DNA of 40,450 nucleotides from Komagataeibacter sp. FXV3 (GTDB lineage Bacteria > Pseudomonadota > Alphaproteobacteria > Acetobacterales > Acetobacteraceae). Positions within the stretch are counted from its first letter, which is position 1. Each line of letters opens with the position of its first letter. This document shows, one piece after another, positions 1-40,450 of this stretch. A model generated the notes under the pieces. The model did not search any database. It saw only the letters and a list, made by a program, of their open reading frames with translations, and was not told the DNA's origin. The stretch is from the NCBI RefSeq assembly GCF_015155755.1, contig NZ_VWPI01000143.1:1-40450 (forward strand), written 5' to 3'. Position numbers and translations under genes: made by a program.

Positions 1-452
1 CCCCTCCCGCACCTGGCGGGGCACGTCCCGGTGCACCGGGGGCTACGGCCGCCAAAAAGGAAAATGACCGTCGCACCCTGGTCGTGGGTCGTGGCATCAG
101 CGTGCAGGGGACCATCCAGGACGCCGAGCGCCTGGTTGTGGAAGGAACGGTTGAATCTTCCCTGATCAACGCATCCGAACTCCAGATCGCGCAGGGCGGC
201 GTGTTCAAGGGCGAAGTTGAGGTTGAGGACGCTGAACTGGCGGGAACGATCGATGGCACGCTGACGGTGCGTGGCAGCCTGACCATCCGTTCGACCGGTC
301 GCCTGCTGGGCAAGGCAAAGTGCCGTCGCCTGAAGGTGGAAGATGGTGGTCAGGTCACTGGCCAGCTTGAAATGATCACCACCCCCGGCGCGCCGGCCGC
401 CCCTGCGGCACCTGCTGCCCCCGCCGCGCCGCCGCGCCCGGCTGCGGAATAA
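1..452 (+). CDS. Bactofilin family cytoskeletal protein (5' end outside window)
   Basis: Bactofilins are small beta-helical proteins that polymerise at the membrane and act in cell shape or as scaffolds for cell-wall enzymes. The reading frame is open to the left window edge (first full codon at position 3), so the N-terminus is missing. The visible part starts with a Pro/Gly/Ala-rich linker and a basic patch (AAKKENDRR), followed by the core. The core begins TLVVGRGISVQGTI and has the repeating short beta-strand pattern of the family (VEGTVESS, GTIDGTLTVRGSLTI, GRLLGKAK). It ends in an Ala/Pro-rich tail that is probably disordered. A GTG at 84 could serve as a start, but the in-frame sequence upstream fits a normal bactofilin N-terminal region, so 84 is probably internal. 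Two hairpins follow the stop codon. Confidence 0.85.
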   Translation, partial: PPAPGGARPGAPGATAAKKENDRRTLVVGRGISVQGTIQDAERLVVEGTVESSLINASELQIAQGGVFKGEVEVEDAELAGTIDGTLTVRGSLTIRSTGRLLGKAKCRRLKVEDGGQVTGQLEMITTPGAPAAPAAPAAPAAPPRPAAE

Positions 453-460
453 GTGGTCCG

Positions 461-526
461 ATCCGCCCGCATCCTGTCGGGCGGATACAAAAAAACGCCA
501 GTGGCAGTCATGCCCTGGCGTTTTTT
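461..526. terminator. Two consecutive terminator hairpins after the bactofilin gene
   Basis: The first stem pairs ATCCGCCCG (461-469) with CGGGCGGAT (478-486). The second pairs AAAAACGCCAG (491-501) with CTGGCGTTTTT (515-525) and runs into a T tract on the plus strand and, by symmetry, on the minus strand. The second hairpin should therefore work in both directions. Confidence 0.8.
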
Positions 527-560
527 AATGCAATTCCCAAGACGCCATTTGAAACAGTGA

Positions 561-633
561 TGAAGCTTTTCCCAGAAAGCTTCAGGGAACCCCGCCTTTT
601 TGAAAAAAGGCGACACCCAGAAACTTTCATGAC
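561..633. repeat. Dispersed two-hairpin repeat, copy 1 (core only)
   Basis: It contains GAAGCTTTT...AAAGCTTC (hairpin 2 of the family) and CGCCTTTTTGAAAAAAGGCG (hairpin 1), closed by a degraded AAACTTTC edge. There are no clear terminal inverted repeats. It lies between the convergent bactofilin and gcrA genes. The best full copy of the family is at 31544-31706. Confidence 0.8.
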
Positions 634-662
634 GTCTTTAGAAATTTCTGAGGGAAAACGGC

Positions 663-1286
663 TCAGGCCACGTTATCGCGACGATCACGCAGTTTGACAT
701 AGGCAAGCTGCGCATGTTCCGCGCAGTACGGCTTGCCCGGCAACGGGGTGGCCCCACAGAAATGGAAGCCCGGCGTACCCGGGTCACCCAGCGGCCAGCA
801 GCAGGACTGACTGCTGCGCCGACGCGGCTCACTGACCGGACGCAGGGCGGCTTTCGCCGCGGCACGGGGCTGTGCGCGGGTGGCACGAGGTGCGGGGGCC
901 GCATCCTCTGCCACCGGGGTTGCCCCCGCGGGCTTGGGCTGCGGTGCGGGCGTCGGGACCGCCTGCGCCTTGGCGGGAGCCTTTTCCGATGCTGGGGCGG
1001 CGGATGTAACCGGAGTTGCCGTCACTTCGGGTTTTGGGGCGGCTGGCGTATTTTCGACAGCGGGTGGGGCCGCCGTGGCTTCCGCTGTCGTGGCGGCTGG
1101 TGCAGGGGCCGCCTTTGCCGCACGCCGGATGGGCGATGGACGCGGCTTGAGGCCCAGACGGTGCGCCTTGCCAACCACCGCGTTCTTGGTAACAGATAGC
1201 TGACGGCCGATTTCTGCGGTCGATAAGCCCTGCTGCCACAGATCACGCAGGCGCGCGATCGTCTCCTCGGTCCATTCCATCGCCAT
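663..1286 (-). CDS. gcrA: GcrA family cell-cycle regulator
   Basis: GcrA is an alphaproteobacterial transcription factor that binds sigma-70 RNA polymerase and promoters carrying methylated GANTC sites. The N-terminus (about residues 3-50) shows the helix-turn-helix domain: MEWTEETIARLRDLWQQGLS, then TAEIGRQLSVTKNAVVGKAHRLGL. A long Ala/Pro-rich linker (about residues 50-150) is followed by the conserved C-terminal block with cysteines and histidines (SCCWPLGDPG, FHFCGA, PYCAEHAQLAY). At 207 residues it is longer than the Caulobacter protein because of the linker. The first ATG is preceded by GGAG at a suitable distance. It is a single gene convergent with the bactofilin gene. Confidence 0.92.
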   Translation of the reverse strand: MAMEWTEETIARLRDLWQQGLSTAEIGRQLSVTKNAVVGKAHRLGLKPRPSPIRRAAKAAPAPAATTAEATAAPPAVENTPAAPKPEVTATPVTSAAPASEKAPAKAQAVPTPAPQPKPAGATPVAEDAAPAPRATRAQPRAAAKAALRPVSEPRRRSSQSCCWPLGDPGTPGFHFCGATPLPGKPYCAEHAQLAYVKLRDRRDNVA

Positions 1287-1431
1287 CGTTCTGCACTCCT
1301 TACGCGGAATGGTGGGAAATTAGGCTTATACTGTGCCCGGCTCAACTGCCATAATACAGAATCTTGTGGACAGTTCTGCGCATAACCTGTTTGCAACCCC
1401 GGTAAAACACGACTGGGGGTACCAAATCAGG

Positions 1432-2619
1432 TCAGGCGTGGATCAGCCTGATCTTCCCACCTTCAACCCTCATGGTCAGATGACCTGCCTTGAGTTCACG
1501 CGCCAGCTTGCCAAATACCTCGTTCCGCCAGCCATGAAAGGCTGGAATATCCGCCGCGTCATCCAGCGCGAAACGGTCCAGGTCCTCGGACGAGGCCACC
1601 AGCTTGGGTGCGACACGATGCGTCTCACAACAGGTGGCCAGCAGCACCTTGAGCAGCGCGATCAGGGCCGGTGAAGGACGCTGCGCATCCTTTGCCCGCC
1701 CTTTGGGTAAGCGCGGCAGGTCCGCTTCCGGTTCCATGGCCGCCTGCGCCACGGTTTCCAGCAGGGCCTGACCGCTGCGTCCTTCGGCAAAACCACGTGA
1801 AACACCACGCACCCGGGCCAGCGCATCGACCGTACCGGGCACTGTCGCCGCGATTTCCATCAGGCTTTCATCCTTGAGCAGCCTCTGGCGTGGCACGTTG
1901 ACGCGCTGGGCCTCCCCCTCGCGCCACGCAGCGACGGCACGCAATATGCCCAGCATCCGCCGGTTGTTGGTGCGCGGGCGCATCTTTTCCCACAATGTCA
2001 GCGGGTCAGGACGGAATGTGGTGGGATTGTTCAGGATATCCAGTTCTGCCGCGACCCAGTCCAGACGCCCTTCACGTTCCAGCTGGACCAGCAGCTTTTC
2101 ATAAACCAGCCGCAAATAGGTGACATCCGCCGCCGCATACCCGATCTGGGCCGGGGAAAGCGGACGCGCCGCCCAGTCGGAAAAACGGTGTGACTTGTCA
2201 ATCTGCACCCCCAGCAGGGAGGAGACGAGGTTGTCATACCCCACCTGATCACCATATCCCGCCACCATGGCCGCGACCTGCGTATCAAACAGGGCGGCCG
2301 GCAGGCGGTCAAACAGATGCAGGAAGATTTCCAGATCCTGCCGCGCGGCATGGAACACCTTGACCACGCTGGCATCATCCAGCAATGCCCCGAGGGGAGA
2401 CAGGTCGATGCCCGGGGCGGTCGTATCGATCACCACCACGTCTTTTTCCCCGGCCAGCTGCACCAGACACAGCTCGGGCCAGTAAGTCCGCTCGCGCACG
2501 AATTCGGTGTCGATCGTCACAAATGGCTCATGCCGCAGTCGCGCGGTTACAGCCTCAAGCTCCGCTGTGGTGGTCACCAGCACAGGGGCGGAAAATTCGG
2601 GTCGGGATACACGTGCCAT
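1432..2619 (-). CDS. rnd: Ribonuclease D
   Basis: This is a 3'-5' exoribonuclease that trims tRNA precursors and other structured RNAs. The 395-residue protein has a DEDDy nuclease domain (about residues 12-180). Exo I contains the metal-binding D-x-E (TIDTEFVRERTYWP), exo II is FHAARQDLEIF, and exo III is IGYAAADVTYL, which supplies the tyrosine and last aspartate. HRDC-type helical regions follow (about residues 215-295 and 315-390), as in bacterial RNase D. Its length matches the family. It is divergent from queF, with a 138-bp gap. Confidence 0.93.
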   Translation of the reverse strand: MARVSRPEFSAPVLVTTTAELEAVTARLRHEPFVTIDTEFVRERTYWPELCLVQLAGEKDVVVIDTTAPGIDLSPLGALLDDASVVKVFHAARQDLEIFLHLFDRLPAALFDTQVAAMVAGYGDQVGYDNLVSSLLGVQIDKSHRFSDWAARPLSPAQIGYAAADVTYLRLVYEKLLVQLEREGRLDWVAAELDILNNPTTFRPDPLTLWEKMRPRTNNRRMLGILRAVAAWREGEAQRVNVPRQRLLKDESLMEIAATVPGTVDALARVRGVSRGFAEGRSGQALLETVAQAAMEPEADLPRLPKGRAKDAQRPSPALIALLKVLLATCCETHRVAPKLVASSEDLDRFALDDAADIPAFHGWRNEVFGKLARELKAGHLTMRVEGGKIRLIHA

Positions 2620-2757
2620 GCGGTGCAGTTATCATGCCTGTGCCCTGTTGCGAAAGCGGGGAAAACCGCATGACGCCCCCCTGCATTTCCGTTGACGGTG
2701 CCCCATCCCTTCCGGCATCAGCCACATATCCCTTTTTTCATTCCTGACGGACCCCAG

Positions 2758-3237
2758 ATGAACACCCGCCCCACCACCGATGATGGCAGCCAGTTCCTGA
2801 CCCAGCTGGGCCAGAATACCCGCCAGCCCAACAGCCCTGAAGAAGCCCGGCTGGAGCGTGTGCCCGCGCCAGAACGCGGGCGGAACTATGTCGTGCGCTT
2901 TACCGCGCCGGAATTCACATCGCTCTGCCCGGTTACAGGACAGCCGGATTTCGCGCATATCGTCATCGACTACATTCCCGATGAATGGATTGTGGAAAGC
3001 AAATCGCTCAAGCTGTTCCTGACCAGCTTCCGCAACCATGGCGCCTTCCATGAAAAGTGCTCGGTACAGATTGCGACGACACTGGTGGACCTGCTGAAGC
3101 CTGTATGGCTGCGGATCGGGGCGTACTGGTATCCGCGTGGCGGCATGCCGATTGATGTGTTCTGGCAGACCGGCGCACCACCCGAAGGGGTGTGGATCCC
3201 GGCACAGGACGTACCCGGCTATCGCGGTCGCGGCTAA
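2758..3237 (+). CDS. queF: NADPH-dependent 7-cyano-7-deazaguanine reductase
   Basis: QueF reduces preQ0 to preQ1 with NADPH in queuosine biosynthesis. This is the short unimodular (YkvM-like) type, with 159 residues from the ATG at 2758. The active-site cysteine is C57 in [13 protein letters not shown], with the catalytic aspartate at D64. The QueF motif E-S-K-S-x-K (E80-K85, in [15 protein letters not shown]) follows, and the C-terminus holds [18 protein letters not shown]. The frame is open upstream to 2692, but only the region from 2758 resembles the family. The stop codon TAA abuts a copy of the dispersed repeat. Confidence 0.93.
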
Positions 3238-3368
3238 CAGCCTGTTAAAAAATAATATTGTTACAGAAATAAAAGTTGCTGGATGCCACCTTTTTTCAAA
3301 AAGGCGGCATTTTCAAAAGCTTTTTATGATTGCTGGCTGTTTTCTGGGCTGACTTTTCAAACAGTCTC
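3238..3368. repeat. Dispersed two-hairpin repeat, copy 2 (nearly complete)
   Basis: The left end CAGCCTGTTAAAAAA is a degraded terminal inverted repeat. The right end is TTTTCAAACAGTCTC, identical to the right end of the copy at 31544-31706. Between them are the CCTTTTTTCAAAAAGG hairpin and a weakened AAAAGCTTTT arm. The repeat starts directly after the queF TAA stop codon. It lies between the convergent queF and atpC genes. Confidence 0.85.
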
Positions 3369-3553
3369 CCAGACTGTTTTGTAGGTAGCTATTTCACAGA
3401 GCTTCATATGAAACAGCCCGAAGATACCGGGGGCTTTTGGTGCCATTTTTTACAGGGATCTGAAAAACGTCGCCGTTAAAAAAGACGATATCCGGGCATG
3501 TCTGTATTTTTATCAAGGGATCGTTTTCAAATCCCCCTGAAAGACAGGCATAA

Positions 3554-3582
3554 AAAAAGCGCCCCTGCATGGGGCGCTTTTT
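3554..3582. terminator. Bidirectional terminator of the atp operon
   Basis: AAAAAGCGCCCC (3554-3565) pairs with GGGGCGCTTTTT (3571-3582) around a 5-nt loop. There are T tracts on both strands. It sits 47 bp beyond the atpC stop codon and ends the minus-strand atpHAGDC transcript. Confidence 0.9.
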
Positions 3583-3629
3583 CGCAGGTCCGTCATGATC
3601 CCGCCCCGGTTACGGGGCGGAATAGACCA

Positions 3630-4055
3630 TTAGATGGACATGGCCGGAACGGCGGACTGTCCGGCTTCGATCTCGGCACGGGCCGACTGGATCTTGTCCA
3701 TGAGGATATCAAGCGCAGGCACGTTCATCTTGTCCGCTTCCTCATAGGATTTTTCCAGCGCGGCCAGACGTGCTTCCGCATCATCAACCGACAGGTCTTC
3801 CACCTTGAGCGCCCGGTCGGCAAGGATGGTGCAGTGGGTCGGCGCGATATCGGCAAACCCACCCGCCACGAAGAAGCGATGCATCACGACATCACCTTCA
3901 TACACATCAACCACACCACCGCGCAGTGTCAGCATAAGCGGTGCGTGTTCCGGCATTGCCGCGATGTCACCTTCCGACCCCGGCATGACGACCATATCGG
4001 CGTCATGCGCGAACAGCACCTTCTCCGGACTGACAATCTTGACCTTAATGGACAT
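3630..4055 (-). CDS. atpC: F1 ATP synthase subunit epsilon
   Basis: Epsilon is part of the central stalk of F1 and regulates ATP hydrolysis. The 141-residue protein begins MSIKVKIVSPEKVLFAHDADMVVMPGSEGDIAAMPEH, written here as MSIKVKIVSPEKVLF and VVMPGSEGDI.AMPEHAPL. This is the standard N-terminal beta-sandwich with the PGSEGD(I) signature. A C-terminal helical hairpin rich in Ala and Glu (about residues 88-136) follows. It is the last gene of the operon, 32 bp after atpD, and a strong hairpin follows it. Confidence 0.95.
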   Translation of the reverse strand: MSIKVKIVSPEKVLFAHDADMVVMPGSEGDIAAMPEHAPLMLTLRGGVVDVYEGDVVMHRFFVAGGFADIAPTHCTILADRALKVEDLSVDDAEARLAALEKSYEEADKMNVPALDILMDKIQSARAEIEAGQSAVPAMSI

Positions 4056-4087
4056 GGTCTATCTTCCTTGCGTCAGTGGGTCGGGGT

Positions 4088-6477
<2,390 letters not shown>

Positions 6478-6493
6478 GGTTGCCCGATCTTCC

Positions 6494-8032
6494 TCAGTTG
6501 GCGAACTGACGGCCGAACGTCGTCAGGAAATCATTCAGACGGCTTTCGATATCCTTCGTCAGCTGACGCTGGGTACGGATCGATTCCAGAATGTCCTTGC
6601 CCGACGTGCGGACATCGTCCAGCAGGCGCTTTTCGTAAGTCGTCACCTGATCGACCGGCACGGCATCGATATAGCCACGTGTGCCGGCAAACAGGACGAC
6701 AACCTGCTCTTCAACCGACAGGGGCGACGTTTCGGGCTGCTTCAGCAGCTCGACCAGACGCGCGCCACGGGCCAGCTGCTTCTGCGTGGCCGGATCCAGA
6801 TCGGATGCGAACTGCGAGAACGCCGCCATTTCACGATACTGCGCCAGTTCCAGCTTGATCTTGCCGGCCACCTGCTTCATCGCCTTGATCTGCGCCGCCG
6901 AACCAACACGGGACACGGAACCACCGACGTTCACGGCGGGGCGGATGCCACGGTAGAACAGGTCAGTTTCAAGGAAGACCTGACCATCGGTGATGGAAAT
7001 CACGTTGGTCGGGATGTAGGCGGACACGTCGCCAGACTGCGTCTCGATCACCGGCAGGGCGGTCAGGGAACCTGCGCCATACTTGTCGGACATCTTCGCC
7101 GCGCGCTCCAGCAGGCGTGAATGCAGGTAGAACACGTCACCCGGATACGCTTCACGTCCCGGCGGACGACGCAGCAGCAGCGACATCTGACGGTATGCGA
7201 CGGCCTGCTTGGACAGGTCATCATACACGATCAGGGCATGCATGCCGTTATCGCGGAAGTATTCACCCATGGAGCACGCGGCATACGGTGCAAGATACTG
7301 CATCGGGGCCGGGTCGGACGCGGTGGCGGCCACGACGATGGAATATTCCATCGCGCCGGTTTCCTCCAGCGTGCGCACCAGCTGCGCAACCGTCGAACGC
7401 TTCTGCCCGATGGCGACATAGATGCAGTAAAGCGACTTCTTTTCGTCACCCAGGGCGTTGACGCTCTTCTGGTTGACGATGGTGTCGATCAGGATGGCGG
7501 TCTTGCCGGTCTGGCGGTCGCCGATGATCAGTTCACGCTGGCCACGCCCGATGGGCACAAGCGCGTCAATGGCCTTGATGCCGGTCTGCATCGGCTCGCT
7601 GACGGACTGGCGCGGCATGATGCCGGGGGCCTTGATTTCCGCACGCTTGCTGATGACTTCACCAACCAGCGGTCCCTTGCCGTCGATCGGGTTGCCAAGG
7701 CCATCGACCACGCGGCCCAGCAGGGCCTTGCCGGTCGGGACTTCAACCACCTTGCCGGTGCGGGCGACGGTGTCGCCTTCGCGCATTGCGGTGTCATCAC
7801 CGAAAATGACAACACCGACGTTGTCATTCTCAAGGTTCAGGGCCATGCCCTGCTGGCCGCTGGCGGGGAAGTCCAGCATTTCGCCGGCTTCAACATTCTG
7901 CAGGCCGTAGACACGGGCAATGCCGTCACCCACCGACAGGATGGTACCTGTCTCGGCAACGTCAACGGCCTTGTCGAACGTAGCGATCTGCTGCTTGAGG
8001 ATATCCGAAATCTCGGAGGGGCGGATTTCCAT
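6494..8032 (-). CDS. atpA: F1 ATP synthase subunit alpha
   Basis: This is the non-catalytic nucleotide-binding subunit of F1. From the ATG at 8032 it has 512 residues and starts [16 protein letters not shown], as alphaproteobacterial AtpA does. The P-loop is [10 protein letters not shown], and the [20 protein letters not shown] and [13 protein letters not shown] signatures are present. The GTG one codon upstream (8035) is a less likely start. The ATG overlaps the atpH stop as TGATG, which indicates translational coupling. Confidence 0.97.
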
Positions 8033-8613
8033 CACGCGGCTCCCTTCATGGCATGGTGCAGGCGGGTAAGGCGGGATCTGAGGCTGGTATCATACAGGCG
8101 GGCGCCAATGCGCACGACCAGACCGCCCAGCAGGGCCGCGTCAACACGCTCCTGGATATTGACTTTGGAATAGCCGGCCTCGGCAAGGCGGCTGCGAAGC
8201 TGGACACGCTGCAGATCGGTCAGGGGATGGGCGGACACGACATCCGCCACCACTTCCCCGCGCCGGGCCGCAGCGATAGCCGCCAGCGCGGCAAGAATTT
8301 CACGCAGGCGCGGAAAGCGGCGGTTATTCGCCACCACGCCAACAAAATCACGCATAAGGGGGCTGAAGCCTTCAGCCTCCAGCACGGCATCGACCGCCTT
8401 CCGGCTATCACGGATATCAAGCGTGCGATCCGTCAGCGCGGTGCGCAGGTCGGCATTGCCGTCAATCAGTCCGGCAAGGCTGGATGCCTGCTCCAGAACA
8501 GGGTCAAGCTGCTTGCGGTCAGCCGCAAGTTCATAGAGCGCCGTCGCATAACGACCGGGAAGGCCATTGGCAATGGAGGCGATCGGTATTGAGGTCGTTC
8601 CACCCGAATCCAC
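8032..8613 (-). CDS. atpH: F1 ATP synthase subunit delta
   Basis: Delta is the peripheral-stalk connector (OSCP homologue) between F1 and the b subunits. The recognisable sequence runs from [17 protein letters not shown] through [18 protein letters not shown] to the C-terminal [22 protein letters not shown] place the start at the GTG at 8613, giving 193 residues, because a GGAAAAG element lies upstream and the family core begins about 15 residues later. The frame is open further up to a TTG at 8652. It is the first gene of atpHAGDC. The F0 genes (atpI, B, E) are not in the window, as expected for this class. Confidence 0.9.
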
Positions 8614-8931
8614 TGTCCGCTTTTCCAATCCAGAATCTTGATTCAAACACAAGCCGCCTACCCGGAAACCTTGGCCCCGTGCGCTGCTGGCGCGGCTCTA
8701 GCACGCAGCGTAAGCGCACGCAACAGATCAGGCAGCCTGCCGGCATCGACCGACACCACTGAACCGCCCGTTTTCCCGCGCACGTGAACGCCCCCGCTAC
8801 AGGTTGGCGGGATCATACATGCAGGACACCATTTCGGAAACAGGAAACCCGCGATTTTGTTGCGCCCTGGCACGGTTCCGGTGGCGGGATCATTAGGCAT
8901 TGATATGCATAAAACGCATATCAATGATGCA
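8614..8931. other. Intergenic region upstream of the atp operon
   Basis: I see no gene in these 318 bases. They must carry the atpHAGDC promoter on the minus strand and the 3' end of the MFS gene transcript. No clear -35/-10 pair could be assigned by eye. The only strong structure is a perfect inverted repeat at 8898-8926. Confidence 0.6.
8898..8926. repeat. Perfect 11-bp inverted repeat downstream of the MFS gene
   Basis: CATTGATATGC (8898-8908) pairs with GCATATCAATG (8916-8926) around a 7-base spacer. It lies just after the stop of the MFS gene (minus strand). There is no T tract after it in that direction, so it is either a weak terminator or RNA-stabilising hairpin, or a dyad operator. 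Confidence 0.6.
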
Positions 8932-10362
8932 TCAGTTTGAATCGAGCAGCGCCGCAACCTGCCGCGCGCTTTCCTTCGCCCGGATTCCGGTTGAAACCAG
9001 CCCCAGACCGGCGATCCCGGCGGCGGCAATGGCCATGCACCACCAGACGACATGCGTGGCCTGGGGGAAGGCTTCCCACTGCACGCCACCGGCCCGCACG
9101 CTACCCGCACTCAGCGCACCGCCCAGCGCAATGCCCAGCAGCGCCCCCACCTGCCGGCTGGTGGATGCAATGGCCGCCGCCACTCCCGCCTGCGTGCGCG
9201 GCATGCCCGCAATGGCGGAATTGGTAATGGGCGCATTGCACATCCCGAACCCGCACCCGCACAGGCTGTAGGACACCAGCAGCAGCCAGAGCGGCGTATG
9301 CGCGTCCAGCCCGGTCAGCAGCAGCGCGCTGATCCCGAATCCGACTGCCGAGATCAGCAACGGCAGCCGCGCGCCGTACCGGCCCGTCAGCCGCCCCGAC
9401 AGCGGCGCACATGTCATGCTGCCAAAGGCGAAGGGCAACGTGCACAGACCGGCCTGCAGCGCGGGCAGGCCACGCACATCCTGCAGGTAGAGGGTATTGA
9501 GGAACAGGAACGCACTGAAAATGGCAAAGGCCAGCACTGCCGTCACGATCGCGCCGGAAAAAGGCCATGCCCGGAAAAACCGCAGGTCGATCAGGGGTGA
9601 GGCCGTCCGCCGTTCAACGATGATGAACCCCAGGACCGACAGCCCGCCGAAACCGAGGAATCCGGAAATGGTGGGGGAGGACCAGCCGTAATTATGGGCC
9701 TCGATCAACCCGGACGTGACCATGGCCAGCGCCACGATGGCCAGAAGCTGTCCCGGCGCATCAATGCTGCGCCCGCGCCCGCCACGGGATTCGGGTACGA
9801 AACGCAGTGTCAGCACGATCGCGATCAGGCCAATGGGCACATTGACCCAGAAAACCGCCTGCCATCCCACCCAGTGCACCAGAATGCCGCCCACCACCGG
9901 CCCCAGCGCAAGGGCCACGCCTGATGTCGCGCCCCAGATGCCGATCGCCTGCGCGCGGGCGCGGGGTTCCACATACACATTGGTCAGGATCGACAGCGCG
10001 ACGGGATTAAGCATGGACCCGCCAATGCCTTGCACCGCGCGGGCCATGACCAGCATTTCGACACTGCGCGCCATCCCGCACAGGGCGGACCCGCCACAGA
10101 ACAGCCCGATCCCCAGCAGGAACATCCGTCGCCGCCCGAACCGGTCCGCCAGCGACCCCACCAGCAGCATGAGGCTGGCGACCATCAGGGTATAGGCATC
10201 CACCACCCATTGCAGGGTGGAAAAACTGCCATGCATTTCCGCGCGGATGGAAGGCAGCACGACGTTGACAACCGTCACGTCCATCATGACCAGCAGCAGG
10301 CTGAGACAGCACGTGCCCAGCACGATACGCGGGTGAATCGCGGAAGAACCGGTCATTGTCAT
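8932..10362 (-). CDS. MFS transporter, DHA2 (EmrB/QacA-like) drug efflux family
   Basis: This is probably a proton-driven exporter in the inner membrane. Its 476 residues with about 14 hydrophobic segments fit the 14-TM DHA2 family. The first helix carries MMDVTVVNVVLPSI, the family's helix-1 signature (D and N in a VxxxALP-like context). Motif A is GSLADRFGRRR between helices 2 and 3, and motif C is SGVALALGPVVGGIL in helix 5, followed by GWQAVFWVNVPIG. The substrate cannot be read from sequence. No membrane-fusion protein (EmrA) or regulator gene is adjacent. The start ATG at 10362 or the one two codons later are both possible. Confidence 0.88.
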   Translation of the reverse strand: MTMTGSSAIHPRIVLGTCCLSLLLVMMDVTVVNVVLPSIRAEMHGSFSTLQWVVDAYTLMVASLMLLVGSLADRFGRRRMFLLGIGLFCGGSALCGMARSVEMLVMARAVQGIGGSMLNPVALSILTNVYVEPRARAQAIGIWGATSGVALALGPVVGGILVHWVGWQAVFWVNVPIGLIAIVLTLRFVPESRGGRGRSIDAPGQLLAIVALAMVTSGLIEAHNYGWSSPTISGFLGFGGLSVLGFIIVERRTASPLIDLRFFRAWPFSGAIVTAVLAFAIFSAFLFLNTLYLQDVRGLPALQAGLCTLPFAFGSMTCAPLSGRLTGRYGARLPLLISAVGFGISALLLTGLDAHTPLWLLLVSYSLCGCGFGMCNAPITNSAIAGMPRTQAGVAAAIASTSRQVGALLGIALGGALSAGSVRAGGVQWEAFPQATHVVWWCMAIAAAGIAGLGLVSTGIRAKESARQVAALLDSN

Positions 10363-10454
10363 GTAAGGTTACCCCCCCTGCCGACAGCGCAGCCCGACGG
10401 CAACGAATCCGACATTCCTGTCTGGCGATATATCTGTTTATTTCAAGGGGAGTA

Positions 10455-10528
10455 TGGAGCGGGCGAAGGGAATCGAACCCTCCTCAGAAGCTTGGAAGGC
10501 TACTGCATTACCACTATGCTACGCCCGC
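10455..10528 (-). tRNA. tRNA-Gly(UCC)
   Basis: The cloverleaf is complete: acceptor stem GCGGGCG/CGCCCGC, T loop GTTCGATTC, and anticodon TCC (complement of 10494-10496) in the loop CTTCCAA. The 3' CCA is encoded (complement of 10455-10457). Its length is 74 nt. Confidence 0.97.
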
Positions 10529-10635
10529 TCATAAGGTTGGCAGAACCTATACCGTTTCCGCCATGCGCGTGGCAAGCCCATAAACCCATGGCGCGGGGCA
10601 AACAGGCAAAACTTTCATTTTTATGCTCCACCCCC

Positions 10636-10641
10636 TTGACT
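10636..10641 (+). promoter_or_regulatory. Possible -35 box for the tRNA-Trp/secE/nusG transcript
   Basis: TTGACT lies 114 bp upstream of tRNA-Trp. No convincing -10 box is visible at the right spacing (the sequence there is T-rich), so this is a weak proposal. Confidence 0.25.
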
Positions 10642-10754
10642 TTCGACGCGAGTCATACTTTTTTCCGCTTCCTGTGCCGGGTTCGCATGGATGGCCCGAA
10701 ACGGCGCGGCAATCGCCACGCCATGATGTTTCGGGTTGATGCAGGCGGCTTTGC

Positions 10755-10831
10755 AGGGGTGTAGCTCAATTGGCTAGAGCGCCGGTCTCCAAAACCGGAG
10801 GTTGCGGGTTCGAGACCCTCCACCCCTGCCA
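10755..10831 (+). tRNA. tRNA-Trp(CCA)
   Basis: The acceptor stem is AGGGGTG/CACCCCT, the anticodon stem CCGGT/ACCGG encloses the loop CTCCAAA with anticodon CCA at 10789-10791, and the T loop is TTCGAGA. CCA is encoded. Its length is 77 nt. It stands upstream of secE-nusG, the usual position in alphaproteobacteria. Confidence 0.97.
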
Positions 10832-10965
10832 TTTTCCGGTCGGGCATTACCCTTCCGGCCTGGCACCCGATGGGTCGGGCCACAATGGCCCGCACCGGTT
10901 CTTAGGCCCCGCACTGGCTGGAGCAGTCCGGTTGGTGCGCCGTGGCGTTGCAGGAAGGGTATTTC

Positions 10966-11160
10966 GTGTCGGTCAGTCCCGCGAAATTTGTTGAAGACGT
11001 CCGTGCCGAGGCCAGAAAGGTCACGTGGCCCACACGACGCGCCACCCTGATGACAACGGGTGCGGTCCTGGCCATGGCCGGTCTTGCATCGGTTTTCTTT
11101 TTCCTCGTCGACGAGGTGATCGGCCTTGCCGTACGGAAACTCTTCGGACTGGGAGGCTGA
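10966..11160 (+). CDS. secE: Preprotein translocase subunit SecE
   Basis: SecE is the essential small membrane subunit that clamps SecY in the Sec translocon. The short single-TM form is present: an amphipathic N-terminal region VSPAKFVEDVRAEARKVTWP with the conserved KVTWP(T)R motif, then one TM helix (about residues 27-50, LMTTGAVLAMAGLASVFFFL). I chose the GTG at 10966, giving 64 residues, because AGGAAGGG ends 6 nt before it. A GTG at 10942 in the same frame lacks this. nusG follows after 8 bp. Confidence 0.92.
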   Translation: MSVSPAKFVEDVRAEARKVTWPTRRATLMTTGAVLAMAGLASVFFFLVDEVIGLAVRKLFGLGG

Positions 11161-11168
11161 GTTCAGCC

Positions 11169-11699
11169 ATGGCCAAGCGGTGGTATGTGATCCACGTCTA
11201 TTCGGGCTTCGAAAAGAAGATAGCCCAGCACATCACGGAACAGGCCGCCCAGAAGGGCCTGGCCGATCATTTCGGTGAAATCCTTGTTCCATCGGAAGAA
11301 GTGACGGAAGTGCGCCGGGGCCAGAAGGTCAATTCGGAACGCAAGTTCTTCCCCGGTTACGTGCTGGTCAACATGGAACTGACCGATGAGGCATGGCACC
11401 TGGTCAAGGACACGCCCAAGGTCACCGGCTTCCTTGGCAGCAAGACCCGTCCCTCGCCCATTCCCAAGGTCGAGGCCGAACGGATCATGAAGCAGGCGCA
11501 GGAAGGCGTGGAACGCGTCCGTCCGTCCGTCACCTTCGAGATCGGTGAGCAGATCCGCGTGGCTGATGGTCCCTTCACCTCCTTCAACGGCACGATCGAG
11601 GAAGTGGATGAGGAACGTGGCCGCCTGAAGGTCAGCGTTTCCATCTTCGGCCGGTCTACGCCGGTGGATCTGGAATACAATCAGGTGGAGAAGGTCTGA
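11169..11699 (+). CDS. nusG: Transcription termination/antitermination factor NusG
   Basis: NusG binds RNA polymerase and links it to Rho or the ribosome. From the ATG at 11169 it has 176 residues. It has the NGN domain (MAKRWYVIHVYSGFEKKIAQ, then RRGQKVNSERKFFPGYVLVN and VTGFLGSKTRPSPI) and a C-terminal KOW domain (RVADGPFTSFNGTIEEVDEE and a closing FGRSTPVDLEYNQVEKV). It is probably co-transcribed with secE. A strong terminator follows the stop codon, so the rplKAJL-rpoBC genes that usually come next are not part of this transcript. Confidence 0.96.
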   Translation: MAKRWYVIHVYSGFEKKIAQHITEQAAQKGLADHFGEILVPSEEVTEVRRGQKVNSERKFFPGYVLVNMELTDEAWHLVKDTPKVTGFLGSKTRPSPIPKVEAERIMKQAQEGVERVRPSVTFEIGEQIRVADGPFTSFNGTIEEVDEERGRLKVSVSIFGRSTPVDLEYNQVEKV

Positions 11700-11718
11700 C
11701 CCTTCCCTACCTGACGAC

Positions 11719-11743
11719 AAAGGCGCCTCCGGGCGCCTTTTTT
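11719..11743 (+). terminator. Rho-independent terminator after nusG
   Basis: AAAGGCGCC (11719-11727) pairs with GGCGCCTTT (11732-11740) around a 4-nt loop and runs into a T tract. Confidence 0.92.
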
Positions 11744-11770
11744 ATTGCCTGTGACAGACTGCAGATAATC

Positions 11771-11852
11771 AAAAGTTTTTGGTGAAGCTTTTTTCAAAAA
11801 GCTTCGCAGAATGCCGCCTTTTTTTCAAAAAGGCGGCACTCAAAAACTTTTA
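11771..11852. repeat. Dispersed two-hairpin repeat, copy 3 (complete core, inverted)
   Basis: The outer arms AAAAGTTTTTG and CAAAAACTTTT enclose two hairpins, GAAGCTTTTTT/AAAAAGCTTC and GCCGCCTTTTT/AAAAAGGCGGC. The order of hairpins is inverted relative to the copy at 31544. Terminal inverted repeats are absent. It lies between the convergent nusG and pqiC genes. Confidence 0.85.
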
Positions 11853-11860
11853 TCCTCTGT

Positions 11861-12493
11861 TCAGGAGTGGTGGGCCGCAGGCAACGCCTGCAACCGTTCG
11901 GCTGCCATGTCCGCCACCTGTCCCGTAAGCTGGCTCAGCGCCGCCACCATGGCGCGCGTGCCGGTGCCGGTGGGGGACGCACTCAGGTCAAGCGGCACGG
12001 ACAGTCCGTGATCCGCATCCCCTACCCTGTGCACGGACAGGCTGCCCGCAAGATGCACCAGCCCCGCGGAATCGCGCGCGAAACGGGTGATCTCGACCTC
12101 GACCGCGCCCTCCGCCGGTACGGTGGTCGCATCATTCTGGGCAAAGACAGTCCGGCCCGGCAGGCGCTGCTGCAGGTCGGTGGACAGCACGTGGCCCAGC
12201 ATCAGCGCCAGTGGCTCGCTCCACGCAGCACCCGTCAGCGGCGTGACACTGTAATCATCCTGCACGCCCACAATGGTCTGCCGGTCCAGCGAGGACGGGA
12301 CACCGGGCGTGCGGACTTCGATCACGGCGGGAACCTGCGACCCGGCGACGGCAGGCTGCGTGCTGGCCACCGGGGCCAGTGAATACAGCGTCGGGTCGGA
12401 CGACCCGCACCCGGCCAGCAGGAGCGTGCCCGCCATGGCAGCCGTTGCGGCCATGATCCGCCGCGCGGAATGTGTGAAGAAAGGGCGTCGCAT
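11861..12493 (-). CDS. pqiC: PqiC-like ABC-transport auxiliary lipoprotein
   Basis: This is an outer-membrane lipoprotein partner of the PqiB MCE tunnel in phospholipid traffic across the envelope. The N-terminus has a signal peptide with lipobox AGTLLLAGC (Cys near residue 29). After it comes the PqiC-type start DPTLYSLAPV and a family-like body (IEVRTPGVPSSLDRQTIV). It has 210 residues. It is encoded directly after pqiB with only 4 bp between them, which fits a pqiABC operon. The operon ends in copy 3 of the dispersed repeat. Confidence 0.82.
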   Translation of the reverse strand: MRRPFFTHSARRIMAATAAMAGTLLLAGCGSSDPTLYSLAPVASTQPAVAGSQVPAVIEVRTPGVPSSLDRQTIVGVQDDYSVTPLTGAAWSEPLALMLGHVLSTDLQQRLPGRTVFAQNDATTVPAEGAVEVEITRFARDSAGLVHLAGSLSVHRVGDADHGLSVPLDLSASPTGTGTRAMVAALSQLTGQVADMAAERLQALPAAHHS

Positions 12494-12497
12494 GATC

Positions 12498-14162
12498 TTA
12501 TCGTCCCGTAATCAATGCCGAGGGATGGTGGGTCAGGAAGTCCGACAGGAAGCGCAGCGAGCGCGCGGCGTCGTTAAGCTGCTGCATCATCTGCTGCAGG
12601 TTGCGCTGGAAATCGGTATCGCCACCATAGCTGGACAGGACCGAGTTCGCGTTTTTCAGCGTCTTGTCCATACCGGTCAGCAGTTGCGGCATTTCGCTGC
12701 GGGCATCACGCGATATGACCTGCAGGTTCTGTAGCGAACTGCGCAGCGCGGTCAGCGCCTGCTTTGTATCGGGGCTGTTGATCCGCGCATCGGCATGGGC
12801 CAGCAGGCTGGTCAGGTTGTCGCCCATCTGGGTCAGCGGCATGGCTGCGATCTTGTCGCCAATAACGGACAGCGAATCCATGATGCCCGCCATGCCACCC
12901 GCCTGTCCCGGCAGGACCATGGCGTCGCCTTCCATCGTAATCTGCTCGGGCTTCGCGTTCTTGACGAAGGTCAGTGCGATTTCGGATTCGCCGGTCAGCA
13001 TGCTGGTGCTCTGTACCGACGCGCGCAGTCCGTCCGCCACCTGCGTACGCAGCAGCCCGGCCATGGCATCGGGCGGCACCTGCTGATTATCCAGCACGCG
13101 TTCGGGCTGCAGTTCCATGGCCACGCGCACATGCGCCTTGCCGGTGGCGGGATTAACCTCCAGCTTCACATCGTCGATCATGCCGACCTGAATGCCGAAC
13201 ATGGTCAGGCGTCCCCCCTTCGTCAGGCCGGACACCGAACTGGTCAGGTAGGTGACAAGGGGAATGCGCTCCCGGTAGCCCGCGCTATTGGCGTCTTCCG
13301 CGCTGTCATACAGCAGGAAGGTGGTGTCGGGCCCGGCGGTGCTGGGCAGGGTGTTCTTTTCATTGCGCGCATCGGGCGGGTCAAACGCGACCCCACCGGA
13401 CAGCAGCGCCTGCAATGACTGCAGCTTGACCTTCAGCCCACCCGGACCAAGGCCCACCTGCACGCCGGACACGTTCCAGAAGCGCGTAGTGGTGCGCAGG
13501 TAACTGTCATAGGGCGCCTGCACGAAAATCTGCACCTTGATCGGTCCGCGGCCTTCGGGCGGCATGGTGTAGCCCAGCACTTCACCCACCACCACGTCGC
13601 GGAAGAAGATCGGTGCGCCCTGACCGAGTGAGCCAAGGGACTGCGTGACCAGCGTATAGGTATGCCCCGGCTGGTCCGAACGCACGCCTGGTGGCGATTC
13701 CAGCCCCTTGAAATGCGTGGTGTAATGACCACCCGGTTCCCCCGCGTCCATGGCGATGTAGGCGCCGGACATGACGGTTTCCAGACCGGTGACGCTGGCG
13801 CCATTGATACGCGGCCGCACGACCCAGAAACGGGCATGATCGGTCAGCGTGCGGGCAGCAGACGAGGTCATGCGCACGGCGACCTCGACATGGTGCAGGT
13901 CATCGCTCAACCGGATCGAATCGACCGTGCCCAGCGGCACCGCCTTGTTCTTGACCTCCGTCTGGCCACTGGTCAGGCCATCGGCCGTATCAAAGCTTAT
14001 GACGATCAGCGGCCCCCGTTCGGTCAGGCCGCGCCAGCCCAGGTAACCCGCGATCAGGATGGCGACAATCGGCACAAGCCAGACCACGGAGAAACGGTAC
14101 CGCCGCGTACGGGCCTGCGGCACGTCCCCCCGCGGGTCATTGGAAAGGAAATCGTCATTCAC
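12498..14162 (-). CDS. pqiB: PqiB-like MCE-domain protein (intermembrane lipid transport)
   Basis: PqiB forms a periplasm-spanning tube of stacked MCE rings anchored in the inner membrane. One TM helix lies near residues 24-43 (VVWLVPIVAILIAGYLGWRG). It is followed by MCE domains starting LIVISFDTADGLTSGQTEV, THFKGLESPPGVRSDQPG and YRERIPLVTYLTSSVSGLTKG (shown in parts), and a C-terminal helical region. With 554 residues it is close to E. coli PqiB. The start is the GTG at 14162, because its GTGA overlaps the stop of pqiA. Longer in-frame starts would overlap pqiA heavily. Confidence 0.9.
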   Translation of the reverse strand: MNDDFLSNDPRGDVPQARTRRYRFSVVWLVPIVAILIAGYLGWRGLTERGPLIVISFDTADGLTSGQTEVKNKAVPLGTVDSIRLSDDLHHVEVAVRMTSSAARTLTDHARFWVVRPRINGASVTGLETVMSGAYIAMDAGEPGGHYTTHFKGLESPPGVRSDQPGHTYTLVTQSLGSLGQGAPIFFRDVVVGEVLGYTMPPEGRGPIKVQIFVQAPYDSYLRTTTRFWNVSGVQVGLGPGGLKVKLQSLQALLSGGVAFDPPDARNEKNTLPSTAGPDTTFLLYDSAEDANSAGYRERIPLVTYLTSSVSGLTKGGRLTMFGIQVGMIDDVKLEVNPATGKAHVRVAMELQPERVLDNQQVPPDAMAGLLRTQVADGLRASVQSTSMLTGESEIALTFVKNAKPEQITMEGDAMVLPGQAGGMAGIMDSLSVIGDKIAAMPLTQMGDNLTSLLAHADARINSPDTKQALTALRSSLQNLQVISRDARSEMPQLLTGMDKTLKNANSVLSSYGGDTDFQRNLQQMMQQLNDAARSLRFLSDFLTHHPSALITGR

Positions 14163-15652
14163 GCCTGATCTGGCTCCATGCTGGCCGGTCCGGTGCCGAC
14201 CGGGGAAAGGGAAGGTGAAGGGGTTGTCTGTCCGGAATCCCGCGTTACCTGCGCGCGCAGCACGGACGGGGGCAGGCCATCGACCACCCGGCCATTGCGG
14301 CCTGCTGCATCCCACATGATGCGGGGGTCAAAGCTCCATGCCCCCAGCAGGGTCAGCACCACGACGGCGGCAAAGGCCACCATGCCCGCATTGGCGGTGA
14401 CACTGGCCATGGCGTTGAAGCGCACGACCGCGACAAGGATCGAAATCATGAACACGTCGATCATGGACCACCGGCCCACCATGTCCACCACCCGGAACAG
14501 CCGGGTCCGGGCCACAAGGTGCCCCCGCGCGCCATGCCATGTCTGCCAGACCATCCAGCCAAGGCTTGCGATCTTGAGCATCGGGACGGTGATGGAGGCA
14601 AAGAACACCAGCAGCGACAGCGGGATCATGCCGTCCACCCACAATTCGATCGCGCCTTCGACAATGGTATGGCCACCGCCGCCGCCCATGCGCATGAAGG
14701 TCATGACCGGGTACAGATTGGCAGGAATATAGAAAACGATGGCCGCGATCAGGAAGGCGGTGGTGCGTGTCAGCGACTGTGGCAGGCGACGCCAGACCTT
14801 GTGCTCACAACGCGGGCAGATCCCCACGCAGGTCAGATTGGAAACCGGATGCGCCAGTTCCCCCACCAGTCCACACGACGTGCAGGCCACCAGATGGTCC
14901 ACCGGCGGCATGCCCACATCGTCCACATGCACGTAATCCACCTCGACCGCCTCATCCCCTTCGGCGCGGGTCAGGGAATCAATGCGGCGGTGCCGCCAGA
15001 TCATTTCGGTATCCAGCGTCGAATCCGTGGCCGCCATGGTCAGCATCAACGCGCCGATCAGGTACACGGCCGGTCCCACATCGACATGGGCCATGTCGGT
15101 CAGCTTGGTATAGGCAACGAAAATGCCAAGGATATAGACCTCGACCATCGACCATGGCCGCAGCTTGTCATACCAGACCAGGACACGCGGCGCCCAGTCC
15201 GGCAATTGCCGGCATGACGCGGCATACAGGATGGCGAACATGAACCCGATCGCAATGGCCGGGGCCAGGATCGTGACCGCGCCCACCAGCACGCCCGCTT
15301 CCCCCCACCCTTCATGCATGAGTTCCATCGGCCCGGTCAGCAGGTCCACCGTGCGCTGCCTGCCATACACATCCAGCGTCATGAGCGATGACGCCAGGGC
15401 CGCCAGATAGAACGCAGCCGAGCTTATGCAGAACGCAAGCGGTGTTGCCAGTGGGGCGGTGCGCCGCCGGCGCGCCAGTTTCTGCCCGCAGCGCACGCAT
15501 GATGCCTGCTGCCCCGGATTCAGGTCCGGCAGGCGCTGGTACAGGCCACAGCCGGGACATTCCGACAATCCGCCAATGACACGCACATGACGGACGGGAC
15601 CGGGTTCGACATCATCACAGCGTAGATGCGGGGAGGAAGAGGACGTGTTCAT
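14159..15652 (-). CDS. pqiA: PqiA-like integral membrane protein
   Basis: This is the inner-membrane partner of PqiB. It has two homologous halves, each with a cysteine zinc-ribbon-like module (CPGCG...CVRCG near residues 33-60, and CTSCG...CPRCE near residues 262-288) followed by four hydrophobic segments. The FYIPANLYPVM and WSMIDVFMISILVA motifs are typical of the family. The C-terminal tail is Ser/Pro-rich and probably disordered. The ATG at 15652 gives 497 residues. A GTG three codons upstream (15661) is possible, and no strong ribosome-binding site separates the two. Confidence 0.9.
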   Translation of the reverse strand: MNTSSSSPHLRCDDVEPGPVRHVRVIGGLSECPGCGLYQRLPDLNPGQQASCVRCGQKLARRRRTAPLATPLAFCISSAAFYLAALASSLMTLDVYGRQRTVDLLTGPMELMHEGWGEAGVLVGAVTILAPAIAIGFMFAILYAASCRQLPDWAPRVLVWYDKLRPWSMVEVYILGIFVAYTKLTDMAHVDVGPAVYLIGALMLTMAATDSTLDTEMIWRHRRIDSLTRAEGDEAVEVDYVHVDDVGMPPVDHLVACTSCGLVGELAHPVSNLTCVGICPRCEHKVWRRLPQSLTRTTAFLIAAIVFYIPANLYPVMTFMRMGGGGGHTIVEGAIELWVDGMIPLSLLVFFASITVPMLKIASLGWMVWQTWHGARGHLVARTRLFRVVDMVGRWSMIDVFMISILVAVVRFNAMASVTANAGMVAFAAVVVLTLLGAWSFDPRIMWDAAGRNGRVVDGLPPSVLRAQVTRDSGQTTPSPSLSPVGTGPASMEPDQA

Positions 15653-15747
15653 ACCGAACACAGCATATAGACCAAATTAAAATGGGGAATGCCGCATTTG
15701 AGATATTGCATCATGCCAGACCATCGTTTATCAGACGCCACAGGTCT

Positions 15748-15822
15748 GCCGACATAGCTCAGGGGTAGAGCAACTGATTCGTAATCAGTAGGCCCTCGGT
15801 TCAATTCCGAGTGTCGGCACCA
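15748..15822 (+). tRNA. tRNA-Thr(CGU)
   Basis: The acceptor stem is GCCGACA/TGTCGGC, the anticodon stem CTGAT/ATCAG encloses anticodon CGT at 15780-15782, and the T loop is TTCAATT. CCA is encoded. Its length is 75 nt. Confidence 0.96.
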
Positions 15823-16211
15823 CCTTCCCCCTGATTTTTCAAGATTTCAAAACTTACCCGAATTCGCAAGCCGTTCCCCTGTTCCATGGGGCAGCGCGTG
15901 GGCAAGGCCATCCATTTTGCGGCGCCCCGGATCGCGACCGGAAACGGATTCGAGGACATGCGAATCCCCGATCGATTCCGACTGTCTCATCTGGCCGACA
16001 TCCCGGCACGGATGAAACCGCCATGCCATTCGGCACCCTTTCCATAGTCATAACCATCCAACCAGCCCGGACACCTTTATCGTGTCCGGTATCAGGCTGT
16101 CCGACCATTGGTATTATAAATACTTACAGAATATGTCTTATTTGAAATAATTTGTAATTACAAGCAGGCTTTTTGTTGTATTCCAACTGCAACATATGAG
16201 GAGCACCTGTC
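15823..16211. other. Intergenic region between tRNA-Thr and the AT-rich orphan gene
   Basis: I recognise no gene here. Short minus-strand frames (for example 15854-16108) look like chance ORFs. The first part has ordinary GC content. From about 16110 it becomes AT-rich and probably carries the orphan gene's promoter. The region follows a tRNA 3' end, a common integration site, but I found no integrase or repeated tRNA end. Confidence 0.5.
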
Positions 16212-16538
16212 ATGGGGATAATCAACAATCTCAATTCCCTCTTCGGGAATTATAAAGATACGTTTTATATAGAAAATATCGCTATTGATGAGATATCCAT
16301 AAGCAAAGATGGAAAAGTTATCCCGGATACAGCGGACATTTTACACGATTTTTTATACGATCAGGAGGAAAGGACCATATTCAATACAAAGGACGGTTTT
16401 GTATTCCATATGGCCGATGAATATTATGTTGTTGATTTTGATGACTATATAACAACAAATCCCTATTTATATCCAAAAGTTACAATATCAAGAAAAGGCA
16501 TAGGACTGGACATTAAGCTATTTATGAAACACGACTAA
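16212..16538 (+). CDS. Small AT-rich hypothetical protein
   Basis: I do not recognise this 108-residue protein. It is acidic and rich in Ile, Asp, Tyr and Phe, with no signal peptide or membrane segment. It begins MGIINNLNSLFGNYKDTFYI and has a central aromatic/acidic stretch (EYYVVDFDDYITTNPYLYP). A strong ribosome-binding site (GAGGAG, about 16197-16202) precedes the ATG and a hairpin follows the stop, so it is probably a real, expressed gene. Its base composition is far more AT-rich than its neighbours and it lies next to tRNA-Thr. This suggests horizontal acquisition. The size and acidity recall immunity or antitoxin proteins, but nothing in the sequence proves that. Confidence 0.7.
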   Translation: MGIINNLNSLFGNYKDTFYIENIAIDEISISKDGKVIPDTADILHDFLYDQEERTIFNTKDGFVFHMADEYYVVDFDDYITTNPYLYPKVTISRKGIGLDIKLFMKHD

Positions 16539-16564
16539 AACATAGAAACCTATATACATAATAA

Positions 16565-16600
16565 AGCCACCCGGTCGATCAAACGGGTGGCTCTGTCTTT
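16565..16600 (+). terminator. Terminator after the AT-rich orphan gene
   Basis: AGCCACCCG (16565-16573) pairs with CGGGTGGCT (16584-16592) and is followed by a T-rich stretch. It can also serve the convergent gntP-type gene. Confidence 0.75.
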
Positions 16601-16632
16601 ATAATGCTGCATGCCGTGCGTTCCGCCGCACC

Positions 16633-17982
16633 TTACAAACCGCACCATCCCAGAAGCAGGCACATCCCCAGCCCCGCCACGCCAATCAGGGTCTCGATCA
16701 CCGACCATGTGCGCAATGTCTGCGGTACCGTAAGACCCAGCGCATCACGCACCTGCCAGAAGCCCGAATCATTCATCGGCCCGAACATGACCGCCCCCGC
16801 CCCCGTCGCCAGCACCAGCAGTTCGGGCGAGGCACCTGCCCCATGCACCATGATCGGGGCCACGATTCCGGCCGTGGTACTCATGGCTACGGTGGCGGAT
16901 CCCACCGCCACACGCATGCCTGCCGCCAGCCCCCATGCCAAGAATAGCAGCGGGACATGCATGTCCACCGCGGCGCGGGCGATCGCATCGGAAATGCCAC
17001 TATCCATCAGTTCCGCGCCAAAACCGCCCCCCGCGCCAATCATCAGCAGCAGGCTGGCCAGCGGACCAAGACACTCGTTGGAACAGGCCAGGATTTTCTC
17101 ACGCGCCAGTCCCCGCCGCAGCCCCAGCGTCCAGAACGACAGCAGCGCCGCCAGCGCCAGCCCCACATTGGGATCCCCCATAAAACGCAGGGCTTCGACC
17201 CAGCCCCCCGTGACCGGTCCCATGAACCGGGCGGCTGATCCCGCCAGCATCAGCACGATGGGAGCGAGAATGGTGAACAGCGTAATGCCAAATCCTGGCA
17301 GGTCCGCATGTGTGCGGGGCGCATCATGCCCATGGGCGTGTGCCGCGCCGGCCCCGGTATCCGCAGGCAGGCGTGGCACGATGAAGCGGGTATAAAGCGG
17401 CCCCGAAATGATCGCGACCGGTACGCTGACCACGGCCCCCATCCAGATTACACGCCCGATATCGGCATGATAGGCCGCAAGGGCGAACATGGTGCCGGGG
17501 TGGGGCGGCATGTAGCCCTGCACGACCGACAGGGCGGCGGTCACCGGCAGCGCCACATGCAGAATGGGCCGCCCGGTCTGGCGCGCGATGGAAAAGGCCA
17601 GCGGCACAAGGATGACGAAGCCCACGGTAAAGAACACCGACAACCCGACCAGCAGGCCGATCACCATCATGGCCCAGTCCAGCCGCCGCGGCCCCGCAAG
17701 CGCCACCACCGTCATGGCGATGCGGTCAGCGCCGCCCGAGACCTCCAGCATCTTGCCCAGCATGGTGCCCAGCGCAATGACCGAGGCAATCTGCCCCAGC
17801 ACCTGCCCCGCCCCGCCTTCAAACGACGCCACGACCCGTGAAGCGGGCATGCCGGCGGCAAACCCCAGCAGCATGGATGCAATCAGCAGTGCAAGGAACG
17901 GATTGAGCTTGACCCGTTCAATCAGGAAAACGACAACGCATATGGCCACAACAGCCAGTAACAGGGCCATTCCGACCGACAT
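16633..17982 (-). CDS. GntP family gluconate:H+ symporter
   Basis: This is an inner-membrane permease that probably imports gluconate or a related sugar acid, which acetic acid bacteria produce in quantity. It has 449 residues with about 12-14 hydrophobic segments. It opens MSVGMALLLAVVAICVVVFL and has LNPFLALLIASMLLG. The family motifs GKMLEVSGGADRIA, the pore-region sequence QGYMPPHPGT and a final NDSGFWQV are visible. Family membership is clear. The exact substrate is inferred. It stands alone, without gluconate kinase or regulator nearby. Confidence 0.88.
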   Translation of the reverse strand: MSVGMALLLAVVAICVVVFLIERVKLNPFLALLIASMLLGFAAGMPASRVVASFEGGAGQVLGQIASVIALGTMLGKMLEVSGGADRIAMTVVALAGPRRLDWAMMVIGLLVGLSVFFTVGFVILVPLAFSIARQTGRPILHVALPVTAALSVVQGYMPPHPGTMFALAAYHADIGRVIWMGAVVSVPVAIISGPLYTRFIVPRLPADTGAGAAHAHGHDAPRTHADLPGFGITLFTILAPIVLMLAGSAARFMGPVTGGWVEALRFMGDPNVGLALAALLSFWTLGLRRGLAREKILACSNECLGPLASLLLMIGAGGGFGAELMDSGISDAIARAAVDMHVPLLFLAWGLAAGMRVAVGSATVAMSTTAGIVAPIMVHGAGASPELLVLATGAGAVMFGPMNDSGFWQVRDALGLTVPQTLRTWSVIETLIGVAGLGMCLLLGWCGL

Positions 17983-18102
17983 TGACGCCTATCCCCCAAT
18001 TTCCTGTCCCGATGCGTGCCCTGTCATGGCATCAGCCAGCGGGTGTGGACATGGTGTTTACTATATCAGGGCCGGACAGGAAGACCTGATGCAGGTCAGT
18101 CA

Positions 18103-18191
18103 GAGACTGTTTCAAAACAGAGCATTGATAAAAATAAACATTTCCAGGTGCTGCCTTTTTTCAAAAAGGCGGCGTTCCCTGAAGCTTTTTG
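18103..18191. repeat. Dispersed two-hairpin repeat, copy 4 (left part, cut by the IS)
   Basis: It starts with the terminal repeat GAGACTGTTTCAAAAC, preceded by TCA, and continues through the GCTGCCTTTTTTCAAAAAGG hairpin to the first arm of the second hairpin (GAAGCTTTTT). There it meets the left inverted repeat of the insertion sequence. Its own right end is missing. Confidence 0.85.
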
Positions 18192-18205
18192 GGGTCTGTT
18201 GGGAA

Positions 18206-18601
18206 TTAACGCGAATTGATGATTGCAGCGGTGAGATAAATCATCGCTGCGAATGATCTGTCGGTCTTGTCGCTTCGCATGGCGATGCGCTTGAACTCCT
18301 TGAGCTTGCAGAAGAAGTTCTCGATGAGATGGCGCGCCTTGAACAGGGCGCCATCGAAGGATCGCCTGTCGAGGCGGTTCCGACGCTGGGAAATGACCAC
18401 GCGGGCCCCTTGCGCGCGTATGGTGTCCACGATCCAGTGGACATCGAACGCCTTGTCAGCAAGAAGTCCCTCGAAATCAGCCGGTTCGAGAAGCGGCGCC
18501 ACCCCGACCGTGTCGTAATGCTGGCCGGGGATAAGCGTAAAGCGTACCAGATTGCCCAGGGCGTCAGTCATGGCGATGATCTTGGTGGACCATCCCGTCA
18601 C
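18206..18601 (-). CDS. IS5-family transposase, C-terminal part (orfB)
   Basis: This is the C-terminal catalytic half of the DDE transposase. It reads TGWSTKIIAMTDALGN, then LLADKAFD (second catalytic Asp) and HLIENFFCKLKEFKRIA (the Y/R-E-K region with the catalytic Glu). The frame is open upstream to the shift site and encodes RSQAIGRS before the first possible start, as expected if it is translated only by frameshift from orfA. No internal stop is seen, so the element may be active. Confidence 0.88.
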   Translation of the reverse strand: MTGWSTKIIAMTDALGNLVRFTLIPGQHYDTVGVAPLLEPADFEGLLADKAFDVHWIVDTIRAQGARVVISQRRNRLDRRSFDGALFKARHLIENFFCKLKEFKRIAMRSDKTDRSFAAMIYLTAAIINSR

Positions 18602-18609
18602 ACTGCGTC

Positions 18610-18957
18610 CTATCGCCTGACTTCGGGTCCCCCTTTTGCGCCTTGGCCATGGCGGTGAACCCGGACCACCGTGCCGTCGATCATCGCATATTCCATGTCG
18701 GCATCGTCAGAGACCGCTTCAAAAAGCCGTTTGAAAACACCGGCTTTCATCCAGTCGCTGTAACGGGAATAGACAGAGTTCCAATGTCCGAAATACGTCG
18801 GAAGGTCCCGCCATGGGCTGCCGGTCCGGGCAATCCAGAGGACCGCCTCAATGAAAAGACGGTTGTCCTGCCCGCTGCGCCCGCGATCTGTTTTCTTGCC
18901 AAGGCACAGCGGTTCCATTTGCGCCCATTGGGCGTCTGTCAGTACGAAGCGATCCAT
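18610..18957 (-). CDS. IS5-family transposase, N-terminal part (orfA)
   Basis: The 115-residue frame opens MDRFVLTDAQWAQMEPLCLG, the DNA-binding part of this family. It has FIEAVLWIARTGSPWRDLP and ends with the first catalytic aspartate (YAMIDGTVVRVHRHG) and GAKGG. The stop follows shortly after a run reading AAAAGGGGG on the coding strand (complement of 18629-18637). A -1 slip there leads into orfB. Confidence 0.9.
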   Translation of the reverse strand: MDRFVLTDAQWAQMEPLCLGKKTDRGRSGQDNRLFIEAVLWIARTGSPWRDLPTYFGHWNSVYSRYSDWMKAGVFKRLFEAVSDDADMEYAMIDGTVVRVHRHGQGAKGGPEVRR

Positions 18958-19012
18958 ACGGATTTTGAATCACATTTGGTGACTTTGAAAAAGTATAATT
19001 CCCAACAGACCC

Positions 19013-19092
19013 TGATAAAAATAAAAGTTTTTGGGTGCTGCCTTTTTCCAAAAAGACGACGTTTTCCGAAGCTTTAAAAAAAAGCTTTCCCC
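19013..19092. repeat. Dispersed two-hairpin repeat, copy 5 (left end replaced by the IS)
   Basis: It begins at TGATAAAAATAAAAGTTTTT, which corresponds to about base 24 of the full element. It continues through GGTGCTGCCTTTTTCC and the GAAGCTTT/AAAGCTTT arm. The terminal repeat is missing at the IS side, and no clear right terminal repeat is seen before the phosphatase gene. Confidence 0.8.
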
Positions 19093-19165
19093 ATAGTGCC
19101 TCTGATTTTCAGAGCATTTCACTGGCAGGCTTCTGGAATGTTTTTTCGGTTGCTGACAGGTGCCG

Positions 19166-20434
19166 TCATTTGTACTGGTAGGCATCAAGGCGTTCGGTAA
19201 AGGTCCGCGTGAAATCACCCAGTGCGCAACTCCCATCCTGTTCGGGGTGGCAGGCCGGCAGGGGCAGGGTTTCAGGCCGTGCCGTCACGGGCTGTTCCGT
19301 ACGCAGCGCATCCATTCCCTGATGAAATATCACGGCCCGCACACGGCGCTGGCCATCTGCCATGCGCCATGTCTCGAACCCCAGCGTGGTGTCGGGGCCA
19401 GTGGGGTCCGGCAGGTCGGCAAAGGACCAGTCCAGGTCAAAAATCGCCGCCAGCATGTCCAGCGTGCTGTCATGTCCCGCAAACAGGATAACCGGCGTGG
19501 TGGCTACGATCATGCCGCCATCGGGTTCACGCACGGCCCGGCCCGCCACCAGATCCACGATCATGACCGCCAGGACATGCCCGCGCGGAAAGGCCAGGGC
19601 GGGCAGGCGGCGCACCAGCCGGCTGGCATGATTGTGGGCAGGCTGCAGGGTATCAATGACATGGCGCATGTCCGGATATCCCCAGCCAATCGCCGCGCAT
19701 GGCATGCCCTGCGTGTATTCCAGCAGCATGTTTTCCGCCACATCCGCCGATTGTGACAGGCCACCGGACAGGTGCGGGGCGCCCTTGTGCCATCCAGCCC
19801 TGTCCGGCCGGGTGAAACAGGGCATGCCCGTGGTGCATCCGGCAGGCTGGATTACGGCCTGCGCCATCGCCTGCGCGTGGCGCACATCGGCCGGGCGGTT
19901 TTCCCGGTCATGCGCCAGCGTGGTGGACAGGTCGGTCATGATGGTATGTTGCAGCGCGGGACTGGCCTGCATGGGCAGGTCATTGAAAACCGGGTCATGC
20001 GTGCCGGGGGGCAGGCTGCCGGGTGTGACCGGGCAGCCAGGTATCAGGGCATGGGCCATGATATCCCCGGTCTGCAGCGTGCGCTCGTCCGTTGCATCGG
20101 ACCAGACCGCCAGTTCCCCCGTCCTGCATCCCTGTGCGGGCAGGACGCCAGCCTGCCGGTAATGCAGTCCCAGCGCCGTTCCCAACAGCGCAAGGTCACG
20201 TTGTCCATGCCCGGTCAGTTCACCCGGGGGGACGGGCCATGCCTGCCATTGCCGGTGGGTATGGGCATCCAGTTCCGCAATGGGGTGGGTAGGACTGCGT
20301 ATGCCGTGGCGCGCGACCAGCACCACGCGTTCCAGCACGGGTGCAGCGGGCGATGCAGGCGTCGCGGCCCGCGCGTCCGCCCCCTGCAGCCAGATGCAGG
20401 ACAGGATGGCAAGACTGCGCAACAGACGGGACAT
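19166..20434 (-). CDS. Secreted histidine-type acid phosphatase (phytase/glucose-1-phosphatase-like)
   Basis: This enzyme probably hydrolyses phosphate monoesters in the periplasm or outside the cell. The signal peptide begins MSRLLRSLAILSCIWLQG and is probably cleaved after ADARA. The branch-2 histidine phosphatase motifs are present: RHGxRxP as VARHGIRSPTHP (catalytic His near residue 42) and the C-terminal HD proton-donor motif FAGHDSTLDML. Several cysteines suggest disulfides. The ATG at 20434 gives 422 residues and begins at the signal peptide. An upstream in-frame start exists at 20488. The substrate cannot be decided. It may join the nearby phosphate-uptake genes functionally. Confidence 0.87.
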   Translation of the reverse strand: MSRLLRSLAILSCIWLQGADARAATPASPAAPVLERVVLVARHGIRSPTHPIAELDAHTHRQWQAWPVPPGELTGHGQRDLALLGTALGLHYRQAGVLPAQGCRTGELAVWSDATDERTLQTGDIMAHALIPGCPVTPGSLPPGTHDPVFNDLPMQASPALQHTIMTDLSTTLAHDRENRPADVRHAQAMAQAVIQPAGCTTGMPCFTRPDRAGWHKGAPHLSGGLSQSADVAENMLLEYTQGMPCAAIGWGYPDMRHVIDTLQPAHNHASRLVRRLPALAFPRGHVLAVMIVDLVAGRAVREPDGGMIVATTPVILFAGHDSTLDMLAAIFDLDWSFADLPDPTGPDTTLGFETWRMADGQRRVRAVIFHQGMDALRTEQPVTARPETLPLPACHPEQDGSCALGDFTRTFTERLDAYQYK

Positions 20435-20606
20435 GCGGGCACGATCCTGATCGGGGACAGGGAATATATCCCTGCATGACAGCAACATGCCGGTTCTGCT
20501 AGTATGTCAGCGCAGAAAAACGGCCCTGTCCGCAAGGGGCAGGAAACTGCCTGACGCATGATGCATTCCTGTCAGGGCGGGGCATACAGTCAGGGAGAAC
20601 CGGTGG

Positions 20607-21284
20607 ATGATGATCTATCATCCGGTGCAGGCACTGGAGCGCACGGGTCTATGGGCGTTCATGATGCGGCATTGGTGGATATGCATGGCCCTGCCGGTCC
20701 TTTTGTGCGTGCTGGCTGGCTTTGGCGGCTATCTGGGCTGGAGCAGCCACAACGATGCCAATTTTGCCAGGCATAATATCCTGATGAAGCATTCACAGGA
20801 AGAAGCCGCCTACGCCCAGCAGCTTGCGCAATATGATGCGACGATCATACGCGACCGCCGTGTGTTCCTTGACATCACGCGTGCCGAGTTCGCCCAGATT
20901 GCCCCCCCGGCACAGATGGCCTGGCTTTTGCAGGAATACCGCAAATTCGATATCAGCCGCGTCAAGGTCTATGACGGGCATGAAACACGTCCTTTTGTCC
21001 CCGCGCCCTGTTCCGTGCCGCTATGCTTCGTTCCGATCTTTGTCGAGGAACTGCATGATGATCCCGTCAAACACACCAAATACGTACAGGTGGGTGCGCT
21101 GGAGGACATGTCGCGCACGTTGATTATGGATGCCGAGCAGTTCTGGCGCCTGCGCAAGCTGGTCATTCATGTCGATGCCATCCTGTTTGCCGCCAAACGG
21201 CAGGAAATAGCTGATTTTGAAAAGATAATGCAGTTGCGTGCGTCCCTGGACGTTTTGCGTACGACGGCACAGACAGTCCATTAA
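20607..21284 (+). CDS. Membrane-anchored protein of unknown function upstream of manC
   Basis: I do not recognise this family. The 225-residue protein has one strong TM segment near residues 22-45 (MRHWWICMALPVLLCVLAGF) and then a mostly helical, probably periplasmic domain. The first part of that domain (about residues 55-115) looks coiled-coil-like. A pair of cysteines (PAPCSVPLCFVP) lies mid-domain. A ribosome-binding-like AGGGAGAA precedes the ATG. manC starts 52 bp after its stop, on the same strand, so the two are probably co-transcribed. That suggests, but does not show, a role in envelope or exopolysaccharide biology. Confidence 0.7.
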   Translation: MMIYHPVQALERTGLWAFMMRHWWICMALPVLLCVLAGFGGYLGWSSHNDANFARHNILMKHSQEEAAYAQQLAQYDATIIRDRRVFLDITRAEFAQIAPPAQMAWLLQEYRKFDISRVKVYDGHETRPFVPAPCSVPLCFVPIFVEELHDDPVKHTKYVQVGALEDMSRTLIMDAEQFWRLRKLVIHVDAILFAAKRQEIADFEKIMQLRASLDVLRTTAQTVH

Positions 21285-21336
21285 GGGCTTCCGCAGACTT
21301 TAACATGCCCCGATTACTGGTTTTTCAGGAGTGAGA

Positions 21337-22794
21337 ATGATCGTTTCCGTCACGCATGCACCATCGCAGTCTCCCTCTACGCCAGTGGTGCCTGTTATCC
21401 TGTCTGGCGGCAGTGGCAGCCGGTTGTGGCCCGTCTCACGCAGTTCCTTTCCCAAGCAGTTCTGGCCGCTGGTCTCGCAGCGCACGATGGTGCAGGAAAC
21501 CGCGCTGCGCAGCCAGGGACCGGGATTTGCCCAGCCCATTATCGTCTGCAACAACGAACACCGCTTCGTCATGGCGGAACAGTTGAAGGAAGTCGGCATT
21601 ACCGCGCCGCGCATCCTTCTGGAACCGGTTGGCCGTAATTCGGCCCCCGCCATTGCGGCGGCCGCCCTGCTGGCTGCTGAAACCGATCCCGACGCCGTGC
21701 TGTGGGTCATGGCGGCCGATGCCGCGATCCAGAAACCTGAAAATGTCGGGCCTGCGCTGGATATCGCGGTAAAGGTGGCGCGTGCGGGCCGGATCGTGAC
21801 ATTCGGCATGACGCCCACCAAGGCGGAAACGGGTTACGGCTATATTGAAAAGGGCGCGCCACTGGCCGGATATGATGGGGCCTACAGCGTTGCACGTTTT
21901 GTTGAAAAACCCGATGCCGCGAATGCCGCACGCATGCTGGAAACAGGTCAGTTCCTGTGGAATTCCGGCATGTTCGTGTTCACCGCCCGCACCATGCTGC
22001 AGGAAATGGAAAAATATGAACCTGCCATCCTGACCGCCATGCGGCAGGCCGTGCAGGAGCGCAGGTCGGATATTGATTTTGAACGGCTGGATGCGGCAGC
22101 CTTCGCCAGTTCGCCCGATATTTCCATTGATTACGCGGTGGCGGAACGCACCGACCTCATGACCGTGATCCCCGGTGATTTCGGCTGGTCCGATGTGGGA
22201 AGCTGGGATGCATTGTGGGAACTTGGCCCGAAAGACGACCATGGCAACGTGACCATTGGTGATGTCGCGGTGTTCAATACATCCAACAGCTATGTGCGTA
22301 CCGATGGTGTCCTGACGGCCGTAACCGGGGTGGAAGACCTGCTGGTGGTGGTCAATGACGATGCGGTGCTGGTGACGCATCGTGACCATGCGCAGGATGT
22401 AAAGGCCATCGTGTCGCAACTGAAAAAAGACGGCCGCAAGGAAGCGACCACCCACAGCCGCTGTTACCGCCCGTGGGGTTTTTACGAGACCCTGATCGAA
22501 GGCAACCGTTTCCAGGTCAAGCGGATCGTGGTGGAACCGGGGGAAAAGCTGTCACTGCAGAAGCACTATCATCGTGCCGAACACTGGGTGGTGGTGGAAG
22601 GGACGGCACAGGTGACGCGTAATGAGGAAATGATCCTTGTACGTGAAAACGAAAGCGTCTACCTGCCGCTTGGTGCCGTGCACCGGCTGGAAAATCCCGG
22701 TCGCATTCCCCTGACCCTGATCGAGGTCCAGTCCGGACCCTATCTTGGTGAGGATGATATTGTCCGGCTGGAAGACGTCTACAGTCGTTCCTGA
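21337..22794 (+). CDS. manC: Bifunctional mannose-1-phosphate guanylyltransferase / mannose-6-phosphate isomerase
   Basis: This enzyme makes GDP-mannose, a precursor for mannose-containing polysaccharides such as acetan in acetic acid bacteria. The N-terminal nucleotidyltransferase domain (about residues 10-345) has the signature VILSGGSGSRLWPVSRS followed by SFPKQF, plus RFVEKPD. The C-terminal cupin domain (about residues 370-485) has VKRIVVEPGEKLSLQKHYHR and HWVVVEGTAQV, the type II phosphomannose isomerase metal site. The ATG at 21337 is preceded by AGGAG at 5 nt and gives 485 residues. A terminator-like hairpin follows. Confidence 0.94.
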   Translation: MIVSVTHAPSQSPSTPVVPVILSGGSGSRLWPVSRSSFPKQFWPLVSQRTMVQETALRSQGPGFAQPIIVCNNEHRFVMAEQLKEVGITAPRILLEPVGRNSAPAIAAAALLAAETDPDAVLWVMAADAAIQKPENVGPALDIAVKVARAGRIVTFGMTPTKAETGYGYIEKGAPLAGYDGAYSVARFVEKPDAANAARMLETGQFLWNSGMFVFTARTMLQEMEKYEPAILTAMRQAVQERRSDIDFERLDAAAFASSPDISIDYAVAERTDLMTVIPGDFGWSDVGSWDALWELGPKDDHGNVTIGDVAVFNTSNSYVRTDGVLTAVTGVEDLLVVVNDDAVLVTHRDHAQDVKAIVSQLKKDGRKEATTHSRCYRPWGFYETLIEGNRFQVKRIVVEPGEKLSLQKHYHRAEHWVVVEGTAQVTRNEEMILVRENESVYLPLGAVHRLENPGRIPLTLIEVQSGPYLGEDDIVRLEDVYSRS

Positions 22795-22820
22795 CCTGTT
22801 TTTTCATTATTGACGTATCG

Positions 22821-22857
22821 GGGCATGGGGGCTGCGGCCATTCCATGCCCTTTTATT
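22821..22857 (+). terminator. Terminator after manC
   Basis: GGGCATGG (22821-22828) pairs with CCATGCCC (22843-22850), with further GC pairing in the loop, and runs into TTTTATTTT. Confidence 0.75.
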
Positions 22858-22883
22858 TTGGGGCAGGCACAACCGGACAGGAA

Positions 22884-22912
22884 ATTTCATGAATCCTTCA
22901 TAAAACTGTCAT
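22884..22912 (+). promoter_or_regulatory. Tandem Pho boxes upstream of pstS
   Basis: Three half-sites end in CAT at 11-bp spacing: ATTTCAT (ending 22890), CCTTCAT (ending 22901) and CTGTCAT (ending 22912). The last two fit the PhoB-box pattern of CTGTCAT-like repeats separated by AAAA. This predicts PhoB activation under phosphate limitation. Confidence 0.8.
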
Positions 22913-23006
22913 GGACATATCATTGTTATTTGTTCCGGCAGTTTCTTAATGTCCCCACATGTCTGATGGATAGCCAGACACGTCTGTCTTCTTCATGTCG
23001 GAGAAC

Positions 23007-24026
23007 ATGAGTATTATGTACTTTCCTGCTCGAATGCTTACATGTGCCCTGCTGGCGACCGCATTGCCGGTCATGGCGCATGCTGCGGATATTACCGGTG
23101 CCGGCTCCAGTTTTGCCGCGCCCATTTACGGGGCATGGGGGGCTGACGGACGGAGCGCTGCTGGCGTCAACCTGAATTACCAGACCGTGGGATCCAGCGC
23201 CGGACAGAACCAGATTCTGGCCGGCACGGTTGATTTTGGCGCATCCGATGTGCCCATGGATCGCCAGAAGCTGGAAAATGCCCACCTGTTCCAGTTCCCG
23301 ACCGTCATGGGCGGCATCGTGCCGGTCATCAACCTGCCCGGCATTGCCGCCAACCAGATCCAGCTGGATGGCCCGACACTGGCCGCGATCTACCGTGGCG
23401 AGATCGAACAGTGGAATGATCCCAGGATCGCGGCCCTCAATCCCGGTCTGAAGCTGCCTGATACCGCTGTTGCTACCGTGCATCGTGCGGACGGGTCGGG
23501 CACGACGGCAGTTTTCACCGGCTATCTGGCCCGTGTTTCCCCCGAATGGCGTGAAGGGCAGGGGGCGGGTGCTTCCATTTCGTGGCCCGGCGGGATCGGG
23601 GCGCGTGGCAATGATGGCGTGGCCGCGTCCGTGCGCAATACGGAAGGGGCGATCGGCTATGTCGAATATGCCTTTGCCGCCAATGCGCACATGACCACCG
23701 TGAAGCTGAAGAACCACAGCGGCGCCTATGTCGCCCCCGGCATGGACAGCTTCAGCCGTGCGGCGGAAGCCGCCGACTGGAAGGATGCATCGCATTTCGC
23801 CGTTGACCTGCTGGATACCAGCGGCGCGGGGGCATGGCCGATTGTTTCCCCCACTTACGTGCTGGTGCCGGTGCCGACGGGCAAAACCGAACATGGCCCG
23901 GCAGTGCGTAAATTCTTTGGCTATGCGCTGAAGAACGGGGACGCTGCCGCCTACCGTCTGGATTATGTGCCGGTGCCTGCGAATGTAAAAACCGATATCC
24001 TGCAGCAGTGGGATGCGGCCAAATAA
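23007..24026 (+). CDS. pstS: Phosphate ABC transporter substrate-binding protein
   Basis: PstS is the periplasmic high-affinity phosphate receptor of the Pst system. The signal peptide (MLTCALLATALPVMAHA) is followed at once by the mature start ADITGAGSSFAAPIYGAW, which is diagnostic. The body has the phosphate-binding features SSAGQNQILAGTVDFGASDVP (in parts) and RADGSGTTAVFTGYL, then the standard AIGYVEYAFA. I place the start at the ATG at 23007 (339 residues), where GGAG is close upstream. ATGs at 22995 and 23016 are alternatives. The pstCAB, phoU and phoB genes are not adjacent: a terminator and a porin gene follow. Confidence 0.92.
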   Translation: MSIMYFPARMLTCALLATALPVMAHAADITGAGSSFAAPIYGAWGADGRSAAGVNLNYQTVGSSAGQNQILAGTVDFGASDVPMDRQKLENAHLFQFPTVMGGIVPVINLPGIAANQIQLDGPTLAAIYRGEIEQWNDPRIAALNPGLKLPDTAVATVHRADGSGTTAVFTGYLARVSPEWREGQGAGASISWPGGIGARGNDGVAASVRNTEGAIGYVEYAFAANAHMTTVKLKNHSGAYVAPGMDSFSRAAEAADWKDASHFAVDLLDTSGAGAWPIVSPTYVLVPVPTGKTEHGPAVRKFFGYALKNGDAAAYRLDYVPVPANVKTDILQQWDAAK

Positions 24027-24052
24027 TATAACTTTACAGTAATGACAGTGCG

Positions 24053-24080
24053 AAGCCGCCCGGATTCCGGGCGGCTTTTC
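24053..24080 (+). terminator. Terminator after pstS
   Basis: AAGCCGCCCGG (24053-24063) pairs with CCGGGCGGCTT (24067-24077) around a 3-nt loop and is followed by TTCTGT. It isolates pstS from the porin gene, which has its own Pho boxes. Confidence 0.88.
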
Positions 24081-24091
24081 TGTCTTATGGA

Positions 24092-24120
24092 CTGTCATAA
24101 ATCCTTCATAAAACTGTATC
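24092..24120 (+). promoter_or_regulatory. Tandem Pho boxes upstream of the porin gene
   Basis: CTGTCAT (24092-24098), CCTTCAT (24103-24109) and the weaker CTGTATC (24114-24120) repeat with 11-bp spacing. The block CCTTCATAAAACTGT is identical to that upstream of pstS, so both genes probably answer to PhoB. Confidence 0.82.
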
Positions 24121-24188
24121 GGAAACATAACACACAGGAATGTGCGGACATTCTAAATGAACTCATCCTTCATTACGGAATAATTAAT

Positions 24189-25907
24189 ATGATCCGCCGG
24201 TCCGCTGTTTCGCTGTTGCTTGGTTCATCCGCCCTCTGGGGTGCATCCTCCTTCCATCAGGCCCATGCAGCATCCGCGTCGGATGCCCAGCAGATCCAGG
24301 CCCTGCAGCGTGAAATGCAGGAAATGCGCCGGGAAATGTCCGGTCAGATCAGCGTGCTGCGCCAGCGCCTGGTCCGGGCCGAAGCCCGCAACACCCCCGC
24401 AGCCAACGCGGCACAGGCCCGCCGGGTTGCAGCCAGCAAGGGTGAACCACTGCCCGAAAGCTACGCACGTGACATCCATATCGGTGGTGATAGCGGCATG
24501 GGTGGCGGGCTGGGCAGCAGCCTGGGCAGCGCCATGCAGAAGGCTGATCTGGGCACGCCGCCGTCTGACCGTGGTGTCTCATCCTCCTGGGCGTCGTTCC
24601 GTGCGGCGACGGAAAAGGAAGAAGCCGTGCACATGGGCGGCATGATCGTGGGCTTCCCCGGTGGGCGTCCCACCATCTCGTCTGAAGACGGCATGTATGC
24701 CATGTCCATCGGCCTGGCCTTCCATGAGGACATTGGCGGGTTCATGGGCATGTCCCCCCGTGCGGGTGAGGTGAAGGGTGACTTCGCTGGCCTGACCGAG
24801 AATGCCCGCCGTCTGCGTATTCCCATCTCGTTCCGTTACAAGAACTGGATTGCCAACATCACGCCTGATTTCGGCGCTTCCAGTTCTGATAGTGCGGCCA
24901 CGTTGTATGAAGCCAACCTGAACTATGCTGGCTTCCACAACACCGTCATCACCGCAGGTTATTTCCAGCCGCGCGTGACGGAAGAAGATTCCGAAAGCTC
25001 GAACGAATTCGAGATGATGGAACGTCCCGCCATCACCGATATCGTGCGTAACATCGCTGCCGGTGATGCCCGCATGAGTGTCGGCGCCCTGCATTATGGC
25101 AAGCGCTGGTGGATTGCCGGTTATCTGACCGGGCAGAGCTACGGCGCGCGTGGAGGCTCGAATGCAGCAGCGGTGTCCAGTTCTGGCGTGACGAGCGGTG
25201 TGACCGACAGCCAGAGTGGTGGCACCTTCCGTATCGCGGGTCGTCCTTACATGTCCAAGGATATTGACGTGCATGTGGGTGTGTCTGGCATCGCCGCGTT
25301 CAAGGTGGCGGAAAAGAATGGCGTACGTAGCGCGAATTTTGCCGAAGGGCCCGAAGTTGACCTGACGACCACCAAGTTCCTGAACGAGACGGTGGGGAAT
25401 GTGGGTAGTGTCTGGTCCGCCGGTCCCGAACTGGGCTTTCGCTGGAAGCGGCTGGTGCTGAAGGGTGAATACTACCACATTGGCGTGACGCGCGGCGACA
25501 ACTATGCCGCAGGTGCAAGCAGCCGGGGTTCGGTTGGCTTCCAGGGTTTCTACGGTGCGGCCAACTATACCATCTTTGGCAAGGCGCGTTCCTACAACAT
25601 CAAGGAAGGCGCATTTGCCGCCCCCGGTGTGGATCACGCATTCGATCCGGCCCATGGTCACTGGGGCGCGCTGGAAGTTTCGGCCCGTTACAGTGTGGCG
25701 GACCTGAACAGCGGGCTTGGCACGGCCACTGCAATCCGTGGTGGGCAGCAGACGGTCTGGTCCGCGGGCCTGAACTGGTATCCCAACCGGCATTTCCGTT
25801 TCATGCTGGATTACAACCACATCATCGTCAGCAAGGACAGCTTCCTGTATGACGCGGTCGGTCGTGATGGCAACTCCGTCGCCGGGCGTATCCAGGCAGC
25901 GTTCTAA
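24189..25907 (+). CDS. OprO/OprP-type phosphate-selective porin
   Basis: This is an outer-membrane beta-barrel that probably lets phosphate or polyphosphate into the periplasm for PstS. The signal peptide (MIRRSAVSLLLGSSALWGAS, cleaved after about HQAHA) is followed by a short coiled coil (DAQQIQALQREMQEMRREMS), as in OprO/P. Amphipathic barrel strands follow, with motifs FRYKNWIANITPDFG, NTVITAGYFQPRVTEED and GLNWYPNRHFRFMLDYNHI, and the protein ends in phenylalanine. The ATG at 24189 gives 572 residues. The frame is open upstream across the Pho boxes, but that part is not coding. Phosphate preference is inferred from family and the Pho boxes. Confidence 0.88.
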   Translation: MIRRSAVSLLLGSSALWGASSFHQAHAASASDAQQIQALQREMQEMRREMSGQISVLRQRLVRAEARNTPAANAAQARRVAASKGEPLPESYARDIHIGGDSGMGGGLGSSLGSAMQKADLGTPPSDRGVSSSWASFRAATEKEEAVHMGGMIVGFPGGRPTISSEDGMYAMSIGLAFHEDIGGFMGMSPRAGEVKGDFAGLTENARRLRIPISFRYKNWIANITPDFGASSSDSAATLYEANLNYAGFHNTVITAGYFQPRVTEEDSESSNEFEMMERPAITDIVRNIAAGDARMSVGALHYGKRWWIAGYLTGQSYGARGGSNAAAVSSSGVTSGVTDSQSGGTFRIAGRPYMSKDIDVHVGVSGIAAFKVAEKNGVRSANFAEGPEVDLTTTKFLNETVGNVGSVWSAGPELGFRWKRLVLKGEYYHIGVTRGDNYAAGASSRGSVGFQGFYGAANYTIFGKARSYNIKEGAFAAPGVDHAFDPAHGHWGALEVSARYSVADLNSGLGTATAIRGGQQTVWSAGLNWYPNRHFRFMLDYNHIIVSKDSFLYDAVGRDGNSVAGRIQAAF

Positions 25908-25937
25908 GGTGCCTTCCATCATTTCATGACGCGATGC

Positions 25938-25974
25938 CTGCCAGTGCCATGTGGATACTGGCAGGATGCTTTTT
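25938..25974 (+). terminator. Terminator after the porin gene
   Basis: CTGCCAGT (25938-25945) pairs with ACTGGCAG (25957-25964), followed by a T run at 25970-25974. Confidence 0.75.
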
Positions 25975-26055
25975 CATGACGACCGGATTACATAAAATAA
26001 TAAGTAATTGAATAAAAAATCATAATAAAAAGCAATTGATGCGGGGATCTGATTG

Positions 26056-28188
26056 ATGGACATTACCGTACCGGCAGGGCCGTCTTCCTTTCTTGTCATG
26101 GGCGACATCGCCCGGAAGGGTCCCGTCATAAGGCCCTCCGATCTGGGGGAATGTCTGTTCGATCTTTTTCATGCGGACCCGGAACTGATGCTGGTCGCGG
26201 TTGTGGGGGAGGATGATGTGCCTGTCGGTCTGGTCGAGCGACAGGCTTTTTTTCTGAAGGTATCGGGCAAATTCGGGCATTCGCTTTTCAACCGCCGCCC
26301 TGTCGCCCTGCTGATGGATGCCAGCCCGGTCATGATTGACGCACGGGTATCCGCATCCGATTTTACGGCCCAGACATTGATGGGCCAGCCATCCGACCTG
26401 ATCCGTGGCTATATTGTTACGGAAAACGGATGTTACCGGGGGACGGGATCGGCGCTGGACCTGATCAACGCATCCCATTCCCATGCGGTGGCGTCCGCCG
26501 CCAGCCTTGAAGAAGCGGCGGAAGACCTGCGCCGGGCAAATAAAAAGATATTACGCGACAAGCTGTTCATTGATACGATTGTGGAAAATATTCCCTCCGC
26601 CCTTGTCGTCCGGTCCGTGCGGCATGGTCATCCCGTTCTGGTCAACCGTGCGGCCGAGGAGATGATGGGATGCAGGCGTGACCTGCTGATTGAAAAGGAT
26701 ACCGCGCAGGCCTTTGGCGCGGAGGAAATCGGTTTCCTGCTGGTCAGCCGCCCGGACGCGGACCGGCAGGGCGTGCGTGAGCAGGTCCTGTGCAACCAAC
26801 GCGGCGAACCGCGCGCCATTTCCACCCGCCATGTCACCATTGCGGATGAACGCGGGGGGCCGCGTTGGGAACTGTGCGTGGCCGATGATGTCACGGAACG
26901 GCGCAATGCCCAGCACCAGGTCGAACAGCTTGCGCATTATGACCCGCTGACCGGCCTTGCCAACCGTGCGCTGTTCAGTTCCCGGCTGGATGCGCTGTGC
27001 GCGGGCGCGCGGGGTGCCACATTGCTGTGTATCGACCTTGATTACTTCAAGACGGTCAATGACGTGTATGGCCACGCGGCGGGGGATGCGCTGCTGCGGC
27101 TGGTGTCGGAACGGCTGCTGGCCTGCAGCCGGCCCGAAGACCTGGTGGCCCGGCTGGGCGGGGATGAATTCGCCATTATCTGGCCGCTTGTTCCCGAACC
27201 GGTGGAACTGACACGCCGGGCGCGTGAAATCGTCGAGACCGTAAGCAGACCCTATGTCATTGACGGCCATCATATCGTCATTGGGGCCAGCGTGGGTTCG
27301 GCGCTGTACCCGCAGGATGCGGATAACGCCGAAACCCTGTTGCAATATGCCGATATCGCCCTGTACCGTGCCAAGTCACAGGGACGTAATGGCTTCCAGT
27401 TCTTTGATGCGGCCCTGCGTGATGAAATCCGGACACGCGTGCGGCTGGGCAATGAACTGCGCGCCGCCATTGCCGGCAGCGAGATCAGCCTGCATTTCCA
27501 GCCCCTGTATTCAATGCCGGGCAACCGGATCAGCGCATGTGAGGCACTGGTGCGGTGGTACCACCCTACGCATGGCATGATCCCGCCGGACCAGTTTGTG
27601 GGACTGGCGGAAGAAAACGGCCTGATCCATGACCTGGGGGAATGGGTCCTGCGGGCGGCCTGCATGGAAGCGGCGGACTGGCCCGCGCAGGTCAAGATCG
27701 CGGTGAACGTGTCGCCCATCCAGTTACGTAACCCGCGTTTCCTTGGCATTGTCGAAAATGCGCTGGCGCATTCTGGCCTTGCGCCACACCGGCTGGAAAT
27801 CGAGATTACGGAAAACATCTTTGTCCAGAACAGCGCCACCAACCGCGATATCCTGCAGCAGCTGGGCCGGATCGGATGCAGTATCGTGCTGGATGATTTC
27901 GGTACGGGCTATTCCTCGCTGGGATACCTGCGTTCCTTCCAGTTCCAGAAAATCAAGATTGATCGTTCCTTTGTGCAGGAACTGCCCGAACGCAGCGCAT
28001 CGGGCATCGTACGGGCGATTATCAGCCTGGCACAGAGCATGGATATCCCCATCACGGCGGAAGGGGTGGAAACGCAAGACCAGTGGACGCACCTCAATGA
28101 CCTCGGGTGCAATCAGGTCCAGGGCTTCCTGCTGGGTCGGCCGCAGCCTTCCGATATGATCCGCCAGTCCATCATTTCACATGCCTGA
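26056..28188 (+). CDS. c-di-GMP turnover protein with CBS-like, PAS, GGDEF and EAL domains
   Basis: This is probably a bifunctional diguanylate cyclase/phosphodiesterase, or a conditional one. c-di-GMP is the activator of cellulose synthase in this group. The 710-residue protein has an N-terminal CBS-pair-like region (about residues 20-150, with VPVGLVERQAFFLKVSGKFG). It continues with a short helical linker, a PAS-like domain (about residues 170-285), GGDEF and EAL. The cyclase motif is intact (GGDEF at 368-372) with an inhibitory RxxD site (RPED, 359-362) five residues before it. The EAL motif is intact (496-498), with ITEN and LDDFGTGYSSL present. No membrane segments are seen, so it is cytoplasmic. 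The start ATG at 26056 follows an in-frame TTG. Confidence 0.92.
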   Translation: MDITVPAGPSSFLVMGDIARKGPVIRPSDLGECLFDLFHADPELMLVAVVGEDDVPVGLVERQAFFLKVSGKFGHSLFNRRPVALLMDASPVMIDARVSASDFTAQTLMGQPSDLIRGYIVTENGCYRGTGSALDLINASHSHAVASAASLEEAAEDLRRANKKILRDKLFIDTIVENIPSALVVRSVRHGHPVLVNRAAEEMMGCRRDLLIEKDTAQAFGAEEIGFLLVSRPDADRQGVREQVLCNQRGEPRAISTRHVTIADERGGPRWELCVADDVTERRNAQHQVEQLAHYDPLTGLANRALFSSRLDALCAGARGATLLCIDLDYFKTVNDVYGHAAGDALLRLVSERLLACSRPEDLVARLGGDEFAIIWPLVPEPVELTRRAREIVETVSRPYVIDGHHIVIGASVGSALYPQDADNAETLLQYADIALYRAKSQGRNGFQFFDAALRDEIRTRVRLGNELRAAIAGSEISLHFQPLYSMPGNRISACEALVRWYHPTHGMIPPDQFVGLAEENGLIHDLGEWVLRAACMEAADWPAQVKIAVNVSPIQLRNPRFLGIVENALAHSGLAPHRLEIEITENIFVQNSATNRDILQQLGRIGCSIVLDDFGTGYSSLGYLRSFQFQKIKIDRSFVQELPERSASGIVRAIISLAQSMDIPITAEGVETQDQWTHLNDLGCNQVQGFLLGRPQPSDMIRQSIISHA

Positions 28189-28258
28189 ACGGTTTCGGCA
28201 GCCTGCCTGCGGAACGCAAGGAAGGTTCTGCCACAGCCTGTTGCCCGAAGCGTCAGAC

Positions 28259-28298
28259 GATGCCGCCTTTTTTGGGAAAAGGCGGCATCCCAAAACGG
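28259..28298. repeat. Dispersed repeat, copy 6 (single hairpin)
   Basis: GATGCCGCCTTTT (28259-28271) pairs with AAAAGGCGGCATC (28277-28289), followed by CCAAAAC. Only one of the two family hairpins is kept. A degraded AGCCTGTT-like end may lie near 28235. It lies between the convergent c-di-GMP and ATP-grasp genes and should terminate both. Confidence 0.75.
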
Positions 28299-28332
28299 TC
28301 ATTACTTCATTATCAATTTGTTATCCTGAAAT

Positions 28333-29661
28333 TCACAGGGTGGCCATGGGCATGTCCGTGATCATTCCGGCCCGCAGCAGCGTGGACAGCTTGCCCAGTG
28401 CTTCCCCCCTGTCCACCGACTTGCCATAGGGCATGTTGGGCCGCAGGCGTTCCTCCAGCCGCGCGACCGATCCGCGCCGGGGCCATGGGCGGCGTAGCAG
28501 TTCCTCCACCAGTTCAGGGTAGCGCCACGGGATGTCGATCCAGGCAGCCGTGCTGTCCAGTGTTTCCGGCTCGGTGCGCAGGATCTGTGGGAACAGGGCG
28601 ATCATGGTGTGTTCGCGCAGTTCCATGGCGGCGGCGGGCATGGCGACCTGTGCCCGTCCGCGCACATGCTGCAAAAGGCGGCGGATCAGCGTATTGCCGC
28701 CATGGCACAGGTGCCCGATCTGGGTCAGGCGGGGATTCATTTCTATGAAATGATAGGTGCCGGTTTTTGCGCAACGTACAAAATCCAGGCCAAAAAAACC
28801 CGACAGTTTCAATGTCGCGCAGGTCACCCGCGCCGCGCGTTCCATATCGGCGGATTGCGTGATCTCGATGACTGTCGCCGCCCCCGTGCGCCCCTGATAG
28901 GACACGACATTGACCCCAAGCGTGCCAAGCACTTCCCCCTCCCAGCAGGCCACCATGATATTGGCGGGCATGCCGGTTACATGCGCCTGTGCAATGACGG
29001 GCAGCGGGCGGCGCGCCGTTGCTTCCATGAAGGAATAGATATCGCGGTCCGCCAGCAGCACACGCAGCGCACAGACCATCCGCACCGGTTGCGACAGGCG
29101 GTGGAAGCCACTTTCGGCTTCCTGTTGCGTATCAGCGATCACCACGCCGGACCCGCCCCAGCTACGGTCACGCTTGAACACCCATGGTCCGGGTGTGGTG
29201 GCGCACCACTGCCTGACATCGTGCATGGTGGCCATGTTGGCGGCGGCAGGTGTCGGGATGCCCTGTTCGCGCAGGACATCGATCAGCTTGAGCCGCGTCT
29301 GTGCATAACCAAAATATTCGTGCCGCCCCAGTGAGCGTTCGATCGTGTTGCGACACAGGTGGCCCATGGCGGTTGTGGGATCGGCCTCATTGTAAACCTG
29401 GTGCAGCGTCACGACCACCCGGTCATCTGCCGGGATGATCAGGTCGGGCCGTAGCTGCGCGATGGCGCCAGCCAGTGCCACGGTCGGCGCGACGTACGGA
29501 TAGGTCCGTATGCTTTCGATCGCCTGCAGGCAGCGCAGGGGATGGCCGGCCGGGCAGATGGCATGGACCGTTACCCCACTTTCGATGAATTCCACCGCAG
29601 CGCGTGTAATGGCGGACCACCACACGGACGAGATGATGAGAACTGTAAAATCGTTTTTCAT
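28333..29661 (-). CDS. ATP-grasp domain protein of unknown substrate
   Basis: ATP-grasp enzymes join a carboxylate to an amine or thiol through an acyl-phosphate. The 442-residue protein has a Rossmann-like N-terminal domain beginning FTVLIISSVWWSAITRAAVE, and a central ATP-grasp fold. The ATP-binding lysine and glycine-rich loop are in WVFKRDRSWGGSGVVIAD, and the metal-binding E-x-N-x-R lies in YHFIEMNPRLTQIGH. The C-terminal 100 residues have no obvious domain. It is unlike purine or peptidoglycan ATP-grasp enzymes I know. It follows the flavoprotein gene by 53 bp on the same strand, suggesting joint action. Confidence 0.82.
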   Translation of the reverse strand: MKNDFTVLIISSVWWSAITRAAVEFIESGVTVHAICPAGHPLRCLQAIESIRTYPYVAPTVALAGAIAQLRPDLIIPADDRVVVTLHQVYNEADPTTAMGHLCRNTIERSLGRHEYFGYAQTRLKLIDVLREQGIPTPAAANMATMHDVRQWCATTPGPWVFKRDRSWGGSGVVIADTQQEAESGFHRLSQPVRMVCALRVLLADRDIYSFMEATARRPLPVIAQAHVTGMPANIMVACWEGEVLGTLGVNVVSYQGRTGAATVIEITQSADMERAARVTCATLKLSGFFGLDFVRCAKTGTYHFIEMNPRLTQIGHLCHGGNTLIRRLLQHVRGRAQVAMPAAAMELREHTMIALFPQILRTEPETLDSTAAWIDIPWRYPELVEELLRRPWPRRGSVARLEERLRPNMPYGKSVDRGEALGKLSTLLRAGMITDMPMATL

Positions 29662-29714
29662 GATTCAGGACTTTCCAGCTCATGTCAGGACGCAAGCCTG
29701 GGGGCGTATGGGTG

Positions 29715-30950
29715 TCACGACGCGAATGCGGGCTGTGGAACAGGCTGTGACACGGATTGCCGTCCCAGCCGGGCGCTGAGGCGGCGCGCGGCAAAGCGCG
29801 CGCCCCAGGCAAAGCGTAGAAGGGGGCCAAAACTGCCAGCCGCCATGGGTCCGATGAAGTAAAGTCCCGGCACGCTTGATTCAAAGCTGTGCGACAGGGC
29901 GGGCATGTTGTCTTCGGTACGGATGGCGCGCGCCAGCACGCGGTCAAGGAACGGGATGCGTTCCATATCCACCTTGACCCCCGTACCCAGGAAAACATGA
30001 TCGACATCCACGACACGCGGGCAGCCCGCCTGTGTATCCCGGAATTCCAGCTGTACGACATTGTCGTGCATCCGTGCGGACTGCAGGTCGACGTTAAGCC
30101 AGATCGGCACCTTGTCGCGCACGACATCGCCCGTTACCCATGTTGCCGCCGGTCCCAGATGGCCGCGCGTAATGCGCAGGCGCAGGCGTGCGGGCAGCAT
30201 GTGAAACACATCCGGCAGGTCACAGGCCATGCGGGAACGCCATCCCGTTCCCAGACCGGAAACGGGTTTCTTGATCCGGGTCCACAGCAGTTTCAGGCCA
30301 CTGATTTTGCGGGGGGGATGATTGATCCAGATCTTTGGCCTGCGGGTGCAGATGAAGGTCTGCGCGCCCACGTTGTGCAGGAAACATGCCGTATCCACCG
30401 CCGATGAACCCGCCCCGATCACGGCGACCCGCTTGCCTGCAAAGCGTTCGAACGTGGTTTCGTCGAATGTATGGCTGACCCGGTCGGGCGGCAGGCCGCG
30501 CACGGCCGGGGGGGTATGGGCGAAATGCTGGATCCCCACCGCCATGACCACATTCCGCGCCATGACGGTTTCCCCATTATCCAGATGCACGACAAAGCCT
30601 TCCAGCGTGCGCGACAGGTGCGTGACCAGACAGGGTTGCAGTTGCGGTACATGGGTTTTCTGGAACGTTTCGCCGTATTCCGTGAAAACCGCGGTGGGAA
30701 TGGGTTCGCCGGTGGGGGCATAGGGATATCCCCGTTCCCTGCAGAACTGCGCAAGGGTAGACCGGCGACCGGGGTCGAACAGGTCCAGCGCGAACCCTTC
30801 CGCCTTCAGCCGCAGGCTGGCGGGAACATGTTCGCGCCAGAATCCCATCGGGCGTCCGAAAATACGAAAGTTTACCCCCCTGTCACGCAAATGGGCTGCA
30901 AGGGAAAGTCCATAGGGGCCAGCCCCTATAATGGCTACGTCGGTATTCAT
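29715..30950 (-). CDS. FAD/NAD(P)-dependent oxidoreductase (monooxygenase-like)
   Basis: The 411-residue protein has two dinucleotide-binding motifs, as in flavin-containing and N-hydroxylating monooxygenases. The first, for FAD, is IIGAGPYGLSLAAHL at residues 7-21, and the second, for NAD(P)H, is VIGAGSSAVDTACFL near residues 173-187. A GLYFIGPMAAGSFGP segment near the C-terminus closes the FAD site. The reaction cannot be told from sequence. It is the first gene of a probable two-gene operon with the ATP-grasp gene. GGTGGA precedes the ATG. The C-terminal 20 residues (SVSQPVPQPAFAS) are low complexity. Confidence 0.85.
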   Translation of the reverse strand: MNTDVAIIGAGPYGLSLAAHLRDRGVNFRIFGRPMGFWREHVPASLRLKAEGFALDLFDPGRRSTLAQFCRERGYPYAPTGEPIPTAVFTEYGETFQKTHVPQLQPCLVTHLSRTLEGFVVHLDNGETVMARNVVMAVGIQHFAHTPPAVRGLPPDRVSHTFDETTFERFAGKRVAVIGAGSSAVDTACFLHNVGAQTFICTRRPKIWINHPPRKISGLKLLWTRIKKPVSGLGTGWRSRMACDLPDVFHMLPARLRLRITRGHLGPAATWVTGDVVRDKVPIWLNVDLQSARMHDNVVQLEFRDTQAGCPRVVDVDHVFLGTGVKVDMERIPFLDRVLARAIRTEDNMPALSHSFESSVPGLYFIGPMAAGSFGPLLRFAWGARFAARRLSARLGRQSVSQPVPQPAFAS

Positions 30951-31543
30951 CAGAAATCCACCAGCCAGTAAGTCCGAGAGCGGAGCGTTATTTAGCGAGG
31001 AACAGGAAACGCAGGTTTTTACTTACGGTATGGAACGAAACACGCGCACGTTTCTTGTTTCAGGCCTGTCAGGACCCGAGGATGCTCAAAACGGACATTA
31101 TGTTCCGCCATATCTTAACCATACATTTACCGTATCTCGGACAACAATCACAAAAAAAACAGTTCAGGCCTACAATGGTGGGGTTGGTACAAATCACACA
31201 CTTTCAACGGTTTCTCATGCGTGAATCGGGTCGCGAAATATTTTCGTTTATAAATTATTGTGGCGATGGAACTTTTTTCTATTCGCATGCTTTTCGAAAA
31301 CAGGATGTATTTTGTCCTCTATGGATCGGATACTAATGGAATGAAAAGGAAATGTTTTGTTATTTTTTATAATGTCTTGATTATTTTTTATATTTTGTAA
31401 TATTTATCTGTTATTTTATTTTACCTTATTGATTAATATTTTCATTAATAATTATGTGATTTATGCAATTCATTGCATGTATATTGGTAAATTCTGGATG
31501 ATTATCATATAGATCATTAATAAATAAGGACTGATTTTGTTAA
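30951..31543. other. Long non-coding, AT-rich leader upstream of the flavoprotein operon
   Basis: I see no convincing gene in these 593 bases. A plus-strand frame from 30931 to 31224 overlaps the flavoprotein gene and shows no family features. From about 31328 the sequence is extremely AT-rich, with long runs of A and T. A perfect dyad ATGCAA-TTCA-TTGCAT lies at 31463-31478. The region probably holds the promoter and control sites of the operon. Confidence 0.6.
31463..31478. promoter_or_regulatory. Perfect 16-base dyad in the AT-rich leader
   Basis: ATGCAA and TTGCAT flank TTCA. The symmetry and position upstream of the flavoprotein/ATP-grasp operon suggest an operator, but it is about 510 bp from the start codon. 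Confidence 0.3.
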
Positions 31544-31706
31544 GAGACTGTTTGAAAACAACCAATTGATAAAAAAACAATAAAAGTTTTTGGGTGCTGC
31601 CTTTTTTCAAAAAGGCGGCGTTCTTTTGAAGCTTTTGCAAAAAGCTTCACCAAAAACTTTCTTTAATTTTAAAGTGCTATTATGTGCCGACTTTTCAAAC
31701 AGTCTC
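31544..31706. mobile_element. MITE-like element, copy 7, the complete reference copy
   Basis: The ends are perfect 15-bp inverted repeats GAGACTGTTTGAAAA (31544-31558) and TTTTCAAACAGTCTC (31692-31706), flanked on both sides by TAA (31541-31543 and 31707-31709). Inside, AAAAGTTTTTGG and CCAAAAACTTT form an outer stem that encloses two hairpins, GCCTTTTTTCAAAAAGGC and GAAGCTTTT/AAAAGCTTC. At 163 bp it has no ORF. The TNA target and end sequence recall IS5-type elements, so it is probably a non-autonomous derivative. Confidence 0.88.
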
Positions 31707-32125
31707 TAATTCTGCTTTTGAAGGCTGTTCTTCAATAATGCGTGGGGCAGGTCATGGACAGTGTCTCAAGACCACATCACGCAGGACCATGAACCCGGCA
31801 CAGGGACGTCATGCGGTCGGATGATCGGGTTCAGGGCAACCTGGCGGCAGGTCCCCCTGCCGGATGCAGCCTGGCTGCTCTGCACGGCATTGGCGCGTGC
31901 CGTGCCGTGGATTACCTCCGGGCAGGAGAAAACGTACGGCAACCCCGCCTTGATGGCAGCATGTCATGTTCAGCGTGGGTACGGGATGTGATGGGGGCTG
32001 GATGTGGTTTTGTTCTGCTGCCGTGTCGGTTGGGGACCGAACGATCTTTCGCATGGCGGCAGGATGCCGCGCGTGAAAACCGTTTTTCAGGTTTCAGAAG
32101 GCGCCACATGACAATGTGGGATTTG
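31707..32125. other. Non-coding region between the MITE-like element and tRNA-Arg
   Basis: I see no supported gene. Short plus-strand frames (for example 31811-32236) run into the tRNA and show no family features. A hairpin CCACAT-GACA-ATGTGG at 32104-32119, just after the 3' end of tRNA-Arg on the minus strand, may end that transcript. Confidence 0.5.
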
Positions 32126-32427
32126 TGGTGTCCGCGGCGGGATTCGAACCCACGGCCCCAGGATTCGTACCACTTCGGCTTTCACCGCCGCCATAGGGGT
32201 ATGGCGTTCGTGGTCTGGACTGTCCCTTCACCATAAACCGCATGCGGTTGACAGGTGCTGCCCATCCAGTCTCTACACCTTGCCGGAAAACCGGCCTTGG
32301 CTCGGGATTGGCACGGCATTTGCCAGAGCGTTCCCCGAATTTGAGCAGATCCGCCACGTGGTTTCCCGTCGTGACGCCCAATTGCAAACCAGGAATCCTG
32401 TGCTCTATCCGGCTGAGCTACGCGGAC
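32126..32427 (-). tRNA. tRNA-Arg(CCU) gene interrupted by a group I intron
   Basis: The two exons (32427-32391, 37 nt; and 32165-32126, 40 nt) join to give a complete 77-nt tRNA. It has acceptor stem GTCCGCG/CGCGGAC, D stem GCTC/GAGC, anticodon stem CAGGA/TCCTG, anticodon loop TTCCTAA, T stem GTGGG/CCCGC and encoded CCA. Neither half folds into a tRNA alone. The split falls straight after the CCT anticodon, the site known for the group I intron in Agrobacterium tRNA-Arg(CCU). The gene lies 73 bp downstream of holA on the same strand. Confidence 0.93.
32166..32390 (-). ncRNA. Self-splicing group I intron (225 nt) in tRNA-Arg(CCU)
   Basis: The 5' exon ends in T and the intron ends in G, the two nucleotides required at group I splice sites. 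The conserved core elements can be read in order on the minus strand. P-like GGGAAACC is at 32367-32360 and Q-like AATCCCGAGCC at 32309-32299. R-like GTAGAGACTGG is at 32276-32266 and S-like GGGACAGTCC at 32226-32217, pairing with R to form P7. A perfect AACCGCATGCGGTT hairpin sits between R and S (P8), and CGCCATA/TATGGCG follows S (P9). There is no homing-endonuclease ORF. The pattern fits subgroup IC3. Confidence 0.9.
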
Positions 32428-32500
32428 ACACTTGGGTTTTCTAAACGAGGCCCCGACGCGCGGCAAGGTGTTTCACGAAAGCGGAGGGAATATTTCGCCT

Positions 32501-33520
32501 TCAATGGCGCCTGCGCATCTGCTGCGCCTGTGCGCACAGCCGCGCAACATGACGCAGGCAGAGCACGACATCGGGGCTGCCGGTCTGCTTGCAGGCCAGT
32601 TCCAGCGCCTGTGTTTCCTCCGCCGCGTGCAGCAGGGCGCTGGCTGACCATATCATCATGGCCTGCCCGAAGCTGTCGGTGCGTTTGAAAAAGACCGGGG
32701 GCCGTAGTTGTCGCATGGCGTCCGCCCGGCTTGCCCCCCCATCCACCGCAAGGCGCGCCCGGCGCAGCCGGTGGATATGCGACAGCAGCACGCGCGTCAG
32801 GGCGATGGGGCTGCTGCCATCGGTGGTCAGCGCGCGTTCGGCTGCGGCATCTGCCCCCCTGCGGTCGCCCGCCATGGCGGCAAAGGCGGCATCTTCCAGT
32901 GATACGCCCGCCGCGTCCCCAACGCAGGCGCGGACATCCTCCAGCCCCAGCCTGCCACCCTTACCCGCGAACAGGGCCAGTTTTTCCACTTCGCTGCGTG
33001 TCGCAGCGCGGTCGGGGCCTGCGCGTTCCACCATCCACCCCAGCGCATCAGGGTCGATGCCGACATCCTGCGCTGACAGCATCTGCCGGATGACGGCTTC
33101 CAGTGTGCGTCCTTCTTCTGGGTAACAGCCGATCACCCCGCACTGCCTGTCCTTTTCCGCAAAGGTTCGCAGTTTCGAGCGTGAGGCAAGCCCCGGTGCT
33201 TCCATGATGACCAGCGTATCGGATGGCTGGGCCAGACTGTGCTGCAATGCCGCCAGCACGCTGTCGCCCACGTCACGCAGCCAGACCACCCGCCGTCCCC
33301 CGGTCAGGGCGAGGGCGGTTGTTTCTTCCTCCAGCCGGTCATGGTCCTCACGGCCCAGGATGGCGACTCGGAATGGATCATGCAGGTCGGGACAGACTGC
33401 TTTCGCCGCGGTCGTGGCCCGTTCACGGATCAGGCCCGCATCTTCCCCATGCAGGATGATGGCCCGCAGCGCACCGGGTGCCTGCAGGGTGGCATTGGTG
33501 CTGCGGGCATCAATCTTCAC
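32501..33520 (-). CDS. holA: DNA polymerase III subunit delta
   Basis: Delta opens the beta sliding clamp as part of the clamp loader. The 339-residue protein has the family pattern: an N-terminal domain with AIILHGEDAGLIRERA, then VVWLRDVGD and TLVIMEAPGLASRSKLRTF. The central part has GWMVERAGPDRAATRSEVEK and LALFAG, and the C-terminal alpha-helical domain has LLSHIHRLRRARLAV and RPPVFFKR. Only 5 bp separate it from lptE, so it ends the leuS-lptE-holA unit. Confidence 0.92.
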   Translation of the reverse strand: MKIDARSTNATLQAPGALRAIILHGEDAGLIRERATTAAKAVCPDLHDPFRVAILGREDHDRLEEETTALALTGGRRVVWLRDVGDSVLAALQHSLAQPSDTLVIMEAPGLASRSKLRTFAEKDRQCGVIGCYPEEGRTLEAVIRQMLSAQDVGIDPDALGWMVERAGPDRAATRSEVEKLALFAGKGGRLGLEDVRACVGDAAGVSLEDAAFAAMAGDRRGADAAAERALTTDGSSPIALTRVLLSHIHRLRRARLAVDGGASRADAMRQLRPPVFFKRTDSFGQAMMIWSASALLHAAEETQALELACKQTGSPDVVLCLRHVARLCAQAQQMRRRH

Positions 33521-33525
33521 CGGAC

Positions 33526-34380
33526 CTAGTTCCCACCGCCTATGCTGATGCCCGAACCGGGAACGGTATCGTTATCCGGTGCCGTGGCGCCGGACTGCGA
33601 ACCGCCCTGACCGCTGCCCGAGGTGGAGGGCGGTATGTTGTCCATCGGCCCGCTTTCGGTGGACATGCTGCTGCCTTCGTTATTTTCCTCGTTCAGCTGG
33701 GAATCGGTCCGGCCTGTCGCCAGTGCGGGCAGGCCATCCGCGCCCGGCTGCTGGGACGGCATCTGGTTGTTGGGATTGACGATGCTGTTGGGATCGACAT
33801 AGCGCGGCTGGTTCTGGTCCGCGATCGACCCGTCCACCGCCGGGGTGGCGTGGGTGCGGAACCATGTCGCAACCTGCTGTGTCACCTGATCGGCCATGTT
33901 CTTGGCCACACGGGTACGCACGGTTTCCAGGTTCAGCGTCAGGGCGAAATACTGTTCATATGTATTGTTGGTTCCATCCACGACCGAGGCATCGCCCCCC
34001 GCCAGCAGGCGTGGACTGTCCCCCAGCAGGTAAAGCTGCCAGTGGGCGAAGGCGGTTGTCCGCGTGCGGCCGCTGGTATTGTCCGCATGGATATCCACGG
34101 CCTCGTTCATGAGATAGGTGCGGATCTGCAGCGCATAGCGGGTCGGTTTTTCCGGTGATGCCCCGCTCAGGTCCTGCTGCAGGAACTGCCGTAGCTGCTG
34201 GCCGTACCGTTCCTTGATGACGGGTACGTACACTTCCTTCAGTTCCGCCAGCACATCGGTCACGGTGGGTTTGCCATCCGCGCCGATATGCTTTCCCGTC
34301 GTCTTGTACATGGGCGAAAAGCCGCACCCCGCCAGCAGCAGGGCGCCCAGAACGACAGCATGACGGACGGGATGCGCCAT
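33526..34380 (-). CDS. lptE: LPS assembly lipoprotein LptE with long disordered tail
   Basis: LptE is the outer-membrane lipoprotein that plugs LptD during LPS insertion. The signal peptide ends in lipobox LLLAGC (Cys19), followed by GFSPMYKTTG, the usual mature start. The LptE fold extends to about residue 180 (RTRVAKNMADQVTQQVATWF). After it comes an unusual low-complexity tail of about 100 residues rich in Asn, Gln, Ser, Gly and Pro (SGSGQGGSQSGATAPDN and others), which makes the protein 284 residues long against roughly 160-200 normally. It starts 3 bp after leuS ends. Confidence 0.86.
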   Translation of the reverse strand: MAHPVRHAVVLGALLLAGCGFSPMYKTTGKHIGADGKPTVTDVLAELKEVYVPVIKERYGQQLRQFLQQDLSGASPEKPTRYALQIRTYLMNEAVDIHADNTSGRTRTTAFAHWQLYLLGDSPRLLAGGDASVVDGTNNTYEQYFALTLNLETVRTRVAKNMADQVTQQVATWFRTHATPAVDGSIADQNQPRYVDPNSIVNPNNQMPSQQPGADGLPALATGRTDSQLNEENNEGSSMSTESGPMDNIPPSTSGSGQGGSQSGATAPDNDTVPGSGISIGGGN

Positions 34381-34383
34381 GGA

Positions 34384-37017
34384 TTATTTCGCCACCACGA
34401 AGTTGACGATCCGGCCCGGCACATGGATGCGCTTGACGATCCGCGCACCGTCCAGCAGGCGCGCGACATTCGGTTCGGCTTCGGCCATGGCGATCACCTT
34501 ATCCGCCGGCAGGTCGGGCGCCACGGCAATGGTGCCGCGCAGCTTGCCCATGATCTGCACCGCAATGGTCAGTTCATTGGCCTTCAGCAGGTCGGCGATG
34601 GCCACCGGCCAGTTGCGTTCCACCACCGGCTGGCCACCGGGTTCAAGCTGCGCCATCATCGTTTCCGCCTGATGGGGCACCATCGGTGCGCACAGCAGCG
34701 CCAGCGTGGCGGCGGCTTCGCGCCGGGCGAACGCCATGCCGTCCTCGCCTGCCGTCTTTTCCGCGTCAGCAAGGGCGGAGGTCAGTTCATGCAGGCGCGC
34801 GACCGCCACGTTGACACTGAAGGTTTCCAGCGCATCGGTTACCGCCGCGATGGTGCGGTGGGTGGCGCGGCGCAGGGCATCCGCATTGCGTGCCAGTGTC
34901 GCGGGGCACGCCGTGCCCGCAGGGACCTGTTCCGCCACGGTGCGAATGATACGGAACAGGCGCTGCAGGAAGCGGGCGGCGGCGGCAACGCCGGATTCCG
35001 TCCATTCCATGTCGCGTTCCGGCGGGCTGTCGGACAGCACGAACCACCGCGCCGTATCCGCGCCAAAGCGTTCGATGATGGCGACAGGGGCCACCGTGTT
35101 GCGCTTGGACTTGGACATCTTTTCCACGCGCCCGATGGTGACGGGCTGGCCATTGTCGCGGCGTACGGCGCTGTCGCCCCGGCGTTCGACCTCCTCGGGG
35201 TAAAGCCAGTTGCCCTGCGCGTCACGGTAGCTTTCATGGTTGACCATCCCCTGCGTGAACAGCCCGTTGAAAGGCTCGTCCACATGCAGGTGCCCGGTCT
35301 CATGCATCGCGCGGGTGAAGAAGCGGGCATAGAGCAGGTGCAGGATCGCATGTTCGATCCCGCCGATATACTGGTCCACCGGCAACCAGGCATCAGCCGC
35401 GGCGGGCACGGTGGGCGTGGGGGCGTGCGGCGCGGTGAAGCGGGCGAAATACCATGAGCTGTCCACAAACGTGTCACAGGTATCGGTTTCGCGCTGGGCG
35501 GGCTTGCCACATTTGGGGCAGGCCACGTGCTTCCATGTCGGATGATGTTCCAGCGGGTTGCCGGGACGGTCAAAGGTCACGTCCTCGGGCAGCTTTACCG
35601 GAAGCTGGTCATCGGGCACGGGCTGCGCGCCGCAATCGGTGCAGTGGATGACGGGAATGGGGCAGCCCCAGTAACGCTGGCGCGAAATGCCCCAGTCACG
35701 CAGCCGCCAGTTGACCACGCCCTGACCGATTCCCATGCCTTCCAGCCGGGTAATCGCTTCCTTCTTCGCAGCCTCGGTATCAAGTCCGTCAAGGAAACCG
35801 GAATTGAACAGCGTGCCATGCCCGTCACACGCCTTGTCGGTCATGGTGAAGGTCGCGGCTTCCGCCCCCGGCGGCAGGATGACGGGGGTGACGGGCAGGT
35901 TGTACTTGCGCGCGAAATCAAGGTCGCGCTGGTCCCCGCACGGGCAGCCGAACACCGCACCCGTGCCGTAATCCATCAGCACGAAATTCGCGATCCATAC
36001 CGGAAAGGACTTATCGGGCATGAACGGGTGATTGACCCGCAGGCCGGTATCGAAACCGCGCTTTTCTGCTGTTTCGATCGCTTCTTCTGATGTGCCCAGA
36101 CGCTGGCATTCAGCAATGAATTCGCCTGCCGCCGCGTTTTTCGCCGCAACCTTGGCCGCCAGCGGATGGTCTGCGGCAATGGCCAGGAAGGACATGCCGA
36201 ACAGCGTGTCGGGCCGGGTGGTGAAGACCTCGATCGAATCAAGGTCGGTGTCGAAACCGGCGGGGGGTTCATGCAGGCCGAAACGGACCTTTGCGCCCTC
36301 GGACCGGCCGATCCAGCGTTCCTGCATGGTGCGCACGCGTTCGGGCCAGCGCGGCAGGGTGGACAGGCCATCAAGCAGTTGCGGGGCGAATTTCGTGATT
36401 TTCAGGAACCACTGCGACAGCTTCTTCTGTTCGATCAGCGCGCCCGAACGCCAGCCGCGCCCGTCCACCACCTGCTCGTTCGCCAGCACGGTGTTGTCCA
36501 CGGGATCCCAGTTGACCCAGCTTTCGCGCCGTTCAACCAGCCCGTCCCTTAGCATGTCGAGGAACAGCTTCTGCTGCTTGCCATAATATTCCGGCAGGCA
36601 GGTCGCGATTTCGCGGTCCCAGTTGAATGAAAAGCCCAGCCGCTTGAGCGTTGCGCGCATGGCGGCGATGTTGTCCATCGTCCACTGGCCCGGATGCACG
36701 CCACGTTCACGCGCCGCGTTTTCCGCCGGCAGGCCGAAGGCGTCCCAGCCCATCGGGTGCAGCACGCTGAAGCCGCGCGCGCGCTTGTACCGCGCCACCA
36801 CGTCACCCAGCGTGTAGTTGCGCACATGCCCCATGTGCAACTGCCCCGACGGGTACGGGAACATTTCCAGCACGTAGTATTTGGGCCGGTCGGCGGGGGG
36901 GACGTCGGGGACATCGAAGATGCCTGATGAAGCCCAGCGTTCCTGCCACTGTGGTTCGGCCGTGTGGAAATCATAGGCGGGGGTGGCGCTGTCCGGTGGG
37001 GTGCTGGTTTCGGTCAT
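34384..37017 (-). CDS. leuS: Leucyl-tRNA synthetase
   Basis: This enzyme charges tRNA-Leu. At 877 residues it has the class I signatures: HIGH as [13 protein letters not shown] near residues 55-67 and KMSKS at 633-637 ([13 protein letters not shown]). The CP1 editing domain has the threonine-rich [16 protein letters not shown] segment. A zinc-like cysteine pair (HCTDCGAQP) and [18 protein letters not shown] are also present. The C-terminus ends in the LeuS tail ([20 protein letters not shown]). It heads leuS-lptE-holA and follows the DUF3576 gene by 104 bp. Confidence 0.97.
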
Positions 37018-37121
37018 CTTCTTCTGGTTCGGTATGCGGTGGGCGGGGCTATTCCCGCCGGAAAGGTACGGGCCATGCGCTGACGCGCCACCCGGTGGAT
37101 CGGCAACGGGTCAGGCTGGGG

Positions 37122-37655
37122 TCAGTGCTGTCCGCTATCGGTGCGCAACTGGCGCGCGCGGGTCAGGATACGCGCGGTGATGTCGGATACGGTATTGGCC
37201 GCGACCGGGGTATCGACCCACTGGTTGTCCTGGAACACCTGACGGAACACCGATACGCGCACCGCGTCCGAACGCAGGCTGCGTGACAGGATGAAACAGG
37301 TGATCTTGAAGCGTTCATCCTTGGTCGCGGGCGGCGTGTACCAGTCCGTCAGGATCACGCCCGCCACCGCATCGGCGGATGCGAACGGCATGAAGGACAG
37401 CGTATCCAGCGCACCACGCCACAGGAAGGCGTTGACCCCGTTGCTTTCCAGCGGGGTTGAACCGCCATTGGCGCCCCGATCTTCCTTCAGCAGGCGATTC
37501 TGGGGTATGGCCAGCCCGCTTTTGTCGTGCTGTGGCGCGCTGCCGCAGCCAGCCAGAAGGCTTACGGCCAGCAGGGCTGGTACAGCCGCGCGCGGCAGCA
37601 GGTGGCGGCCCGTAGGGGCGGCAGGAGGGGCAAAACTGGGCGGACGAAGGGTCAT
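37122..37655 (-). CDS. DUF3576 lipoprotein
   Basis: This is a conserved alphaproteobacterial lipoprotein of unknown function. It has a signal peptide with lipobox VSLLAGC and then the DUF3576-type body: NGVNAFLWRGALDTLSFMPF, ADAVAGVILTDWYTPPATKDE and VFRQVFQDNQWVDTPVA. The ATG at 37655 gives 177 residues and places the start right before the signal peptide. The frame is open upstream to 37892, but that part is not plausible. The gene precedes leuS, a common order in this class, which hints at a shared outer-membrane assembly theme with lptE. Confidence 0.85.
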   Translation of the reverse strand: MTLRPPSFAPPAAPTGRHLLPRAAVPALLAVSLLAGCGSAPQHDKSGLAIPQNRLLKEDRGANGGSTPLESNGVNAFLWRGALDTLSFMPFASADAVAGVILTDWYTPPATKDERFKITCFILSRSLRSDAVRVSVFRQVFQDNQWVDTPVAANTVSDITARILTRARQLRTDSGQH

Positions 37656-37880
37656 GATGCCTCTATGGACGCCGGGGATGGCCCCCGCATGTGGTAATCC
37701 AGCCATGCGCCTGAACTGCCGGCCATGCCGGGCAGGGTGCGTTCTGGCCTGTCGCGTTGTCCGTTCTTCATATCCTGCCCCGCCTGTCCCGCCAAGTCGC
37801 ACGGCCACTTTACCCGCCGTCGCGTGACAATCCGGGCCTACAGGCGCAAAAATGGGGGCACCTTTCAACAGCAACGGGAC

Positions 37881-39923
37881 ATGATGAGACACTCAGCCAT
37901 ATGCTACGTCACCGCCCTGTGCATGGGTGCCGCCTTCCTGCCGCTGTCGGTCATGCCATCCCATGCGGCCGGGGTAGCAGGCGGCGGCACGGGGGCGGCC
38001 CACGCGGCGGACATGGCCGCGCGCATGCAGCCTGCCGAACAGCAGGCGGTCCTGCAGGCCCGTCCCGCCCCGGCGCCGGGCACGGGCACAAGTACGGGGG
38101 CTGCGGGCCTGCTGGCATGGCCGGGCGTGCCCCGGCTTGGCCTGCCGGTGCTGCGCATGCCTGATTTCGCGCGCGCCCCTGCCGATGGCAATGCCCGCCC
38201 GCTGCTGCCATGGCTGGCCTTGGCCGCGACATGGGACCCCGACCTGGCCCGCCGTGCGGGCAGCGCGCGGGCACGGGCCGAATGGCAGCAGGCGCGTGCG
38301 GTGCTGCGTGTGGGTGGTGTTGATCTGCTGCCATCGGGACGCCTGCAGGCAGGCGAGGACCAGGTCCTTGCCGGAAGCATGGCGGGCATGATCGGCGCGG
38401 GGCTACTGGCGGGGCACGTGCTGCCGGTCTTTGGTTCGGTGGTGCGGGAAGAACACGCCCGTGCCGATGGCACCGTGCCCGACCGCATGACGCCGGTGCC
38501 TGCGGCCCGGCTGGCGTCACAGGGACTGCTGGGTATCGCGATGGCGCTGGAAACGGCCCATGGGGGTGCCATACTGTGTGGTGGCCTGGCGCCATGCCAG
38601 ACCGTAACCGGGCTTGGGGCCATGGTGCATGACGCCTGGCATTTTCCCGGCATGGTCATGGCGCTGCCCGGTGGTGCGGGCACGATCAGGGATACGGATA
38701 TCGCCCCCACGCTGGCCGCCGTGGCGGCAGGGGTGGACATGGAACAGGTGGCGCCGGGTGAGGACGGCCATGATGTCCTTGGCGTGGCCCTGCGGCAGGC
38801 CGTGCGCGACGGAAGCCTGAAACCGGCGCAGGTGCAGGCGATGGTCACGCATATCCTCGCCTCGTTCTACATGTCGGGCAGTCTTGACCATCCGCCCTCT
38901 TTCGCCAGCGTGCATGATGGTGCGCAGTCCGCATCCGCCGATACGCTGGTGGCGGATGTGGAGGCGCAGGGTGCGGTCCTGCTGCAGAATGAAAACAGGG
39001 TCATACCGTTTGATCCTGCCTGGGGGCCTGTCCTGATGCTGGTCCGTCCCGCATTGCGTCCGGCGGCTGAAAAACTGGCGGACGCAATGCGCCATGCGGG
39101 GCTGAATGTGACGCTGTCCGTCACGACGGAGGGCGCGGGCGCCCCAGGCACCCTGCCGCCCGCCACGGCACAGGCCGCCCGTACGCTGGTGCTGAGTAAC
39201 AGCAATGACGACAACCAGATGATTTCCACGCTGGCGGAAATGGGCGGTCATGTTGCCGTTGTGCTGGTGGCCGATGATCCCGACCGGCAGATGCCATGGC
39301 TGGATACGGTGGACAGCGTGGTGCAGGCATGGGCATGGCGTGATGAATATGCCCAGCCTCTGGCGGCCCTTCTGTCGGGACAGCAGGATTTTTCCGGCCA
39401 TCTGCCGGTCACGCTGACGGGGGGCTTCTATCCACCGGGCATGGCGGATGCGGACTACCGGGCATTCGCGCGCGCCCATGTGGTTCCGCTGTTTCCGTTT
39501 GGTTATGGCCTGTCAACGCATGGGCATGTGACGGTCAGTGACCTGCGTGTCGTGCGTGACGGGAACCATGTGACCGCGAATTTCTCTGTCACCAATCCCG
39601 ATGATACGCCGGTGCGTGCGGTGCCGCAGCTTTATGTGGAAATGCCCGATGACCTGCCGGGTGCGGCGCGCCGCCTTGCCGGCTGGCGCAGCGTCATGGT
39701 GGCGCCGGGCCATACGGTACGGCTGAGCGTGCCGTTCAGCCTGCGGCTGGTGGGACAGTGGAACCCGGCGGGTGGCAACTGGAATGTGGCGGCGGGGGAT
39801 TATACCCTGTCGCTCGGGCTGTCATCCGTCATGATGGTGCGGCATGCGACGCTGCACCTGCCTGCGCTGCATGTGCCCGGCACGCTGGACGGCACGCCCG
39901 CGTCGGCTGTAACGGCTGAATAG
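37881..39923 (+). CDS. GH3-like protein lacking the catalytic nucleophile
   Basis: It has the architecture of secreted beta-glucosidases of glycoside hydrolase family 3: a signal peptide (CMGAAFLPLSVMPSHAAG), a TIM-barrel-like part (about residues 75-310) and a second domain starting QGAVLLQNENRVIPFD. The PLFPFGYGLST motif and a C-terminal fibronectin-III-like domain (TANFSVTNPDDTPVRAVPQ) follow. In active GH3 enzymes a VVSDW motif supplies the nucleophile aspartate. Here the matching position (after HFPGMVM, residues 261-263) reads ALP. The usual KHF and DPRWGR motifs are also not recognisable. It is 680 residues from 37881; the ATG at 37884 fits the ribosome-binding site slightly better. 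It may bind sugars without cutting them. Confidence 0.78.
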   Translation: MMRHSAICYVTALCMGAAFLPLSVMPSHAAGVAGGGTGAAHAADMAARMQPAEQQAVLQARPAPAPGTGTSTGAAGLLAWPGVPRLGLPVLRMPDFARAPADGNARPLLPWLALAATWDPDLARRAGSARARAEWQQARAVLRVGGVDLLPSGRLQAGEDQVLAGSMAGMIGAGLLAGHVLPVFGSVVREEHARADGTVPDRMTPVPAARLASQGLLGIAMALETAHGGAILCGGLAPCQTVTGLGAMVHDAWHFPGMVMALPGGAGTIRDTDIAPTLAAVAAGVDMEQVAPGEDGHDVLGVALRQAVRDGSLKPAQVQAMVTHILASFYMSGSLDHPPSFASVHDGAQSASADTLVADVEAQGAVLLQNENRVIPFDPAWGPVLMLVRPALRPAAEKLADAMRHAGLNVTLSVTTEGAGAPGTLPPATAQAARTLVLSNSNDDNQMISTLAEMGGHVAVVLVADDPDRQMPWLDTVDSVVQAWAWRDEYAQPLAALLSGQQDFSGHLPVTLTGGFYPPGMADADYRAFARAHVVPLFPFGYGLSTHGHVTVSDLRVVRDGNHVTANFSVTNPDDTPVRAVPQLYVEMPDDLPGAARRLAGWRSVMVAPGHTVRLSVPFSLRLVGQWNPAGGNWNVAAGDYTLSLGLSSVMMVRHATLHLPALHVPGTLDGTPASAVTAE

Positions 39924-39957
39924 GGAACAGGCCGCGATCAGTCCTGTCGGGATGGAA

Positions 39958-40055
39958 AGCCTGTTTGAAAATCAGAGAAGTTTTTTGGTGAAGCTTTTTT
40001 CAGAAGGCTTCAAAGAACGCCACCTGTTTGAAAAAAGGAGGCACCCGAAAACTTT
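39958..40055. repeat. Dispersed two-hairpin repeat, copy 8
   Basis: The left end AGCCTGTTTGAAAA resembles the terminal repeat of the family. It is followed by AAGTTTTTTGGTGAAGC, hairpin 2 (GAAGCTTTTTTCAGAAGGCTTC, given here as its arms GAAGCTTTT and AAGGCTTC), a degraded hairpin 1 and AAAACTTTT. The right terminal repeat is missing. It lies between the convergent GH3-like and SPOR genes. Confidence 0.82.
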
Positions 40056-40073
40056 TCCCATCTTTTATCAATC

Positions 40074-40450
40074 TTACTGCCCCGGCCGGATCACGGTGCA
40101 GGGCAGGCCCTGGTTTTTCAGCGTGGCGCAGGCCTGCGTGGCCGTCGCCTGTGACAGTCCGGCAAGGCGCGCGCGATAGATCATGCCGCCTGCGGGCCTG
40201 TTGACGGGGATGACCATGCTGCGCGCGCCCTGCAGGGCGGCAAAATCCCCCTGTCGGGCCATGGTGGTGGCGAAGCGGGCCTGCCCTTCCGCGGTGAAGG
40301 CCCCGACCTGCACCATCCATGCGCCGTAACCGGCCCCGGCGCTGGCCGCCGGTGCGGCTGCCGTGCGGGCATCGGTATGACATGTGGGACTGGTGGGATC
40401 ATACGCCAGGTTCGCGTCCTGCACGCAGGCGGTGCGCTGCTGTACGGGGG
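40074..40450 (-). CDS. SPOR-domain protein, C-terminal part (start outside window)
   Basis: The frame is open to the right window edge. The visible 124 residues hold an Ala-rich linker and a C-terminal SPOR domain (about the last 75 residues): GAWMVQVGAFTAEGQARFAT, MIYRARLAGLSQATATQACATL and a final KNQGLPCTVIRP. SPOR domains bind denuded septal peptidoglycan. In this class they often end D-alanyl-D-alanine carboxypeptidases or RlpA-like proteins, but the catalytic part is outside the window, so I do not name it. Confidence 0.8.
   Translation of the reverse strand, partial: PVQQRTACVQDANLAYDPTSPTCHTDARTAAAPAASAGAGYGAWMVQVGAFTAEGQARFATTMARQGDFAALQGARSMVIPVNRPAGGMIYRARLAGLSQATATQACATLKNQGLPCTVIRPGQ

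Follow-up and report, generated by a model that had tools for sequence, protein, structure and literature searches.

Gene structure and detection

The question raised by positions 32427 to 32126 (minus strand) of the window, by which is meant the whole 40,450-nucleotide stretch of DNA analysed, is whether a tRNA gene is hidden there by an insert that is removed from its transcript and, if so, what kind of element the insert is and how it is inherited. The best explanation, to which a probability of about 0.94 was assigned, is that a small group I self-splicing intron with an Azoarcus-like layout interrupts the only tRNA-Arg(CCU) gene found, and that it is vertically inherited with the gene where the latter is linked to holA. 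The insertion lies between U36 and A37. The 5' exon (32391 to 32427, minus strand) comprises the 5' strand of the acceptor stem, the D arm, the 5' strand of the anticodon stem and the anticodon CCU, ending at U36, as delimited by ARAGORN with introns allowed and by the fold of the joined exons as a tRNA. The intron itself (32166 to 32390, minus strand; 225 nt) has the terminal G as its last base, and its limits rest on the match to the Rfam group I intron model RF00028, on ARAGORN, on alignments of homologues and on a covariance model built from relatives (R1). The 3' exon (32126 to 32165, minus strand), delimited by ARAGORN, supplies the rest of the anticodon loop and stem, the variable loop, the T arm, the 3' strand of the acceptor stem, the discriminator A and an encoded CCA.

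With the insert removed, the exons give 77 nt that form a complete clover leaf with a CCU anticodon and a CCA end, all of the tRNA stems being intact, and plain ARAGORN types the joined sequence as tRNA-Arg(CCT). Given the unspliced sequence, and with introns allowed, the same program reports tRNA-Arg(CCT) with a 225-nt intron. An earlier note on this DNA had proposed that a tRNA missed by standard scans is complete once 225 nt are removed; both parts of that proposal hold, as do its coordinates. Plain ARAGORN applied to the window reports three other tRNAs, the split gene not being among them, and a search of the whole genome with the Rfam tRNA model returned 47 matches, none of them at 32126-32427. 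A holA-like gene (32501 to 33520, minus strand), putatively for the DNA polymerase III delta subunit to judge from its protein and its position after leuS, lies directly upstream on the same strand as the split tRNA and serves as a synteny marker. A scan of 31900-32700 returned no promoters, a chance-level result, and one terminator-like site on the other strand, which is the number expected by chance. The authors of tRNAscan-SE 2.0 state, in a passage of PMC8450103, that their tool was not designed for such genes. Since plain ARAGORN, tRNAscan-SE 2.0 by its design and the Rfam cut-off all fail the gene, the genome seems to be without a tRNA-Arg(CCU); for annotation, the split gene is real and easily missed by programs.

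Copy number and need for the tRNA

Among the 47 places matched by the Rfam tRNA model in the host genome, 46 were typed by ARAGORN, including arginine tRNAs with anticodons ACG, CCG and TCT, and none as Arg(CCT). The one match that ARAGORN did not call (G000:C190:64622-64687; 36.1 bits) is possibly a tRNA remnant. A second, intact tRNA-Arg(CCU), which the earlier note had named, in conjunction with transcripts seen only unspliced, as counting against its proposal, was thus absent from the typed tRNAs of the draft genome (208 contigs; Rfam tRNA model and ARAGORN). Neither tRNA-Ile(GAT) nor tRNA-Ala(TGC), which usually sit in rRNA operons, was among those 46, so the draft is incomplete for tRNAs and a second tRNA-Arg(CCU) could be missing from it too. 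Model R1 has a single match in the genome. The gene need not be essential, since the codon AGG is little used (8 of the 155 arginine codons counted across four genes of the window) and tRNA-Arg(UCU) might read it.

Homologues and fold of the intron

The 302-nt locus was used as a query against 200 genomes of the bacterial family, the host's own included. At least 193 of these gave some match, many to exons or to other introns only, and 74 hold a full-length intron-bearing gene (the match at locus L146 falling in two pieces). A 5' exon motif ending in CCU, sought by script, and an intron ending in G are present in all 74, with intron lengths from 213 to 318 nt. The intron therefore belongs to a large family, and the description of it as a possible 'orphan' in the earlier note was wrong. 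A displaced piece of an Arg(CCU) intron, comprising its 3' part and the 3' exon and 86% identical to the window, was seen at L102:3001-3118 in a genome (G169) that also holds the whole gene elsewhere. It looks like a trace of integration or rearrangement; no integrase was recognized beside it among ORFs of at least 150 aa read by eye.

The search with RF00028 gave a match over the full model at 32396-32207 with an E-value of 1.1e-6, but its score of 34.3 bits falls below the gathering score of 50. Model R1 scores the window intron at 186.6 bits, a value that holds by construction since the window sequence is in the training set of the model. The P3-P8 and P4-P6 domains and the P7 pseudoknot are present, with P, Q, R and S segments in that order; this order, along with the exon-terminal U and intron-terminal G, had been proposed beforehand and was upheld on the window sequence and on the homologue alignment.

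All of the helices lie on the minus strand. P1 (32377 to 32393) pairs the exon CCU with GGG of the internal guide (32379-32377), leaving a U-G wobble at the splice site; the three exon pairs, the U-G pair included, are kept in 74 of 74 homologues, and the four extension pairs in 53, 69, 54 and 38 of 74. P2 (32352 to 32376) is a hairpin whose seven outer pairs are kept in 71-74 of 74 with compensatory changes, and its GAAA loop occupies columns in which at least 70 of 74 rows are alike. The 5' strand of P3 (32343 to 32348) pairs with 32263-32258, all six pairs being kept in every homologue with two-sided changes at three of them. The P4-P5-P6 domain, with the P and Q segments (32278 to 32339), was placed by RF00028 and the alignments, its first P4 pair occurring in only 36 of 74. 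The 5' strand of P7, with the R segment (32268 to 32271), pairs with the 3' strand in the S segment (32218 to 32221), which was located by the alignment of 74 introns; since its four pairs are invariant, apart from an N in one row, P7 is a case of conservation on which covariation is silent. In the P8 hairpin (32229 to 32257) the four base pairs occur in 73-74 of 74 homologues and show compensatory changes, and the inner P8a pairs occur in 27-65. P9, P9a and P9b (32170 to 32213) are kept in 73-74, 59-73 and 66-74 of 74, respectively.

Many two-sided changes occur across the 74 introns in P2, P3, P6a, P8 and P9a, and the 74 full-length homologues together with their covariation exclude chance. 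An alignment of 33 rows that mixes tRNA hosts has 98.4% standard pairs, with two-sided changes at 21 of 40 pairs. None of 500 shuffles and no slid version of the structure reached as high, the comparison with slid versions being one that favours the drawn structure, since this was drawn from the window sequence. The claim that no homing endonuclease is encoded is supported, in that the four ORFs of at least 60 aa that cross the intron have no Pfam match up to an E-value of 1; 225 nt would in any case leave little room for such a gene. Introns of subgroup IC3 in tRNA genes are small, have a P2 with a GNRA loop and are inserted in the anticodon loop, and the window intron shows these traits in its 225 nt, its GAAA loop and its site.

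Splicing

On the strength of this fold, the intron is predicted to splice, and to do so without the help of protein. Following transcription the intron would fold such that the guide GGG pairs with the CCU at the end of the exon, the splice site itself being a U-G pair. A guanosine docked in P7 would then attack the 5' splice site, and the freed exon would in turn attack after the terminal G, joining the exons to yield a tRNA that reads AGG.

The alternative that fares best is that the intron is genuine but depends on a host protein for splicing in the cell, which is considered improbable, if not negligibly so. The fold is compact, the GAAA loop is conserved and core pairing is nearly full, and the related group I introns of Azoarcus and Anabaena splice without protein, all of which argues against such dependence. 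For it stand the varying extension pairs of P1, the modest Rfam score, and the use of host proteins by other group I introns, as described in a passage of the review PMC3984707.

Inheritance in acetic acid bacteria

Self-splicing apart, the preferred reading holds that the intron descends with its gene in the acetic acid bacteria in which it is linked to holA. The HolA protein of the window is 96% identical to those of Komagataeibacter europaeus and K. swingsii, and the tRNA and intron are identical over 302 nt in K. europaeus LMG 18890, which together place the DNA in Komagataeibacter and so bear out the earlier assignment to an acetic acid bacterium. A scan for holA gave 22 loci, 18 of them from acetic acid bacteria (13 Komagataeibacter, three Novacetimonas, Gluconacetobacter entanii and Acetobacter farinalis). 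The split tRNA lies 3' of holA in all 18 of these named bacteria, and plain ARAGORN found no tRNA in any of the 18 stretches; the fetched flanks of the four more distant holA loci hold no split tRNA gene. Distances between HolA proteins and between introns are strongly correlated across 39 holA-linked loci (Mantel r 0.934; none of 2000 permutations as high), the coefficient being somewhat raised because some species are probably represented twice among the 39 loci, once from each of two collections. These data support vertical descent, as had been proposed, for the group with holA linkage.

In favour of the rival view, that this genome acquired the intron recently by horizontal transfer, stands its patchy distribution in the wider family: full-length introns occur in 74 of 200 genomes, and all 15 of the exon-only loci that were fetched are intact tRNA-Arg(CCT) genes. 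Furthermore, the fetched flanks contain holA at 22 of the 74 intron loci (about 1.1 kb away in L132) and at none of the 15 intronless loci, so that a shared genomic place is shown for those 22 only, and the demonstration of vertical descent extends no further than the loci linked to holA. The introns of the window's bacterial family, taken from all tRNA genes, are also rejected as one clade (AU p 0.002). Nevertheless, the invariable position 3' of holA in 18 of 18 acetic acid bacteria and intron distances that follow those of HolA render a recent arrival in this genome very unlikely. Elsewhere in the family there must have been losses, moves or independent gains. The notion that the tRNA gene is dead and its intron decaying, to which the rarity of AGG and the presence of tRNA-Arg(UCU) lend a little credence, is likewise considered very unlikely, since mean identity among 17 Komagataeibacter loci is 98% in the exons and 92% in the intron against 68% in the spacer between holA and the tRNA, the changes in the intron are compensatory and every tRNA stem is intact.

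Host tRNAs and guides of related introns

In a draw of genomes from the class R1 matched 42 of 337, and in one from the phylum 34 of 349; the two draws overlap (the host's own genome is in both), and filters drop some weak matches. Host genes were typed by script and by eye (by eye for L227-L234, L092, L093, L187, L207, L217 and L226), with five weak matches lying outside the typed set (G370:C54, G522:C18, G206:C438, G768:C13 and G716:C1:888261). A tree of 92 rows, built with near-copies and cut-off loci left out and given 15 of the 74 Arg(CCU) introns of the family, carries the host labels Leu(UAA) in 38 rows, Arg(CCU) in 24, Lys(UUU) in eight, Thr(GGU) in seven, Lys(CUU) and Ile(CAU) in three each, Arg(UCU) and Thr(CGU) in two each and Leu(CAA) in one. 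Four rows have no assigned host (L081, L092, L187 and L207), and the leucine label of L225, which has a poor 5' half, is doubtful. By our own typing, then, the same intron family occurs in at least nine tRNA species across the Proteobacteria, which is possibly a new finding. Two further observations concern tRNAs of this set: L092 and L093 are intron-bearing tRNAs, probably of the leucine kind, each with an intact tRNA-Leu(CAA) some 110-150 nt away, and in the tRNA-Leu-like genes L207 and L187 the 5' exon may, as judged by eye, end in C rather than U, which if true would be an unusual splice-site pair.

Insertion follows U34 in Leu(UAA), Arg(UCU) and some Lys(UUU), position 35 in the other Lys genes, U36 in Arg(CCU), Thr and one Ile, and U33 in two Ile and in Leu(CAA), the sites having been assigned by script or by eye. 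Guides were read in 71 of 81 loci (skipped: L170, L173, L176, L197, L198, L200, L203, L214, L215 and L221; doubtful picks: L185, L210, L220, L222 and L229). Where a guide could be read it suits its host tRNA, being GGG in nine of nine Arg(CCU), GAGU or GAG in 38 of 39 Leu(UAA), GCC or GCCA in seven of seven Thr(GGU) and GAGU in both Lys(UUU) cut after U34, counts that are not independent proof since the finder looks for fit. Where a Lys gene is interrupted after position 35, the first-fit guide is GGG in five of six introns, with one doubtful pick, and the best-fit guide is GGAG.

The introns cluster by host tRNA, imperfectly: the tree requires 22 changes of host label when 'unresolved' is counted as a label, compared with 48.3 in shuffles, and 18 without that label. 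Single ancestry of the Arg(CCU) introns is neither rejected nor demonstrated (AU p 0.12). The tree and the AU tests, twelve long-branch or poor rows having been removed before the latter, draw on 184-185 columns, with bootstrap values unsettled, many branches open and long branches that meet. In the tree the window intron belongs to a starred clade whose 14 members are all Arg(CCU) introns, two of them from other families (L165 and L197). Its kinship is thus likelier with Arg(CCU) introns elsewhere than with those that its own family carries in Leu and Thr genes.

A broader account may be offered tentatively, as possible though somewhat short of probable, in which one tiny group I intron lineage has spread by reverse splicing through many bacterial tRNA anticodon loops, at least nine host species being sampled, with a guide that was re-targeted or tolerant of G-U pairs, and with a tRNA-Leu(UAA) copy now travelling beside a resistance gene in Enterobacteriaceae. 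Re-targeted guides would be GGG for CCU in tRNA-Arg, GAGU for ACUU in tRNA-Leu and some tRNA-Lys, and GCC or GCCA for UGGU in tRNA-Thr, while tolerance of G-U would let one GGAG suit both the CUUU and the CUCU of the two tRNA-Lys.

Related introns on plasmids and in phage

Among 72,556 plasmid records, 1,270 contain a match to the window query, with identities of 60-80%. Records from E. coli and Klebsiella (L079, L080, L257 and L258) hold a tRNA-Leu(UAA) with a related group I intron, which in the best records among the matches listed shares 86.5% identity over 300 nt with L084 from the window's own family. Matches to this copy occur in 635 of the 5,426 complete genomes of E. coli, in 624 with at least 80% cover, at 589 places on plasmids and 81 on chromosomes. 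No feature is annotated beneath it in ten records among the matches listed, and the unannotated copy is possibly new. In four of four records the gene aac(3)-IId is no more than about 1 kb away from it, and three of these also have an AAA ATPase gene nearby. Intron-aware ARAGORN called a stop-reading tRNA with anticodon TTA in two clinical plasmid records; this was rejected, the gene being tRNA-Leu(UAA) with its intron between U34 and A35. At related loci the program reported Phe, Ser, Ile and other identities, which were likewise attributed to splice sites that it had misplaced, the genes being tRNA-Leu(UAA) by eye and by script.

Two loci are recorded here as separate observations. In Gordonia phage Daredevil (L082, 41862-42010) a related intron lies in a tRNA-Lys(ttt), according to ARAGORN with introns allowed, about 0.7 kb from an annotated integrase gene and with no annotated feature beneath the match. 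On pUSDA76 of Bradyrhizobium elkanii (L081:5001-5221) an intron core is followed by a tRNA-Leu-like 3' half, no convincing 5' half being present, and this is probably a remnant. It sits just upstream of a gene for a TrlF family ATPase (a single case), and the word TrlF was not found in the literature searched for it.

Comparison with known systems

A split tRNA-Arg in acetic acid bacteria has already been noted: footnote c to Table 1 of PMC4596401 (2015) marks five genomes in which a group I-like sequence divides a tRNA-Arg, namely those of Ko. medellinensis NBRC 3288, Asaia bogorensis, Acetobacter pasteurianus, Gluconobacter oxydans and Gluconacetobacter diazotrophicus, Granulibacter not being so marked. 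The amino acid and bacterial family are those of the window, and one of the five genomes is a Komagataeibacter; given the shared family, tRNA and kind of intron, the genes are probably the same, and the finding in the window is thus already known. The statement is confined to the footnote, with section 3.1 and the passages concerned giving no anticodon, position, fold or evolution. Elsewhere, group I introns in tRNA genes of alpha- and betaproteobacteria are treated in passages of PMC4033280, where Reinhold-Hurek and Shub 1992 is cited, those in tRNA-Ile2 of Acidovorax and Burkholderia in PMC8450103, and a group I intron in tRNA-Arg(CCU) is mentioned in PMC5733544. The passages of open-licence literature that the searches returned contain no mention of introns of this sort in the tRNA-Thr or tRNA-Lys genes of Proteobacteria. 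Movement of introns by reverse splicing is described in the 2014 review PMC3984707, in the passage concerned, as being without direct experimental evidence.

Taken singly, the feature in the window is an ordinary further instance of a split gene known in the genus. The valuable part is the wider family. Its related ribozymes, which occupy numerous tRNA hosts and carry guides suited to each, would allow the movement of introns through reverse splicing to be tested in nature.

An intron in Agrobacterium tRNA-Arg(CCU) was reportedly described by Reinhold-Hurek and Shub in 1992. It has the anticodon and the bacterial class in common with the window intron, but comes from a different order of the Alphaproteobacteria. 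The Agrobacterium intron is inserted after the anticodon, is small and lacks an endonuclease. That of Azoarcus tRNA-Ile(CAU), of subgroup IC3, is also small and without an endonuclease, and has a P2 with a GNRA loop; by these features the window intron shares with it small size, lack of endonuclease, location in the anticodon loop, the P2 loop and the order of the core, but in a different tRNA. The tRNA-Leu(UAA) intron of cyanobacteria and plastids sits between U34 and A35. It is of the same kind, and its site is that of the tRNA-Leu(UAA) relatives identified here, whereas the window intron differs from it in lying after U36 of tRNA-Arg.
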